DNA of 64,000 bases from Synechococcus sp. PCC 7502 (lineage in GTDB: Bacteria > Cyanobacteriota > Cyanobacteriia > Pseudanabaenales > Pseudanabaenaceae): positions 2,944,394 through 3,008,393 of the forward strand of contig NC_019702.1 of the NCBI RefSeq assembly GCF_000317085.1. Reading direction: 5' to 3'. Below the pieces are notes generated by a model. It searched no databases and had not been told where the DNA came from. It saw nothing but the letters and a program-made list of their open reading frames with translations. The translations under genes were made by a program, and so were the position numbers. Positions 1 to 64,000 of the stretch are shown piece by piece. Position 1 is the first letter of the stretch, and each line of letters starts with the position of its first letter.

Positions 1-97
1 CTTGGCGATCGCTATAATGGTTAACAATCTTTTCAAATCTCTCAGGAATAGATGCTTCAACTTCAACTTTGGAAAATCCTATAAAAGTATCTATCAT
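1..97 (-). CDS. AMP-binding (adenylation domain) enzyme, N-terminus only
   Basis: An ATG at 97-95 opens a frame running off the left edge (32 codons visible). It contains SIPERFEKIV and HYSDR, the pattern that opens many adenylation domains of non-ribosomal peptide synthetases and acyl/aminoacyl ligases (SIPxRFEQQVxxYPDR). Such domains activate a carboxylate with ATP for loading onto a carrier protein. It lies 13 bp downstream of the methyltransferase on the same strand, so the two may be co-transcribed. The substrate cannot be judged because the core motifs lie outside the window. The assignment rests on a short N-terminal pattern only. Confidence 0.6.
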   Translation of the reverse strand, partial: MIDTFIGFSKVEVEASIPERFEKIVNHYSDRQ

Positions 98-110
98 AAT
101 TTGTAAATAT

Positions 111-884
111 TTAATTACTCATTTGTCCTAAATAAACACATGTGGCAGCAGAAATTATTATGCGATCGCCATCCACACTAAATCGATTAAAAACCTCTTT
201 AGCTGCTTTCTCAAAATTTTTATACAAAGGATGATCTGGCTCAGGAGAAGGAGACTGAGAGCAAAGCCTACCAAAAAAATATTCCCACGTTTCTGATTGG
301 ATAGTTGGAATATCAAACTTAAAAAATTTGTGACTATCATAATAAAAATCCAATGCCTCTTTAAGCTTATCTGGATAATTGTCATTAGATTTATCACCTG
401 CAATATCCCAACCATTCTCAGGGATTTTGATTGATTGGCTCGCTGTCAAAATTTCTCGATCTAGATGAGGAGTATTGATAATTGCCAACCAGCCATGAGG
501 TTTTAGGATTCTTTGAAATTCCGCTTTGGTACTATATTTGGGGAACCAGTGAATTGCTCTAGCCACGGTAATTAAATCAACTGAATTATCTATTAATCCA
601 GTAGCATCTGATAGAGCATCAATACTAACAAAAGATGGATAGATTTTTAGGTTTTCCTCGGCTACGGCTCTCATCTGAGAGTTAGGCTCAATGGCAAAAA
701 TCTGCTTGACTCGCTCCACAAAGGCTTGAGCTAACATCCCAGAACCAGAACCGATATCAGCAACGATCGCATCTGAGGTTAATTGCGTTATATCAAAAAT
801 TCGATTGATTGCCTCAGGTGCAAAATTCCAACGATATTTTATGTAGTTTTCTACTTTAGGTAAAAATCTAATAACTGAGTCCAT
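111..884 (-). CDS. class I SAM-dependent methyltransferase
   Basis: 257 aa. Residues 41-50 (VADIGSGSGM) form the glycine-rich SAM-binding motif I. FAIEPNSQMR follows as the acidic end of strand 2, and DLITVARAIHWF as the motif around strand 4. This is the layout of small Methyltransf_11/25-type enzymes. Homologues with an AIHWF motif are usually uncharacterised small-molecule methyltransferases. The ATG lies 3 bp after the stop of the binding-protein gene, so the two are probably translated from one message, followed by the adenylation gene at the window edge. That context suggests tailoring or precursor modification in a small-molecule pathway. The acceptor is unknown. Confidence 0.85.
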   Translation of the reverse strand: MDSVIRFLPKVENYIKYRWNFAPEAINRIFDITQLTSDAIVADIGSGSGMLAQAFVERVKQIFAIEPNSQMRAVAEENLKIYPSFVSIDALSDATGLIDNSVDLITVARAIHWFPKYSTKAEFQRILKPHGWLAIINTPHLDREILTASQSIKIPENGWDIAGDKSNDNYPDKLKEALDFYYDSHKFFKFDIPTIQSETWEYFFGRLCSQSPSPEPDHPLYKNFEKAAKEVFNRFSVDGDRIIISAATCVYLGQMSN

Positions 885-887
885 ATT

Positions 888-1931
888 TTATTTAGGTTTG
901 TATAAATTATTTATAAAACCACTTTTTTCTAAATTCCGCAAAATCGAAATATCGACTGTATCTTCAGCTTTAAATTTAGATGCTTGGGGATTAGTAACTT
1001 TAACATCACCTAACATCTTTGTAATCCCCTTGAGAGTCGGATAAGGAACTTTGGCAATTTTCTTTTGGATCGTAGTATCGTACCATTCTTCCAAGATGGC
1101 AGCATCAGCTTTTGGATCGTATTTGTTAGCCCGCACAAGTGTAGCAATTGCCCCTTTTCTATCTTTCTTAATGGTGGCGATCGCTTCCACAATAGCTTTC
1201 ATAAAATTAACTGTAACTTGAGGATTTGCTTTGATATAGCTTCTGGTTGTGGCAATGACAGTATGTTGATAGGGTATGTCTAAAGTAGTCATATCCAGTA
1301 ATGTATGATACCCTTTGTTCTTTGCTTTAAGGCTTAGGGGAAAAGATAATACGGTGGCTGAAATTCGTCCAGCTTCCATAGCTTGTAGTCTTTCTCCTTC
1401 TCCCCCGACTGCCGCAATTTCCACATCTTTATCAGGATTTAATTTTAGATATTTCAAAGCGGCGCGTATGGCTGCATCTGTGGATGAACCAGATTTTGAA
1501 ATAGCAACTGCTTTCCCTTTTAATCCCTGTGGTGTTTTAATACTAGGTACAGATATAAAAGCATAGGGATATTGATTGAATATCCCAGCAATCATGACTA
1601 AATCTTCACCAGCGATCACGGCATTTATGACTGAACTACCAGCAATTTGGCAAAAATTCACACTCTTAGCGATCATTGCAACGGCTGCTTCTGTGCCACT
1701 TTCAATAGAAATAACCTCAACATTTAGCCCATACTTTTGAAAAATGCCCTTATTCTTGGCATATTGAACTAATAATTGATTACCAGAATTAGAACTTGTA
1801 CAAACCTTAACTGAGGTTAGGGCTTGAAATGTTGCAGCTACATTCTGAGCTTGATAAGAGGCTGTACAGAATACCCCTAAAATACATAGAAAAAAAGTCA
1901 AAAGGCTCAGGGATAGATGCTTTAGCTTCAT
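888..1931 (-). CDS. ABC transporter substrate-binding protein, NMT1/SsuA-like
   Basis: 347 aa with an N-terminal signal peptide (hydrophobic run LSLLTFFLCILGVFC, residues about 8-22). The cysteine near residue 22 could be a lipobox, but the fit is not clean. The mature part begins VKVCTSSNSGNQLL and contains KGIFQKYGLNVEV and GSSVINAVIAGEDLVMIAG, typical of periplasmic NMT1/THI5-like proteins for sulfonates, nitrate-like ions, pyrimidine precursors or other small organics. The matching permease and ATPase lie at 3726-5330 on the same strand, separated by an opposite-strand porin. It leads a unit with the methyltransferase. The ligand is not predictable from sequence. Confidence 0.85.
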   Translation of the reverse strand: MKLKHLSLSLLTFFLCILGVFCTASYQAQNVAATFQALTSVKVCTSSNSGNQLLVQYAKNKGIFQKYGLNVEVISIESGTEAAVAMIAKSVNFCQIAGSSVINAVIAGEDLVMIAGIFNQYPYAFISVPSIKTPQGLKGKAVAISKSGSSTDAAIRAALKYLKLNPDKDVEIAAVGGEGERLQAMEAGRISATVLSFPLSLKAKNKGYHTLLDMTTLDIPYQHTVIATTRSYIKANPQVTVNFMKAIVEAIATIKKDRKGAIATLVRANKYDPKADAAILEEWYDTTIQKKIAKVPYPTLKGITKMLGDVKVTNPQASKFKAEDTVDISILRNLEKSGFINNLYKPK

Positions 1932-2130
1932 ATTTTTACATTTATAGCAATTTATATAGTAATGTTTTAGATCAATTCACACGATCGCTAGTCTTAGAAA
2001 TGATGCCCGATATGCGAGAAAAACGCAAAAGATTTATTAATTAAATTCAACTGGGATCGATAATTCGCTACATTGAAAAGCTTAAATAACTGTGGTACTT
2101 AAGGTAGAGGAGTATAAAGGAGTAAAGTCG

Positions 2131-3723
2131 ATGTTAAATTTGGGGCAAGTGATACGGAGAGTGCTGGTAACAGGGTTGGGAGGGCTAGTGTTCTCAGGAG
2201 GGGTGTCTGCTCAAGAAAATGCTGGACTTGAGTTAATGTTGATAGATTCTTCTCAAACTCAGGTTACTTCTGTTTCTCAGCTATTGGATGTGCAGCCCAC
2301 AGACTGGGTATTTGTAGCAGTACAATCCCTTGTCGAACGCTATAGTTGTCTTGAAGGTTATCCTAGCCATAAATATTTTGGTACCCGTGTTCTTAGTCGT
2401 TATGAATTTGCGTCTGGGCTCAATGCTTGTATTAATCATATTAATCAATTATTGACATCAGGTTTCGCAGATAAAGTTAGTCAAGAAGATCTAGCAGCAT
2501 TACAAAAATTGCAAGGAGAATTTGCGATCGAGTTAGCTGGACTTAAAGACAGGATTGATACTTTAGAAGCTAAAACCACTACCCTAGAATCACAACAATT
2601 TTCACCTATAACTAAATTAAATGGGGAAGCTATTTTAGCGATCGCTGGGGTGATTACTGGAGACAACGCCAAAGGAGAAACTATTACTGATCGCAATCTA
2701 ACTTTTTCTAATCGCATCCGCCTTAGTTTTGACACTAGCTTTACAGGAAAAGATTTGCTAAGGGTTCGTCTGCAAGCGCGAAATGTTGTGCCATTGGGTG
2801 GGAGGAACTCAGGTGCAACGCTCACAAATGAGGGACGTTTAGTATTTGATGGTAGTAGTAATAATCAGTTTGAGTTAGATACTTTACGCTATCGCTTTCC
2901 CCTTGGAGATAGCACCACTATTTATGCCTATACAGACGCTGAAGGATTTTTTGGTATCAACTTTACATCCCAATTTAATCCATTCCTTGATAGTTCTGGA
3001 GAAGGAGCAATTTCACGTTTTGCACGCCGCAATGCGATCTTTTCATACGCAGGTGGTGGCGGTGGCTTGGCAATTAGTCAGAAATTAGGGACAAATCTAA
3101 CCTTGGAGTTAGGTTATTTTGCTTCTAATCCCAGTAACCCTAGTCAAAGTAATGGCTTATTTGGTGGTAAGTATCAAGCTCTGGGACAACTTGTATTTAA
3201 ACCGACTCGGGATCTCACCCTTGGCTTAACCTATAGTAATGCCTTTAGCCCATCTGGAAATTCCTTTGGTCCTTCCGTAGGTAGTAATCTTGCCAATAGT
3301 AATGCTGGAGCAGCGATCGCTAATACCTATGGGTTTCAAGGCTTTTGGCGAATTACAAAAGGTTTAGGACTAAGTGGTTGGGTTGGCTATGCTAATCATC
3401 GATATTTAGGAAAAGGGGATGCTTCAGTTTGGAACTGGGCGATCGCTTTATCTTTTCCCGATCTTGGCAAAGAAGGGAACTTAGCAGGGCTTGTTGTGGG
3501 GATGGAACCTAAGGTTACAAGTGTAAGTGCAGAGCTGGATTTGGGGAGAGGTAAAGGCATTGGCGATAGAGATACATCCTTTCATATTGAGGCTTTCTAT
3601 CGTTACGCAGTTAGCAAAAATATTTCTATAACTCCCGGATTGATTTGGCTGACAGCACCCAACCACGACGAGCGTAATAGTGACATTCTCATTGCAGCAA
3701 TCCGAACTACTTTTAGTTTTTAG
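2131..3723 (+). CDS. SLH-domain outer-membrane porin (iron-uptake/OprB-like)
   Basis: I chose the ATG at 2131 (530 aa) because AAAGG at 2116-2120 gives a suitable ribosome-binding site; an upstream GTG at 2092 is less likely. The order is signal peptide (ending near VSA), SLH segment (VTSVSQLLDVQPTDWVFVAV, YEFASGLNAC), a short coiled coil (DRIDTLEAKTTTLESQQF), then a long beta-barrel domain ending in Phe, as usual for outer-membrane proteins. This is the standard cyanobacterial porin that anchors through its SLH domain and passes small solutes or iron. It lies opposite to and between the parts of an ABC transporter, so it could deliver the same substrate across the outer membrane (inference). 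Confidence 0.9.
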   Translation: MLNLGQVIRRVLVTGLGGLVFSGGVSAQENAGLELMLIDSSQTQVTSVSQLLDVQPTDWVFVAVQSLVERYSCLEGYPSHKYFGTRVLSRYEFASGLNACINHINQLLTSGFADKVSQEDLAALQKLQGEFAIELAGLKDRIDTLEAKTTTLESQQFSPITKLNGEAILAIAGVITGDNAKGETITDRNLTFSNRIRLSFDTSFTGKDLLRVRLQARNVVPLGGRNSGATLTNEGRLVFDGSSNNQFELDTLRYRFPLGDSTTIYAYTDAEGFFGINFTSQFNPFLDSSGEGAISRFARRNAIFSYAGGGGGLAISQKLGTNLTLELGYFASNPSNPSQSNGLFGGKYQALGQLVFKPTRDLTLGLTYSNAFSPSGNSFGPSVGSNLANSNAGAAIANTYGFQGFWRITKGLGLSGWVGYANHRYLGKGDASVWNWAIALSFPDLGKEGNLAGLVVGMEPKVTSVSAELDLGRGKGIGDRDTSFHIEAFYRYAVSKNISITPGLIWLTAPNHDERNSDILIAAIRTTFSF

Positions 3724-3725
3724 AA

Positions 3726-4529
3726 TTATGAGTTAGTCCGCCACCGTTCAAATCTTGATTCCAACTTTTTTAATAGCTCCGTCAAAATATAACCTGTCCC
3801 AGATAATATAACTAAACCGACAAAAACCTTATCAGTTTGAAAACTCCCACTAGCCACTCTCATCATGTAACCAATTCCAGCATTAGAAGCAACAAATTCA
3901 CCCACAACTACTCCCACTAATGCTCTACCTACTGCTAACCGCATACCCGCAATGATGAAAGGGATAGAAGTAGGAATTGCTATAGTTGTAAGAATTTGAT
4001 AATCATTAGCGCCAAAGGTGCGCGCACACTTTAATAAATTTTGATCGATCGTTTTGATGCTAACGACTACGTTAATCAAAATCGGAAATACTGCTCCTAA
4101 GAAAATCACAGCTATCTTAGATTCAATCCCAATTCCCAACCATAAAATTAGGATCGGAAAGATAGCAATCCGAGGTGTTGCATTTAAAACTGAAATAAAG
4201 GGATCAAAAATCCCATTTAACTTTTTATACCAACCTAAACAAATACCCAAGGGAATGGCTGTAAACACTGCCAACAAGTAGCCAATACTAAATGCGGTTC
4301 CACTAACTTGAATATCATGCCATAACCCATTCTGCCAGAGCCATTGTGCTGCGATCCAAATCCGACTGGGTGAACTCGTAAATAAAGGTTTAACTAGTCC
4401 TAAATTTGGAATTAACTCCCATAAAATTAGAAACCCAGTAACTGATAGTAAAGGCAGAAAGATATTTTCATGGCTTTCAAAAAAACGAAAGCATTTACAT
4501 AATGTGGTTTTAAATTTGTGTATGAGCAT
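3726..4529 (-). CDS. ABC transporter permease, SsuC/TauC-like
   Basis: 267 aa with about six membrane segments. The cytoplasmic EAA loop is visible around residues 170-200 (RTFGANDYQIL...AIPTSIPFIIAGMR), where it contacts the ATPase. It belongs to the BPD_transp_1 permeases for nitrate, sulfonate and taurine-type substrates. Its ATG at 4529 lies 36 bp downstream of the ATPase stop, so the two form an operon. The cognate binding protein is probably the gene at 888-1931. Its 3' end is 2 bp from the end of the convergent porin gene, which leaves no room for a separate terminator between them. Confidence 0.92.
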   Translation of the reverse strand: MLIHKFKTTLCKCFRFFESHENIFLPLLSVTGFLILWELIPNLGLVKPLFTSSPSRIWIAAQWLWQNGLWHDIQVSGTAFSIGYLLAVFTAIPLGICLGWYKKLNGIFDPFISVLNATPRIAIFPILILWLGIGIESKIAVIFLGAVFPILINVVVSIKTIDQNLLKCARTFGANDYQILTTIAIPTSIPFIIAGMRLAVGRALVGVVVGEFVASNAGIGYMMRVASGSFQTDKVFVGLVILSGTGYILTELLKKLESRFERWRTNS

Positions 4530-4565
4530 GATTACTTGTTTCCTTACTAATTCTTAAATTAGGGG

Positions 4566-5330
4566 TTAATGTTCAGACTTTAGTAAAGTCCAAATATGAT
4601 GCTCAAGTTGATTAAATACTGATTGATGTTTGATTTCTGGCGATCGCATTCGAGGTAGGTTGATAGAAATAATAGACTTGATTTGTCCTGGTTGAGTACT
4701 CATTACGATTACCCGATCTGCTAAATAGATAGCTTCATCGATCTGATGTGTGATATAAATAATTGTACTATCAGTTTTATGCCAAATTTGTTGCAGTTCT
4801 TCTTGCATAGATTCACGAGTTTGGGCATCTAAGGCGGAAAAAGGTTCATCTAGCAGTAAAAGGCTGGGTTCCACGGCTAAAGCCCGAGCTAAATTTACTC
4901 TTTGCTGCATACCGCCAGATAGCTCGTGGGGAAATCGATCCTCCAAGCCCTTCAATCCCACTAAGTCAATAAAATATTGAGAGTGATCGCTAGCCCACTT
5001 ATGGTTGTATTTTTGTAATTCCAACCCATACATCACATTTCCCATAACTGATCGCCAAGGTAGGAGAGATGGACTTTGAAATACCATAGCGCGATCGCTA
5101 CCTGTCCCGATGATTTCTTTTCCATCTACTACAATATATCCTGAAGTTAATGGGATTAGACCAGCGATCGCATTTAAAAGAGTGGTCTTTCCGCAACCAC
5201 TAGATCCAACAACTGCAATAAACTCCCCTCTGTCTACTTTAAAGCTAAGATTAGAGATTGCCAAAAAACGCTGTTGTTTGCGCTTAATTAAATATTCAAC
5301 GGAAATATTGTTAACTTCAAGTTTTAGCAT
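4566..5330 (-). CDS. ABC transporter ATP-binding protein, SsuB/TauB-like
   Basis: 254 aa with every ATPase motif: Walker [10 protein letters not shown] (residues 42-50), the Q-loop region [14 protein letters not shown], signature [15 protein letters not shown], Walker [13 protein letters not shown], and the switch histidine in [15 protein letters not shown]. It energises import through the permease just downstream. The ATG (5330-5328) follows the stop of the decayed ligase-carrier gene (TAA at 5334-5332) by one base, so the two were once translationally coupled. That suggests the transported compound was linked to an acyl- or aminoacyl-carrier pathway. Confidence 0.93.
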
Positions 5331-5331
5331 T

Positions 5332-6632
5332 TTATACTTCGTCTAATAGTTCCTGAATTTCTTCCTCAGAAAGATGCTCGAACGCCACAATCATTTCTAC
5401 TTCAGCGATTTCCTTTAATCTAGGCTAATTCTACTACTGTGGGCTTCCGAAAAAGTAGTGTATTTGATAACTGAATGTTTAAGTATACACTGATACGAAC
5501 TACAACCCTCGTAACGCCTAAGGAATCAGCACCAAGGGCAAAAAAATTATCGTTTGCACTGACCGTTTCTATTCCTAGAACTTCAGAAAAAATGAGGGCG
5601 ATCACCTTTTCTAAGTCATTAATAGGAGCAGTAAAATCATGCTTTAGATATGCCTCTAGTTTGTGTGCTAACCCAATGCGTTGAAGTTTACCTATCGCTC
5701 CTTGAGGAATACTATCAATAATTAATACCTGACTGGGAATTTTAAAATCAGCTAAACGCTCAAACAGGAACTGACGACTAGCTGTTGAAGTAAGCTGAGA
5801 ACCCTTCCTCAGATCAACCGCAGCAGCTATGTCCTCACCCAATGTGAAGTCGGGAACAGCGAAAGTTACAGCTTGAATTATGTCAGAAATCTCCATTAAA
5901 ACTTGATCGATTTCCAGAGGAGAAATTTTCTCCGCACCTCGACTAATGATTTCCTTAAGACGACCTTTGAGAAATAGGTAGCCATCTTTATCTATATAAC
6001 CTTGATCGCCAGTTCTAAACCAGCCATGTGTAAAAGCCTTGGCATTGGCTTCAGGATTGGATTCATAGCCTTGAGTAATACTTGCCCCTTGAATGACAAC
6101 TTCTCCGATTTCGCCTGAAGTGAGTAAATTTCCTGCTTCATCCATAATGGCAATAGTTGTTCCGACTGCCAAGCCTACTGAACTGGGTTTGCGAATTTGG
6201 GACGGTAGAGGATTACTGGTGATTTGATGTGCAGTTTCGGTCATGCCATAGGCTTCAATAACTGGAGCGTTAAATGCTGCTTCTAGCGCAGTCATTACTT
6301 GGAGGGCAAGGGAAGCTGAAGAAGAGCGAATCAAGCGAAGAGAAGATGATGGCAGAATTTGTTGATTGGTATCGATACTGCTCAGAAGCACTTGGTGCAT
6401 GGTAGGGAAGGCACTATACCAAGTTGGTTGAAATTCAGCTAACTATGACCAAAATTGCGAAGTCTCCAATCCTGGCGAACAAACAACACTAATCCCCCCA
6501 GCACTTAAAGTAGATAACAGGCATCCAATCAGTCCATGAATATGGAACAAGGGCATGATATTTAAGCAGCGATCGCTCTCTACAAGATTCAAAGCCAAGC
6601 TAATGTTACGAGCAGAAAGACAAAGATTTTTT
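5332..6632 (-). pseudogene. AMP-dependent acyl ligase fused to a carrier-protein domain, decayed
   Basis: The C-terminal two thirds of an acyl/aminoacyl-AMP ligase ([55 protein letters not shown]) fused to a phosphopantetheine carrier domain (NDNFFALGADSLG, with the Ser). There are three lesions. The 5' end is lost at the IS1-type element (the frame starts at [10 protein letters not shown]). An in-frame TAG at 6445-6443 lies between QFWS and LAEFQPTWYSA, and the frame continues past it. A frameshift near 5420 separates PTVVELA from a plausible native tail (KEIAEVEMIVAF...LLDEV) ending at 5332. The tail abuts the ABC ATPase start. It is almost certainly non-functional. It may once have supplied a carrier-bound intermediate to this cluster. 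Confidence 0.85.
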
Positions 6633-7512
6633 GGTAGTGCATCAAGATGAGGTAGTATAGAGAAAAGAGATAGTAGATAAAGACATGGAATGCCTATTGT
6701 GTGGACATCATAAAGTTTATGGACATGGTACAACCAGCAAAGGCAACGTCAGGTATGAATGTCCTAAATGTAAGAAGACATTTGTGGAGACCTTGGATAC
6801 GATTTACTATCATCGGCATATAGATGCAGAAAAGATTCATTTAGTCCTGCAAAGCCAAAGTGAAGGAGTAAGCTTACGAGGTATAGCAAGATTGAGTGGA
6901 TTAGCATATAACACAGTGGTTAGCATAATTAGACAAGCCTCACAGAAAGCCCAAATGGTTCATAACCAAGAAGTTAAAGCAGTAGAGACAGAAGAAATCA
7001 GTAGTGATGAAATGTGGTCATTCGTAGGAAAAAACAGAAAAACTGCTTACCAACAGAACTTGAGTCAGGAGACTGTTGGATTGGGGTAAGCATAGGTAAT
7101 GATAGTGGATTGATTTTAGCGGCAAGAGTAGGAAAACATACGGATGAATTAATTGAGGAGATAGTTAGGAAAGACCGATTGCCAGCATTGGAATACTGAT
7201 GGGTGGGGAGGATATGAGAGAGTGTTGGCAGAATATGTAGAACACTATATCGGCAAAGATCGCACTCAAAGAATAGAGAGGACGAATGGTATTTTAAGGC
7301 AACAGACAGGTAGATTTCATCGACGACAGCATAAATTCAGCAAGTTATGGGAGTGGACTGAAATAGCAGTCAGATTATTAGTCACATTTTTTAATTGGAT
7401 ATGGATTCACTCTCGAAAAAAGACAACTGCTGCCCAGAGAGCTAATTTAACCAATAGAAAGTGGACTTGGGATAATATTTGCACCTACTCTACTTTACTT
7501 TGACGCACTACC
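6633..7512 (+). mobile_element. IS1-family insertion sequence, degraded copy 1
   Basis: 880 bp. The left end reads GGTAGTGCATCAAGATGAGG and the right end, reverse-complemented, GGTAGTGCGTCAAAGTAAAG: matching imperfect inverted repeats. It encodes IS1-type transposase pieces on the + strand (see 6685-7503). The flanks do not show a matching duplication: the left flank ends AAAGATTTTTT and the right begins TTAAAGATTTG, sharing AAAGATTT only with an offset. A - strand ligase gene is cut on the left and a different + strand reading frame on the right, so the element marks a rearrangement rather than a clean insertion. Confidence 0.88.
6685..7503 (+). pseudogene. IS1-family transposase (InsA/InsB-like), frameshifted
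   Basis: The start is an IS1 InsA-type zinc-finger and helix-turn-helix region ([39 protein letters not shown]). The DDE part follows in pieces: DEMWSFV, then in another frame GVSIGNDSGLILAARVGKHTDE, then TDGWGGYERVL and ERTNGILRQQTGRFHRRQ, which carries the catalytic Glu. At least two frameshifts, near 7035 and near 7165, break the chain; the second separates two parts of the catalytic core. A programmed shift between InsA and InsB is normal in IS1, but two breaks point to decay. It is probably not active by itself. Confidence 0.85.
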
Positions 7513-7595
7513 TTAAAGATTTGTCTGCGGGTAATGTTATATACGTCACCTTAAAGGGGCAGCAGTCTGGTTTTATTGATGGATTGAGTGATTAA
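7513..7595 (+). pseudogene. C-terminal tail of an unidentified gene cut by the IS
   Basis: A + strand frame runs straight out of the IS right end and stops at TAA 7593-7595, reading DLSAGNVIYVTLKGQQ then SGFIDGLSD. The composition looks coding. I do not recognise the family. Its 5' part is absent from the other side of the IS, which holds an oppositely oriented ligase gene. Confidence 0.35.
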
Positions 7596-7613
7596 AATGC
7601 CGAAATCTCAATA

Positions 7614-7671
7614 TTGATTTTTGGATCCAAAAATCAACACAATCTAAAAATCAATATTTTTGGATCCAAAA
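7614..7671. repeat. two BamHI-centred palindromes
   Basis: 7614-7637 is a perfect 24-bp palindrome centred on GGATCC with arms TTGATTTTT/AAAAATCAA. About 33 bp on, ATTTTGGATCCAAAAT (7656-7671) repeats the core, and AAATCAATA before it echoes the first arm. Transcribed, each would form a hairpin. It lies between the truncated frame at 7513-7595 and the 3' end of tRNA-Thr, so a bidirectional terminator or small mobile hairpin repeat is possible. Confidence 0.55.
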
Positions 7672-7755
7672 TCCAACGCATCGCTACATAGAGCAAACCG
7701 TTAAAACGCTTGCTAGATAAGGGGTAAAGGGCTGAAACTCTTGATATGACTGAAA

Positions 7756-7826
7756 GCTGGTGACGAGATTTGAACTTGCGACCGACGGTTTACAAAACCG
7801 TTGCTCTACCACTGAGCTACACCAGC
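7756..7826 (-). tRNA. trnT: tRNA-Thr (anticodon TGT)
   Basis: The reverse complement folds as a cloverleaf: acceptor GCTGGTG/CACCAGC, D arm GCTCAGTGGTAGAGC, anticodon stem ACGGT/ACCGT with loop TTTGTAA (anticodon TGT), and T loop TTCAAAT. CCA is not encoded. The T stem GCAAG/CTCGT has one A-C mismatch. It reads ACA and, by wobble, other Thr codons. Confidence 0.93.
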
Positions 7827-8049
7827 AAGGAATTAAATACTACCAAATTTATAGATCGTTTTCAATATTAATTTAAGGCAGCTAATTACCTTCTAACCTT
7901 TACCGCAGCAATGCGCATAACTGATCAGCAACTTTGGGTAATTTCCACCTCAACCCTCATCACCACGTTACTTTAATGCCGTCAAAAAATATGTCATACT
8001 GAACCCAAATTAATTCAAATGTATTTTAATATTTTTGGTTCATTAAGTA

Positions 8050-8535
8050 ATGAATATTCGCATTGGTAATGGCTATGATATTCATCGTTTGGTTAAAGAC
8101 CGCCCTTTAATTTTAGGTGGTATCCATATTGCTTACGAAAAAGGCTTACTTGGACACAGTGATGCAGATGTGTTAACTCATACAATTATGGATGCGATGT
8201 TGGGTGCCTTGGCATTGGGAGATATTGGGCATTATTTTCCCCCGACCGATCCCAAGTGGACAGGGGCAGATAGTATTAAGTTATTGCAGGCTGTAAATGA
8301 ATTAATCAAAGCTAAAGGTTGGCAGATTAGTAATCTTGATTCTGTAGTTATCGCCGAAGCACCAAAGTTAAAACCTCATATTAAATCTATGTGCGATCGC
8401 CTAGCACAGGCATTAGAACTAGAAACTAGCCAAGTCAGTGTAAAAGCCACAACCAATGAAGGTTTAGACTCTATGGGACAAGGAGAAAGTATTGCCGCCC
8501 ATGCCGTAGTTTTGCTGACGAGAATTAAGGAATAG
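8050..8535 (+). CDS. ispF: 2-C-methyl-D-erythritol 2,4-cyclodiphosphate synthase
   Basis: 161 aa, the usual IspF length. It converts CDP-ME 2-phosphate to MEcPP with release of CMP in the MEP isoprenoid pathway, which feeds carotenoids, phytol and quinones in cyanobacteria. The N-terminus has the metal-binding GNGYDIHRL (Asp and His) and [19 protein letters not shown]; the substrate loop [13 protein letters not shown] and the C-terminal [15 protein letters not shown] are also intact. It stands alone between the tRNA and glgC, with a 113-bp gap to glgC. Confidence 0.97.
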
Positions 8536-8648
8536 AAGGTTAAATTCCGTAACTTGCCAATCATCCCCAATCGACAGACAATTGATCTTTAGATACCAAT
8601 TTCTTGCAGTGGTATTTCCCATTGGTATAAAACTCTTAATAAAAACCT

Positions 8649-9938
8649 ATGAAAAAAGTTCTAGCGATTATTTTAGGCGGGGGTCAAGGTTCCAGACTCT
8701 ACCCATTGACAAAGCGACGTGCCAAACCTGCTGTGCCTTTGGCTGGAAAGTACCGACTAATCGACATCCCCGTTAGTAACTGTATTAACTCTGATATCGA
8801 AAAAATTTACGTTCTGACGCAATTTAACTCTACGTCTCTGAATAGACATATTAACCAAACCTATCGCACCTCTTCATTTTCCGATGGGTTTGTCGATATT
8901 TTAGCGGCTCAACAAACTCCTGATAACCCTGAATGGTTCCAAGGTACTGCTGATGCCGTGCGTCAATATTTATGGCTACTAGAGGTTGCCGATGTAACTG
9001 AGTACCTAATATTATCGGGTGATCAACTGTATCGCATGGACTACCGAGAGTTTGTGGAACGGCACCGTAGCACTGGGGCAGACATTACCCTATCGGTGTT
9101 ACCCGTGGATCAAAAGAAAGCCTCCGCCTTTGGCATTCTCAAAATTGATGATTCGGGCAAAGTTATAGATTTTCGTGAAAAACCCAAGGGGGAACTGCTA
9201 GAGCAAATGCAAGTTGACACTACTACCCTAGGACTTGATCCCGACTCCGCACGGGCTAATCCTTACATTGCTTCCATGGGAATTTATGTATTCAAAAAAG
9301 AAGCACTGATCGCTTTACTGAGCGAAAACAAAGATAATACTGACTTTGGTAAAGAAATTATTCCCCAGGCGATCGGGCGTTATAACGTGCAGGCGTTTTT
9401 ATTCTCAGACTATTGGGAAGATATAGGGACAATTGAGTCTTTTTACAATGCTAATCTTGACCTAACCCGTCATCCTAAGCCACCTTTCAGCCTCTACAAA
9501 GCTGATGCTCCCATCTATACCCGTCCTCGATACTTACCACCCAGTAAAGTAATAGATTCTCAGATTACCGACTCAATTATCAGTGATGGTTGCATTTTGG
9601 AGCGATGCACTGTTAGGCATTCAGTACTAGGAATACGGATTAATATTGGTGCTGGTTCAGTAATTGAAGACACTCTGGTTATGGGTTCTGACTTTTATCA
9701 AACTCCCTCAGAGTACGAAGCGGATATTCGAGATGGTAATGTTCCCATTGGTATTGGTGAAAATACAATTATTCGGCGGGCAATTGTGGATAAAAACGCT
9801 CGTATTGGTAAGAATGTCAAAATTATCAATAAAGATGGGGTTGATAACGCTAACCACGAAAACTTAGGTTACACGATCTGTGGTGGCATTGTCGTAATCC
9901 TAAAGGGAGCAGTAATTCCAGATAACACAGTAATTTAG
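8649..9938 (+). CDS. glgC: glucose-1-phosphate adenylyltransferase
   Basis: 429 aa, as in cyanobacterial ADP-glucose pyrophosphorylases. It makes ADP-glucose from ATP and glucose-1-phosphate, the committed step of glycogen synthesis. The nucleotide-binding [20 protein letters not shown] is at residues 8-27, followed by [17 protein letters not shown], the substrate region [11 protein letters not shown] and FREKPKG. The C-terminal left-handed beta-helix holds hexapeptide-like repeats ([15 protein letters not shown]). Plant and cyanobacterial family members are activated by 3-phosphoglycerate and inhibited by phosphate; that is family knowledge, not shown here. Confidence 0.97.
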
Positions 9939-9975
9939 CTGTTATTAAATTGAACATAATTAAACATATTAGGGC

Positions 9976-9997
9976 ATGGGGAAATCTTCTTCTCCAT
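9976..9997 (+). terminator. possible terminator hairpin after glgC
   Basis: ATGGGGAA and TTCTCCAT pair over 8 bp (one G-T) around a 6-nt loop, 38 bp after the glgC stop. No clear T-run follows, so a Rho-independent role is uncertain. Confidence 0.35.
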
Positions 9998-10113
9998 TTA
10001 TAAAGCTGTCTTGATGTTTTGAATACGTCCATAGGAACTACTATAAAGATTAGACTTAGGTATAACTTAATTCCAATTAGTATATAGAGATATTTTAGGG
10101 AGAGTCGAGATTT

Positions 10114-11118
10114 ATGAAACTTGTGGCACTGCAAAGCCTTTTAGATAATGCAACATTTGCCATTTTGTTTGTCACTATGCTGCTGTATTGGGTTAGTGCG
10201 GCTTTTCCTCAAATTCCTTATTTGGCTCAAAGTGGAACTGCGGGAATGGCGATCGCTAATTTAAGTATTTTTGTCTTGTTAGCAGCCCGATGGCTAGACG
10301 CTGGCTATTTCCCTTTGAGTAACTTATACGAGTCTCTGTTCTTTTTAGCATGGGGAATCACGGCAATGCACCTGATCGCAGAAAGTATGGGGAGTAAAAA
10401 TCTGCATACTAAAACTTTGATTGGTGTATTTACCGCAACCATTGCTATGGGAATTACCGCCTTTGCCGCTTTGAGTTTACCTGAAAATATGCAGGGAGCG
10501 GAGCCTTTAGTCCCAGCTTTGAAATCTAATTGGCTGATGATGCACGTTTCGGTAATGCTTTTAAGCTATTCGGCGTTGATGGTGGGTAGTTTATTGGCGA
10601 TCGCCTTTTTGGTTATTAGCCGCGATCAAAAGATTATGCTTAAGGGTAATTCCCTTGGTAACGGTAGTAATTTACGCCAGCAGACCCAAGGTATTAGTAG
10701 TTTTAATTCTGAGCTAAATATAGAATCCTCAAAAAATCAAAACAATGGGGCAGTGACTACTTTAACTTTACCTACGGGTGTCTTAGCGATCGAGCGACTG
10801 ACCCTTAGCGAAACCTTGGATAATCTTAGTTATCGCATGATTGGTTTAGGATTTCCGCTATTAACCATTGGTATTATTGCGGGTGGAGTCTGGGCAAATG
10901 AGGCTTGGGGTTCCTATTGGAGTTGGGATCCTAAGGAAACATGGTCGTTAATTACTTGGTTAGTATTTGCTGCCTATTTACATATGCGGATTACCAAAGG
11001 TTGGCAGGGTAAAAGACCAGCTATGTTGGCAAGTGGTGGTTTATTGGTAATTTGGACTTGCTATTTGGGGGTTAACTTGATGGGCAAGGGATTACATAGT
11101 TATGGCTGGTTTTTATAG
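10114..11118 (+). CDS. ccsB: c-type cytochrome biogenesis protein CcsB (CcsA/Ycf5 type)
   Basis: 334 aa, polytopic, with about eight membrane segments. The C-terminal tryptophan-rich WWD motif is clear ([20 protein letters not shown]), with conserved histidines in [21 protein letters not shown] and [10 protein letters not shown]. It is the haem-handling subunit of system II cytochrome c maturation, exporting haem and helping attach it to apocytochromes such as cytochrome f on the lumenal side. Plastid naming calls it CcsA (Ycf5); many bacterial annotations call it CcsB. A hydrophilic insert at about residues 180-225 is rich in Asn, Ser and Gln. The ATG has a strong AGGGAGAG site 13 bp upstream. 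Confidence 0.93.
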
Positions 11119-11179
11119 ATGGTTTACAGTATATTTTTAGAATATTTTTAGAAAGCTTCACACTAACCTTATTAAATTT

Positions 11180-11629
11180 ATGGCATTAATCGCTGGAAAT
11201 AAAATTGTCAATGACCTTGAAGCCGCAGGTGCCTTAGCTATGTATGTGCCACCAGAAGGTGGGTATGAAGGTCGGTATCAAAGACGGGTTCGCAACGCAG
11301 GCTATGACATCCTATCAATTACCGCAAGGGGTCTGGGGGATGTATCTAGCTTCTTAACGGGAGTACATGGGGTGAGACCATCCCATTTGGGAAAAAAAGC
11401 TATAGTTACTTATTTCTTGCCCCCTAAAATTCAGTATCGCCTTGCCAGTTTACCCCCTAATTCTAAAGGTTTAGTGGTGTGGTTGGGGGAAGGTAAGTTT
11501 TTAACTCGCCAAGAACTTGAAGTAATTAGCCAGATTCCTGCCAAGTTCAAAAATGTTAAGGTTGTAATTGAGTTGGGTAGTGCCAGAGAGGTAATTTGGT
11601 CACCTTTAGTCCAAGCGATCGCTGCTTAG
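11180..11629 (+). CDS. ndhN: NAD(P)H-quinone oxidoreductase subunit N
   Basis: 149 aa. It has the NdhN hallmarks GGYEGRYQRRVRNAGYDI, ARGLGDVSSFLTGVHGVRP and LPPNSKGLVVWLGEG. NdhN is a peripheral subunit of the cyanobacterial/plastid NDH-1 photosynthetic complex I, on the arm near the ferredoxin site, which drives cyclic electron flow and respiration. It is slightly shorter than some homologues because the loop after HLGKK is compact. It lies 61 bp after ccsB in the same direction and just before the adenylate-kinase-like gene. Confidence 0.95.
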   Translation: MALIAGNKIVNDLEAAGALAMYVPPEGGYEGRYQRRVRNAGYDILSITARGLGDVSSFLTGVHGVRPSHLGKKAIVTYFLPPKIQYRLASLPPNSKGLVVWLGEGKFLTRQELEVISQIPAKFKNVKVVIELGSAREVIWSPLVQAIAA

Positions 11630-11655
11630 AAACTAGAAATATAAAGCAGGAAAAT

Positions 11656-12207
11656 ATGGCAAGGCTGATTATACTGGGCGCATCTGGCTCTGGGCGTACT
11701 ACGCAGGCTCAAATATTAAAAAACCTGTTAGATTCTGATCATATATCTACAGGGCAACTTTTAAAACAGGCGATCGCCTCAAGTTCTGATCTAGGAGAAT
11801 CTGTGCGGCAGTATGTGGAGTTGGGGGAATATGCACCTGACGATACAATGATAAACCTGATTAAATCACTATTTTCCCAGACCAATTATCCACCAGCATG
11901 GATTTTAGAAGGCTATCCTCGTACTGCCTTTCAAGCGGAGGAGCTAGATTTCTTTCTAGCAGAACTAGATCAACCTATAGATTTAGTCTTTTATTTAGAT
12001 GCTCCTGTATCAGTACTTACAGAAAGATTGGTTAAGGATCAGGATCAAGATTTAAGTCCTGAAGTGATCAGTCGCCAAATTGAATTATTTCATACCCGTA
12101 CTACGCCGCTTTTAGAGTATTACGACTATAAGAAAAAGCTTCTTACCATTGATGCTTCAGGAGATATAGATACAGTTAGCCAATTAATTCAGCAGCATTT
12201 AAGCTAA
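11656..12207 (+). CDS. adenylate kinase-like nucleoside monophosphate kinase (P-loop Lys to Arg)
   Basis: 183 aa from the ATG at 11656, which has an AGGAAA site; a GTG 20 codons upstream would overlap ndhN. The fold is adenylate kinase-like: P-loop GASGSGRTTQA (residues 8-18), NMP-binding HISTGQLLKQAI, the DGFPRT-equivalent EGYPRTAFQAEELD, and a short lid. The invariant P-loop lysine (GxxGxGK) is arginine at residue 14. In adenylate kinases this lysine holds the phosphates, so catalysis may be weak or altered. It is probably a paralogue of the housekeeping Adk, which normally sits by the ribosomal genes. It lies 3 bp upstream of dprA. Confidence 0.75.
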   Translation: MARLIILGASGSGRTTQAQILKNLLDSDHISTGQLLKQAIASSSDLGESVRQYVELGEYAPDDTMINLIKSLFSQTNYPPAWILEGYPRTAFQAEELDFFLAELDQPIDLVFYLDAPVSVLTERLVKDQDQDLSPEVISRQIELFHTRTTPLLEYYDYKKKLLTIDASGDIDTVSQLIQQHLS

Positions 12208-12210
12208 GCG

Positions 12211-13380
12211 ATGGAAAGGGCATACTGGCTGGCATGGTCAACTATTCCCAGAATTGGCTCTGTGCTTTTAAAGCGAATTTATCAAAGATTTGGTTCCCTA
12301 GCAACAGCATGGCAAGCATCGGGGCAGGAATTAGCAGAAGTTGAAGGCTTAGGCTCTCAAACTATAGAGGGTATAATTTCATCTCGATCTAAAATTGATC
12401 CCCGTGAACTTATTGATCTGCATACAGTTAAAAATCCTCATTTCTGGACTCCTGCCGACTCGAAATATCCCCAACTACTATGGGAAATACCCGATCCGCC
12501 CCCAGTTTTGTATTATCAGGGAAATATACAGACTTGGGCAGAAGAGTCAGCGATCGCTATCATTGGCACTAGAAATCCTAGTAGCTATGGACGCAAGTGG
12601 GCAAAAAAAATTGCGAGGGCTTTAGCAGAGAGTGGTTTTGTCGTGGTGTCTGGTTTAGCGGAGGGCATTGATGCTGAATCTCATCACAGTTGTTTAGAAG
12701 TGGGGGGAACTACATTAGCAGTGGTTGGTACGGGTGTAGATCGAATTTATCCCCCTAAGCATCTTCAGCTATATCAAGAGGTTCAGCGATCAGGCTTAGT
12801 GATTAGCGAATATCCGCAAGGCACAGGTCCCGAAAAATCCCATTTTCCCCAACGTAATCGCATTATTGCAGGTTTATGCAGAGCAAGTATTGTGATTGAA
12901 GCTCCCAGCCGATCAGGGGCTTTGATTACTGCTCACCAAGCCAACGAATATGGGCGAGATGTCTATGCTCTACCCGGCTCCTTAGATATAGAGCAAGCTC
13001 ATGGCTGCCTACAGTTAATTAACCGAGGCGCACAGGTTATTTTAGGTATAGATGAATTACTAGAAAGTCTGGGGGCAATGCCACAACTCGATATAGGTAT
13101 AGATTTAAATCTACATTCCGAATCCAATGCTCAGAAGTTAACTAAAAAAGGAAGTTCTAAAAAAACAGCGATCGCCACCCCAGAATTAGATTTATCTACC
13201 CTAGACCCTTTTCAACAAAAAATTATGCAGGTTTTAAGCTTTGATGAATTAAAAAGTTTAGATCGCCTAGTCCTAGAATCGGGTTTAACTTCGAGTGAGG
13301 TGTCCTTGGCTTTATTACAACTGGAAATGAACGGAGCGATCGCCCAATCTGCAGGGATGAGATATTCACGATTACTGTAG
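12211..13380 (+). CDS. dprA: DNA-processing protein DprA
   Basis: 389 aa. DprA (Smf) loads RecA on incoming single-stranded DNA during natural transformation. There is an N-terminal helix-hairpin-helix region (IPRIGSVLLKRIYQRFG, AEVEGLGSQTIEGI), the central Rossmann-like domain (AIIGTRNPSSYGRKWAKKIA, VVSGLAEGIDAESH, HFPQRNRIIAGL, ALITAHQANEYGRDVYALPG), and a C-terminal winged-helix DML1-type domain (DRLVLESGLTSSEVSLALLQL). It starts 3 bp after the adenylate-kinase-like gene. A ComF homologue at 54138 fits a competence gene set, although the two are far apart. Confidence 0.95.
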   Translation: MERAYWLAWSTIPRIGSVLLKRIYQRFGSLATAWQASGQELAEVEGLGSQTIEGIISSRSKIDPRELIDLHTVKNPHFWTPADSKYPQLLWEIPDPPPVLYYQGNIQTWAEESAIAIIGTRNPSSYGRKWAKKIARALAESGFVVVSGLAEGIDAESHHSCLEVGGTTLAVVGTGVDRIYPPKHLQLYQEVQRSGLVISEYPQGTGPEKSHFPQRNRIIAGLCRASIVIEAPSRSGALITAHQANEYGRDVYALPGSLDIEQAHGCLQLINRGAQVILGIDELLESLGAMPQLDIGIDLNLHSESNAQKLTKKGSSKKTAIATPELDLSTLDPFQQKIMQVLSFDELKSLDRLVLESGLTSSEVSLALLQLEMNGAIAQSAGMRYSRLL

Positions 13381-13432
13381 GTTGATTTTGATGAGCTTAT
13401 AATAGTTGCAATCGAAATTAAGTTAACTAGAT

Positions 13433-13966
13433 ATGTCCTTAATTACTCTTTCACCTCAACCAAACGCTCAGAAAGTTTGGACAGATGCTGAATTAATGGC
13501 TTTACCAGAAGGTAACTGCTATGAGCTTGTGAATGGAGAATTAATTGATATGGGTAACTCAGGAGCTTTACATGGTTATACTTGCAGCATTTTAGTAATG
13601 GCTTTAATGAATTACATTTTACCCAGAGGTCTGGGAATTATTTTGGATTCCAGCACAGCCTTTACTATGAAAAATGGCAACAGGCGATCGCCCGACATTT
13701 CCTTTGTCTCTAAAACTCAACTGCAAGGACTTACGGAATTACCCGAAGGCTTTTTGGATGGTGCACCTGATTTAGCGATCAAAGTTCTTTCTTCCAGTAG
13801 CACTATTGCTGAAATCGATCAAAAAATTATGGAATACTTTGATAATGGCTCTCGTTTAGTTTGGGTGATTAATCTTAAGCTTCATGCGGATGTCTTAGAT
13901 GGAGAAGAGGTTATTTCTGGTTTTACTATGCCATTGTCAGATTTATTCCAAAAGTTATCATTTTGA
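13433..13966 (+). CDS. Uma2 family endonuclease-like protein (DUF820)
   Basis: 177 aa. Typical Uma2 features are the N-terminal WTDAELMALPEGNCYELVNG, the catalytic-like RRSPDISFV and PDLAIKVLS, and YFDNGSRLVWVINL. The fold is PD-(D/E)XK-like. Uma2 genes are multiplied in cyanobacterial genomes and their biological role is unproven. The Ile-Lys-Val pattern (AIKVLS) replaces the more common AVEVLS, so one acidic residue of the usual core is changed to Lys. A second, divergent Uma2 lies at 39240. Confidence 0.88.
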   Translation: MSLITLSPQPNAQKVWTDAELMALPEGNCYELVNGELIDMGNSGALHGYTCSILVMALMNYILPRGLGIILDSSTAFTMKNGNRRSPDISFVSKTQLQGLTELPEGFLDGAPDLAIKVLSSSSTIAEIDQKIMEYFDNGSRLVWVINLKLHADVLDGEEVISGFTMPLSDLFQKLSF

Positions 13967-14058
13967 TTAGGAAGCTTTCTTCTTTTTAGTCAATCGCTTA
14001 ACGATAATTTGCTGGCTAAACTGGTGTAATCCAAAGCTTTATTACAAATTAATTGAGG

Positions 14059-14862
14059 TTACTTAAATTCCTGAATTGGTGAGGCATTAACTTGGGCAAT
14101 GAAAGTTTTAGAATCTAAGCCCTTACGATCTTTAAATGCTTCATTAATCACATTCCCTCGTTCTTGAATCGCCACAGTATCTTGGGGATTAGCAGTAATC
14201 CAGCTAGTATAAGCATCTAAAGCATCATACCAGTAGCCATTGCTGGCATAGATTCTGGCACGTTCTAGGTTGTTTTTAGCAGCATCTAGGGCAATTTTAA
14301 TTTGAGGAGGTAGGACTGTATAAGCGAGGATGCCGTTAGCTGTGACTTCTTGTCCAGAAAGCCATTTACACTTAACGCCCCAACGGTGATTACTATTGCC
14401 ACTAAGAGACTGGGGAACTTGGAATTTAAACAGTCCACCTTTAGTTATAGTGATTTCCTGTTCGAGAATGATCTTAGAATCGGCTGCGGCGGTTTCCTGT
14501 AAAAAGAAGGTGAGTTTATAGTCTTGGGACTCAGGTAAAATCATATTCCAATAGACCGTAGGACGATCGGAGGCAGTTCTAGCTCCATCTTCGGGAACCA
14601 TGAGAGCTAAAATTGGCAAAAATTTCCCTCCCGAACTTTCAAAGCCTGCGGGATCATCTTTAAGCCTGACACTACCTCCAGTTCCAGCCGTTTTGGGTAA
14701 ACCTAGCCCATACATAGCTTGATTAAGTTTCTGGGCAATAATCTGCACTTGGGATGTCCACGGATTAGCGATCGCCCCACTAATAATCACACCTATGCCA
14801 ATTCCAGAAATACTAACAATACTAAGAACTCCTAACCCAACTTTGATCCAAATCATATTCAT
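14059..14862 (-). CDS. DUF928 domain protein, exported
   Basis: 267 aa with an N-terminal hydrophobic segment (residues 4-30) that is a signal peptide or anchor. The DUF928 core follows: LPILALMVPEDGARTASDRPT, VYWNMILPESQDYKLTFFL and the paired GLFKFQVP. The C-terminus has a TPR-like helical pair (LDAAKNNLERARIYASNGYWYDALDAY). DUF928 proteins are common in filamentous cyanobacteria and often accompany CHAT or adhesion-type proteins, but their function is unknown. It stands alone between two opposite-strand genes. Assignment to the family is firm; function is open. Confidence 0.8.
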   Translation of the reverse strand: MNMIWIKVGLGVLSIVSISGIGIGVIISGAIANPWTSQVQIIAQKLNQAMYGLGLPKTAGTGGSVRLKDDPAGFESSGGKFLPILALMVPEDGARTASDRPTVYWNMILPESQDYKLTFFLQETAAADSKIILEQEITITKGGLFKFQVPQSLSGNSNHRWGVKCKWLSGQEVTANGILAYTVLPPQIKIALDAAKNNLERARIYASNGYWYDALDAYTSWITANPQDTVAIQERGNVINEAFKDRKGLDSKTFIAQVNASPIQEFK

Positions 14863-15071
14863 AACTTTAATAATTCTGATACTGAAGAAGCTCTTAACTC
14901 TTTAAATGCTATGTGCCAATTGATTTTTTGATTATGTCAGCAAAGTATAAGGTCAATAATTGTTCTGAGTCACAAAGATTAACTGTATTTAATCACAGCA
15001 AGGCGAAAGGTAGATAAACTTGATACACTATCCTCTCAGTGGCGATCGCTCGATTTGAGGAAAATTTTAGA

Positions 15072-15968
15072 ATGTTTGCTTACATTACTTCATTAGTGAT
15101 TTTTGCGGGAATATTAGCTCTGTTTAGCCTAGGGCTAAATTTACAATGGGGCTTTGCAGGGTTGGTTAACTTTGGACATGTGGCATTTATGACTGTGGGT
15201 GCCTATAGTACGGTACTTTTAACCTTAAATGGAGTGCCTTTGCTCTTAGCAGTAGCGATCGCCTCTGGATTATCGGCATTACTAGGTTTAATTATTGCTG
15301 CCATTACCCTACGCCTGCGGGATGATTACCTAGCGATCGTCACCATTGGCATCTCAGAAATTATCCGCTTGATTTCTAAAAATGAAGAGTGGTTAACCCG
15401 AGGTACAAGGGGGATTCAAAGCTATCCGATTCCTTGGTCAAAGACTCTAGTCATTGACTACCAAAAACCTGTATTGGCTCTGCTTTTGATCATGGTAATT
15501 GGTGTAATTTATTGGCGACTAGAGTGGTTAGTGCGATCACCTTGGGGTCGAGTATTGAAAGCAATTCGTGAAGATGAAGAGGTAGCAAAGGCTTTAGGTA
15601 AAAATGTGTTTTGGTATAAGGTACAGGCATTTGTGATTGGTGGCGCGATCGCTGGCATTTCTGGAGCGTTTTACGCATGGCAACTAACTACTATTTATCC
15701 CGAATCCTTTCAGCAGGAAATCACGTTTCGAGCATGGACAATCGTAACCATTGGCGGCGCAGGTAGTAATTTGGGCGTACTAATTGGCTCAGTAATATTT
15801 CAAATTTATAATGTGATTTTCCGCTTTTTACCCGATGCCATTCGTTTAGATGGGGGTAAATTCGAGGCAATTCAACTCATGCTCATTGGCTTAACTTTAA
15901 TTTTGCTTATGGTCTGGAGACCTCAGGGAATTTTAGGTAATAAAGATGAATTGACATTAACTCGATAA
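15072..15968 (+). CDS. branched-chain/neutral amino-acid ABC permease, LivM-like
   Basis: 298 aa from the ATG at 15072, preceded by GAGG at 15057-15060; a GTG 11 codons upstream is an alternative. It has eight or more hydrophobic segments, with the LivM hallmarks LNLQWGFAGLVNFGHVAFM near the N-terminus, LRLRDDYLAIVTIGISEIIR, and SPWGRVLKAIREDEEVAKALG, the cytoplasmic coupling loop. It probably serves a NatD-type neutral amino-acid importer. The other subunits (LivH, ATPases, binding protein) are not adjacent, as often in cyanobacteria. A second LivM-like permease at 38069 is quite different in sequence. Confidence 0.9.
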   Translation: MFAYITSLVIFAGILALFSLGLNLQWGFAGLVNFGHVAFMTVGAYSTVLLTLNGVPLLLAVAIASGLSALLGLIIAAITLRLRDDYLAIVTIGISEIIRLISKNEEWLTRGTRGIQSYPIPWSKTLVIDYQKPVLALLLIMVIGVIYWRLEWLVRSPWGRVLKAIREDEEVAKALGKNVFWYKVQAFVIGGAIAGISGAFYAWQLTTIYPESFQQEITFRAWTIVTIGGAGSNLGVLIGSVIFQIYNVIFRFLPDAIRLDGGKFEAIQLMLIGLTLILLMVWRPQGILGNKDELTLTR

Positions 15969-16059
15969 GCTAGTATGCCAATACGCTAAGATAAAATACT
16001 CAACAGCCAGTTGTATCCAAATTAGTATTTAGGTTTATCCGAGATAGAAGAAATATAAA

Positions 16060-17490
16060 ATGAAAGTCACCGTAGAGAAACTCCCTGCCAGTCAAGTTAG
16101 TTTTGACATTGAAATTGAGGGAGAGAAGTCCCAAGCCGTATACGATCGCTCCGTTAAGCAATTAAGTCAGTCTGTTAACGTTCCTGGGTTTCGCAAAGGC
16201 AAAGCCCCCCGTGAATTAGTCCTACGTCAAATTGGTAAGGATAAACTTAAGGCAAATATCCTAGAAGAAGTACTACAAAATGCCTTAAATGAAGTAATCA
16301 AAGAACATTCAGATATTCAGGCGATCGGTAGCTTTGATCTTGGTACTTCCTTTGAAGACCTATTTAGTACCTTTGTAATTGGCGCACCTCTCCAATTTAA
16401 AGCCTCTATTGATGTGCATCCCGAAGTCGAGCTTAAGCAATACAAAGACCTAAGTGTTAAAGCCGAACAAGTTGATCCCGACTTAACCCAAGCTGATAAG
16501 ACCCTCCACGAATATCAAATTAGAAAATCTACGGTAGTTCCCGTCGAAGATCGGGCGATCGCCATTGATGATCTTGTAACCATTGACTTTAAGGTTTTAG
16601 ATGCTGCAGGTAACGAAATCGAAAATGCCACAGAAAATGGCTTTGTACTTAGTATTGAAACAGAAACAGACGAGTTCATAGACGGAGTGGCTGAAAACCT
16701 AATCGGGGTAAACCTTGGTGAAACCAAAGAAATTGTGATCAATCTACCCGAAGGCTACTTTAATCCCGGACAGCCAGAGCAACCTGCAACTTTTATTGCC
16801 ACTGTCACCGACATTAAAGCCCGAGAACTGCCCGAACTAGATGATGAATTTGCTAAGTCCATTAGTGCCAAAGAAACGATCGCAGAACTACGAGCATATT
16901 TAGAACAAAGAGCTATTGATGAGGCTAAGGCTGAAGCTGAGGCTAATATCAACAAGGCTTTAATTAATGCTGTAGTCGAGAATATGGCAGAGGTAGAGTT
17001 GCCCAGCACCATGATTAACCGTGAGTCCGAGCGCATAGTCCAACAACAACTGGAATGGCTAACTCAAACCCCCGAAGGTGAAAAATTAGCTAAGCAACTG
17101 GTGACGAAGGAATTTGTCCAGAATTTAATCAGCAGTAACCAACCCGAAGCAATCATCCGCATTAAAAAAAGCTTGGCGATCGCCGAAATTGCCCGCCTAG
17201 AAAATATTACTGTGCCTAGGGCTGATGTTATAGATGGTGCCACTAAGCTTAGTCAAGAAGTTAATGATAAATCCATTGATTTTGAACTACTCAAGCAAGT
17301 AACCGAAGATGAAATCCTTACTACTAAGGTAGTGGAATGGTTAAAAGCAAACTCCACGATTGAAATTGTCCCTGCTGGTTCCTTACAACTGCCCGAGCCT
17401 GAAGCAGATGCTGAGGTCGATACAAATGTAGATATAGAAGTTGAAAGCCAAACTGTTGAAGTCGAGGTGCTTGCACCAGATCAAGCCTAA
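16060..17490 (+). CDS. tig: trigger factor
   Basis: 476 aa. The ribosome-binding signature GFRKGKAP is at residues 43-50, followed by a PPIase (FKBP-like) domain (IDDLVTIDFKVLDAAGNEIE...) and the helical chaperone C-domain (EYLEQRAIDEAKAEAEANI, VELPSTMINRESERI). It binds L23 at the ribosome exit and protects nascent chains. The last 35 residues are acidic and low-complexity (EADAEVDTNVDIEVE). It heads the conserved tig-clpP-clpX cluster, 73 bp from clpP. Confidence 0.97.
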   Translation: MKVTVEKLPASQVSFDIEIEGEKSQAVYDRSVKQLSQSVNVPGFRKGKAPRELVLRQIGKDKLKANILEEVLQNALNEVIKEHSDIQAIGSFDLGTSFEDLFSTFVIGAPLQFKASIDVHPEVELKQYKDLSVKAEQVDPDLTQADKTLHEYQIRKSTVVPVEDRAIAIDDLVTIDFKVLDAAGNEIENATENGFVLSIETETDEFIDGVAENLIGVNLGETKEIVINLPEGYFNPGQPEQPATFIATVTDIKARELPELDDEFAKSISAKETIAELRAYLEQRAIDEAKAEAEANINKALINAVVENMAEVELPSTMINRESERIVQQQLEWLTQTPEGEKLAKQLVTKEFVQNLISSNQPEAIIRIKKSLAIAEIARLENITVPRADVIDGATKLSQEVNDKSIDFELLKQVTEDEILTTKVVEWLKANSTIEIVPAGSLQLPEPEADAEVDTNVDIEVESQTVEVEVLAPDQA

Positions 17491-17563
17491 GATAACTATG
17501 TCCTTTCAAATTAGGGCATAATGTGTTGTAGATACCAAGAAGCGTGAATAAATGTAAGTAACA

Positions 17564-18208
17564 ATGATTGCAAATAACCTAATAAATAGCCAATATCATT
17601 CCTATGGGAATATTCAAAATAGCGAAATAGTACCAATGGTTGTGGAGCAGTCGGGGAAAGGTGAGCGCGCCTTTGACATCTTTTCACGCCTCTTGCGGGA
17701 ACGCATTATTTTTTTGGGTACAGAAGTAAATGACAGTGTTGCCAGTGTCATGATGTCGCAGCTCCTATTTTTAGAGGCTGAAGACCCCCAAAAGGACATT
17801 TATGTCTATATAAACTCTCCCGGTGGTTCAGTTACATCGGGGATGGCAATCTATGACACCATGCAGCATGTCCGCCCTGATGTTTCGACCATATGTATGG
17901 GCTTAGCTGCTAGTATGGGAGCGTTTTTATTGAGTGCTGGTGCTAAGGGTAAAAGGTTATCTCTGCCCAATTCTCGGATTATGATTCATCAACCCCTAGG
18001 AGGCGCAAGGGGGCAAGCCGTAGATATTGAAATTCAGGCAAAGGAAATTCTGTATCATAAGCGTACATTAAATAAACTGTTAGCCGAACATACAGGGCAA
18101 CCCCTTGATAAAATTGAGCAAGATACTGAAAGAGATTTCTTTATGTCTCCTGCAGAAGCGAAAAACTATGGTTTAATTGACCAAGTTTTGACGAAGCAAC
18201 CCCATTGA
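17564..18208 (+). CDS. clpP: ATP-dependent Clp protease proteolytic subunit
   Basis: 214 aa. The catalytic serine is in GLAASMGAF (Ser117) and the histidine in MIHQP (His142); the aspartate lies in the [10 protein letters not shown] region. The peptide-binding [19 protein letters not shown] is intact, so this is an active ClpP and not a ClpR. It forms the barrel that works with ClpX encoded 13 bp downstream. The first 24 residues may be cleaved, or translation may start at Met25; the family core begins at VPMVVEQ. Confidence 0.97.
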
Positions 18209-18221
18209 GTGAGATCAAACT

Positions 18222-19547
18222 ATGCCAAGTAAATATGATTCGCACCTCAAATGTTCATTTTGTGGTAAGTCCCAAGAGCAAGTTCGTAAACTAATTGCTG
18301 GACCGGGCGTTTACATTTGTGATGAATGTGTTGATCTGTGCAATGAAATTTTGGATGAAGAGTTATTTAATGCTCCTGCACTGCAGAACCGCAAGGACGC
18401 TGCTCCCGAAAAGCGCAAAAAAACCGCAAGTATTAGTCTCAATCAAATTCCTAAACCACGGGAAATCAAAAAATATTTAGATGAAAATGTCATTGGGCAG
18501 GATGAGGCGAAAAAAGTTCTTTCTGTTGCTGTCTATAACCATTACAAGCGTCTCAGTTTTTTAGAACCCGATGGACATGGTAAAAATCCTGATGATACCG
18601 TGGAACTGCAAAAGTCCAATATTCTCCTAATTGGTCCAACGGGCTGTGGTAAGACTTTACTAGCTCAAACCTTGGCAGAAATGTTGGAAGTCCCCTTTGC
18701 CGTTGCTGATGCCACTACTCTGACTGAGGCGGGCTATGTGGGTGAGGATGTTGAAAATATTCTGTTACGCCTGCTGCAAGTAGCTGATTTGGACGTAGAG
18801 GAGGCACAACGAGGGATTATTTATATTGATGAAATTGATAAGATTTCTCGTAAAAGTGAAAATACCTCCATTACCCGTGATGTCTCGGGAGAGGGTGTAC
18901 AGCAGGCACTATTAAAAATGCTAGAAGGGACGATCGCTAATGTGCCACCCCAAGGCGGTCGTAAGCATCCCTACCAGGATTGTATTCAGATTGACACCAA
19001 AAATATTTTATTTATATGTGGTGGTGCCTTTGTAGGCTTGGATAAGGCGATCGAGCAGCGTATTGGCAAAAAATCCATGGGTTTTATCCAGCAGGGAGAG
19101 ATTATCCCCAAGGAAAAACGCACGGCTGATATTTTGCGACAGACTCAGCCTGAAGACTTGGTTAAGTTTGGGATGATTCCAGAGTTTATTGGCAGAATTC
19201 CCGTAACGGCTGTGGTTAATCCCCTAGACGAAGATGCGCTGGCAGAGATTTTAACTGAGCCTCGTAGTGCTTTAGTTAAGCAATACCAAAAGTTGTTAAA
19301 AATGGACAATGTGCAGCTAGAGTTCCAACCGGATGCCATCAGAGCGATTGCCCAAGAAGCATATAGAAGAAAAACTGGAGCAAGGGCGTTACGGGGTATT
19401 GTCGAGCAGCTAATGCTAGATGTGATGTATGAGCTACCTTCTCGTAATGATGTTAAACGCTGTGTAGTTACCCGTGAGATGGTGGAGAAACTATCTACGG
19501 CTGAGATTATTTTTATCTCTTCCAATATCAAATCGGAATCTGCCTAG
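18222..19547 (+). CDS. clpX: ATP-dependent Clp protease ATP-binding subunit ClpX
   Basis: 441 aa. The N-terminal C4 zinc finger (CSFCGKSQ...CDECVDLC) is at residues 11-40. The AAA+ core has Walker [12 protein letters not shown], Walker [11 protein letters not shown], the pore loop GYVGEDVE, sensor 2 [10 protein letters not shown], and the ClpP-contact IGF-type loop (RIGKKSMGF region). It unfolds substrates, including tmRNA-tagged proteins, for ClpP. The tmRNA gene is in the same window (30235). Confidence 0.98.
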
Positions 19548-19557
19548 AGTAAATCCT

Positions 19558-20097
19558 ATGGCTCACCCTCCAGTTATGTTAGTGGATGCCTATAACATTA
19601 TTGGAGCATGGGCAAGTCTAAAAAGGTGGAGAGACTTAGGTGATTTTGATGCGGCACGAACAGAACTCACAGAAATTATGGCTGGTTATAGTTCTTATCA
19701 TGGCTATCAGTCCACTCTCGTATTTGATGCCTATAATGTCCCCACGCCTGCGGTGACGGAGAAAGTTACTAAAAATTTGAAGCTACATTTTACCAATCAT
19801 AGGCAAACGGCTGATTCTTATATTGAGAAATGCTGTGCTGAGGTACATCGTCATCCCCTTCGCCATCTTAAACGGGTAATTGTTGTCACCTCTGATCGCG
19901 CCCAACACCTAACTACTACAGGCTTTGGAGCAGAATGGATGTCAGCACTAGCATTAGAGCAGGAAGTTGAATTAACATTTAAATCGGTACGGCACCGCCA
20001 GAAGCCCCAAACTCAATCGGTAAAACGTTTACTTAGTAGTACCCTTGATGACCAAACGCGAGAACGCTTAAACAAATTACGACAGGATTTAACTTAA
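19558..20097 (+). CDS. NYN domain (YacP/Rae1-like) ribonuclease family protein
   Basis: 179 aa from the ATG at 19558, 10 bp after clpX; a longer frame overlaps clpX and is not supported. The NYN/PIN-like core is visible: MLVDAYNIIGAW with the first Asp, LVFDAYNVP with a second, HRQTADSYIEK with a third, and VVTSDRAQ with a fourth. In Bacillus, Rae1/YacP is a ribosome-associated endoribonuclease; plastid and cyanobacterial relatives are less studied. Its position directly after clpX suggests co-transcription with protein quality control genes. Confidence 0.85.
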   Translation: MAHPPVMLVDAYNIIGAWASLKRWRDLGDFDAARTELTEIMAGYSSYHGYQSTLVFDAYNVPTPAVTEKVTKNLKLHFTNHRQTADSYIEKCCAEVHRHPLRHLKRVIVVTSDRAQHLTTTGFGAEWMSALALEQEVELTFKSVRHRQKPQTQSVKRLLSSTLDDQTRERLNKLRQDLT

Positions 20098-20135
20098 AGG
20101 TCTCTCTTATAATTCTTCTTATACTTTTCTCTAAA

Positions 20136-20492
20136 TTATGCCGCTTCTTCTAATGTAGGAGTTGGCTTTACCCCATAACCTACCTTGAAGCTTTTGTGAT
20201 TGGGATTAGCTCCAGATTCTAATAGTAATTTAAACTCTTCATAGTGATAGCCTATAATTGCGTTCAATAAAGCCGTACCCCCCTCCATACTCGTAACTTC
20301 AATATTTGCTTTGTGCTTTATAAGATAATCAACAAGTTCAATATACCCATGTCTTGCCGCCCATAAAATTAATGTGTAATCAATTTTGTCATCAACAGCA
20401 TTAATATCTTCCCCTTCTTGGAGGTATTGATATATCTCGCCAATAATGTGATCCTTAATTGCCAGCCTCATTCTTAGACTCATTTTAAACAT
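20136..20492 (-). CDS. ankyrin-repeat protein, small
   Basis: 118 aa. About three ankyrin units are seen: GEDINAVDDKIDYTLILWAA, HGYIELVDYLIKHKANIEV, and GTALLNAIIGYHYEEFKLLL followed by ESGANPNHKS. There is no other domain and no signal peptide. Ankyrin proteins bind partners; the partner is unknown. Met4 is an alternative start. It is 29 bp downstream of the nuclease gene on the same strand and could share its message. No HIP1 site lies inside it, but it is short. Confidence 0.82.
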   Translation of the reverse strand: MFKMSLRMRLAIKDHIIGEIYQYLQEGEDINAVDDKIDYTLILWAARHGYIELVDYLIKHKANIEVTSMEGGTALLNAIIGYHYEEFKLLLESGANPNHKSFKVGYGVKPTPTLEEAA

Positions 20493-20521
20493 ATTTACCT
20501 CTAGTAACTGTTTTGATTGAG

Positions 20522-21244
20522 TTAAATTGCAACTTCAGGAAAAGTAGAAATTGCCCCTAAATTAATCCTTGACGATCGCTCGCATCGATACTTAAATTCA
20601 CACTTGGTACAAGCGAGGCTATCTTTAGGTAATTGGGCATATTCAGAGGACTTTTCTGCGGCTACCATCTCATCTAAAATTTGGCTTAGTTCCTGTTCGG
20701 TTTCTTGGTAATCTTGACGGGTGTAAGCGATCGCTACCGTAGTTCCTGTATTCGCAAACCAGTAGGAAAAGGATAATTGCTCAGGCAGGTAATTAGTAGT
20801 GGCAGCTAAAATATATAGGTAAAGGCGAGTTTGCCAGTGCGATCGCAATATATCTGGGGCAATAGGTTTCTGATGGGCTTTCCAATCTAAAATCTGAGCC
20901 TGATGATTTCCTAAAATCAGTAAATCGTAAATTGCAGTGAGGATATAGCTCTCGGAAAAGGATGGTTTATGGGTACGCAAATGTTCGGGATAGCGATCGC
21001 CTGAAATTATCAATGGGGGATTATGCTCAAAGTTCCGAAGCCATGTATGCAGTTCGAGATCGCTAGCTGCTAAATCGGTAATATCTAAGCCTAGTTCCCG
21101 TTGCTGCATAAGTAAATGAAACCTACTACCTAATTCCATTTGATGATTGGGATTAGAAGGTAAATGTAATCCATCTAAAAGTTGATGCTGAAACTTGCGG
21201 GGACATGATTGCCACAGGCTCAGGCTAGATTGGGATATATTCAT
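20522..21244 (-). CDS. Cas4/RecB-like PD-(D/E)XK nuclease with Fe-S cysteines
   Basis: 240 aa. The motifs follow the RecB/Cas4 order: GSRFHLLMQ (His), AIYDLLILG (Asp), ILDWKAH (D-x-K) and the QxxxY motif in WQTRLYLYIL. Four cysteines are placed as in Fe-S nucleases of this family: Cys14 (SCPRKFQ) and a C-terminal C-x2-C-x5-C (Cys212, 215, 221). The expected activity is 5' or 3' single-strand exonuclease (family knowledge). It starts 2 bp after the GNAT-TrhO fusion stop, so the two are co-transcribed. No cas genes or CRISPR repeats are present, so it is not a CRISPR Cas4 here. Confidence 0.85.
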   Translation of the reverse strand: MNISQSSLSLWQSCPRKFQHQLLDGLHLPSNPNHQMELGSRFHLLMQQRELGLDITDLAASDLELHTWLRNFEHNPPLIISGDRYPEHLRTHKPSFSESYILTAIYDLLILGNHQAQILDWKAHQKPIAPDILRSHWQTRLYLYILAATTNYLPEQLSFSYWFANTGTTVAIAYTRQDYQETEQELSQILDEMVAAEKSSEYAQLPKDSLACTKCEFKYRCERSSRINLGAISTFPEVAI

Positions 21245-21246
21245 GG

Positions 21247-22446
21247 CTAAGAATTAGGATTTAGCGAATTGGGGTCGAGGGTAATGCGATCGTCAAAAAT
21301 AAAACATTGTCCTTGCCACAGACTTTTATCTTCTGGCACTTCTTCTAAATATTTTAAAATTCCACCCTTGAGATGATACACCTCAGAAAACCCTTGGGCG
21401 AGCATATAGGCACTTGCCTTCTCACAACGGATTCCCCCAGTACAAAACATGGCTATTTTTTGGTTAGGGTCGGGTAAATTTTCTTGGACGTAGCTAGGAA
21501 ATTCACTAAAAAAATCTAAATTGGGGTTTACTGCGCCAGCAAAAGTGCCGAACTCCACTTCATAAATATTTCTGGTATCAATTACTAAAATATCTGGATT
21601 AGTAATTAACTTATTCCAATCTTTGGGTTCCACATAGGTGCCAACTTTTTGACTGGGATCGATACCCGATACGCCAAACTTGACCAGTTCCTTTTTCAGT
21701 CGCACCCGCAGTTTATTAAAAGGCATGACCTGAGAGGAGGATTCTTTATGTTCGAGATTCTCTAAATTGGGGAGCGATCGCAAATAACCAAGTAAAGCAT
21801 CAATACCTTCTCGACTCCCAGCAATTGTAGAATTTATCCCTTCGGGTGCCAGTAAGATTGTGCCTTTCAGTTGATAGCGATCGCCCAAGGATTTTAATAA
21901 GGGTCGCAGTTCTCGATAATTTATTAGATCGTTTTCTAGATCGGTGAAGTGATAAAAACTAGCTACAACAATGTGTTCGGGAGCATTTAAAAACTTTTCC
22001 ATCACAAAGTTAGTAAGCTTTTGTCCACGCACACTTACTTGCTGTTCCTTGACAACCCTAAAGCCTCGACTTTTAAAGAAAGCTCTCGCCGTAATACTCG
22101 CCTCCACATACAGCCGATTTAGTCCTAACTCGATCGCTTTGGTTTCAATAGTTTGGTAAAGTCTAGTACCTACTCCTCGCCGTTGATAGTCCTTGTGACA
22201 AAAGAAGCAATCAATATGTCCATTAGCTTCGAGTTCGCCAAAAGCGAGGACTGTATCAGACTCTTCGGCAACATAGGTAAATTTTGCAGCACAAGATTTT
22301 ACCCATTCTTCGATATTTAGATTGTCAGGAGCCCAAGCCTGAACTTGTTCCAGTGAGTAGTCACGAATATTAATTTCATGGATCGTATCGTGAAATATAT
22401 GGGCGATCTGCTCGCTATCTTGGGGCTGAAATAATCGAATTTCCAT
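21247..22446 (-). CDS. GNAT acetyltransferase fused to rhodanese-type tRNA hydroxylase TrhO
   Basis: 399 aa from ATG 22446 (a GTG three codons earlier is less likely). Residues 1 to about 150 are a GNAT domain with the acetyl-CoA loop [16 protein letters not shown] and [17 protein letters not shown]. From about residue 157 the chain is TrhO/Yce[38 protein letters not shown], then a rhodanese domain with the active cysteine in [11 protein letters not shown]. TrhO makes 5-hydroxyuridine at tRNA position 34. The GNAT part is normally a separate protein. Both parts look complete and no frameshift is seen between them. It is upstream of the nuclease. Confidence 0.88.
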
Positions 22447-22563
22447 AAGAACCACATATGGGCATTGCTTATCTATAATAAAACTTTGCTCAAGTAATGA
22501 TTCAAATTTATTGATAAAGTTAAAATCAACGAAGCAAAATTAATGGAAAAGAATTGAAACATA

Positions 22564-24036
22564 TTAGAAATAATAATTATTTTTTGAATAAAAAAGCTTT
22601 ACTTCATTCCCTTTAACTACTTTACTCATATTTTCAACAGTCTTCTCGTTCACAATTAGTTGATCATTAATAATTTTTTTTAATTTATTATTTGCTATCC
22701 AATCTGAATTCCATAAGGAAATATTTGAATTTTTATTATTTAGTTTCTTACATAATAACTCGCCAAAAGTTATTTCCTTATCGATTTTTAAAGCAATTCT
22801 CTGAATCCAAATTTCAAGATAACCTATATTAGGTAACTTTTGAAATCTATAAATTATAGTTTTAAGAATCTCAACCTGCTTATCTATTGGCTTAATCAGA
22901 GAAATCAACTTACTTAGTATTCCTGCCCCAATAGGATAAGTTCTTGGATTTTTGAGCATAATATCAACAAGAATACTTATCATAACTATAATATCATCTC
23001 TTTCTTTATTGACTTTACTAATTTTGTCAAAGAAGCTATCTAATGCCCTACATAGACTTCCAGAGTTAGGATATTTACAGGATAAATCATGTATAAATAA
23101 TAAAGAATCTTGTAATTTTTCCATCTTTATCTGATTTGTTATCCAATATAATTTGTCTGGCTTAATAGAGTGAGTAACAACTGTATTGGAAGATAATGTT
23201 TTTTGTGAATTAAGTTTTAACCCCAAATTACCAAGTATCTCAGTTAAGGACTTTACAATTAAGTCAGATTCTTGTGGATTATTTGTAAAAACTCTGTAAT
23301 CATCTCTATATCTTAAGATTTGATAATCTATTAAGTGTGGATAGCTTTCCAACTTTTCTGATAATTCAAGATCGGCAAAGCCCAAAACAATTTCAGCTAT
23401 TAAGTCCATCAACCCACTACCTTGAGGAATTCCATTTGTTTGAGCAAATGACATATCTTGTATATGTGAGTCAATTATATTTCCAATTAGAGAACGATCT
23501 CTTCTTTGTTCTTTAGCAATTTTCTTTGTATGTAATGCCCATACTATTGAATGAGTGTATATTGATCCATAACAATCAGAAATATCCGTATGCATAATAT
23601 ACTCATACTTAAGCGATAGCTCAATCGAATTTTGCTCAACTGAATGCCACCAATTGCTTATATTTTCAGCCTTATCTGATAGTAAATTTTCGCTTTCAAT
23701 TGGAATAGATAAGCATTTAATCTGATTATTAAAGCTAAAACGCTTAAAAGCAGCAACAATCTCTCTCCAATTATTTTCGGATGTAATTTCATTTACAAGA
23801 GATACATAGATAGCTGGATGAATTATTTGAAAAGGTCTCCAAGCAAACTTGCCATCTTTATTATTTAGAAATCTATGGTTAACATTTTCATAGTAACAGG
23901 GTCGTGATAGTTTTTGTTTTCCTGCTGAGTCTATAGTACTCCCATAATAGTCAGATAGTTTCTTCCCATTAACTTCTTTGGCAATTTCCTCAAGAAGTTC
24001 CTTAAAGCTGAAGTACTTTGGCAATTCAAAGTTAAT
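22564..24036 (-). pseudogene. reverse transcriptase (Abi/UG defence type), body lacking its first 22 codons
   Basis: A frame of 486 codons from a TTG at 24024, open up to the IS5 edge. RT motifs: HTDISDCYGSIYTHSIVWAL (catalytic Asp), GIPQGSGLMDLIAEIVLGF, and RYRDDYRVF (YxDD). After the RT core comes a long helical C-terminus without a known nuclease, as in Abi-like and unknown-group RTs implicated in phage defence; no group II intron maturase or retron msr-msd was seen. No ATG or SD is present, and the native 5' end lies at 28119-28185. Joining ...KQETY and INFELPKYF restores about 512 codons. It is AT-rich with no GCGATCGC. Expression from the TTG is possible but unlikely. Confidence 0.88.
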
Positions 24037-24086
24037 ATAGAGCCTGTTTCATATCTATTATGAGCAAGATGTATGATACTTAGAAA

Positions 24087-24398
24087 ATGCTAAATCCATA
24101 CTCAAGTAGCCTAACAGATAAAGAATGGGAAATTATAGAACCATTGCTCCCAAAGAAAAAGCAAACTAGACCGCCAACTTGGACAAAAAGACAAATTTTA
24201 GACGGCATACTCTACCAACTCAAAAACGGTTGTAATTGGCGAGATATGCCCCGAGACTTACCACCATTCTCTACAGTGTATCGATACTACAAGGAGTGGA
24301 AAGATACAGGTACATTTACTGCGATTATGGAAGCTTTACATGCAACAGCCCGTGAACAGTCAAAAAAAATCAAAATGGACAACTTTAATCATCATTGA
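24087..24398 (+). CDS. IS5-family transposase, orfA
   Basis: 103 aa. The N-terminal DUF4096-type domain of IS5 transposases: SLTDKEWEIIEPLLPKK, KRQILDGILYQLKNGCNWRD and YRYYKEWKDTGTF. The frame ends shortly after an A8 run at about 24363-24370, where orfB takes over in the +1 frame. A fused product would need +1 ribosomal shifting or loss of one A by transcriptional slippage. Confidence 0.9.
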   Translation: MLNPYSSSLTDKEWEIIEPLLPKKKQTRPPTWTKRQILDGILYQLKNGCNWRDMPRDLPPFSTVYRYYKEWKDTGTFTAIMEALHATAREQSKKIKMDNFNHH

Positions 24399-24936
24399 CT
24401 CACAAGCAGTGAAAAATACCTGTAATGCAAGTATAGAATCCAAGGGCTTCTGCTCCTACAAAGCAACTAACGGGATCAAAAGACATTTAGCCGTTGACAC
24501 TCTGGGATTTCCTTTCTTTACCTATTTAACAAGAGCAAATGTATCAGATGACCAAGGACTGATTGAGATGTTAACGATTAACATTGATTACTTCAAATCG
24601 AAACCAGATGACATTACGCTAACTACGATATTGCTGGATAGTGGTTATCATATCGAGAAACTGATCCAAGAACTAGAGAAGATATATCCTGAGATTATGA
24701 CTAAGATTAGGTTTGAAATTTCTCCTAAGGTATCAAAGCAACAGAAGGCAGAAAAAGGTCTGTCTGGGTTTGTAGTTGTGCCGACAAGGTGGGTAATTGA
24801 AAGGTCAAATGCTTGGGTTGAAAGATGCAAAATCTTAGTTAAGAACTTTGAGAGAACTCTCGTTAATGCTACAGCTAAACTCAATCTTTGCTTTATTCGT
24901 TTGATGCTAAAAAGAATTGCTACTCATGAGATATGA
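24340..24936 (+). CDS. IS5-family transposase, orfB (DDE catalytic part)
   Basis: 198 aa. Catalytic acids are visible: Asp in IIIDSQAVKNT, Asp in TILLDSGYHIEKL, and Glu in RWVIERSNAWVERCKIL. It overlaps orfA by 59 bp and is read in the next frame; the ATG at 24340 may not be used if the protein is made by frameshifting. It is intact to the end, unlike copies B and C. Confidence 0.9.
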   Translation: MQQPVNSQKKSKWTTLIIIDSQAVKNTCNASIESKGFCSYKATNGIKRHLAVDTLGFPFFTYLTRANVSDDQGLIEMLTINIDYFKSKPDDITLTTILLDSGYHIEKLIQELEKIYPEIMTKIRFEISPKVSKQQKAEKGLSGFVVVPTRWVIERSNAWVERCKILVKNFERTLVNATAKLNLCFIRLMLKRIATHEI

Positions 24937-24949
24937 AACAGGCTCTATA

Positions 24950-25160
24950 CGTCATCGTGCTGTGGGTAAGAAGAGTGGTCAAACTAATCCTATTGAAAGA
25001 TTAAGTAATACTTTTCGTCAACGCATTTCTCGTTTGGCGCGACAAACTGTGTCTTTCTCTAGGAAGTTAGGTTGGGGCTATTTGGTACTTTATTCATGAC
25101 TATAATGCACGTCTTGCAATGATTTGTCACTTTTCACTACTTCCAGATCACCACCTAGAC
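24950..25160 (+). pseudogene. IS1-type transposase C-terminal remnant
   Basis: Reads HRAVGKKSGQTNPIERL, RQRISRLARQTVSFSRKL, then after a frameshift near 25072 GAIWYFIHDYNARLAM and ICHFSLLPDHH, the C-terminal third of an IS1-type DDE transposase. The 5' part is missing at the IS5 boundary. Nearly the same stretch recurs on the - strand at 48005-48236. About 120 bp of non-coding DNA follows before the aminopeptidase gene. Confidence 0.78.
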
Positions 25161-25283
25161 CTAGGGAATAGATATGCAAGCTTGGTACTTGAGCTTTTTG
25201 GTGGGTCTTCGATCAAGACAAGCTATGATAGTGAGGACTTTAGGTTAAGTTAAAAATTAAATTACAAATATTAGGTGCAGTGT

Positions 25284-27845
25284 ATGTCGATTTGGGATGT
25301 AGAAAAAAGCAAGCATAAATCCTTTGAAATGCCAGGTGCTAAACCCCACTACAACCCCGATCGCCCTGGACAGGTAGAACATATTTGCCTGAATTTAAGC
25401 CTAGATATTCCCAAGCAATCCGTAGAGGGAACCTGCGAAATTACGATTAAGCCAGTCCGCAATGACATTCATGAATTAATTTTCGATGCAGTTAACTTGC
25501 AAATTACGGCGGTAACAATTCAAGAAATAGCCCAAAGATTTGAGTACGATGGTGAATTTCTCAAAGTATATTTAGCTGAACCAACCATAAAAGAAGAACG
25601 TTTTAAAATTGCGATCGCCTACGGGGTAATTCAGCCGCAACGGGGGATTTACTTTATCCAACCCACGGAATTTTATCCCCAAAAGCCCACGCAAGTCTGG
25701 ACACAGGGGGAAGATGAGGACTCTAGATTTTGGTTCCCTTGCTTCGATTATCCGGGGCAGTTAGCGACTTCGGAAATTATCGTTAAAGTGCCTGCGGAAT
25801 TAACAGCAATTTCCAATGGGAAGCTTCTGAACGTCATATCTGATAGTGATCATAAAATCTATCACTGGTATCAACAGGAGATTCATCCCACCTACCTGAT
25901 GACCCTCGCCGTGGGTGACTTTCTCGAAGTTAAAGATCAATGGCAAGATATAGAAGTGAATTACTATGTGGATAAATCTCGCACTGAACAAGAAGCTCGG
26001 CTGAGTATGGGTAAAACTCCCCGCATGATTGAATTCTTTAGTGAAAAATATGGCTATAGATATGCCTATCCTAAGTATGCTCAGGTTTGTGTGGCGGACT
26101 TTATCTTTGGCGGGATGGAAAATACTTCCACAACTTTACTTACTGATCGCTGTGTTTTAGATGAACGGGCAGCATTAGATAATCGCACTACGGAAAGCCT
26201 TGTAGCTCATGAGTTAGCACACCAGTGGTTTGGGGATTTGGTAGTGATTAAACATTGGTCTCACGCTTGGATCAAGGAAGGGGCTGCCACCTACGCTGAA
26301 GTGCTATGGACTGAACATGAATATGGAGCGATCGAAGCTGCCTATTATCGCCTTGGGGAAGCTCGGAATTATTTTGCCGAAGATGCGGAAAGATACCGCC
26401 GTCCCATTGTCACCCATGTTTACCGTGAGGCGATTGAGCTATATGATCGCCATCTCTACGAAAAAGGTGGATGTGTTTATCACATGTTGCGAACCGAGTT
26501 GGGAGAAGAATTATTCTGGCAATCAATTCATGCCTTTGTTCAACAAAATGCCCATAAAACCGTAGAGACCATTGACTTATTGCGAGCGATCGAGCAGGCA
26601 TCGGGCAAGAATCTTATGCCTCTATTCGATCAGTATGTATTTAGGGGTGGACATCCTGAGTATAAAATCGGCTATAGCTGGGATAGTGAGAATAACTTAG
26701 CGAAGGTCACAGTGTCCCAAACCCAAGATCAATTATTTGATTTACGGATTCCGATCGCCTTCGGATTTGAGGGAGAAGCAGAACTTAAAACCTTCACAAT
26801 CAGGATTTTTGAGAAGGAGCAGGCACTATATTTCCCTTTATCTCAAAAACCTAGTTATATTAGCTTCGATCATGAAAATAATTATCTGAAGCAGGTTACT
26901 TTAGAATATAGTTTAGCAGAATTAAAAGCAGGTTTAGAATTTAATCCCGATCCCCTCGCTAAAATTCAATATGCCGAAGCGATCGCTAAAAAAGGTAGTT
27001 TAGAAGCAGTTAAAGCACTAGAAAAAGCTCTATTATCCGAACCCTTCTGGGGAGTACGACTCGAAGTGGCGGAAGTATTGGCTAGTATTAAGCTGGATCA
27101 GGCATTTACCGCCTTAGCACAGGGTTTAGGTGACGAAGATGCAAGGGTGAGAAAAACCGTAATTGCTGGTTTAGCAAAGACCAAAACCCAAGCCAGTTTA
27201 GATTTAATTAAGCCAATTCTTAAGCATGGTGATCCTAGTTATAATGTCGAGGCAACGGCTGCCAGCTGCATTGGAGATTTAGCACAGGCTTTGAGTAATC
27301 AACGTCCCCCCGATGGGGTAATTCAACTTTTACAAACTACCCTCACTGAAAAAGCAGGATGGAATGAAGTAATTAGAAGTGGAGCGATCGCGGGTTTGGC
27401 AAAAATCAAAGACTCTGATCAGGCATTGGAAACTATTCTGCTATACACCGCTCCAACCACACCTCAGCCCTTACGATTAGCTGCAATTCGAGCTTTAGGA
27501 ACCATAGGCAAATCCCAAACTAAGCCCAAAACTGAACAGATTTTAAATCGTTTAGAAGTAATTGCACGAGAATCTTTCTTCCTCACCCAAGTCTCCGTGG
27601 TCATTGCCCTCGGACAAATTGATAGCTCTGGTGCCATTAGAATTCTCCAAGCATTATCCAACCAAACCCCCGATGGTCGGGTAAAACGGATGGCAGATGA
27701 AGCAGTTACGAAAGTTCAAGCAGCGATCGGTTCTGATGCCAGTATTAAGCAGCTGAGGGAAGAATTAGAAGAATTAAAGAAAAATAATCAGGAGTTAAAA
27801 AGTAGATTGGAGGCGATCGAGGCTAAATCTAATTTATTTTCATAA
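25284..27845 (+). CDS. M1 family aminopeptidase with C-terminal HEAT repeats
   Basis: 853 aa from ATG 25284 (a GTG three codons upstream also exists). It is a zinc metallopeptidase removing N-terminal residues: GGMENTS exopeptidase motif (about 276), HELAHQWFGDL zinc motif (309) and the third ligand Glu 332 in WIKEGAATY, which fits HExxH-x18-E. The usual WxNEG is WIKEG here. From about residue 560 the chain has HEAT-like helical repeats (PFWGVRLEVAEVLASI, DARVRKTVIAGLAKT, LRLAAIRALGTIG) and ends in a coiled coil (QLREELEELKKNNQELKSRL). It is rich in HIP1 sites, hence long resident, but lies within the segment inferred to be inverted. Confidence 0.93.
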   Translation: MSIWDVEKSKHKSFEMPGAKPHYNPDRPGQVEHICLNLSLDIPKQSVEGTCEITIKPVRNDIHELIFDAVNLQITAVTIQEIAQRFEYDGEFLKVYLAEPTIKEERFKIAIAYGVIQPQRGIYFIQPTEFYPQKPTQVWTQGEDEDSRFWFPCFDYPGQLATSEIIVKVPAELTAISNGKLLNVISDSDHKIYHWYQQEIHPTYLMTLAVGDFLEVKDQWQDIEVNYYVDKSRTEQEARLSMGKTPRMIEFFSEKYGYRYAYPKYAQVCVADFIFGGMENTSTTLLTDRCVLDERAALDNRTTESLVAHELAHQWFGDLVVIKHWSHAWIKEGAATYAEVLWTEHEYGAIEAAYYRLGEARNYFAEDAERYRRPIVTHVYREAIELYDRHLYEKGGCVYHMLRTELGEELFWQSIHAFVQQNAHKTVETIDLLRAIEQASGKNLMPLFDQYVFRGGHPEYKIGYSWDSENNLAKVTVSQTQDQLFDLRIPIAFGFEGEAELKTFTIRIFEKEQALYFPLSQKPSYISFDHENNYLKQVTLEYSLAELKAGLEFNPDPLAKIQYAEAIAKKGSLEAVKALEKALLSEPFWGVRLEVAEVLASIKLDQAFTALAQGLGDEDARVRKTVIAGLAKTKTQASLDLIKPILKHGDPSYNVEATAASCIGDLAQALSNQRPPDGVIQLLQTTLTEKAGWNEVIRSGAIAGLAKIKDSDQALETILLYTAPTTPQPLRLAAIRALGTIGKSQTKPKTEQILNRLEVIARESFFLTQVSVVIALGQIDSSGAIRILQALSNQTPDGRVKRMADEAVTKVQAAIGSDASIKQLREELEELKKNNQELKSRLEAIEAKSNLFS

Positions 27846-27970
27846 TGAGATAAGGTAGTGATCAAGAGGGCATGGTAAGTGGGAAAAAGAGATATATTGA
27901 ACTGTCCACTATTATGGAATTATAATGTCGCTATTGCCAATCTAAGGAGGTTATTCATTATGACTCTAAT

Positions 27971-28075
27971 ATGGATACAGGAATAATTCTGATGTCCATC
28001 ACAACTTGGTTAATCTTAAGTAACCTAAAGTGGAAGTTTTATCATTGGCAAGAGATTCCCGCCCGTAATCGGTAA
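27971..28075 (+). CDS. small hydrophobic ORF before the RT start
   Basis: 34 codons, MDTGIILMSITTW then LILSNLKWKFYHW, with one short hydrophobic stretch and a basic end. A perfect AAGGAGG (27944-27950) lies upstream, but it is better spaced for an ATG at 27960 that yields only 8 codons (MTLIWIQE), out of frame with this one. It could be a small protein, a frameshifted remnant or part of a non-coding RNA. It was next to the intact RT gene before the inversion. Confidence 0.3.
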   Translation: MDTGIILMSITTWLILSNLKWKFYHWQEIPARNR

Positions 28076-28118
28076 CAAATAGATAAAATTCAGAGAGGAA
28101 ATTTAAAATAAAGTTACG

Positions 28119-28185
28119 ATGAAAAGTATTTTAGATTACTCTTACAACGATGCTCGAAAATTCTTTTTGAAGCAAGAGACTTATA
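28119..28185 (+). pseudogene. reverse transcriptase, first 22 codons (separated 5' end)
   Basis: ATG at 28119 reads MKSILDYSYNDARKFFLK then QETY and runs into the IS5 copy B end. FFLK followed by a Tyr just before a LPxYF motif is how many Abi/UG-type RTs begin. The other half of that pattern, INFELPKYFSF, starts at the IS5 copy A edge at 24036 on the - strand. Collapsing the shared TATA gives ACT TAT ATT AAC TTT with the frame kept. It is thus the displaced 5' end of the RT gene at 22564-24036. Confidence 0.85.
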
Positions 28186-29075
28186 GAGCCTGTTTCATAT
28201 CTCATGAGTAGCAATTCTTTTTAGCATCAAACGAATAAAGCAAAGATTGAGTTTAGCTGTAGCATTAACGAGAGTTCTCTCAAAGTTCTTAACTAAGATT
28301 TTGCATCTTTCAACCCAATTACCCACCTTGTCGGCACAACTACAAACCCAGACAGACCTTTTTCTGCCTTCTGTTGCTTTGATACCTTAGGAGAAATTTC
28401 AAACCTAATCTTAGTCATAATCTCAGGATAAACCTTCTGTAAATCAGTCGTCAATTTTTCGATATGATAACCACTATCCAGCAATATCGTAGTTAGGGTA
28501 ATGTCATCTGGCTTCGATTTGAAGTAATCAATGTTAAACGTTAACATCTCAATCAGTCCTTGGTCATCTGATACATTTGCTCTTGTTAAATAGGTGAAAA
28601 AAGGAAATCCCAGTATGTCAACTGCTAAATGTCTTTTGATCCCGTTAGTTGCTTTGTAGGAGCAGAAGCCCTTGGATTCTATACTTGCATTACAAGTATT
28701 TTTCACTGCTTGTGAGTCAATGATGATTAAAGTTGTCCATTTTGATTTTTTTTGACTGTTCACGGGCTGTTGAATGCAAAGCTTCCATAATCGCAGTAAA
28801 TGTACCTGTATCTTTCCACTCCTTGTAGTATCGATACACTGTAGAGAATGGTGGTAAGTCTCGGGGCATATCTCGCCAATTACAACCGTTTTTAAGTTGG
28901 TAGAGTATGCCGTCTAAAATTTGTCTTTTTGTCCAAGTTGGTGGTCTAGTTTGCTTTTTCTTTGGGAGCAATGGTTCTATAATTTCCCATTCTTTATCTG
29001 TTAGGCTACTTGAGTATGGATTTAGCATTTTCTAAGTATCATACATCTTGCTCATAATAGATATGAAACAGGCTC
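28186..29075 (-). mobile_element. IS5-family insertion sequence, copy B (inverted to copy A)
   Basis: 890 bp with the same ends as copy A and flanking TATA on both sides. orfA (29028-28717) is intact. orfB is broken by a 17-bp deletion after TRWVI, which removes the ERSNAW segment and the catalytic Glu and shifts the frame. The A8 run at the orfA/orfB overlap is kept. It sits between the RT 5' fragment and an IS1-type fragment. Confidence 0.92.
28293..29028 (-). pseudogene. IS5-family transposase of copy B, defective
   Basis: orfA (SLTDKEWEIIEPLLPKK) runs 29028-28717. orfB begins in the next frame and carries IIIDSQAVKNT and TILLDSGYHIEKL but ends at VIGLKDAKS after the 17-bp deletion. Without the catalytic glutamate it cannot be active alone; it could be mobilised by copy A. 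Confidence 0.88.
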
Positions 29076-29651
29076 TATAATGCTCTACTTCTTCTGTCAA
29101 TACTCTCTCATATCCTCCCCATCCATCTGTATTCCAATGCTGGTAATCCGTTTTACCTTCAGTACTTACGACTATTTCCTCGATTTACTCATCAGTATAT
29201 TTTCCGACTCTTACCGCTAAAATCAATCCACTATTATCCGCTATGCTTACCCCAATCCAACAGTCTTGTGACTCAAGTTCTGTTGGTAAGGAGTTTTTCT
29301 GTTTTTTCCACGAACGACCACATTTCATCACTACTGATTTAACCTCCTGATTATGAATCCTTTGAGCTTTCTGCGAGGCTTGCCTAATGATGCTTACTAT
29401 TGTGTTGTATGCTAATCCACTTAATCGGGCAATTCCACGCAAGCTTACTCCTTCACTTTGGCTTTGCAAGACTAAATGAATCTTTTCTACACCTATATGC
29501 CGATGATAGTAAATCGTGTCAAAAGTCTCTACAAATGTTTTTTTTGCATTTAGGACATTCATACCTAAGTATTATGTCCATGAACTTTATGATGACTACA
29601 CAATAAGCATTTTATATTTTTTGCTATGCTACATTACTTTGATGCACTACC
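29076..29651 (-). mobile_element. IS1-family fragment, copy 2
   Basis: The - strand 5' two thirds of an element closely similar to copy 1 (6633-7512). The terminal repeat GGTAGTGCATCAAAGTAATG ends at 29651. The transposase reads KKTFVETFDTIYYHRHIG, SLRGIARLSGLAYNTI and GVSIADNSGLILAVRVGKYTDE, then GWGGYERVLTEEVEHY, with frameshifts. It is cut at the IS5 copy B boundary; the matching C-terminal part is not on the other side. Confidence 0.83.
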
Positions 29652-29811
29652 AAAAAAAGTAAGGCCGGAGTAAAGACTAAACGTCTCAAGGCTAGCTGAA
29701 ATGATAACTATATTAAGTATATTCACTTCTTAGGTTGTATCAATTGTTAAGAAATATGTGCAGTTGCCGTAGGCAGTGTCAGATATAGGTTGAGCAAACA
29801 TCCAGAAATTT

Positions 29812-30054
29812 TTACTCTTGCCTGTCTGATACATAAGTTGGATCGGCGGATATGCTTATTCGATCAACACATCTAGTAGTATCGTCATAGGCAAGTGCAA
29901 CAAAATATTGACAAGTAAATTCTGTATTATTTTCTGCTTCTACTATCTGTTTTTTTGGGTTACAGGTTGTCAAACCTACCGATGTCTAGACATGGAGTTG
30001 TTCAACTGCTGTGCTGTTAGATGGAATATCTGTAGATAAATTGATTGCTGTCAT
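29812..30054 (-). pseudogene. unknown 80-codon protein with one in-frame TAG
   Basis: ATG at 30054 reads MTAINLSTDIPSNSTAVEQL then HV, a TAG at codon 24, and continues in the same frame TSVGLTTCNPKKQIVEAENN and CQYFVALAYDDTTRCVDRIS to a normal stop at 29814-29812. One G to A change from a Trp codon (TGG) would explain it. The coding look after the stop (conserved-type Cys, aromatic and Asp residues) supports recent decay or readthrough. I do not recognise the family. The rest of 29652-30234 shows no other gene. Confidence 0.5.
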
Positions 30055-30234
30055 TGATAATTTCTAAAGCAAAATATTGGACTAAATCAACTGTACAACA
30101 GCTATTTATTCCAGTATTTTCAACTAGTTGAACAGATTCTACAAAATGGCTGTGATTCACGCAATGCAATAGTTCAAACACTCAATGAGAATTGCTGTTA
30201 TCATCAAAAAAATTCTGCTATAATAAAGCCTCTT

Positions 30235-30624
30235 GGGGCCGCAACGGTTTCGACGTGTTAGTAGAAACTACCTCATGCAGGTCGAGAGTGAGCCATCTCT
30301 CGTAAATCAAGGACTCAAACAAGTACATGCGAACAACATCGTACCCTTCGCTCGTAAAGCCGCTCCTGTAGCTGCCTAAGAACCACCCCTCAAAAGGTCT
30401 GTTTCGAGCTCTAACTTGTGACTCAGTTAAACAAATTTAGATAACCCCCAACTGATGCTGTTAACGCCCTTCTCTGATAGAGTGTTAACCTAAGAAACTT
30501 TCAGAGCATCCTAGTATCTGGGAAAATAGATATTTCCCTCCGTGCGGATTAAAACGGATAAACCTGTGACTGAATGGGGCGTTATGAGCTAGGACGGACG
30601 AGGATTCGACTTCCTCCGGCTCCA
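30235..30624 (+). ncRNA. ssrA: transfer-messenger RNA (tmRNA)
   Basis: Starts GGGGCCGCAACGGTTTCGAC and ends in the T-arm-like GAGGATTCGACTTCCTCC, then GGCTCCA and a T-run. The acceptor GGGGCCG pairs with CGGCTCC, giving a one-piece tmRNA of about 390 nt; CCA is not encoded. The resume codon GCG begins a tag reading ANNIVPFARKAAPVAA then TAA, the cyanobacterial tag. It rescues stalled ribosomes and marks products for Clp proteases; clpX and clpP are at 17.5-19.5 kb. Confidence 0.97.
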
Positions 30625-30670
30625 CTTTTTTATAACTAAATCAAATAAGTTAGATTAACCAAGAGTAACA

Positions 30671-30982
30671 ATGAATGTCCTATCTCTTCCCACTTGGATA
30701 ATTCATATATCTAGTGTGCTCGAATGGGTGATCGCTATCTGGTTAATTTGGAATCATAGTAAGATGCAGCCACAGGTTGCTAAAGAGTGGAAAGGCTTAG
30801 CTCTAGGTATGGTACCAGCCCTAGTCAGTGCTATGTGTGCTTGTACTTGGCATTTTTTTGATAACTCTATTTACTTAGATTGGTTAGTTACGGTACAGGC
30901 AGCTACTACTTTAATTGGCAATTGCACCTTAGCGATCGCTGGGTATTTTTTATACAAGACTCGTAATATTGAGACTATCTAA
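30671..30982 (+). CDS. DUF2499 (Ycf49-like) membrane protein
   Basis: 103 aa with three hydrophobic segments (VLEWVIAIWLIWNH, MVPALVSAMCACTWHFF, TTLIGNCTLAIAGYFLY). The sequence pattern LSLPTWIIHISSVLEW and the central ACTWHFF fit DUF2499, the Ycf49 family of cyanobacteria and algal plastids. Function is unknown; a thylakoid role is assumed only from distribution. It lies 46 bp downstream of ssrA. Confidence 0.8.
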   Translation: MNVLSLPTWIIHISSVLEWVIAIWLIWNHSKMQPQVAKEWKGLALGMVPALVSAMCACTWHFFDNSIYLDWLVTVQAATTLIGNCTLAIAGYFLYKTRNIETI

Positions 30983-31006
30983 GCATTTATCTAAATTTTT
31001 GACATT

Positions 31007-31795
31007 CTAATTTTTGGCACGTTTAATCGGCTTTACAGGAGAATTTGGTTTTATAACGGCACCTGTCCCCTGTCGGCGTACTGGTTTACTGGGAGTTTTT
31101 TTAGGTATCACGGCGATCGCCTTTGCCGATGTAATAACTAAGCTATGTTTTTCCCGTTGAACTTTTACATCCCAAAAATAGCCAAGGGCATTACTAGGCA
31201 AGATTCCCTTTAACTTTAACTTAAATTTAGAACGTGCTTGGGGTAGCTTTTTGAGCGCATTACTCCGCTTAATTTTGACAACCACATAATTTTTAGAAAT
31301 AGATTGTTCTATAGCTTCACCCCGAATCGAGAAATAGCCATCTTCAATATTTGGGTCAAGATCATAGTTGGTTTTACCTGTTTCTTTGGGAGCCCACACT
31401 CCAGAAATCTGCACATAGAGTTGATTTGTCTTATTCACAGTGCGAGGGTAAACCACCCAATGGTATGACTTTCCCGAGATTAACTTTTTTTGGATAATAG
31501 GCATCACCCTACCAAGAACTACAGCCTCAATTTCTGTACCATCAGTCGCCACAAGCTTACCCTTACAAAAATGGCTAACGGAGGGTAAATATTGTCCAAA
31601 AATAATCCCGATCGCCCGATACTGTAAAGTTGCACTAGGAGCAGGAATTGGAGTTAAAGATTCCGCTAAATCCGCATTTTGAAGCTGAGGAGGAGTCAAG
31701 CTAATAATCTCTAGTTTAGTTGGTGGTTGATTAGGGGGATTAGCACCAAAACTAGCAGGTTTATCAGCATGATTAGGATGATTAGACTTCTGCAT
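31007..31795 (-). CDS. conserved cyanobacterial protein of unknown function
   Basis: 262 aa. A Pro/Asn-rich, probably disordered N-terminus (1-55) is followed by a core starting LQYRAIGIIFGQYLPSVSHF and continuing YHWVVYPRTVNKTNQLYVQI and GYFSIRGEA. The C-terminus is strongly basic (KKTPSKPVRRQG, PVKPIKRAKN). I recall this core as a conserved cyanobacterial hypothetical family. The basic tail suggests nucleic-acid contact (inference). It has no membrane segment. It lies 32 bp downstream of tpiA on the same strand, so the two may share a transcript. Confidence 0.75.
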   Translation of the reverse strand: MQKSNHPNHADKPASFGANPPNQPPTKLEIISLTPPQLQNADLAESLTPIPAPSATLQYRAIGIIFGQYLPSVSHFCKGKLVATDGTEIEAVVLGRVMPIIQKKLISGKSYHWVVYPRTVNKTNQLYVQISGVWAPKETGKTNYDLDPNIEDGYFSIRGEAIEQSISKNYVVVKIKRSNALKKLPQARSKFKLKLKGILPSNALGYFWDVKVQREKHSLVITSAKAIAVIPKKTPSKPVRRQGTGAVIKPNSPVKPIKRAKN

Positions 31796-31827
31796 TTAAA
31801 CCTCTGGAGCTATTACCTTGAAAATAG

Positions 31828-32577
31828 CTAGTGCGCGATCGCTGTATAGTTAACAATCCTAGCAAAACTAACGGGTTCTAAACTAGCTCCGCCAACTAAA
31901 ACTCCATCAATTTCTGGTTGTGCCATAATCTCATCAATATTTTCAGGTTTAACGGAGCCTCCATACTGGATCGTAACGTTAGGATTTTGTAATTGCTTCC
32001 GAATTAAGCCTATAACTCGATTCGCTTCGTCTGTGTCGCAGGTATCACCAGTCCCGATCGCCCAAATTGGTTCATAGGCAATAATTAGATTATTCTGATC
32101 AATATCTTTAAGTCCATGCTCTAGTTGGGCATAAATACAAGCTTCAGTTTGATTTTGATCCCGTTGTTGTTTAGTTTCTCCGACACAGAGAATTGGGGTA
32201 ATGCCATGTTTTTGAGCAGACTTAAGCCGTTGATTGACCGTGGCATCAGTTTCTCCAAAGAATTGTCGCCGCTCACTATGTCCGATAATTACAAATTTGA
32301 GTCCAAGTTCTACCAACATGGGAGCAGAAATTTCTCCAGTAAATGCTCCACTATCCGCCCAGTGCACATTTTGAGCTCCGATCGCTAAATTGGCTGGAGT
32401 ATGAGCCACAAAACTGACTAAAAAGGGGAGATTGGTATAGGGCGCACAGATCAGCACTTGATCCTCACTGGTTTCAAGTCGATTCTGCACTAGGGGTAAA
32501 AAATCAGTGAAAAATTCCTTGGCTTCCCTCTGGGTCTTATACATTTTCCAGTTGCCAGCGATCGCAATTCTACGCAA
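31828..32577 (-). CDS. tpiA: triosephosphate isomerase
   Basis: 249 aa. It interconverts dihydroxyacetone phosphate and glyceraldehyde 3-phosphate in glycolysis and the Calvin cycle. Catalytic residues are visible: Lys in AGNWKMYKT, His in [13 protein letters not shown], and Glu in the signature [11 protein letters not shown]; the phosphate loop is [11 protein letters not shown] with GVLVGGASL. The start is a TTG (32577-32575), since no ATG or GTG in frame fits the conserved [11 protein letters not shown] beginning. A HIP1 site overlaps the start region. Confidence 0.97.
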
Positions 32578-32826
32578 AGTAATATCCTAAAATTCATTAA
32601 TTAAGTGTTTACTTAGTTTAATTTCAAAGCAGCTATCTGGAATAACTAAAATTTTAAAGCTAAGCTTCTGGCAATCATTTATTAATCTTTTATCAATAAG
32701 TAAATTGAAAGCTGATAAGTATGCTAGTAAGTATCCCTAAGTGAATTTAAAGTGCAGAAATCGCTAACTTGAGTGGCTAAATTCAAATAAATTGCAAAAA
32801 TCTTGATTAAATTCTTTACGTTTTTT

Positions 32827-32876
32827 TACATAAGCTTGTATTATGATTAGTGATCGCTTTCGTACATAAGTTTGTA
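32827..32876 (+). promoter_or_regulatory. paired TACA-N6-TGTA motifs upstream of the DEAD-box gene
   Basis: TACATAAGCTTGTA (32827-32840) and TACATAAGTTTGTA (32863-32876) are near-identical imperfect palindromes 36 bp apart. A third partial match (CTACATAA) follows at about 32881. They lie about 165-215 bp before the helicase start, in the 413-bp gap after tpiA, and could be a regulator's operator. No known regulator is assigned. Confidence 0.4.
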
Positions 32877-33041
32877 AATTCTACATAAATTACGGAGCTT
32901 CGGCTCTGCGTTCTTTTGGTTTTGCTCAAAGCTTTTATAAAAGATAACCTTCACGGGTTTGCTTTTGAATGAGTTGGTGTCAGGAACTAGATGAACAAAA
33001 GAAGGCGACCACCACAGCCAATTCACTATTTAGGAGCATTC

Positions 33042-34577
33042 ATGCCCTCTTCTTTTCAATCTCTAGGTATTTCTGAAGCCCGCATTCAAGTTTTAACTGA
33101 ATTAGGTTTTACAGCCCCTACTCCCATTCAATCTCAATCTATCCCCGCCCTGCTTGAAGGCAAAGATATGCTCGGTCAGGCACAAACTGGAACTGGTAAG
33201 ACCGCAGCTTTTTCACTACCAATTTTAGAGCGCATTGACCCTTATCAAAATCAACTTCAGGCTCTAATTTTAACGCCCACCCGTGAACTGGCAATTCAAG
33301 TCAGCCAAGCTATTCGCAGTTTTAATCTTAAGCCCGGTGCCAAAATTTTAACTGTTTACGGTGGACAGGCGATTGATCGCCAAATTTCCCAACTTGATCG
33401 CGGTGTACATATTGTGGTTGGTACTCCTGGTCGAGTGATTGACCTCATGGATCGGGGCAGACTCGATCTTAGTCATCTGTCTTGGTTTGTGCTAGATGAA
33501 GCTGATGAAATGTTAAACATGGGCTTTATTCAAGATGTGGAAAAAATCTTGGCAGTCACGCCTCCGCAACGCCAAACTGCATTTTTTTCGGCAACTATGC
33601 CCACGGCAGTAAAAAGGTTAGTTAAAAACTATCTGCGATCGCCAGTTTTGGTCAAGGTGGAGTCTGATGATTCTGCGCCTAGTCGGATTGAACAACAAGT
33701 TTACATCGTGCCACCCCATCTGAGTAAGGAGGAAGCCTTATTACCAATTTTGGAACTGGAAGCACCTCACTCTGCTCTAATTTTTGTGCGGACAAAAGAT
33801 GCAGCTAGCAAACTCACCGACATTCTTCAAAATGCAGGACATAGTGTTGATGAATATCACGGTAATTTAACGCAGGTTCAGCGTGAAGGTTTACTCAGAC
33901 GTTTCCGCAGCGAACAAGTAAGATGGGTAGTTGCCACGGATATTGCCGCTAGAGGATTAGATATTGATAGTTTGACCCATGTGATCAATCTGGATATGCC
34001 CGACGACCTAGAGCGATATGTCCACCGCATTGGGCGCACGGGACGAGCAGGACGCACTGGTACCGCAATTACAATTATCTCTGCCAGAGAGCGTTATAAA
34101 CTGCGCCATTTGGAAAAAATGATTGGGCAAACCTTGGATGCTCTACCTATGCCTACAATTACCCAAATCCAAGAACGACGCATTGCTAGATTTAAAGAGC
34201 AAATCCATGAGGTTCTAACTGGAGAAAGATTAGCTTCCTTCCTACCGTTGGTATCTCAACTTTCTGAAGATTATGATCCTCAGGCGATCGCAGCAGCAGC
34301 ATTACAATTGGCGTATAGTCGGATTCAATCTGAAAAATCTGAACAGGCGGCACTGAATATCTTGTCTAAGCAAGCTGATAAATCTACCTTTAGTGGTAGT
34401 AAGCCCGTAAAGCGTAGTACCAGCAGTACAAGTGGCAGACGTAATTATGATAATTATGACCGTGCTGATAAGCCCTCTGATAAATCTGATAGACCAGAAA
34501 GATTTGATCGCGATCGCAATAAAGGTGATTACGGTAACAAGTCTGGACGTTTTACCCCAGCCAGAACAAAACATTAG
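33042..34577 (+). CDS. DEAD-box ATP-dependent RNA helicase (CrhR/DeaD-like)
   Basis: 511 aa from ATG 33042, which has an AGGAG five bases upstream; an ATG at 32991 would add 17 residues not typical of the family. Motifs: Q-motif FTAPTPIQSQSIP, Walker A AQTGTGKTAAF, PTRELA, DEAD in VLDEADEMLNMGF, SAT, RGLDI, and HRIGRTGRAGRTG. The C-terminus after about 445 is Ser/Asp/Arg-rich and disordered (RADKPSDKSDRPERF). CrhR of Synechocystis is cold- and redox-induced. A long leader with a GAGC-TTCG-GCTC hairpin (near 32900) precedes this gene, which fits post-transcriptional cold control (inference). Confidence 0.92.
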   Translation: MPSSFQSLGISEARIQVLTELGFTAPTPIQSQSIPALLEGKDMLGQAQTGTGKTAAFSLPILERIDPYQNQLQALILTPTRELAIQVSQAIRSFNLKPGAKILTVYGGQAIDRQISQLDRGVHIVVGTPGRVIDLMDRGRLDLSHLSWFVLDEADEMLNMGFIQDVEKILAVTPPQRQTAFFSATMPTAVKRLVKNYLRSPVLVKVESDDSAPSRIEQQVYIVPPHLSKEEALLPILELEAPHSALIFVRTKDAASKLTDILQNAGHSVDEYHGNLTQVQREGLLRRFRSEQVRWVVATDIAARGLDIDSLTHVINLDMPDDLERYVHRIGRTGRAGRTGTAITIISARERYKLRHLEKMIGQTLDALPMPTITQIQERRIARFKEQIHEVLTGERLASFLPLVSQLSEDYDPQAIAAAALQLAYSRIQSEKSEQAALNILSKQADKSTFSGSKPVKRSTSSTSGRRNYDNYDRADKPSDKSDRPERFDRDRNKGDYGNKSGRFTPARTKH

Positions 34578-34632
34578 ATTAGAACCTAAAGCTAAGATTC
34601 AAAGGCTCAGTAGAGAACCTAACATCTAGTAA

Positions 34633-35886
34633 GTGTTTAAAACCCTGCGCGAAATTCCCATAGATTTAAGACATCAACTCATTTCTGCATTTGTAGTGGG
34701 GTTGATGTTTTGGTCTAGTTTGGCTTCTCAACTTCCCACCCTGCCTTTATATATCAAATATCTTGGCGGAACTACTACGCAAATTGGCTTAGTTATGGGT
34801 AGTTTTGCGATCGGTTTACTGTTTTGTCGCTCCTATCTGGGGCAGATGGCTGACCGAAAAGGTAGAGTGGTAATGATTTGGCTTGGGTTATCGGTTGCAG
34901 CGCTGATACCGCTTTTTTATACCACATTTAGGACAATCCCGATTTTAGTGGTGTTGAGAGCTTTACATGGTATTAGTATTGCCGCTTTTGCCACTGCCTT
35001 TAGTGCCTTAGTTGCCGATCTCGCTCCTCCTAGTCATCGGGGCGAAATTATTGGTTATATGAGTTTAGTGCAGCCCTTAGGTATTGGCTTAGGACCAGCT
35101 TTGGGGGGATGGATGCAGGAAACTTTCGGTTACACCCCCTTGTTTATAACTGCCTCTGCTTTAGCGGCAATCGGATTGGTTACGGCACTGGGACTGCGTG
35201 AAAGCTCCGATTTTATTCGGCCCCAAGGATTACAAGTGAAATTGCGAATCTGGTCAACTTTGGCAAGTCCAAGGGTTAAGGTTCCAGCTATGGTTTTGCT
35301 ATTAGTGGGTATAGTATTTGGAATTTTAAGCTCATTTCTGCCTTTAACAATCCAAGAATATAAGATTCCTTTGAATGCGGGCATTTTTTACATGACTACG
35401 GCTTTATCTGGGTTTATGGTTCGCCTACCGCTTTCTACGATTAGTGATCGCTTTGGGCGGGGAGTATTTATTTCCATAGGTTTATGTTTTTATGCTTTGG
35501 CAATGTTAGTAATTGCTACGGTTCATTCTCGGTGGGCTGTTCTAGGTGCAGGTATCTTGGAAGGCATTGGTTCAGGTATTGTGATTCCTTCGATTATGAC
35601 TTTATTAAGCGATCGCACATTGCCTAAAGAGAGAGGATTTATCTTTGGTTTGGCATGGTTAGGATTTGATCTGGGGATGGCATCCTGTAGCCCAATTATT
35701 GGTAGTTTAATTAAGGTGATTGGTTTATCTGGAGCTTTTATGGTTGCCAGTGGGATGGCAGTTTTAGCATTAATAATTTTTATGACTCAATCTAGTTCTA
35801 GTCTAAAAACTTCTTTTTTGTTTGCGATCAGTCTGGGGAAAGACCCTTACAGCCTTATGAAAGAGCAACTAGCACATGATTTTTGA
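34633..35886 (+). CDS. MFS transporter
   Basis: 417 aa, twelve predicted membrane segments. The major facilitator loop 2-3 motif is present as GQMADRKGRVVMI, and the motif at loop 8-9 as STISDRFGRGVF. The family pattern resembles drug/sugar exporters of the MFS_1 group (YfcJ/AraJ-like). The start is GTG at 34633; no better ATG exists. It is 55 bp downstream of the helicase gene, on the same strand. Substrate unknown. Confidence 0.9.
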   Translation: MFKTLREIPIDLRHQLISAFVVGLMFWSSLASQLPTLPLYIKYLGGTTTQIGLVMGSFAIGLLFCRSYLGQMADRKGRVVMIWLGLSVAALIPLFYTTFRTIPILVVLRALHGISIAAFATAFSALVADLAPPSHRGEIIGYMSLVQPLGIGLGPALGGWMQETFGYTPLFITASALAAIGLVTALGLRESSDFIRPQGLQVKLRIWSTLASPRVKVPAMVLLLVGIVFGILSSFLPLTIQEYKIPLNAGIFYMTTALSGFMVRLPLSTISDRFGRGVFISIGLCFYALAMLVIATVHSRWAVLGAGILEGIGSGIVIPSIMTLLSDRTLPKERGFIFGLAWLGFDLGMASCSPIIGSLIKVIGLSGAFMVASGMAVLALIIFMTQSSSSLKTSFLFAISLGKDPYSLMKEQLAHDF

Positions 35887-36068
35887 ATGAAGATTTTTAA
35901 TAAGTAAGGCAAAATACAGCAGAAATCAATCCTAAATTAGGTTTGCACAAATGAGGCTAATCATAGATTTATTAACTACTAATCAGTGGAATAACTAATG
36001 ATTTAAGGCTTCAAGATAGATTAAAGTCAATAAATATAAAAATAATATGAGAAATCCATTTAAAACCT

Positions 36069-36470
36069 ATGGCAGATATTGTTGATATTGCAGTGAGTGA
36101 CGATTCATTTAAAACATTAGTTACGGCGGTAAAAGCTGCTAATTTGGTCGATGTCTTGAAGTCACCTGGACCATTTACGGTTTTTGCTCCCACTGATGAT
36201 GCTTTTGCTAAACTTCCGCCCGGTACGATTACGACTTTGGTGCAAAATATTCCTCAATTAACAAGAATTCTGAAATTTCATGTGGTGTCAGGTTGTTGGA
36301 AAACCGCAGACCTAGAGAATGTCACTGAATTAACCTCTGTGGAAGGCTCACCAATTAAAATTAGCTTAACCCATGGATTTGAAGTCAAAAATGCTACGGT
36401 CATTGCCTCGGATATTGAAGCAGATAATGGCATTATTCACGTCATAGATAATGTGATCTTGATGGGATAG
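36069..36470 (+). CDS. fasciclin-domain protein
   Basis: 133 aa, one complete FAS1 domain: [46 protein letters not shown] and the closing [15 protein letters not shown]. No signal peptide is visible, so it may be cytoplasmic or exported another way. Small cyanobacterial fasciclin proteins occur widely and have been linked to adhesion and stress, but the role is unproven. It stands alone with 180 bp upstream and 169 bp downstream of non-coding DNA. Confidence 0.93.
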
Positions 36471-36639
36471 CTTTGATAATATTTGGATTAAAGTCAAGAC
36501 CTTCCCATAATTTATAATTTGATTACGCATTTCAAGAATTAATTTAGGCTTTAATTTAGATTTGATCTAGACTTGTAAAAGCCCTAGGAAATGAGATAAT
36601 GCAGTTACCTACATAAACTTTTAATAATATTTAATTACT

Positions 36640-36780
36640 ATGGATGCTGATTTAAGACCTCTTCTCGTGCTTGCTCCCATTGGTTTAGTCGTGGTTTGGG
36701 CAGCCTACAATATGACTAAAGCTGTGCTTAAGGGTGAAGCGAAACTATTTGGCGATCGTGGTAATAATCCATTTCAATAG
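36640..36780 (+). CDS. psbY: photosystem II protein PsbY-like small membrane protein
   Basis: 46 aa, too short for most gene callers. One membrane helix (LLVLAPIGLVVVWAAYNM) follows a short acidic N-terminus (MDADLRP), then a basic and polar tail (KGEAKLFGDRGNNPFQ). The MDxxxRxxxVLAPxxxxxxWAxxN pattern matches cyanobacterial PsbY, a peripheral low-molecular-mass photosystem II subunit near cytochrome b559. The tail is longer than in some homologues. It lies between the fasciclin gene and gltA in a 472-bp gap. Confidence 0.6.
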   Translation: MDADLRPLLVLAPIGLVVVWAAYNMTKAVLKGEAKLFGDRGNNPFQ

Positions 36781-36945
36781 ATTTGGCTAACATTTAGTTA
36801 AATATTTGGTTAATACAATCTGAGTTATCGGTACTGGGAAAGTTCAAGTTTTTTGGCAATCCCAGTTTTTTATGGTCTTTCTTTGCTAGATCAAGGCTGA
36901 GAATGGTAAATTCATAATTGCAGTTAAGGTGATAAGGAGTGGATG

Positions 36946-38082
36946 ATGGCTATTGGTGAGTATAAACCAGGTCTGGAAGGAGTTCCTGCCACTCAGTCTA
37001 ATATCAGTTATGTAGATGGACTAGTTGGACTATTGGAGTATAGAGGTATCCGCATTGAAGACCTGTGCGAGCATAGTAATTTTTTAGAAACCAGCTATCT
37101 CCTAATTTTTGGCGAATTACCTAAACACCAAGAACTGGAGAAGTTTGAGCATAATATTAAGCACCGCCGCCGAATTAAATATCGGATTAGGGATATGCTT
37201 AAATGTTTTCCCGATGATGCCCATCCTATGGATGTAATCCAAGCTTGTGTATGTGCCTTAGGCATGTTTTATCCCCTCAAAGACTTGCGTGATATTGAGT
37301 ATATTTACGGGGCTACGATTAGGCTAATCGCCAAAATTCCCACAATCATTGCCGCCTTTCACATGATGCGCCAAGGTAATGATCCTGTACCTCCTAGAGA
37401 TGATCTGAGCTACGCTGCGAATTTTTTGTATATGCTCAATGAGATCGAACCCGATCCTTTGGCTGCTAAGGTATTTGATGTATGCCTAACCCTTCACGCT
37501 GAACATACAGTTAATGCTTCTACCTTTTGTGCTTTAGTGACTGCCTCAACTTTGAATGATCCCTATGTGGTACTAGCTGCTGCGGTTGGGACTTTAGGGG
37601 GTCCTTTGCATGGTGGGGCTAATGAAAAAGTGATGCTGATGCTGGAAGAGATTGGCTCTGTTAAGAACGTCAAAGCTTATTTAGAAGAGAAAATTAGCAA
37701 AAAACAAAAAGTCCCTGGGTTTGGACATCGGATTTATAAAGTTAAAGACCCTAGGGCAATTATTTTGCAGAAGTTAGTTGACCAATTATTTGAACAGACA
37801 GGTCATGATCCTTACTATGACATCGCCCTAGAATTGGAAAAACAGGCTGCGGATGTATTTTCCGAAAAAGGAATTTTCCCTAACGTGGATTTCTATTCAG
37901 GGCTAGTTTATAAAAAATTAAATATTCCTGTGGATTTATTTACTCCTGTGTTTGCGATCGCCCGTGTTCCCGGCTGGTTGGCACATTGGAAGGAACAAAT
38001 GGCAGATAATCGCTTGTTTAGACCAACACAGGTTTATACAGGACTGCATGATGTTAAATACACTCCCATTAGTGATCGCTAG
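36946..38082 (+). CDS. gltA: citrate synthase
   Basis: 378 aa from ATG 36946, which is better spaced from AAGGAG (36934-36939) than the ATG at 36943. It condenses oxaloacetate and acetyl-CoA. The short bacterial form has GLEGVPATQSNISYVDG at the start, active histidines in LHAEHTVNAST and GGPLHGGANEKV, GFGHRIYKVKDPRA, and the catalytic Asp in FPNVDFYSGLVY. Methylcitrate synthases share this form, but a single cyanobacterial copy is expected to be citrate synthase. Its end overlaps the convergent permease gene by 14 bp. Confidence 0.95.
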   Translation: MAIGEYKPGLEGVPATQSNISYVDGLVGLLEYRGIRIEDLCEHSNFLETSYLLIFGELPKHQELEKFEHNIKHRRRIKYRIRDMLKCFPDDAHPMDVIQACVCALGMFYPLKDLRDIEYIYGATIRLIAKIPTIIAAFHMMRQGNDPVPPRDDLSYAANFLYMLNEIEPDPLAAKVFDVCLTLHAEHTVNASTFCALVTASTLNDPYVVLAAAVGTLGGPLHGGANEKVMLMLEEIGSVKNVKAYLEEKISKKQKVPGFGHRIYKVKDPRAIILQKLVDQLFEQTGHDPYYDIALELEKQAADVFSEKGIFPNVDFYSGLVYKKLNIPVDLFTPVFAIARVPGWLAHWKEQMADNRLFRPTQVYTGLHDVKYTPISDR

Positions 38083-39016
38083 AAATTCTGCAAACTCTAG
38101 TTCTGATTATCGTTAAAAGTTTAGATAAAAGTTCTGGAGTAATTAAGCCTTTTGGGAAAAATATCGTTGCTAACACGATCAAGGTACCGAAGATAATTAA
38201 CCTGCCATCTTGTAAAAACTGAGATAGTAACTTTGGTAAGCCATTAATATTAGCGATCGCCCTGAGTACTTCGGGTAATGCGGTTAGAGCTATACCTCCA
38301 ACCACAGGACCAATGAAGGTGCGAGAACCTCCTGCTAAAACAAAAGCTAGGTAGGTAATGCTGGCATCAAAGGTTCCTTGGCGGGCATTCCATGTATTTA
38401 GGAAATGAGCACTAATGACCCCAACTATACCTGCTAAAACTGCACCGATGGTAAATGCCAAAACTTTATGGTTAGTGGAGTTAATCCCGATCGCCCCTGC
38501 TGCTAGTTCATCTTCTCTGATCCCACGCCACACCCTGCCCAGTTTGGTAACTTCAATGCGATAAAGCAAAATCATCGATACTACCAATAGCGGTACCACA
38601 ATCCATAAATAACCAATTTGGGAACCAAAGGGCTGGGGAATACCAAAAATACCAACTGCTCCGCCCGTAATCTCTAAGTTTAAAGATAGGACTCGCAGAA
38701 TTTCCACAAAAGCAATGGTGGCGATCGCTAAATATATGCCCCGTAAGCGTAAAACTGGGAATCCTAATAAAATTGCTAATAGTCCGCAGGCGATCGTAGT
38801 TATACTAATTTCCGCAAATAAAAGCCAAATTGAAAACTTATCGGCAGGAATAACCTTAGTTGACATAATCGCCGCAACATAACCACCTAGGGCATAAAAT
38901 CCCGGTGAGGCTAAAGATAACTGCCCCGTCATTAGAGGTAAATATACGGACATTCCCAGTAATGCTCCCAACAGCATTGAGACCAATAGGAATCCATAGC
39001 TATTAAAAAAAAACAT
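38069..39016 (-). CDS. branched-chain amino-acid-type ABC permease, LivM-like
   Basis: 315 aa, polytopic. Hallmarks are MTGQLSLASPGFYALGGYVA, LRLRGIYLAIATIAFVEILR and the coupling loop TKLGRVWRGIREDELAAGAIG. It belongs to the LivM/UrtC-type permeases of amino acids, urea and related solutes. It differs clearly from the LivM-like protein at 15072, so the cell has at least two such importers. Other subunits are not next to it. It converges on gltA with overlapping 3' ends. Confidence 0.9.
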   Translation of the reverse strand: MFFFNSYGFLLVSMLLGALLGMSVYLPLMTGQLSLASPGFYALGGYVAAIMSTKVIPADKFSIWLLFAEISITTIACGLLAILLGFPVLRLRGIYLAIATIAFVEILRVLSLNLEITGGAVGIFGIPQPFGSQIGYLWIVVPLLVVSMILLYRIEVTKLGRVWRGIREDELAAGAIGINSTNHKVLAFTIGAVLAGIVGVISAHFLNTWNARQGTFDASITYLAFVLAGGSRTFIGPVVGGIALTALPEVLRAIANINGLPKLLSQFLQDGRLIIFGTLIVLATIFFPKGLITPELLSKLLTIIRTRVCRISSDH

Positions 39017-39239
39017 GGTTACTCCTCTTCAAAATGTCCTAGCTTCAACATTAGATTATCAGTAATCTTCTTTTTCTTCCTACCCTATCGGGATCATTAC
39101 ATTTGGAATAATTACAAGGTTTGGTGATTTTGTATTTAAAGGCATCTTTTCTGATGTTTTCAGGTCTCTATCCTTTGAGATTTCTTGAGCTATACTACAG
39201 CTATAAAATACACCTAAAACATATACCTCAACTAGAAGT

Positions 39240-39836
39240 ATGGTAGCGATCGCTGACAGGAATCTAAGCCCCATTGCTATTACTACAGAACCAATTTGGC
39301 GACTGAGTGTAACCCAGTATCACTCGATGATTACTAGCGGAATTCTGACGGAAGAAGATCAGATCGAGTTATTAGAAGGGGTACTAATTGCCAAAATGCC
39401 TAAAAATCCTCAACATCGTTTTTCTACAGGACTACTTCAAGACGCTCTATTAGCAATCCTTCCTGCTAACTATCACCTTAACTTGCAAGAGCCAATTACC
39501 CTAAAAGATAGTGAACCTGAGCCAGATTTAACCATAGTGCGGGGACAAAGATTAGATTATCGTGATCGCCATCCCACTGCTAGTGATTTGGAACTAGTTG
39601 TTGAAGTATCTAGTAGTACGCTAGAAAGAGATCGTACCCTAAAGCACAGAATTTATGCAGGTGCAGGAATTGCCACTTATTGGATTTTGAATTTAGAAGA
39701 TAGGCAATTGGAAGTATATACAAACCCATCAGAATCGGAATATTTGCATTGCCAAGTTTTTAATGAAGCTGAATCGGTAAGCCTGAATTTAAGGGGGCAG
39801 GCGATCGCTCTTATTTCTCTAGGTGGGTTGCTTTAA
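39240..39836 (+). CDS. Uma2 family endonuclease-like protein
   Basis: 198 aa. It has the Uma2 pattern: SVTQYHSMITSGILTEEDQIELLEG, then EPEPDLTIVRG, DLELVVEVSSSTLERDRTLK and YAGAGIATYWILNLED, with the acidic PD and (E)VxSxxxxxD elements intact, unlike the Uma2 protein at 13433. The role is unknown; such genes are multiplied in cyanobacteria. It ends 4 bp into the 3' end of the convergent ABC exporter gene. Confidence 0.92.
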   Translation: MVAIADRNLSPIAITTEPIWRLSVTQYHSMITSGILTEEDQIELLEGVLIAKMPKNPQHRFSTGLLQDALLAILPANYHLNLQEPITLKDSEPEPDLTIVRGQRLDYRDRHPTASDLELVVEVSSSTLERDRTLKHRIYAGAGIATYWILNLEDRQLEVYTNPSESEYLHCQVFNEAESVSLNLRGQAIALISLGGLL

Positions 39837-41611
39837 ATTTTGACCCCTGTTTGCACCCGCCATAGTCCTGCATAAATACCTTCATGATGTTCTAGTAATT
39901 CTTCATGGGTACCTTTTTCCACAATCTGTCCGTAATCCATGACATAGATACAATGAGCATTGCGAACTGTAGATAAGCGGTGGGCGATTGCAATGGTGGT
40001 ACGGTTAACAGTTATGCGTTCTAAGGATTTTTGAATGGCAGCTTCAGTTTCATTATCCACAGCACTGGTGGCTTCATCTAGGATTAAGATTGGGGGATTT
40101 CTGAGGACGGCACGGGCGATCGCAATTCTTTGTCGTTGTCCACCAGAAAGCTTTTGTCCTCGTTCCCCTACAATCGTGTCATAGCCTTGGGGGAGTTGAT
40201 TAATAAATTCATCCGCTTCGGCAATTTGAGCAGCATTAATAATCTGATCTGTCGTCGCATCAAAGCTCCCGTAGGAAATATTTTCAGCCACAGTGCCATG
40301 AAAGAGAAATACATCTTGACTCACCCAGCCAATGCAAGAGCGCAAATCTTTTAATTCCAAGTCCCGAATGTCAATCCCATCTAGGGTAATTGTGCCAGCA
40401 TTGATTTCGTATAGACGTAAGAGTAATTTAACGAGAGTGCTTTTACCCGATCCTGTTGCCCCCACGATCGCAATGGTTTTTCCCGCAGGTACTATTAATG
40501 ATAAGTTCCTCACCGCAGGCTGCCGATCTTTATAGCTAAAGGTGACATCGTTAAGAATAATTTCACCTTTTACCTGCCCTTTATCCGTGAGCTTAATTTC
40601 TCCAGAGGCGATCGCTAGAGGCGTATCTAGTAAATCCATTACCCGATTTGTGGAAGCCATTGCCCGTTGGTATTGATCGAGGGTATCGCCCAGTCGAGTT
40701 AGGGGCCATAGCAAACGTTGGGTTAAAAACACCATCAAACTATAATTACCAAGAGAGAGCCTACCTGCATCTGCTTCAATGCCGCCCAAGAGTAGTATGG
40801 CAATAAATCCGATAAATATTAAAATCCGAATTAATGGGACGTATGCCGCCGATAGGGCGATCGCATGACGATTACTTTGACGATATTTTTCGCTTTCTGC
40901 CCCAATTCTACCTAGTTCGTAAGCTTCCGTTGCAAAGCTTTTAATTGTGGTTATACCGCTAAGATTATTGGATAACTGTCCATTCAGCAATCCGACTTTT
41001 TCCCGCACTGCCGCATACCGAGGAGCTAGACGTTTTTGAAAGGCGATCGAACCCCATAAAATAAAGGGCATAGGTAACATTGCTAGCCACGCCACTCCGG
41101 GTGTTAGGTAGAAAAATATGCCACCAATAATAATTACCGTAGTCAAAACTTGCAAAACTTCATTAGCACCTACGTCTAAGAATCTTTCTAATTGATTAAT
41201 GTCATCACTGAGAATAGACATCAAGCCCCCAGTGCTACGTTCCTCAAAATAGGCAAGTTCTAATTCCTGTAGGTGTCCATAGGCATCAAGCCTGAGATTA
41301 TGTTCGATATTCTGCGCCAAATTCCGCCATATACGGGCATAGGCATACTCAAATAGAGACTCTAAAGCCCAAATAATGGCACTGGAGATCGACAGAAATA
41401 CTAACTGGGCATAAACTGTGGTAAATCCCCAATGGGCAATGAGGGAATCTTGCTTTTGGACGACCACATCAACGGCAGCACCAATTAAAAGTGGTGGGGC
41501 TAAATCAAAAATTTTATTGAGAATGGAACAAGCGATCGCCTTTTGAATTAAGCCATTATAGGCATGACTGTAGTTAATGAGGCGTTGGAGGGGATGTGAC
41601 TGCGATCGCAT
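39833..41611 (-). CDS. ABC transporter, fused permease/ATPase (exporter type)
   Basis: 592 aa. An N-terminal six-helix ABC membrane domain (about 20-310) is followed by the ATPase: Walker A AIVGATGSGKSTLVKLL, signature KLSGGQRQRIAIARAVL, Walker B ILILDEATSAVD, and the switch in IAHRLSTVRNAH. It would act as a homodimer or pair with a similar half-transporter, exporting lipids, peptides or drugs. A second exporter at 50612 resembles it; they are far apart and not an obvious heterodimer pair. Substrate unknown. Confidence 0.93.
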   Translation of the reverse strand: MRSQSHPLQRLINYSHAYNGLIQKAIACSILNKIFDLAPPLLIGAAVDVVVQKQDSLIAHWGFTTVYAQLVFLSISSAIIWALESLFEYAYARIWRNLAQNIEHNLRLDAYGHLQELELAYFEERSTGGLMSILSDDINQLERFLDVGANEVLQVLTTVIIIGGIFFYLTPGVAWLAMLPMPFILWGSIAFQKRLAPRYAAVREKVGLLNGQLSNNLSGITTIKSFATEAYELGRIGAESEKYRQSNRHAIALSAAYVPLIRILIFIGFIAILLLGGIEADAGRLSLGNYSLMVFLTQRLLWPLTRLGDTLDQYQRAMASTNRVMDLLDTPLAIASGEIKLTDKGQVKGEIILNDVTFSYKDRQPAVRNLSLIVPAGKTIAIVGATGSGKSTLVKLLLRLYEINAGTITLDGIDIRDLELKDLRSCIGWVSQDVFLFHGTVAENISYGSFDATTDQIINAAQIAEADEFINQLPQGYDTIVGERGQKLSGGQRQRIAIARAVLRNPPILILDEATSAVDNETEAAIQKSLERITVNRTTIAIAHRLSTVRNAHCIYVMDYGQIVEKGTHEELLEHHEGIYAGLWRVQTGVKI

Positions 41612-41785
41612 TTATGAGGTTTCTGCATTAATTTAAGTTAGTTCTATCATTCTACAGTTAGAAAACCCTAGATTTAGAGTAGGAAATAGTGGATAAGATC
41701 GGCGTAATTACAATGTATAGGGCGGGACTAAAAGTTTGGGGCAAACCCTCTATAATGGATGGGGCAAATAAAATGTTTCGGAACC

Positions 41786-43717
41786 ATGACTAATACGATT
41801 AAGTACTCTAAAGTTGAAGTACTCAAGGAAAAGAGTAACTATCTCAGATTTCCCATAAGCTCTGAGTTAACTGATGGCAATAGCTTTTTTAGTCAAGATG
41901 GTATCCAAATTCTCAAATTTCATGGTTCCTATCAGCAAAAAGACCGAGATTTAGAAAAAGCTAAGGCTAAGGGTGAAGAATCAAATTATTCGATGATGTT
42001 GCGGACTCGAAGCCCAGGTGGATTTATTCCTTGGCAGTTATATTTGGCATTGGATCAGTTAAGCGATCGCTATGGGAATCATACTTTACGGGCAACGACA
42101 AGGCAGGGGTTTCAAATTCACGGCATTCTTAAACAAGACCTGAAAACCGTAATTGCTGACATTACCCAAAATATGGGTTCGACCGTTGGTGCCTGCGGAG
42201 ATATTAACCGTAACGTTATGGCTCCTGTGGCTCCCTATAAAAATCGACCTGAATATCAAATTGCCCGTGACTATGCAGTAAAAATTGCCGATCTTTTAGC
42301 ACCCCAAGCTGGCTCCTATTATGACCTATGGCTAGATGGTGAAGTGGCAGTTAGTTCCTTACCCATAGAAGCAGCGGAGGTTACTAAAGCCCGATCACAG
42401 CACGGTAAAGGCAAGATTGATACTAATACTACCGATAGTTCCGAGCCGATCTATGGGACTCAGTTTATGCCACGCAAATTTAAGATAGCGATCGCTGTAC
42501 CCGGAGATAATTCCGTAGATTTGTTTACAAATGATTTATCCTTAGTGGTCATTACCGATGGCAATCAAAAGCTCGAGGGGTTTAACGTATATGTGGGTGG
42601 GGGACTAGGACGTAGTCACAATAATGATGCCACCATTGTCCGCCTTGCCGATAGTATTGGCTTTGTCCCCGTTAGTGATATTTACGAATTAGTTAAAGCA
42701 GTAGTGGCAGTGCAAAGAGATCATGGCGATCGCTACAACCGCCGTCATGCCAGATTTAAATATCTATTACATGAATGGGGTGTAGAAAAGTTTAAGCAAG
42801 TATTACTAGATTATTATCCTACCCCTTTACAAGCTCCTAAACCCTTACCTGAATGGAAATATGAAGACTATTTAGGATGGAACGAACAGGGTGATGGCAA
42901 ATATTTTCTGGGCATATCCATTGAAAACGGCAGAGTGATAGATAAAGAGAGCCTACAGCTAAAAACTGCCCTTAGGGAAATTACCGAAGCCTTTCATTTA
43001 CCTATCTATCTCACCCCTAACCACAACCTCTTATTTACAGAAATTCCTGCGATCGCCAAGACTGACATCCAAGGGATTTTGGATCGCTGTGGCGTATTAT
43101 CACCGGATCAAATCGATCCCCTGACTCGTTATTCTATGGCTTGTCCCGCTTTCCCCACCTGTGGCTTAGCGATCACTGAATCAGAAAGAGCTTTACCCAG
43201 CATCATCGAACGCCTAAGGGTTTTACTAGATCGCATGGGCTTAGGAGATGAAAAATTGATTACCAGAATGACAGGATGTCCCAATGGTTGCGCCCGTCCT
43301 TATATGGCTGAATTGGGCTTTGTGGGCAGTGCTTGGAATGAGTATCAAGTGTGGTTAGGTGGAAATTTTAACTCAACCCGTTTGGCACAGCCATTTATTC
43401 AACGACTCCATGTGGATAAGTTAGAGGAATTTTTTGAGCCTTTATTTGCCTACTTTAAGAGAGATCGCCTTGATCAAAATGAAGGATTTGGGGATTTTTG
43501 CGATCGCATAGGTTTCGATCAGCTCAGAGAATTTAGTACCAATTATGTTAGACAAGATATTAGTCCAGCGACGGCAAAAGCTAAGGATCAAAGACATCGC
43601 ATTACCCTATCTACCTCAGTCTATGAGCAACTAAAATCAGTTTCTAGCAGCCATAATAAATCTATGAAGGAATTAGTAGAAGCGGCGATCGCTAATTACT
43701 TATCTAGTCTTAATTAA
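41786..43717 (+). CDS. sir: ferredoxin-sulfite reductase with ribbon-helix-helix-like tail
   Basis: 643 aa from ATG 41786 (an ATG nine codons upstream is possible). It reduces sulfite to sulfide with ferredoxin electrons. It shows HTLRATTRQGFQIHG, the GACGDINRNVMAP loop, first cysteines YSMACPAFPTCGLA, and the sirohaem/4Fe-4S pair in RMTGCPNGCARPYMAELG. The last 41 residues (about 603-643: RHRITLSTSVYEQLKSVSS and KSMKELVEAAIANYL) look like a CopG-type ribbon-helix-helix, a DNA-binding and dimerising fold. Plastid sulfite reductases of plants bind nucleoid DNA, so the tail is intriguing. Confidence 0.93.
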   Translation: MTNTIKYSKVEVLKEKSNYLRFPISSELTDGNSFFSQDGIQILKFHGSYQQKDRDLEKAKAKGEESNYSMMLRTRSPGGFIPWQLYLALDQLSDRYGNHTLRATTRQGFQIHGILKQDLKTVIADITQNMGSTVGACGDINRNVMAPVAPYKNRPEYQIARDYAVKIADLLAPQAGSYYDLWLDGEVAVSSLPIEAAEVTKARSQHGKGKIDTNTTDSSEPIYGTQFMPRKFKIAIAVPGDNSVDLFTNDLSLVVITDGNQKLEGFNVYVGGGLGRSHNNDATIVRLADSIGFVPVSDIYELVKAVVAVQRDHGDRYNRRHARFKYLLHEWGVEKFKQVLLDYYPTPLQAPKPLPEWKYEDYLGWNEQGDGKYFLGISIENGRVIDKESLQLKTALREITEAFHLPIYLTPNHNLLFTEIPAIAKTDIQGILDRCGVLSPDQIDPLTRYSMACPAFPTCGLAITESERALPSIIERLRVLLDRMGLGDEKLITRMTGCPNGCARPYMAELGFVGSAWNEYQVWLGGNFNSTRLAQPFIQRLHVDKLEEFFEPLFAYFKRDRLDQNEGFGDFCDRIGFDQLREFSTNYVRQDISPATAKAKDQRHRITLSTSVYEQLKSVSSSHNKSMKELVEAAIANYLSSLN

Positions 43718-43765
43718 ATCTGAATTTAACTTGTCAATTAACTGGTGAAATAGCTAGGAATAACT

Positions 43766-44554
43766 ATGGAATGGCAACAGGTTGAAAATAATTTTGTCTT
43801 AGCACCGTCTCAACCCAAAGGAGTGATCCATTTTTTAGGTGGAGCTTTTTTTGCTGCCGCCCCCCACATCAGCTATAGTCGTATTTTAGAAACCCTAGCT
43901 AGGGCAGGTTATGTAATTGTGGCGACCCCGATTATTAATAGCACCTTCGATCATCGCCAAATTGCCATTGATGCCTATAAATCCTTTAAGCGTACTCGCA
44001 GCAAGCTATTTTTAGACTATTTCCCGCTATTTGGTATGGGGCATAGCATGGGTTGTAAAATTCATCTTTTGATTAATAGTTTTTATCCATCGGAACGGGC
44101 AGGAAATATTTTCATTGCCTACAATAACTATGGTGCCAAGCAATCTATTCCATTATTTAAAGAGTTCGCAGGCACGATTCCCGAAATGGAAAATATGGAA
44201 TTTACGCCCTCGCCTTTGGAAACTATGGAGTTAATTAATCAAAGTTATACCGTTGAGAATAATTTGTTAATTAAGTTTGTCGATGATGATATTGATGAAA
44301 TTGCGGTTTTAGCATCCCAACTTCAACGCAAATTTAATAATAATCTCCATCAAAAAGTTACGGTTAAAACCCTGCCCGGAACTCACCTAACCTCTATGGG
44401 TATGGACTTAAAATGGCAAGCGGGTCAAAGCTTTACGCCAGTGGATGCTGTATTTCAATGGATTAAGCAAGGTATGCACAAGGATAATTCCACCCTAGAG
44501 CAAACTATTCTAAGTTGGTTAAAGTCACACCCCGCCTATGCTAAAACGGCTTAA
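43766..44554 (+). CDS. DUF1350 family protein (alpha/beta-hydrolase-like)
   Basis: 262 aa. The start VIHFLGGAFFAAAPHISYSR is typical of DUF1350, found in cyanobacteria and plants. GMGHSMGCKIHLLI resembles a nucleophile elbow with Ser, FVDDDIDEIAVL could hold an acid, and LPGTHLTSMGMDLKW the histidine, so an esterase-like triad is possible. No enzyme activity is established that I know of. It is 48 bp downstream of sir in the same direction and may share its transcript. Confidence 0.85.
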   Translation: MEWQQVENNFVLAPSQPKGVIHFLGGAFFAAAPHISYSRILETLARAGYVIVATPIINSTFDHRQIAIDAYKSFKRTRSKLFLDYFPLFGMGHSMGCKIHLLINSFYPSERAGNIFIAYNNYGAKQSIPLFKEFAGTIPEMENMEFTPSPLETMELINQSYTVENNLLIKFVDDDIDEIAVLASQLQRKFNNNLHQKVTVKTLPGTHLTSMGMDLKWQAGQSFTPVDAVFQWIKQGMHKDNSTLEQTILSWLKSHPAYAKTA

Positions 44555-44559
44555 TTAAT

Positions 44560-45228
44560 CTACTTTTTACTGAGCTTACCGTAGAGCTTTTTAGTGATAA
44601 TCAAACCACCTAAAGCCCCAAGTCCAAGAGCAGGGGAAAACTCAAAGGGAACAGGAGTAGAATCAGTAAAGGTAAAGTTCCCCCCAAAGAAGCCATTATT
44701 CACTCCAGCAGTATTTGGAATGCTTGGATAAATAAGAGTGCTTCCATTTCCATCGGCATAGACATCAGTATTATAGGTAATTGCGGGGTTAACCGTAAAA
44801 TCATTATTATTAAGTGAATAAATGTCGAATCCCGTGAGCTGGGTACCACCAATTCTATAGGTTTCACCTGCAATTAAAACTGTGGGACTTACAGATACAT
44901 ATTGAAAAAATCCAGTTAATAGTGAAGTTCCGCTTGGTATCGTGGCACTAACTACTAGGCTTTGATCCGACTCCCGAAAAATACCGACATTATGGCTAGT
45001 TAGTAGTCCGTCCTTTTCTGCGTCAAAATAGCCGAGTTTATCTACCGTAATATTCTTGGCATTGACTGTAAAGCTATACCCAAACACATAGGACGCACCA
45101 TTATCAAATGCAGCTCCAATAGAGGTAAAATCTACCCCTTGAAAAGATACGGCATGGGCGGAGGGAATCGCCGATCCTAGTAAACCAGTAATTGCAACTA
45201 CAGAAGTTACCAAGAGTTGTTTTGTCAT
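44560..45228 (-). CDS. exported PFE-CTERM-type protein
   Basis: 222 aa from ATG 45228; an ATG 19 codons upstream lacks a signal-like context. A signal peptide (LLVTSVVAITGLLGSAIPSA, then HA) precedes a beta-rich domain (YVFGYSFTVNAKNITVDKLG, HNVGIFRESDQSLVV, GETYRIGGTQL) resembling DUF4082-type surface domains. The end has TPVPFEFSPALGLGALGG, a hydrophobic stretch and a basic KKLYGKLSKK, the tripartite sorting signal of cyanobacterial PFE-CTERM proteins. The likely fate is export and envelope retention or release. No sorting enzyme is in the window. Confidence 0.78.
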   Translation of the reverse strand: MTKQLLVTSVVAITGLLGSAIPSAHAVSFQGVDFTSIGAAFDNGASYVFGYSFTVNAKNITVDKLGYFDAEKDGLLTSHNVGIFRESDQSLVVSATIPSGTSLLTGFFQYVSVSPTVLIAGETYRIGGTQLTGFDIYSLNNNDFTVNPAITYNTDVYADGNGSTLIYPSIPNTAGVNNGFFGGNFTFTDSTPVPFEFSPALGLGALGGLIITKKLYGKLSKK

Positions 45229-45352
45229 GTTTAAGTACTTAAGATGTTGTACGCAATCGTACTTTTCTCTATTTAGATTTGTCAAGTGCTTTGTACGTAT
45301 AGATTTCAGGCTTTATTTTAACTTTACAAACATCTAAATATCCTGTTAATAG

Positions 45353-45454
45353 ATGCTCAAGTTCGTTTATTTGGCGATACCAATTAAGGATTGGGAACCT
45401 GCTCTTAATCATTTTGATCATTTTGCTATTGAGTTTGAAGGTTTCAGAGTTAAC
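45353..45454 (+). pseudogene. possible IS256-type transposase C-terminal remnant
   Basis: A short + strand frame reads MLKFVYLAIPIKDWEPALNH, then FAIEFEG, resembling the C-terminus of IS256-family transposases (LKLLYLAL...PIxNWxxALNxFAIxFEG). It lies in the gap after argS; no inverted repeats or remaining transposase are seen. Confidence 0.4.
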
Positions 45455-45495
45455 ATATTTTACTTAACTCTCTCTTTGTTTGAGGTTGAGTTGAT

Positions 45496-47244
45496 TTACA
45501 TTTTTTCCAAAACTCGAATCCCTAAAAGACCTAATCCTAATTTAAGGGTTTTAGCAGTGACGTGGCACAGAAGTAAACGGGAAAGGCGATCGCTATCCTC
45601 AGCTTGTAAAACAGGACATTGATCGTAAAACTGATTAAACTTTTGACTAAGCTCAAATAAATATAAACATAAACGATTGGGCATGAGGTCTTCCGAGACG
45701 GCATCAATAATTTCAGGTAATTGGATTAAATGTTTTGCCAGAGCCAACTCTAATTCATGCTTGAGAGCAATAGCTGCCGAAAAATTCTCACTATCGAAGT
45801 CTAAGGCACCTTTACGACTAATACCTCTAATCCGTACATAGGCATAGAGCATATAGGGAGCCGTATTACCTTGGAGGGAAAGCATTTTATCAAAGCTAAA
45901 GGCATAGTTACTGGTGCGATTTTGGGAAAGATCAGCATACTTCACTGCACCCAATCCCACTGCCTCTGCTACTTCCTGTTTATAGGTGTCGTTAAACTCT
46001 GGATTACGGGTTTCTAAATCGGTTTTAACCCTAGCGATCGCCTCATCTAATAATTCCTGAAGCCGCACCGTATCACCCGAACGAGTTTTTAATTTTTTAC
46101 CATCTTCACCCAAAACTAAACCAAAGGGAACATGGATAACTTTAGTATTGTCCGTCAGCCAGTTTGCCCGTCTTGCCACCTGAAATACTTGCTCAAAATG
46201 GGAAGATTGCCCCATATCCGTAACATAGATAATTCGTTCGGCTTTATCTTCTTGAATGCGATAGCGAATAGCAGCTAAATCGGTCGTAGCATAGTTATAA
46301 CCGCCATCGGACTTTTGAATAATTAAAGGTAAGCGATCGCCTTCTTTATTCGTAAATCCATCTAAAAATACACATAAAGCTCCTTCACTTTTTTCGAGCA
46401 ACCCCAGAGCTTGTAAATCCTCCACAACTGAGGCTAGATAAGGACTATAAAAGGATTCGCCCCGTTCTGTAATCTTAATATCCAAAGCATCATAGATTTT
46501 TTGAAATTCTCGCCGAGACTGATCACATAATAACTGCCAACAAAATGTTGCCTCTGGTTGTCCCGACTGTAAATCTACTACTGCTAAACGGGAAGCTTCT
46601 TTAAATTGTTCATCCTCATCAAATCGCTTTTTCGCTGCCCGATACAGCGCCACTAAATCACCTAAATCTAGGGCATCGGACTCGGTTAAGGCTCTTGGAT
46701 ATACCTCTTTTAAGTAGGTAATTAACATCCCGAACTGTGTACCCCAATCCCCCACATGGTTTAGGCGCAAAACCTCATGTCCTTGAAATTCTAAAATGCG
46801 GGCAATACAGTCACCGATAATGGTCGATCGCAGGTGTCCAACGTGCATTTCCTTGGCAATATTAGGACTAGAAAAATCTACTATTATCCTTTGCCTATTT
46901 CTTGTTTCCTCAATTCCGAGGCGATCTCCACTATTAACCACCGCTAATCGAGAGGCTAAAAATTCTGGTTTAAGTTTGACATTAATAAACCCAGGTCCAT
47001 CAATGCTAGGAGCTTCACCTAAGTCAGAAATAGTTAGATGTTGAATAATTTGAGCAGCGATCGCTTGGGGTTTTTGTTTTAATCTTTTACTAAGACTCAG
47101 AGCAGCATTACATTGATAGTCGCCAAATCTTAGGTCTTTTGCTACACTCACCGATGGATCAATACCCAAGTACTCTTCCCCAAAGGCTTTAACACAAGCA
47201 GTTTGGAACCGAACTTTTAACTCTGCTAAAACTGAACTACTCAT
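45496..47244 (-). CDS. argS: arginyl-tRNA synthetase
   Basis: 582 aa. Class I features: the HIGH motif as [14 protein letters not shown], the start motif [28 protein letters not shown], and a KMSK-equivalent loop [14 protein letters not shown], which is normal for many ArgRS. The C-terminal anticodon-binding DALR domain starts near residue 460 ([16 protein letters not shown]) and ends [12 protein letters not shown]. An N-terminal Add-1 domain is present. It charges tRNA-Arg. Confidence 0.97.
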
Positions 47245-47350
47245 TACTTATTTGAGCCATTAAATGCTCTTAAACTACTATTAAATTATTGTGAATGTAA
47301 ACCTTAATTTTAGCCGAATTTTACCTTTTCATCCCCAGTCAATATGGATT

Positions 47351-47854
47351 TTATTTAAGTGTTAAACCTGTGAAATTTCCAGCTATTTTCCCACTTGATT
47401 TTTCCTCAGCCTTCGCTTTCTTTCCCTTAATTTCATACAAATCCCCTGTAAAAGTTCCTGAAACAGATTTACCTACAACCTTAAAAGTAACCTTTCCTGA
47501 AACTTCGTAAACTGGCCCATTAATGATTGCTGTAAAACTTCTTTGGTTAATAGCTACAACACCATTCACCACTTCCGAGACAGCTAAATGAACTTGAGAA
47601 GGTTCTTCAGATAATGATAAATGAGAACCTAAAACATATATACCATTCGTACCTTTTACCAGAGAGGCTTTATCCTCGATCAAAGCTCCCTTCCCTTCCC
47701 AGTGAATGCTACCAGGTTTAGCTTGAACTTGGTTAAGGAGGGCATCAAACTTGGGATTGCCAGACTGGGAATAACCAAAGTTTGTGACTAAAAATAAATT
47801 TGTAGTTAGATTTGTTGTTAGAAATAGGGAGAACAAAAAGATTTTTTTGATCAT
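47351..47854 (-). CDS. exported protein of unknown function
   Basis: 167 aa with a signal peptide (residues 1 to about 28; it contains an LTTNLTTNL duplication) and a likely cut after GYS. The mature part is beta-rich with paired strands (GSIHWEGKGALIEDKASLVK, NGPVYEVSGKVTFKVVGKSV, SGTFTGDLYEIKGKKAKA, KIAGNFTGLTLK), suggesting a small beta-barrel or repeated-strand fold. I do not recognise the family. It is on the same strand as argS, 106 bp upstream of it, with its own gap. Confidence 0.65.
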   Translation of the reverse strand: MIKKIFLFSLFLTTNLTTNLFLVTNFGYSQSGNPKFDALLNQVQAKPGSIHWEGKGALIEDKASLVKGTNGIYVLGSHLSLSEEPSQVHLAVSEVVNGVVAINQRSFTAIINGPVYEVSGKVTFKVVGKSVSGTFTGDLYEIKGKKAKAEEKSSGKIAGNFTGLTLK

Positions 47855-48004
47855 AAAATGATATTAGAGGGGAAAATACATTATCTAGTTCACTTTACCC
47901 TAGGAATAGGTATGGGGGGCAAAACTTCTGAAAATTTACAGACTATTTGCAATTACTACAAAGCTAGATCAGAAATAGGGATAATTGAAGTCTAATTCAC
48001 CCTT

Positions 48005-48236
48005 TTAAATAGTTTTTTTTAACTTAATCATCACCAGTGGAGACTCTCTTAATCCCATCAATAGACCTCCTGCGTATTTAAGAAAATGATGGTGATCCAG
48101 AAGTAGTGAAAAGTGACAAATCATTGCAAGAAGTGCATTATAGTCATGAATAAAGTACCAAATAGCCCTAATATGACTACTTAACTTCCTAGAGGTTTGT
48201 CGCACCAAATGGGAAATGCGTTGACGAAAAGTATTG
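48005..48236 (-). pseudogene. IS1-type transposase C-terminal remnant (as at 24950)
   Basis: The - strand reads NTFRQRISHLVRQTSRKLSS, IRAIWYFIHDYNALLAM and ICHFSLLLDHHHF. At nucleotide level it closely matches the remnant at 24950-25160, less a short deletion in the SRKL region. The N-terminal part is absent. Confidence 0.75.
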
Positions 48237-48244
48237 CATGATTT

Positions 48245-48405
48245 GGGGTAGTGTTACAAGGTTGTTGAACAGATTAAATCAGCGCAGAATAGGAAACTCA
48301 TACCGATCGTGCAACAGAATCGACTTAGAGAAACAAATAGTCTTTCTCGCCAACTGTTTAATTCGAGTTTTCAAAGTTAAATGTTTACACTCAATTTTCT
48401 GAGTA
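48245..48405 (-). mobile_element. fragment of a second IS1-type element
   Basis: The end repeat GGGGTAGTGTTACAAGGTTG begins at 48245. The - strand codes IECKHLTLKTRIKQLARKTI, then CFSKSILLHD, the C-terminus of a classic IS1 InsB-like transposase. It is cut off by IS5 copy C. It is different from the remnant at 48005-48236, which it abuts. Confidence 0.72.
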
Positions 48406-48409
48406 TATA

Positions 48410-49297
48410 GAGCCTGTTTCATATCTATTATGAGCAAGATGTATGATACTTAGAAAATGCTAAATCCATACTCAAGTAGCCTAACAGATAAAGAATGGGA
48501 AATTATAGAACCATTGCTCCCAAAGAAAAAGCAAACTAGACCGCCAACTTGGACAAAAAGACAAATTTTAGACGGCATACTCTACCAACTCAAAAACGGT
48601 TGTAATTGGCGAGATATGCCCCGAGACTTACCACCATTCTCTACAGTGTATCGATACTACAAGGAGTGGAAAGATACAGGTACATTTACTGCGATTATGG
48701 AAGCTTTGCATGCAACAGCCCGTGAACAGTCAAAAAAATCAAAATGGACAACTTTAATCATCATTGACTCACAAGCAGTGAAAATACTTGTAATGCAAGT
48801 ATAGAATCCAAGGGCTTCTGCTCCTACAAAGCAACTAACGGGATCAAAAGACATTTAGCCGTTGACATACTGGGATTTCCTTTTTTCACCTATTTAACAA
48901 GAGCAAATGTATCAGATGACCAAGGACTGATTGAGATGTTAACGTTTAACATTGATTACTTCAAATCGAAGCCAGATGACATTACCCTAACTACGATATT
49001 GCTGGATAGTGGTTATCATATCGAAAAATTGACGACTGATTTACAGAAGGTTTATCCTGAGATTATGACTAAGATTAGGTTTGAAATTTCTCCTAAGGTA
49101 TCAAAGCAACAGAAAGCAGAAAAAGGTCTGTCTGGGTTTGTAGTTGTGCCGACAAGGTGGATACTTGGGTTGAAAGATGCAAAATCTTAGTTAAGAACTT
49201 TGAGAGAACTCTCGTTAATGCTACAGCTAAACTCAATCTTTGCTTTATTCGTTTGATGCTAAAAAGAATTGCTACTCATGAGATATGAAACAGGCTC
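48410..49297 (+). mobile_element. IS5-family insertion sequence, copy C
   Basis: 888 bp with the same GAGCCTGTTTCATATCT ends as copies A and B and TATA on both sides. The A-run at the orfA/orfB junction is A7, not A8, so orfA reads into the orfB frame without shifting. A one-base deletion in the codons after DSQAV (giving KILVMQV) then breaks it, and a deletion after PTRW removes the catalytic Glu segment. Confidence 0.92.
48457..49190 (+). pseudogene. IS5-family transposase of copy C, defective
   Basis: The first part runs 48457-48804 as a natural orfA-orfB fusion through SKKSKWTTLIIIDSQAV, then goes out of frame by a one-A deletion. The C-terminal frame (48936-49190) has TILLDSGYHIEKL but ends RWILGLKDAKS without the catalytic Glu. 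It cannot encode an active enzyme. Confidence 0.88.
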
Positions 49298-49409
49298 TAT
49301 AGAGCCTATTTGAGATCTAATTTTCTGCAAGCTTTATGAGCATTAGCCTTAGAAAATAGAGGTTTAATTTCGCTGTAGCATTAAAGCTACTTTACTTTGA
49401 TGCACTACC
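49298..49409. mobile_element. scar: divergent IS5 end plus an IS1 terminal repeat
   Basis: After TATA, GAGCCTATTTGAGATCT (49302-49318) is a diverged copy of the IS5 end. The following ~60 bp match the IS5 subterminal region in pattern, including CTGTAGCATTA. Then GCTACTTTACTTTGATGCAC TACC (49386-49409) is the terminal repeat of the IS1 type found at 6633 and 29651. Both are stubs. Confidence 0.6.
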
Positions 49410-49443
49410 AATCTTCGCTAGTCATTGGAGATTGGATAGGCGA

Positions 49444-50478
49444 TCACTCATCGTTAATTGCCCAAATTAGCTGCTGAAGATAACCATAGTTATGATGATC
49501 GGTAAACCTCATGATTAAGCGAGGCAAAGAATCTATATAAATGTCTCCATCTTTTTTCTCAGGTTCAAGGGCTTTACTACGTTTAATTTCTCCATCAATG
49601 AGGCGATCGCTAAATAAATCATTGAGTTTTTGCAATTTAGCATCGGAAATATCTTGATTTAAGCGAATCACAAAAATATCTTTGACCCAGCGACTAGAAT
49701 GGTAAACCTTATAGAAATTAGCGATCTTGGCAACTGCTGCGGTAATGTCACTGGTGATTGTATAAAGGCTATGATCTTCAGGATTAATTAATTTCCGCCC
49801 CTGCAAGCAAGTTTGCATATAGCTATCCCATTCTTGCCAGTAGCAGCCATCGGGTTTATCCATTAAAATTATGGGCTTGGGTGTGGATTTCCCAGTTTGC
49901 AGTAATGTTAGGGATTCAAATAACTCATCTTGAGTACCAAAGCCACCGGGAAAAATAGCGATCGCACTGGTCTCTCTGAGGAAAAATAACTTACGGGTGA
50001 AAAAATACTTAAAGTTGACATTGTGGCTATCTAGGATATTGAGGTTTTGTTCTTGCTCAAAGGGTAAATAAATATTTAAGCCAAAGGAATGATCTTTACC
50101 TGCACCTTCATTACCTGCTGCCATAATCCCACCGCCGCCACCAGTTAAAACCATAAATCCAGCCTTAGTAATCTGTTGGGCAAATTCCTGAGCTTGGATA
50201 TATTCAGGGGTATTACTAGCAATACGGGCAGAGCCAAAAATGCTGACTTTGCGAATATGACGATAGGGATGAAACATCTCTAAAGCTTTATACATATCCT
50301 GAAGCGTACCGCTTACTAATTTCCAGTCAAGGCGATCGCTTTCGGTTTGGCTGAGTTGCACGATGAGATTTAATGCTCTATAAATCAACTTACTATGGGG
50401 ATGATCTGGAAGGTTTCCCAGCAGGCGATCGAGGTCTTGCTTGAGATGATTAAAATCTTGGCTGGGGAGTATGCTCAA
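49444..50478 (-). CDS. LOG family protein (TIGR00730-like)
   Basis: 344 aa. The lysine-decarboxylase-like Rossmann fold is clear: VSIFGSARIASNTPEY, LTGGGGGIMAAGNEGAG, the ETSAIAIFPGGFGTQDELFE signature (PGGxGTxxE), and RKLINPEDHSLYTI. Plant LOG enzymes release cytokinin bases from their ribotides; bacterial relatives are 5'-monophosphate phosphoribohydrolases or of unknown specificity. This one has longer N- and C-terminal parts than LOG itself. Start is TTG at 50478; no nearby ATG fits. Confidence 0.85.
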   Translation of the reverse strand: MSILPSQDFNHLKQDLDRLLGNLPDHPHSKLIYRALNLIVQLSQTESDRLDWKLVSGTLQDMYKALEMFHPYRHIRKVSIFGSARIASNTPEYIQAQEFAQQITKAGFMVLTGGGGGIMAAGNEGAGKDHSFGLNIYLPFEQEQNLNILDSHNVNFKYFFTRKLFFLRETSAIAIFPGGFGTQDELFESLTLLQTGKSTPKPIILMDKPDGCYWQEWDSYMQTCLQGRKLINPEDHSLYTITSDITAAVAKIANFYKVYHSSRWVKDIFVIRLNQDISDAKLQKLNDLFSDRLIDGEIKRSKALEPEKKDGDIYIDSLPRLIMRFTDHHNYGYLQQLIWAINDE

Positions 50479-50611
50479 TTTACTGACCTTTTAAGAGGCT
50501 ACGCAATAGTTTTTATGATTTCTATAATAGTAAAGCAGACAATTAGAGGTGAAGAGCAGATAATCATGTACGCTTTAAGTACCAAAATCCTCAATCAATA
50601 GCATTAAAAGT

Positions 50612-52348
50612 TTGAAGACTACCTCTAAACCTTCTGCCTATCAGCAACTAAGCTCATATATTTATCCCCATTGGCGATTAATTGGCAAGGCATTAATTTG
50701 TACAGTTGGTTATATCCTTGGTATGCCTTTACTGGCGCATATTTTTGGTTTAGTGTCTGAGGCGATCGCCCAGAGTAGTTTAGAAGGGATTACGCGTCTA
50801 TCAGGTTTGACGTTATTGCTATTTTTGGTGCAGGGAATATTTCAATATGGGCAGGATAGCATTATGTCCCAAGCTGCCTTAAATATTGCTTTAGATTTGC
50901 GGGTTAAGGTGTATGCCCATCTGCACAGTTTGGATTTAGATTACTTTGCAGAATCGCGCACGGGGGATTTATCCTATCGCCTCACGGAAGATATTGATCG
51001 CATTGCCGAGGTGGTTGGGAAGTTTTTCCATCAGTTTATTCCATCGGTGTTGCAGTTGATCTTAATCCTGTCGTACATGATTTATCTGAACTGGATATTA
51101 ACTTTGACGGTGTTTATTGTGGCTCCATTGTTGGCGGTTTTAGTAGCTTGGTTTGGCGATCGCATGTTAGCGTTAACTCGCCGTAGTCAAGATCAAATTT
51201 CCAATCTATCGTCTTTATTATCAGAGGTATTTAACGGTATCCGCCTAGTTAGGGCATTTGCGGCTGAGGATTATGAAATTAGAAGATTTGAACTAGAGGC
51301 AGAACAGAATCGCATTCGTAAGTATGCTACGGATAAAATTAGGGCAATTCAATATCCTGTTATAAGTCTCCTACAAGCGATGGGGATCATTATTTTGATT
51401 TGGTTGGGAACATGGCAGATTGCCCAAGGAAAATTACAACCCAGTCAGTTTGTGGCATTTATTGCGGCGGTGGCGTTGGTAATCGATCCGATTCGGAATG
51501 TTACCAGTAACTACAATGAAATTAAACAGGCTGAGGCTTCCTGCGATCGCATTTTTGAATTATTTGAAATTAAGCCCGTGGTGGTGGAAAAACCCAATGC
51601 TAAGGCTCTGCCCACGGTTACAGGTAAGGTTGAATATCAGCATATTAATTTTCATTATCAAGCCGATCAACCTGTGCTTAGGGATATTAGCTTTCTCACT
51701 TTTCCCGGTGAAGTGATTGCCCTAGTTGGGTCTTCGGGGGCGGGTAAATCGACATTGATGAATTTATTAATGCGCTTTCATGATCCAGTTACAGGCAGAA
51801 TTTTAATTGATGGCATTGATATTAAAGATGTGACCTTAAAAAGTTTGCGTCAACAAATGGCGATCGTGCCTCAAGATTCCATCCTATTTTCTGGTTCCAT
51901 TGCTGACAATATTGCCTTTGGACAGGAGAATTACGATCTGGAAGAAGTAATCAATGCTGCTAGAATTGCCAATGCCCATGACTTTATTTCCCAGTTTCCT
52001 GAAGGCTATCAAACTTGGGTCGGTGAACGGGGGGTGAATTTATCGGGTGGACAAAAACAACGAATTGCGATCGCCCGTGCCGTTTTACATAATCCTAAAA
52101 TTTTAATCCTCGATGAAGCTACATCAGCCTTGGACGCCGAAGCAGAAGCACTTGTCCAAGAAGCATTGCAAAGAGTGATGAAGGGTCGCACTGTATTTGT
52201 CATTGCCCATCGGTTGGCAACTGTCCGCAATAGCGATCGCATTTTTGTATTAGAGCAGGGACAAATTATTGAATCTGGCACCCATGAAGAGTTAATCAAT
52301 CAAGCAGGTCGGTATGCCATGTTTCATGCTCGGCAGTTTGCTGGCTAA
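50612..52348 (+). CDS. ABC transporter, fused permease/ATPase (exporter type)
   Basis: 578 aa. Six-helix membrane domain (20-310), then Walker A ALVGSSGAGKSTLMNLL, signature NLSGGQKQRIAIARAVL, Walker B ILILDEATSALD, and switch IAHRLATVRNSD. Lipid, peptide or drug export is typical. The start is TTG at 50612, since no upstream ATG is in frame. It resembles the exporter at 39833 in layout, but no heterodimer can be inferred. Confidence 0.92.
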   Translation: MKTTSKPSAYQQLSSYIYPHWRLIGKALICTVGYILGMPLLAHIFGLVSEAIAQSSLEGITRLSGLTLLLFLVQGIFQYGQDSIMSQAALNIALDLRVKVYAHLHSLDLDYFAESRTGDLSYRLTEDIDRIAEVVGKFFHQFIPSVLQLILILSYMIYLNWILTLTVFIVAPLLAVLVAWFGDRMLALTRRSQDQISNLSSLLSEVFNGIRLVRAFAAEDYEIRRFELEAEQNRIRKYATDKIRAIQYPVISLLQAMGIIILIWLGTWQIAQGKLQPSQFVAFIAAVALVIDPIRNVTSNYNEIKQAEASCDRIFELFEIKPVVVEKPNAKALPTVTGKVEYQHINFHYQADQPVLRDISFLTFPGEVIALVGSSGAGKSTLMNLLMRFHDPVTGRILIDGIDIKDVTLKSLRQQMAIVPQDSILFSGSIADNIAFGQENYDLEEVINAARIANAHDFISQFPEGYQTWVGERGVNLSGGQKQRIAIARAVLHNPKILILDEATSALDAEAEALVQEALQRVMKGRTVFVIAHRLATVRNSDRIFVLEQGQIIESGTHEELINQAGRYAMFHARQFAG

Positions 52349-52583
52349 ATCTGGCTAAATATGAAAAGTAACTGCGGATAAAGCAATCACAAATAAATTG
52401 TTTGAATTCTTTATATATTTTCAATCAGGTTTGGATTAATCGGTCTTGGAGTGAGATCACGCACAGTAAAAAAGTAATTTTTCATTCAGATTTCATCTAT
52501 TACACCGTAATTTAAAGAAAAAGATATTTACTCTAAGTAGATTTCTCATACTATGATGATTACATCTCAATCAATCTCTAAAT

Positions 52584-53135
52584 ATGAATCCAAAGTCATC
52601 TCTTGAAACAGTTGCCGAAAAAATTGAACCTAGCCTAAAAGCATTGCAACTGCACTATAAAGATATAGTTGAAAAATACCAACCTATTGTCGATCATGCC
52701 CATTTGCAACTTAAAAGTATTGATGGAATATTATCTGGACTTGCTAGTACACCTGTAAAATCACTAGACTCTCCGCAGACAATTATTCAACCAATTAGTA
52801 AAGTTACTAACGCAACTCCAGCTAAGCCCACGGGAAAAGTTAGAAAAAGTTCTAATACTTCTAAATCAGTTAACGCCGATAATCCAAAATCTCTCACGTT
52901 TGTATCTAAATATAAGAGTGATACTCTAACGTCAGCAGTAGGAAAGATATTGAGCGATCGCCAAGGAAAGGCTGTAGGAATAGAAGAAGTTGTCGCAGTT
53001 CTCTATGGCAAAATCGATGCCGAGCAGTTTAAAGTCGCTAAGGATCGAGTCACCAAAAATTTATCCAAAGGCAAAGTTGCAGGTCTGTGGGAGCGAGTTC
53101 CCAGTCGGTCTGGTTACTATACTGCTAAATCCTAG
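52584..53135 (+). CDS. hypothetical protein, helical N-terminus and winged-helix-like end
   Basis: 183 aa. The first 50 residues are predicted helical (ETVAEKIEPSLKALQLHY). A Ser/Thr/Pro/Lys-rich linker follows (about 55-110), then a compact C-terminal region (LTSAVGKILSDRQGKAVGIE, VVAVLYGKIDAEQFKVAKDR, VTKNLSKGKVAGLWERVP), whose order suggests a winged-helix-like unit. I do not recognise the family. It lies between an ABC exporter and mtnP, with a 235-bp leader containing no other frame. Confidence 0.6.
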   Translation: MNPKSSLETVAEKIEPSLKALQLHYKDIVEKYQPIVDHAHLQLKSIDGILSGLASTPVKSLDSPQTIIQPISKVTNATPAKPTGKVRKSSNTSKSVNADNPKSLTFVSKYKSDTLTSAVGKILSDRQGKAVGIEEVVAVLYGKIDAEQFKVAKDRVTKNLSKGKVAGLWERVPSRSGYYTAKS

Positions 53136-53200
53136 CCATATTTAGGATAGAATTTGGTTCTGGAATATATGCAGTATCTGAATCAGAGGAAATCTAAAAT

Positions 53201-54073
53201 ATGGAAGCAGCAATTGGCGTAGTTGGCGGTAGTGGCTTATATAGTATGGCTGCTCTTCAGAATGTTCAGGAAATTAAAGTGGATACTCCCTTTGGTGAGC
53301 CGTCTGATGTGCTGATCTATGGAACGATAGATCATACTCCTGTAGTCTTTCTTGCCCGTCATGGGCGATCGCACCATTTATTGCCATCGGAAGTCCCCTA
53401 CCGTGCCAATATTTATGCCATGAAGAGTCTAGGGGTAAAGTATATTATCTCTGCTTCTGCCGTCGGTTCCCTGCGAGAACAAATTAAGCCTCTGGATATG
53501 GTGATTCCTCATCAATTTATTGATCGAACGAAAAATCGTATTGCCACTTTTTTTGGACAGGGGATTGTTGCCCATATTACCTTTGCTGATCCCGTGTGTC
53601 TGGCTTTAGCTGATGTACTTGCCACTGCTGCGGAGAGTATTGATTTGGGAACAGGTAAAGTGCGCCGTGGAGGAGTTTATTTATGTATGGAAGGTCCAGC
53701 ATTTTCCACTAAAGCGGAATCTCATCTCTATCGTAGTTGGGGTGCAGATGTAATTGGGATGACAAATTTAACCGAGGCAAAATTGGCGCGTGAAGCTGAA
53801 ATTGCCTATGCTACCCTTGCCCTTGCCACTGACTATGACTGCTGGCACGAAGAACATGATAGTGTATCGGTTTCTATGGTGATTGATAATCTGCATAAGA
53901 ATGCCATCAATGCCCAAAAAATCATTCAAGCAACGGTGAATTTAATTACGGCTAACCCACCAGTATCGGAAGCACACACCGCCCTAAAAAGTGCCATATT
54001 TACGGATTTAACCAAGGTTTCTGCTGCTACTTTGGATAAATTGGGACTGATCATCAAAAAGTATTTGCAATAG
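53201..54073 (+). CDS. mtnP: S-methyl-5'-thioadenosine phosphorylase
   Basis: 290 aa. It cleaves MTA to adenine and 5-methylthioribose-1-phosphate in methionine salvage and polyamine metabolism. The purine nucleoside phosphorylase 2 fold shows phosphate-binding [31 protein letters not shown], base and sulfur-site [35 protein letters not shown], and the catalytic Asp in ATDYDCWH. An agmatine deiminase at 61321 belongs to the linked polyamine area. Confidence 0.95.
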
Positions 54074-54137
54074 CGATTGCTTGGAAATCTAGCTCTATAG
54101 ACAATTCAAACCTTCGTTTCGGTGAATGACTCGAAGA

Positions 54138-54851
54138 TCAGGAGAATCTCTTGCTGGGAATTTCCTTAAATCTTGGAGTAGCTAAAACCACTACCGCTAT
54201 GACTTTAATATTTGCCGATTTGAGCGTAGCGATCGCCTCATTAATCGTAGCTCCAGTGGTGTAAATATCATCGAATAAAATCACAGAAATTGATTGGTTT
54301 TTAAATTTACTATCTACTCTAAAAGCCGCATTGAGATTATCTTGACGTTCTTGGATCGATTTCGTATCTATTTGTGCCTTGGTATTTTTAACCCGTTGCA
54401 GAATTTGGGGTGCGATCGCTATTTCCGTCATTTGACAAAAACTTTTTGCTAGTAATTCTGCTTGATTAAAACCTCGACTTTTTAGCTTTTCAGGGTGCAT
54501 GGGAATTGGCACGACTTTTAGATTTGCTCTTTTTATTCCTATTTTTATCTGTACTTCCTTAATTAAATTCTGCGCTATCAAGTCTTGATTCCATAACTCT
54601 CCAATTTTGATCCCCAAAGGTATTGATAGTTCTGGATGATTTTCAAATTTACAAGTAGCGATCGCCTGCTTTAAGCTGCCATCATAGACACCCCAAGCAA
54701 ATAGATTGATTTCAGATTTTTGATTTTGATAAAAGTTACGGGATTTACAGGCAGAAATTTGGCGATCGCAATCAATACAAATCACGTTATGGGCAGAACG
54801 TCCGCACAATGGACAGTTAGGCTTGAGAAATAAATTCAGAAAGCTTTGCAT
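54138..54851 (-). CDS. ComF family protein
   Basis: 237 aa. An N-terminal zinc-finger-like four-cysteine region (LKPNCPLCGRSAHNVICIDC) is followed by a phosphoribosyltransferase domain with VVPIPMHPEKLKSRGFNQAE and the PRPP loop ILFDDIYTTGATINEA. ComF proteins assist DNA uptake in natural competence. The ATG directly follows the stop of the serine hydrolase gene, with no spacing, so translation is probably coupled. DprA at 12211 supports a transformable organism. Confidence 0.92.
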   Translation of the reverse strand: MQSFLNLFLKPNCPLCGRSAHNVICIDCDRQISACKSRNFYQNQKSEINLFAWGVYDGSLKQAIATCKFENHPELSIPLGIKIGELWNQDLIAQNLIKEVQIKIGIKRANLKVVPIPMHPEKLKSRGFNQAELLAKSFCQMTEIAIAPQILQRVKNTKAQIDTKSIQERQDNLNAAFRVDSKFKNQSISVILFDDIYTTGATINEAIATLKSANIKVIAVVVLATPRFKEIPSKRFS

Positions 54852-55766
54852 TTAGTCCAAATTAGCCACCACTGACGAGGCGATAAAAGGCAGTATGTCC
54901 ACATTTTGAGCCTGACCTTCGGTAAAAACAACTAGGGTAAATGCCGATTGATTGGGAACTTCAATGTAAGCAGCATCATGACGCACCCTACTCATTAGAC
55001 CTGCCTTTGACCAGAGTTGAGCAGTTTGGGGCAAGCCTCCACCAAGGAAACCTGTAACTTGATTTTCAGGATCAGCTGCTAGGTCTTCGGGTTTAATACT
55101 GCGTTTTAATAATGCCCTCATATTTTGGCAGCGATCGCTATCCACGGCTATCCCAGAAATAATGCTATGTAATAGATGGGCAGTGGCATTAGTGGTTAAT
55201 AAATTACGATTTGCCATATCTTGTCCATAAAAGGCTCTCTCTCTACCGTAGGGACCATCACACCAAGTTTTTTGACAAATATTTAAATATTTATAATCAG
55301 GGACTTCAAGGCTGGCAAAGTAACGATTTACAATCTGCCGTTGATATTTCCAAGTACTAAAAGGAGCATCTGATAGTTCCCCTCCGCTAGTGGTTCCAGT
55401 TAAGACATCTACAATTAAGCTCGTAGCGTCATTACTAGAATCCACAATCATATCTCTTTGGGCGCGGATAATTTCTGGAGTCAGAACCAACATTCTCTTA
55501 TTAGCCCATTCCTGCAATGCCACCATGTAAAATAACTTGACAACACTGGCGGGATAGATTAGCTCTGTACCCCGATGGCTGTAACCAGTTATTTTTTGAC
55601 TCCAAAATGAAATTGGATCACTGGCAGAATTAATAATTGATGGTTGATTATAGGTTAAAAGTGTTAAGGCAATTTGACTGGGAGCAAGGTTAAATTTTTC
55701 TGTGGTTTGGCTAATGAGGCGATCGCCAAGTTCTTGTATCTTCTGATCTATTTCAAAAAATGTCAT
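54852..55766 (-). CDS. class A beta-lactamase-related serine hydrolase
   Basis: 304 aa. It has the SxxK motif in PASVVKLFYM, an SxN-type motif in VDSSNDATSL, and KAG in WSKAGLMSRVRHDAAY. No obvious signal peptide is present, which is unusual for a beta-lactamase; the enzyme is more likely a serine hydrolase of unknown substrate. Its ATG is one base after the stop of the 79-aa membrane protein gene, and its stop abuts comF, so all are in one operon. Confidence 0.85.
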   Translation of the reverse strand: MTFFEIDQKIQELGDRLISQTTEKFNLAPSQIALTLLTYNQPSIINSASDPISFWSQKITGYSHRGTELIYPASVVKLFYMVALQEWANKRMLVLTPEIIRAQRDMIVDSSNDATSLIVDVLTGTTSGGELSDAPFSTWKYQRQIVNRYFASLEVPDYKYLNICQKTWCDGPYGRERAFYGQDMANRNLLTTNATAHLLHSIISGIAVDSDRCQNMRALLKRSIKPEDLAADPENQVTGFLGGGLPQTAQLWSKAGLMSRVRHDAAYIEVPNQSAFTLVVFTEGQAQNVDILPFIASSVVANLD

Positions 55767-55767
55767 A

Positions 55768-56007
55768 TTACTTTCTGACTACTGCCGAAACAATGGTTGT
55801 AATTGTAGCCGTTGCCAGTAAACCAAATGCCAAGTTAACTACCCATTGCGAAGCTTGCTGATAGGCACTAAATCGAATTCCTAATTCTTTTGACTCTTCA
55901 CTTTGTTTTTTAATTGCTTCCGCCATGCTCTCTACAGTTTCCTTTGTGGAGTTAACTGATTCTGCTAGCTTATCTAACATTTCATCTGTCCATCTTGTTA
56001 CTGTCAT
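55768..56007 (-). CDS. small coiled-coil membrane protein
   Basis: 79 aa. A helical, charged first half (DEMLDKLAESVNSTKETVES, MAEAIKKQSEESKELG) with heptad-like spacing is followed by one membrane segment (WVVNLAFGLLATATITTIVS) and a short basic end. This resembles small membrane partners found beside many cyanobacterial genes (DUF1640-like in shape); I do not assign a family. It is 32 bp after the HsdR_N-like gene and 1 bp before the hydrolase. Confidence 0.7.
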   Translation of the reverse strand: MTVTRWTDEMLDKLAESVNSTKETVESMAEAIKKQSEESKELGIRFSAYQQASQWVVNLAFGLLATATITTIVSAVVRK

Positions 56008-56039
56008 TTGAATTTCTCCTATAGTTTTAAATTGAATTC

Positions 56040-57107
56040 CTATTTCTGAGTTTCATAACTTTGAGTAGTAGCTATTAATTGGTCAGAATGTTTGTATATA
56101 TCTGTTAAGGTATCAATTGCAATCTTAACTTCATTTTTACTACTATCAAAAAGACCTAGATATTTTTGTTTAGAGTTAAACCAAAGCCTACAAATTGGCT
56201 TGCGATTATTATCATCAAGTAAGATTCCCATATAAGTTTTAGTATCACGGTAAATAACTCGTTCTGGGGCAACAACTTTAGAAATAACTGCTCTAACGAT
56301 CCTAAATCCTTCTAATTCCTCCTCAGTTGTCAGAATGTCAGATTTTAATTCTTCTGGCACTAATTTTTCTTCTTCAATAATTGGTTTTACTTCACTTTGT
56401 AATGCACTACGCAGTCTGTCAGTGATTTTTTCATTGATAAATTGCTGAAATGCCTTAGCAACAATAGGTGTAAATTGCTCTTTTGCAGTTGCAGTAAATT
56501 TGCTACCTAGATTAGTCCGAACAAAAAAGAATCTAACAAACTCTTCGTCAGGTGAATCATACTGACCAGTGAGGATTTTTTTGATTGCTGAATTATATTT
56601 AAGTTCACTAGCTGTACTAAGTATTTGTTCGAGGTCGAAATCTTCTTTAGCTAGTTTTTTTACTTCTTCTAGGGCTGGTAATCGTGGATCATTCAAATCT
56701 AGTTCAAGAAATGGCTTGGTATCCATTTTATTCGGTGATTCAAGATCAGAGAAGAAGTGATACTGCACCCCATTGGTTAGAATAGCAATTCGTGCTTTGG
56801 TGACTGCGAAGTATCTAAAGAGTTGTGACATTTCTGCATGGCTGAGGTCAACTCCTACTTTTTTACATTCAATCAAAAAAATTACTTCTGCATTACGCAT
56901 AACTGCATAATCTACTTTCTCCCCCTTTTTTACACCTACATCTGCAGTAAATTCAGGTACAACTTCCTGAGGATTAAAAACGTCATACCCAAGTGCTGAA
57001 ATAAATGGCATAACTAAAGCATTTTTTGTTGCTTCTTCAGTTTGGAGATGCTCAATTAGTTTTGGAATACGTTGAATCAATGCGGCAATCTTTTCATCGA
57101 AACTCAT
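56040..57107 (-). CDS. type I restriction HsdR N-terminal domain protein, solo
   Basis: 355 aa. The PD-(D/E)XK-type core of HsdR N-terminal domains is present: GEKVDYAVMRNAEVIFLIEC with KK following (Asp, Glu-x-Lys), ATKNALVMPFISALGYDVF, and AILTNGVQYHFFSDLE. No helicase domain, HsdM or HsdS follows, so it is not a complete restriction enzyme. The C-terminal half is helical plus a beta domain (CRLWFNSKQKYLGLFDSSKN). Such solo proteins are common and possibly nucleases; a defence function is only inferred. Confidence 0.85.
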   Translation of the reverse strand: MSFDEKIAALIQRIPKLIEHLQTEEATKNALVMPFISALGYDVFNPQEVVPEFTADVGVKKGEKVDYAVMRNAEVIFLIECKKVGVDLSHAEMSQLFRYFAVTKARIAILTNGVQYHFFSDLESPNKMDTKPFLELDLNDPRLPALEEVKKLAKEDFDLEQILSTASELKYNSAIKKILTGQYDSPDEEFVRFFFVRTNLGSKFTATAKEQFTPIVAKAFQQFINEKITDRLRSALQSEVKPIIEEEKLVPEELKSDILTTEEELEGFRIVRAVISKVVAPERVIYRDTKTYMGILLDDNNRKPICRLWFNSKQKYLGLFDSSKNEVKIAIDTLTDIYKHSDQLIATTQSYETQK

Positions 57108-57142
57108 TCGTGATTTCTCCCTTACTTCTCAGACTAAATACA

Positions 57143-57259
57143 TTATGTAATAATTGATCTTCGCTGAGATGGCTTATATTTATAATCCAGTTTAAGAGCG
57201 TTACAAAAGTTGTTAAGGCAATTCAGTAAAGCATTACAATAGCCGTAAACATCCTCCAT
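57143..57259 (-). CDS. possible 38-aa protein upstream of the HsdR_N-like gene
   Basis: ATG at 57259 reads MEDVYGYCNALLNCLNNFCN then ALKLDYKYKPSQRRSIIT, with a GAGGAGA site 4-9 bases upstream, 35 bp before the HsdR_N-like start. Four Cys/Asn-rich repeats of xxCNxLxxC character. The rest of 57108-57488 shows no other gene. Unknown family; could be a leader peptide or chance. Confidence 0.3.
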   Translation of the reverse strand: MEDVYGYCNALLNCLNNFCNALKLDYKYKPSQRRSIIT

Positions 57260-57488
57260 GATCTCTCCTCGCTCATTCTCGTAATTTGATTTTACTCACA
57301 CGCAGCCGCCGATAGTTATAGCAGTTGTCCTCCCGAAAACTGACTTGAAGAATTATTTAAGCGATCGCTATAGCAGAGAAACTGGTTAATTTTGTGATTT
57401 AGCGATAAGTAGTAAATATAAGTGAGTTAAAATATAAGCCTAAATTAAAGTTAATCAGAGTTATTTACAGTTATAGAGAATAGCAACT

Positions 57489-58808
57489 ATGGCAATGACA
57501 CTCACCGAAAAAATCTTAGCTCGGGCATCTAATCGCAGTCGAGTGCTACCGGGGGATAATATTTGGGTGAATGCTGATCTGTTGATGACCCATGATGTCT
57601 GTGGACCTGGCACCATCGGGATATTCAAAAAAGAATTTGGTGCAGATGCTAAGGTCTGGGATCGAGAAAAGCTAGTGCTGATTCCCGATCACTATATCTT
57701 TACCAAAGATGCCAGAGCCAACCGTAATGTGGATATTTTGCGAGAATTTGCCCACGAGCAGAACATTAAGTATTTCTATGACATCACCGATCTTAGCAAC
57801 TTTAAAGCCAATCCCGACTACAAGGGTGTTTGTCATGTTGCCCTAGCACAAGAGGGTCATACTCGTCCTGGGGAAGTGCTATTTGGGACAGATTCCCATA
57901 CCTGTAATGCGGGTGCTTTCGGTGAATTTGCCACTGGTATTGGTAACACGGATGCTGCCTTTGTGTTAGGTACGGGCAAACTATTACTTAAGGTTCCTGC
58001 CACCATGCGCTTTACCTTTGATGGTGAAATGCCTCCCTATCTCTTGGCTAAGGATTTAATTTTGCAGGTAATTGGGGATATTGGCGTAGCAGGTGCTAAC
58101 TATCGTGCCTTAGAAATTGATGGAGAAGCGATCGCGCGGATGACTATGGAAGAACGGATGACTCTTTGTAATATGGCAATTGAGGCTGGGGGTAAAAATG
58201 GAGTGATTGCTCCAGACCAAACCACCTTTGATTACGTCAAAGCTCGCACTGATAAGCCGTTTACACCACTCTATGCCGATACCGATGCTGAGTATTACTA
58301 TCACAAGCGTTATGATGTTTCTAAACTAGAGCCTGTGGTAGCAAAACCCCACTCTCCCGATAATCGTGCCAAAGTGAGGGAAGTCAGTGATGTCAAGATT
58401 GATCGGGTCTATATTGGTTCCTGTACGGGTGGCAAAATTACCGACTTTATCAATGCGGCTCAGTTATTAAAGGGGAATCAAGTTAAAGTGCCGACCTATT
58501 TGGTACCTGCAACCCAAAAAGTCTATAACGACCTATTTACCGAGACTGTAGATGGTTTGTCTTTGGCTGAGATATTTCTACAGGCGGGTTGTATTGAGCC
58601 TGCTGCCCCTTCCTGTGCTGCCTGTTTGGGTGGTCCTCAGGATACCTTTGGGCGGTTAAATGAACCAGAGGTTTGTGTTTCGACGACTAATCGCAATTTC
58701 CCCGGACGCATGGGTAATAAACAGGGGCAGATTTATTTGGCTTCTCCGTTTACGGCGGCGGCTTCGGCTCTCACGGGCAGAATTACTGACCCAAGGGATT
58801 ACATTTAG
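57489..58808 (+). CDS. leuC: 3-isopropylmalate dehydratase, large subunit
   Basis: 439 aa, the shorter LeuC/homoaconitase-type form used by many cyanobacteria. It isomerises 2- to 3-isopropylmalate in leucine synthesis with a 4Fe-4S cluster. Cluster cysteines: YIGSCTGGKITD and AAPSCAACLGG. Substrate regions include LIPDHYIFTKDA, FGTDSHTCNAGAFGEFATG, and the SxxNFxGRMG end (TTNRNFPGRMGNKQGQIYLA). LeuD is not adjacent. Confidence 0.93.
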   Translation: MAMTLTEKILARASNRSRVLPGDNIWVNADLLMTHDVCGPGTIGIFKKEFGADAKVWDREKLVLIPDHYIFTKDARANRNVDILREFAHEQNIKYFYDITDLSNFKANPDYKGVCHVALAQEGHTRPGEVLFGTDSHTCNAGAFGEFATGIGNTDAAFVLGTGKLLLKVPATMRFTFDGEMPPYLLAKDLILQVIGDIGVAGANYRALEIDGEAIARMTMEERMTLCNMAIEAGGKNGVIAPDQTTFDYVKARTDKPFTPLYADTDAEYYYHKRYDVSKLEPVVAKPHSPDNRAKVREVSDVKIDRVYIGSCTGGKITDFINAAQLLKGNQVKVPTYLVPATQKVYNDLFTETVDGLSLAEIFLQAGCIEPAAPSCAACLGGPQDTFGRLNEPEVCVSTTNRNFPGRMGNKQGQIYLASPFTAAASALTGRITDPRDYI

Positions 58809-58853
58809 TTTTTCTAGCGTTTTTCTGAAATCTGGTTTTTATCTGGAATAAAT

Positions 58854-61307
58854 ATGGGATCGGGAAAACTACTGGGCTTATTAGGGACTCTGATTTACAT
58901 AGTATTTACGGTTCTGCCCGACAGTAGCACCCAAATGCTGGCATGGCCTTGGGTATTAATTTGGCAAGCGGGATTGATCTGTATTGTCGGGATTAATATT
59001 TTGAACCTATGGCAAAAAGATAAGCCATTTTTTTTATTAGGCAACAAGCTGGACTGGGCGATCGCTTTATTTTCTATAGCTATTTGTCTTTCCACCATAT
59101 TTGCCCCTTTTCCTGCCCAATCGGTATGGCAAGGTTTAATTGCTTTGGGTATGTTTGGTGCTGTTTATACGGTTTTTAACTACCTTAAGGCAGACAGTAA
59201 CGGGCATAACTTAGAGCAACTAATCAATTTCCAAGCAATCCTAGGGCTAGTTGTGGTGATTGAAAGTCTGGGATTATGGCTGTTTCAGACCTTATTACCA
59301 GAACTAAATCGACTAAGCGAAATTGCTCAACTTGGTGTGAATTTGCGGTTTGACTTTTCTAATATTGAATTGCGAAATTGGGCACCCTTTGGACATCAAA
59401 ACTATGTGGCGGGATATTTACTGTTAGTGATTCCGTTATTTATTACTAAAGCCATTAATCAAACGGGAATTTGGCGCAAAGTTTGGATCGGCGGTATTGT
59501 TTTAGGCTTAATTGATCTCTATACCACTAGCTCTCGGGGTGGATTTTTAGGTTTGGCAGTGGTGTTAATAGCTGGATTGAGTTTACTCCTATGGCAAACT
59601 TCGATCCGTAAGTTGTGGATTATTGGTGCTGGTAGTGGGGCGATCGCTCTCTTAATTATTCTGATTAGTTTTAATAATCGTCTGCAAACATTAATTACGG
59701 GGGTAATTTCTGGTAATAGTGAGTTGTTTTTTCGGCAGATTACGGCGGCGGCGGGACTAAAAATCGGGTTGGAGCATCTACCCTTTGGGGCAGGATTGGG
59801 AGCGGTACCAATGATCTACCAAAAATATCGTCCTCTGTGGGCTGAGCGTGAGGCAGAGATGGTGTTTCAGCTTCATAGTACCCCTGTGCAAATTTGGGCA
59901 GAGTTGGGAGTTGTTGGTATTGTTGCAACTTTAATTGGCTTAGGTATTTTAATTTGGCTGTTAATTGGCTTGCATAGTTCCGAGGCATGGCGATCTCATA
60001 AATCTGATCGAGTTACTACCTATGGGCTATTTGGCAGTTTATTGGGTTACGCATTTTTGGCATTAACGGATTATCAGCTAGATATTTGGGCAATTAGCGG
60101 TAGTTTGGTGATTATTGTTGCTGCGATTGCTTACCTCGCTCAAGCATATGCTCCTGAAACTAGCCTAGACGTATCTGATAAATTCAGTAAATTCAGGGGA
60201 TGGCTCGCAGGTACTGTTACGGTGGCTACGTTTGCAGCTATTGCCTGGCTTACCCCTGTGGATATTGCTTGGCAGGCTTCGAGTACTGGGTTTCTATTTT
60301 TAGATAGATTAAAAGCTAATCCCTCAACTGTGCAGGAAAATCTGAATAAATTTATAGATCGCCTAGAGATTGCTTCTCAATTGGCACCGTGGGAATCCTA
60401 CTATCCCTATCAGTTAGGCTGGAATCTGGCGGAAATTGGGGTTGAGAATCGTTATATCCCTCTGCAAGTTAAAGGTTTAGAGTGGCTCCAAAAAGGCATA
60501 GCTAGTAATCCCGATCAAGAGTTTGGCTATAACAACGCGGCGTGGCTCAGTCTTTCTAATAAATTACCCCAGCAAGCTGAAACCTATTTCCGTAAGGCGC
60601 TAGAACTAGTTCCTACTAAGCGATCGCTAAAATTTGGATTAGGCATTAGTCTATTAAAACAAAATAATACAGAAGCAGGTTTAGAGGCGATCGCCAGTGA
60701 AATTAAAGCCGACCCCATATTTATTACCAGTGCTTTTTGGCAAGACCCCCATTGGCAAGCTCAACTACCGCAGATCATCTCCCGATGGCAAAACTCTGAT
60801 CCGAAATTATCCCAACGAAAAACTACAGTGGCGGCGGTTAATTGGTGGATGGGAAATGCGGGGGCGATCGCTCAATTACGGGAATCTGGTGATCCCACTG
60901 CTATAACTTTAGCAAATGCCCTAGAAAATAAATCACCTGTAAATGTTTTAAATTCTCCTCAAACTCCAGCAGAAATGGCGATCGCGGCTTGGTTTAGTAA
61001 AGATCAGGCACAACGGCAAAAACTCTTGCAAACGGCTTGGATTATCAAAAACCAGAATGGTCCTAATCAACAGGCATTAGGCATTATTAACGCCATGATT
61101 GACAGGATGAAAAATGTGTCTAGTTTTGATCAATGGTTACGTCAAGCTATTCCCGCAGGAAGTCCGCTAGTTTTACAATCTCGGCGCGTACGGCAAGGGT
61201 TTAATGTCCTCAGCCGTCATACCGATGGCACTACCCCCAGTGATTTTTTTAATATTCAAGAAAATGCCATGATTCAAGTTTTCTTCTCTGACCTTTTTCA
61301 GTCTTAA
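58854..61307 (+). CDS. O-antigen ligase/Wzy-like membrane protein with TPR tail
   Basis: 817 aa. An N-terminal half of about 12 membrane segments carries the O-antigen ligase/Wzy pattern: RNWAPFGHQNYVAGYLLLVI, then TTSSRGGFLGLAVVLIAGLS, and a periplasmic loop with KYRPLWAEREAEMVFQLHST. From about residue 500 the chain is soluble and TPR-like (NPDQEFGYNNAAWLSLSNKL, ETYFRKALELVPTKRSLK). These enzymes link or polymerise surface polysaccharide. No sugar transferase genes are adjacent, so the glycan cannot be named. Confidence 0.87.
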   Translation: MGSGKLLGLLGTLIYIVFTVLPDSSTQMLAWPWVLIWQAGLICIVGINILNLWQKDKPFFLLGNKLDWAIALFSIAICLSTIFAPFPAQSVWQGLIALGMFGAVYTVFNYLKADSNGHNLEQLINFQAILGLVVVIESLGLWLFQTLLPELNRLSEIAQLGVNLRFDFSNIELRNWAPFGHQNYVAGYLLLVIPLFITKAINQTGIWRKVWIGGIVLGLIDLYTTSSRGGFLGLAVVLIAGLSLLLWQTSIRKLWIIGAGSGAIALLIILISFNNRLQTLITGVISGNSELFFRQITAAAGLKIGLEHLPFGAGLGAVPMIYQKYRPLWAEREAEMVFQLHSTPVQIWAELGVVGIVATLIGLGILIWLLIGLHSSEAWRSHKSDRVTTYGLFGSLLGYAFLALTDYQLDIWAISGSLVIIVAAIAYLAQAYAPETSLDVSDKFSKFRGWLAGTVTVATFAAIAWLTPVDIAWQASSTGFLFLDRLKANPSTVQENLNKFIDRLEIASQLAPWESYYPYQLGWNLAEIGVENRYIPLQVKGLEWLQKGIASNPDQEFGYNNAAWLSLSNKLPQQAETYFRKALELVPTKRSLKFGLGISLLKQNNTEAGLEAIASEIKADPIFITSAFWQDPHWQAQLPQIISRWQNSDPKLSQRKTTVAAVNWWMGNAGAIAQLRESGDPTAITLANALENKSPVNVLNSPQTPAEMAIAAWFSKDQAQRQKLLQTAWIIKNQNGPNQQALGIINAMIDRMKNVSSFDQWLRQAIPAGSPLVLQSRRVRQGFNVLSRHTDGTTPSDFFNIQENAMIQVFFSDLFQS

Positions 61308-61320
61308 ATCTAGCCCAAAT

Positions 61321-62376
61321 CTATATCAAGGGCTGCTGTTGGGTAATGCAGTGGAAAGCTCCACCCCCTGAAAGAATAATTTTGGCAGAGAGTCCTAGGG
61401 TTTGACGAGTGGGGAAATGCTGAGCGATCGCTCCTACTGCCAGTTGATCAAACTCTGATCCATAGGTGGGAACAATCACATGACCATTGGCAATATAAAA
61501 ATTGAGATAACTGGCGGGCATAACTTCACCATCGGGATCAAGCACCAAACCAGTGGAGGGAATTTCAATCACTTCCAGATTTTTGCCAGTGGCATCGGTA
61601 AATCCTTTTAACTGAGCAGCGATCTGGTTCAGGACGGTATAATTAGGATCATCTTTACTTTCTGGTTTCATGCATATTACGGTATGGGGAGCTATGAAGC
61701 GAGCGATCGTGTCAATATGTCCGTCGGTATGATCGTTAAGTAATCCTGCTTCTAGCCACAGAATTTTACTTACTCCCAATGCCTCACTTAACCCCTGTTC
61801 GATTTCGGTTTGAGTTAGATGCGGATTACGATTGGGATTTAATAGGCATTGCTTGGTAGTTAAACAGGTTCCTAAGCCATCTACTTCAACCGCACCACCT
61901 TCTAAAACCCAAGGGAAGCGAACTGTGGGAATATTTTGGGTTTTAGCTAAAAATTCCGAAATAGCGATCGCCACTTGATCATCATGTTCTAAAAGATATT
62001 TATGTCCCCAACCATTCCAACTAAAGGTTACCGTTCCTAGTTCTTTTTTGGTTTCTTCAATTAAATCTTTCGTTATTTCTTTAGTTGATTTTTTATTTAA
62101 GAAAATTGGCGCAATATCTCGCATCCAAATGTCACCGTAGGGAATTGAATGAAATCTCGCAGAAGTTCCCACAAGAAGTTGACGGGCGATCGCTTCAGTT
62201 TCTAAATTAGCCACAAGAAGCTCCAACTGTTCTGAATAGCCAATTACTTTTGCTAAATCCACAAATTCCGCTTGTGCCGCTTCTAAATTCTCTAACCACA
62301 GGGAGCGATCGCTGGGGAAAGCTAACCAACAAGCACTATGAGGCTGCCATTCCGCAGGCTGAATATAACCTAACAT
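61321..62376 (-). CDS. aguA: agmatine deiminase
   Basis: 351 aa. It hydrolyses agmatine to N-carbamoylputrescine and ammonia in the arginine-decarboxylase route to polyamines. The family signatures are PAEWQPHSACWLAFPSDRS, IPYGDIWMRDIAPIF, WVLEGGAVEVDGLG, NDHTDGHIDTIARF and the nucleophile Cys in GGGAFHCITQQQP. A related peptidyl-arginine deiminase label is possible but the length and motifs fit agmatine. It follows surE by 15 bp on the same strand. Confidence 0.95.
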   Translation of the reverse strand: MLGYIQPAEWQPHSACWLAFPSDRSLWLENLEAAQAEFVDLAKVIGYSEQLELLVANLETEAIARQLLVGTSARFHSIPYGDIWMRDIAPIFLNKKSTKEITKDLIEETKKELGTVTFSWNGWGHKYLLEHDDQVAIAISEFLAKTQNIPTVRFPWVLEGGAVEVDGLGTCLTTKQCLLNPNRNPHLTQTEIEQGLSEALGVSKILWLEAGLLNDHTDGHIDTIARFIAPHTVICMKPESKDDPNYTVLNQIAAQLKGFTDATGKNLEVIEIPSTGLVLDPDGEVMPASYLNFYIANGHVIVPTYGSEFDQLAVGAIAQHFPTRQTLGLSAKIILSGGGAFHCITQQQPLI

Positions 62377-62391
62377 GATTTAATTTCTCCT

Positions 62392-63171
62392 TTATTGCAG
62401 TTGTAGGTGGGTTTTAGACCAGTCAGTAATCAAAGGTAAGGCTGAATCTAAAGTGAGGTCATACTTTAAGGGTGTAATCGTGATGAAATTATTTTTAATC
62501 CCCTGTACATCCGTATCAACAGCAGCTTCTTCTTCTATCACTACTCCCGCTAACCAGTAATAAATTTTTCCCCTTGGGTCAACTCTTTTCTCAAACACAT
62601 CTTTCCATTTTCTAATGCCTAGTTTTGCCACCATCACCCCACAAATATCGATCTCAGGTATAGCTGGAACATTAACATTTAAGAGCATAGATTCAGGTAA
62701 GGGATTATAGGCGATCGCCTGCACTAACTTCTGAGCAAAACTCGCCGCCGCACTAAAATCAAGGGAAGCGAAGCTTGTTAAACTAAAGGCAATACTGGGT
62801 AAGTCTTCCAAAACCCCTTCCATAGCAGCGGATACCGTACCTGAATACAGCACATCAGTTCCTAAATTAGAACCTCGGTTAATTCCTGACAATACCAAAT
62901 CTGGACGAGTCGTAACGATCGCATCTAAAGCCAACTTCATCGAATCACTGGGTGTACCTGAACAAGCCCAAGCACTAACATCAGGGTGAAAATAGTCTTT
63001 AATTTGATCAACTCGCACGGGTTCTTGCAAAGTTAAAGCGTGACCTGTGGCAGAGCGTTCGCGATCGGGACAAACCACGGTAATTTCATATTCACTACCA
63101 CTTAAAGCATCAGTTAATGCCTTAACTCCAGGGGCATAGATGCCATCATCATTACTAATTAGAATGTGCAT
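62392..63171 (-). CDS. surE: 5'/3'-nucleotidase SurE
   Basis: 259 aa. It dephosphorylates nucleoside monophosphates and is linked to stress survival. The metal site is visible as ISNDDGIYAPGVKAL, then CPDRERSATGHALT, SGTPSDSMKLALDA, SGINRGSNLGTDVLYSGTVS, and the C-terminal NFITITPLKYDLT. SurE heads the surE-aguA pair. A gap of 295 bp upstream contains only an unclear frame (63286-63411). Confidence 0.96.
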   Translation of the reverse strand: MHILISNDDGIYAPGVKALTDALSGSEYEITVVCPDRERSATGHALTLQEPVRVDQIKDYFHPDVSAWACSGTPSDSMKLALDAIVTTRPDLVLSGINRGSNLGTDVLYSGTVSAAMEGVLEDLPSIAFSLTSFASLDFSAAASFAQKLVQAIAYNPLPESMLLNVNVPAIPEIDICGVMVAKLGIRKWKDVFEKRVDPRGKIYYWLAGVVIEEEAAVDTDVQGIKNNFITITPLKYDLTLDSALPLITDWSKTHLQLQ

Positions 63172-63285
63172 AACTAACTTTAAGGTTTCTTACGAGCTTT
63201 CATATTTTAGCTACGGATGTTGCCGAAAATCTGGTCTTATTTCAGGTATCTCCGTCGATGAATTATTGAGCAATATGTTGTTAAT

Positions 63286-63411
63286 TTAAGGCTGGGCAAA
63301 CTCCAATTTGGCAGACATTGAGTGAAAGATGTAACGGTGAATGTAATCACCATCCCAAGCCAAGTAACTATCACCAAGGATAATCTTAAACGGTGTACCA
63401 TAGTGACTACT
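63286..63411 (-). other. coding-like fragment, unknown
   Basis: A 41-codon open stretch without a start reads GTPFKIILGDSYLAWDGDYI then HRYIFHSMSAKLEFAQP and stops at 63288-63286. Composition looks protein-like. It may be the remnant of a gene whose 5' part was lost; no family recognised. Confidence 0.25.
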
Positions 63412-63466
63412 TTACTAGGGGCAATTCAGCAAGCTGACGGTACTGGATGCCCATAATTTAATCCAA

Positions 63467-64000
63467 TTAATGAAGTTCAGCGATCGCTTGATCCGTAAAG
63501 AGTTCAATATTTGTTTCTAGGTCAATTACCGTTACTATTAGCTGTCTCCGTTCATTAATTTGAAAGATTAACCGTAGGCGATCGTTACCGATTTGTCCAA
63601 GGGGTTGCAAGGGAATTACTAACTGAGGAGTCTCAGCATCGATACCATTTAGAGGTACAAAGTTGGTGATCACTTTATTATTAACTTCTGAAACTAGGAG
63701 ATCGCCCTGAAATATCACTTCCACCGATGTACTTGTGCGCTTTTCCAACTCGCCAATTACTAAATCAATATGGGACTGATCCGGTTGAGAGGCACGCAAA
63801 ATTAACTCGAATGGATATTTGGTAGGATATGCCTGTCCCTTGAGAAATAGGGGCTGATATTGCCACTCGGCGTTATTATTATCCTTACAGGAGTTGGGTA
63901 AGTAGCGAATTGCATAGTCATGAAACAAATGATCTCTGATGCCTAAACCTTGATTCAGTCGCAAAGCTCCATAGATTACTGCCTCGAAGGGGCGATCGCC
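63467..64000 (-). CDS. Hsp70-like protein, C-terminal part
   Basis: The frame is open from the window edge; 178 codons are visible. It begins GDRPFEAVIYGALRLNQGLG, the end of an Hsp70 ATPase domain (equivalent to the DEAVAxGAA region), followed by a beta-rich substrate domain (PTKYPFELILRASQPDQSHI and LRLIFQINERRQLIVTVIDL). It is shorter than DnaK and resembles the Hsp70-family paralogues of cyanobacteria with reduced C-termini. The ATPase core lies outside. Confidence 0.78.
   Translation of the reverse strand, partial: GDRPFEAVIYGALRLNQGLGIRDHLFHDYAIRYLPNSCKDNNNAEWQYQPLFLKGQAYPTKYPFELILRASQPDQSHIDLVIGELEKRTSTSVEVIFQGDLLVSEVNNKVITNFVPLNGIDAETPQLVIPLQPLGQIGNDRLRLIFQINERRQLIVTVIDLETNIELFTDQAIAELH

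Follow-up and report, generated by a model that had tools for sequence, protein, structure and literature searches.

A ribbon-helix-helix domain at the C-terminus of ferredoxin-dependent sulfite reductase in cyanobacteria

The sulfite reductase gene (sir) of Synechococcus sp. PCC 7502 runs on beyond its catalytic part into a short C-terminal extension, which raises the question of whether an assimilatory enzyme carries a DNA-binding module of the kind found in repressors, and what such a module would do there. To our knowledge, few metabolic enzymes possess a dedicated repressor-type DNA-binding domain, and PutA is the textbook case. We investigated the extension in the stretch of 64,000 nucleotides that holds the gene (the window) and in other cyanobacteria.

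The host genome (3.58 Mb in 3 contigs) is nearly complete, and its closest named relatives among the genomes compared are Pseudanabaena. The open reading frame of sir, listed with its features in Table 1, was confirmed as real. Its product (Sir) scored 889 bits against the TIGR02042 sir model over residues 3-587, above the curated cut-off of 731.5, and maize SiR (5h8v) matched it with an E-value of 1e-191 over residues 4-587. The cysteines that hold the 4Fe-4S cluster and siroheme (C453, C459, C498 and C502) were invariant in the alignments. An alternative ATG occurs at 41759, nine codons upstream of that at 41786; because it lies only 2 bp past the conserved −10 TATAAT, we prefer the ATG at 41786 as the start. 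Downstream of sir, after a gap of 48 bp, lies a gene for a DUF1350 protein (43766-44554, + strand, 3.6e-92), which is possibly co-transcribed. The window also contains a tmRNA gene (30235-30627, + strand; Rfam RF00023, 107 bits).

Table 1. Coordinates of sir and its parts in the window, with the evidence for each.
Feature	Position	Strand	Evidence
Probable sir promoter: −10 TATAAT (41751-41756) and downstream TGGGGCAA (41760-41767)	41751-41767	+	Conserved in family, upstream alignments
sir, ferredoxin-dependent assimilatory sulfite reductase with C-terminal RHH domain	41786-43717	+	ORF, TIGR02042, maize SiR match; 643 aa plus stop
Catalytic body, residues 1-587 (two NIR_SIR_ferr and NIR_SIR repeats)	41786-43546	+	Pfam PF01077, PF03460; TIGR02042
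Linker, residues 588-602	43547-43591	+	pLDDT <50 at residues 593-603; length and sequence vary among relatives
RHH domain, residues 603-643 (41 residues)	43592-43714	+	Profile against PDB, Pfam on orthologues, AlphaFold, Foldseek
Ribbon strand RHRITLS, residues 603-609	43592-43612	+	Register from HMMER alignments and conservation table; strand by alignment
Helix A, residues 610-623	43613-43654	+	DSSP on full-length model
Helix B, residues 627-642	43664-43711	+	DSSP on full-length model

The original prediction had described the last 41 residues as resembling ribbon-helix-helix (RHH) proteins of the CopG/Arc type, and the profile of orthologous tails, structure prediction and fold search all bore this out. 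Taken by itself, the tail of the window protein matched RHH models weakly (E=0.15 for Pfam RHH_1 and E=0.09 for RHH_5 with a 46-aa piece, below the Pfam cut-off, and E=0.39 against CopG), which would suit a chance resemblance in a short helical tail with no RHH fold. A profile built from 37 tails, when searched against all PDB sequences, matched RHH proteins nearly exclusively, with AvtR at the top (3.4e-5) and ORF56, ParG, a CopG-family protein, omega, CopG, MazE antitoxins and PutA among the further matches. Individually, 14 of the 37 orthologous tails matched Pfam RHH_1, the best at 3.1e-7. In most relatives the sir product ends in the pattern R-x-R-[VI]-x-[LV]-...-Y-x-x-L-K-x-x-A-x-x-x-G-x-[SP]-M-...-A-[IL]-x-x-Y-L. 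A separate small protein of the host genome, about 120 aa long (L173, G000:C3:3501331-3501417), also gave a weak RHH match.

AlphaFold predicted two helices for the tail alone, with pLDDT of about 95, and placed the same two helices in full-length Sir (pLDDT about 90) behind a disordered linker. RHH folds are obligate dimers, complete only when two strands form one antiparallel ribbon; the strand was left unassigned in the monomer model because it pairs only with that of a partner subunit. Hence, of the RHH fold and dimer interface that the original prediction had looked to a structure model to give, the monomer fold was predicted, and the interface lies outside what models of single chains report. 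Foldseek searches of the PDB returned at the top the DNA-binding domain of PutA and chains of CopG, most of which come from CopG-DNA complexes, followed by other RHH proteins. The top matches superposed with an rmsd of 1.1 A over 41 columns, a TM-score of 0.82 by target and a probability of 0.98-0.99; their E-values of 0.15-0.2 are weak, as is usual over 60 residues, because the domain is short. Since profile, predicted structure and fold search agree with one another, and with the conservation and selection described below, chance resemblance is highly improbable, and the Sir tail is a genuine RHH domain.

How far this fusion extends was determined in a sample of 386 cyanobacterial genomes. 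At a threshold of 1e-5 the tail profile matched 121 genomes, and in 118 of these the matching ORF had the length of sir; among the matches listed, all but five lay in such ORFs, and those five were short ORFs with weak scores. A search for the tail in other cyanobacterial Sir proteins, proposed as a check of the window gene, thus recovered it across the phylum. In the genomes of relatives a sir-like match was found in 97 of 97, and most of these continue into the tail pattern. Among 80 named loci the tail was present in Pseudanabaena, Nostoc, Calothrix parasitica, Planktothrix, Trichodesmium, Crocosphaera, Xenococcus, Leptolyngbya and others, and missing from the Synechococcus group (CS-1329, lacustris), Chamaesiphon, Hyella, Adonisia and three Calothrix. 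The deepest lineages, which we take to be Gloeobacter, Thermostichus and Gloeomargarita, and the picocyanobacteria of the Synechococcus/Prochlorococcus group have Sir without it. Such tail-less proteins are the orthologous enzyme, of about 557-595 aa, and end where the linker of the window Sir would begin. One metagenome-assembled genome labelled Tatlockia, a gammaproteobacterium (L130), contains a typical cyanobacterial tailed sir, probably on a mis-binned contig. The survey covered cyanobacteria, with solved Sir structures as the comparison outside them. These results show that the RHH fusion on Sir spans the cyanobacterial phylum, far beyond the window gene, and has persisted for most of cyanobacterial history.

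A tree of the catalytic part only, rooted on three tail-less sequences that are presumably from Gloeobacter, has tail-less sequences on its deepest branches and needs eight changes of tail state overall, most plausibly a single gain followed by about seven losses. Losses within otherwise tailed groups occurred in Calothrix (L143, L145, L159) and in L070 and L071, and no remnant of the tail was found in the available sequence, up to 4 kb, downstream of these five sir genes. Inspection of the same distance in tail-less genomes for split or relocated tail genes yielded only two tails, in L075 and L170, both in apparently broken or frameshifted gene predictions. Several lineages lost the tail and retained sir, so the enzyme can do without it. 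The linker, in turn, ranges from about 2 to 257 aa among relatives, with the domain conserved throughout. In Trichodesmium, Okeania and a Microcoleaceae relative (L132, L138, L142, L158) low-complexity, repeat-rich linkers of 190-260 aa are followed by a nearly identical RHH domain, which therefore behaves like an independent, tethered module.

We then asked which parts of the domain are conserved. In the family of the window gene, dN/dS was about 0.05-0.08 in the RHH region, against 0.04-0.05 in the enzyme and about 0.09-0.11 in the linker, so purifying selection acts on the domain almost as strongly as on the enzyme. Ungapped HMMER alignments place R603, R605 and T607 on R4, T6 and T8 of CopG, which are the DNA-facing ribbon positions in CopG-DNA structures, and on T5, G7 and K9 of PutA, so that Sir presents polar or basic residues where RHH proteins face DNA. 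Lys9 of PutA has itself been the subject of work on DNA recognition, as indicated by a title cited in PMC5293562. Among 70 tails remaining after reduction to 80% identity, position 605 was arginine in all 70 (100%), position 603 was arginine in 84%, and position 607 was serine, glycine or threonine in 89%, whereas buried strand positions interchanged valine, isoleucine and leucine. The exposed face of the strand was thus the most conserved part of the tail, above the buried face, and the mean charge was +2.8 for the strand segment and −1.1 for the helices. Greater conservation of an exposed face than of the core points to a ligand, most simply DNA.

The same pattern bears on whether the tail could be a module for dimerisation or partner docking only, which would join two Sir molecules or dock Sir elsewhere after DNA binding had been lost. 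Some RHH domains are mainly dimerisation or partner-binding modules, and since plant SiR is monomeric, acquiring an obligate dimer-former would be a real change; the long flexible linkers of some lineages would also suit tethering. A pure dimeriser, however, needs a conserved buried core, yet here the exposed basic face leads, with R605 ahead of all other positions named above. We regard loss of DNA binding as a serious but rather unlikely explanation.

The comparison with PutA favors a DNA-binding role. Like Sir, this trifunctional protein is a metabolic redox enzyme with an RHH DNA-binding domain, and few folds resemble the Sir tail more closely than its domain does. In PutA, unlike in Sir, the domain is N-terminal and the enzyme is unrelated; PutA is moreover a demonstrated autogenous repressor with membrane switching, whereas the comparison for Sir is one of sequence and predicted fold. 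The tail likewise shares fold, register and the alternation of buried and DNA-facing strand positions with the CopG/Arc/omega repressors (Pfam RHH_1), which differ in being small stand-alone proteins rather than parts fused to a 587-residue enzyme. The PutA domain mediates both dimerisation and DNA binding, and when fused to a monomeric PutA that lacks an RHH domain it renders that protein dimeric and DNA-binding (PMC5293562). By analogy with this graft, Sir would be expected to form dimers via its tails and to bind DNA.

We propose that the RHH domains of two Sir molecules would pair, as expected of a fold completed only in the dimer, with their two strands forming one antiparallel ribbon. 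The ribbon would enter the major groove of DNA with R603, R605 and T607 directed toward the bases, while helix B would be anchored at its start on a phosphate. One DNA-bound dimer would then carry two catalytic bodies, as in trifunctional PutA. We consider it probable, on moderate rather than high confidence, that the window protein is a working ferredoxin-dependent sulfite reductase whose RHH domain, on a flexible C-terminal linker, would make it a dimerising, DNA-binding enzyme comparable to PutA and with a regulatory role.

If Sir resembled PutA fully, it would regulate itself autogenously, with the tail bound at the sir promoter, and the sequences upstream of sir offered a candidate operator. 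The element TTCCGAYNGGATTAYCGGGG is strongly conserved. In Pseudanabaena it stands directly before the −10 of sir, and many other cyanobacteria likewise have it upstream of this gene (L004-L029, L091-L126 and others). At two or fewer mismatches it is a single site in most genomes with a match, and lies upstream of sir wherever the coordinates of sir were compared; at three mismatches, extra matches were about as frequent as in the reversed control. When phylogeny is ignored, tail and element are associated (Fisher p=2.5e-4), which together with the position and singularity of the site would fit autoregulation. Among about 4 phylogenetically independent pairs, however, the two were not associated (0.8 the same way, 0.9 the other way). 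The element is retained in tail-less L077-L079, L070/L071 and the three Calothrix that lost the tail, is weak in the likewise tail-less L083/L085/L090, and is missing from 29 of 98 tailed sir genes, among them that of the window, whose own sir promoter does not contain it. Because the putative operator does not follow the tail on the tree and is absent from the window promoter, we rejected PutA-type autoregulation through TTCCGAYNGGATTAYCGGGG, and regard autogenous control by the tail as unlikely. The element probably serves a regulator other than the Sir tail; its presence at tail-less sir genes makes it a likely site for a separate regulator of sulfite reductase.

The original prediction had also implied kinship with the DNA compaction of plastid sulfite reductase, and this did not hold. 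The plant plastid ferredoxin:sulfite reductase (DCP68) is the same enzyme as Sir and has a reported association with DNA: it compacts plastid DNA (PMC4154389), and its C-terminal region is reported, in work cited in PMC6249382, to be important for nucleoid localisation. Both observations would favor a tail that makes Sir a bulk, DNA-compacting nucleoid protein. Maize SiR, however, aligns only to query residue 587 and ends where the cyanobacterial linker begins, leaving no room for an RHH domain, and the deepest cyanobacteria are tail-less. We therefore reject homology with plant SiR DNA binding: DCP68 must bind through other surfaces or a different C-terminal peptide, and the plant and cyanobacterial links to DNA, if both are real, are not homologous. 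In Synechocystis, Sir is reported at 3150-4300 copies per cell (PMC9958174), which, leaving aside the tail status of that Sir, seems too few for coating or compacting DNA. This number favors a regulatory or local role over compaction, and a bulk nucleoid function appears quite improbable. The most likely use of the tail is regulatory or local, in which Sir would act as a trigger enzyme or as a modestly abundant nucleoid-associated enzyme.

Our search of the literature, made without the Kobayashi 2016 study of the plant C-terminus, found nothing linking sulfite reductase, RHH domains and cyanobacteria, and no report of DNA action by a cyanobacterial sulfite reductase having been tested. On the sequence evidence, the link between sulfur assimilation and DNA that was suggested for this gene is plausible. 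More tentatively, it is possible that Sir is a sensor-regulator of early cyanobacterial origin, in which a siroheme/4Fe-4S enzyme fed by photosynthetic ferredoxin would, through an RHH tail on specific DNA, couple gene expression to the supply of sulfite or to redox state in the manner of PutA.

A repressor-type domain is thus carried by a central assimilatory enzyme, under strong selection, across a large part of an ancient phylum. If the tail binds DNA, it would link sulfur assimilation, the redox state of ferredoxin and the chromosome in relatives of plastids, and DNA binding by sulfite reductase would have two separate origins of different kinds, one in cyanobacteria and one in land-plant plastids.
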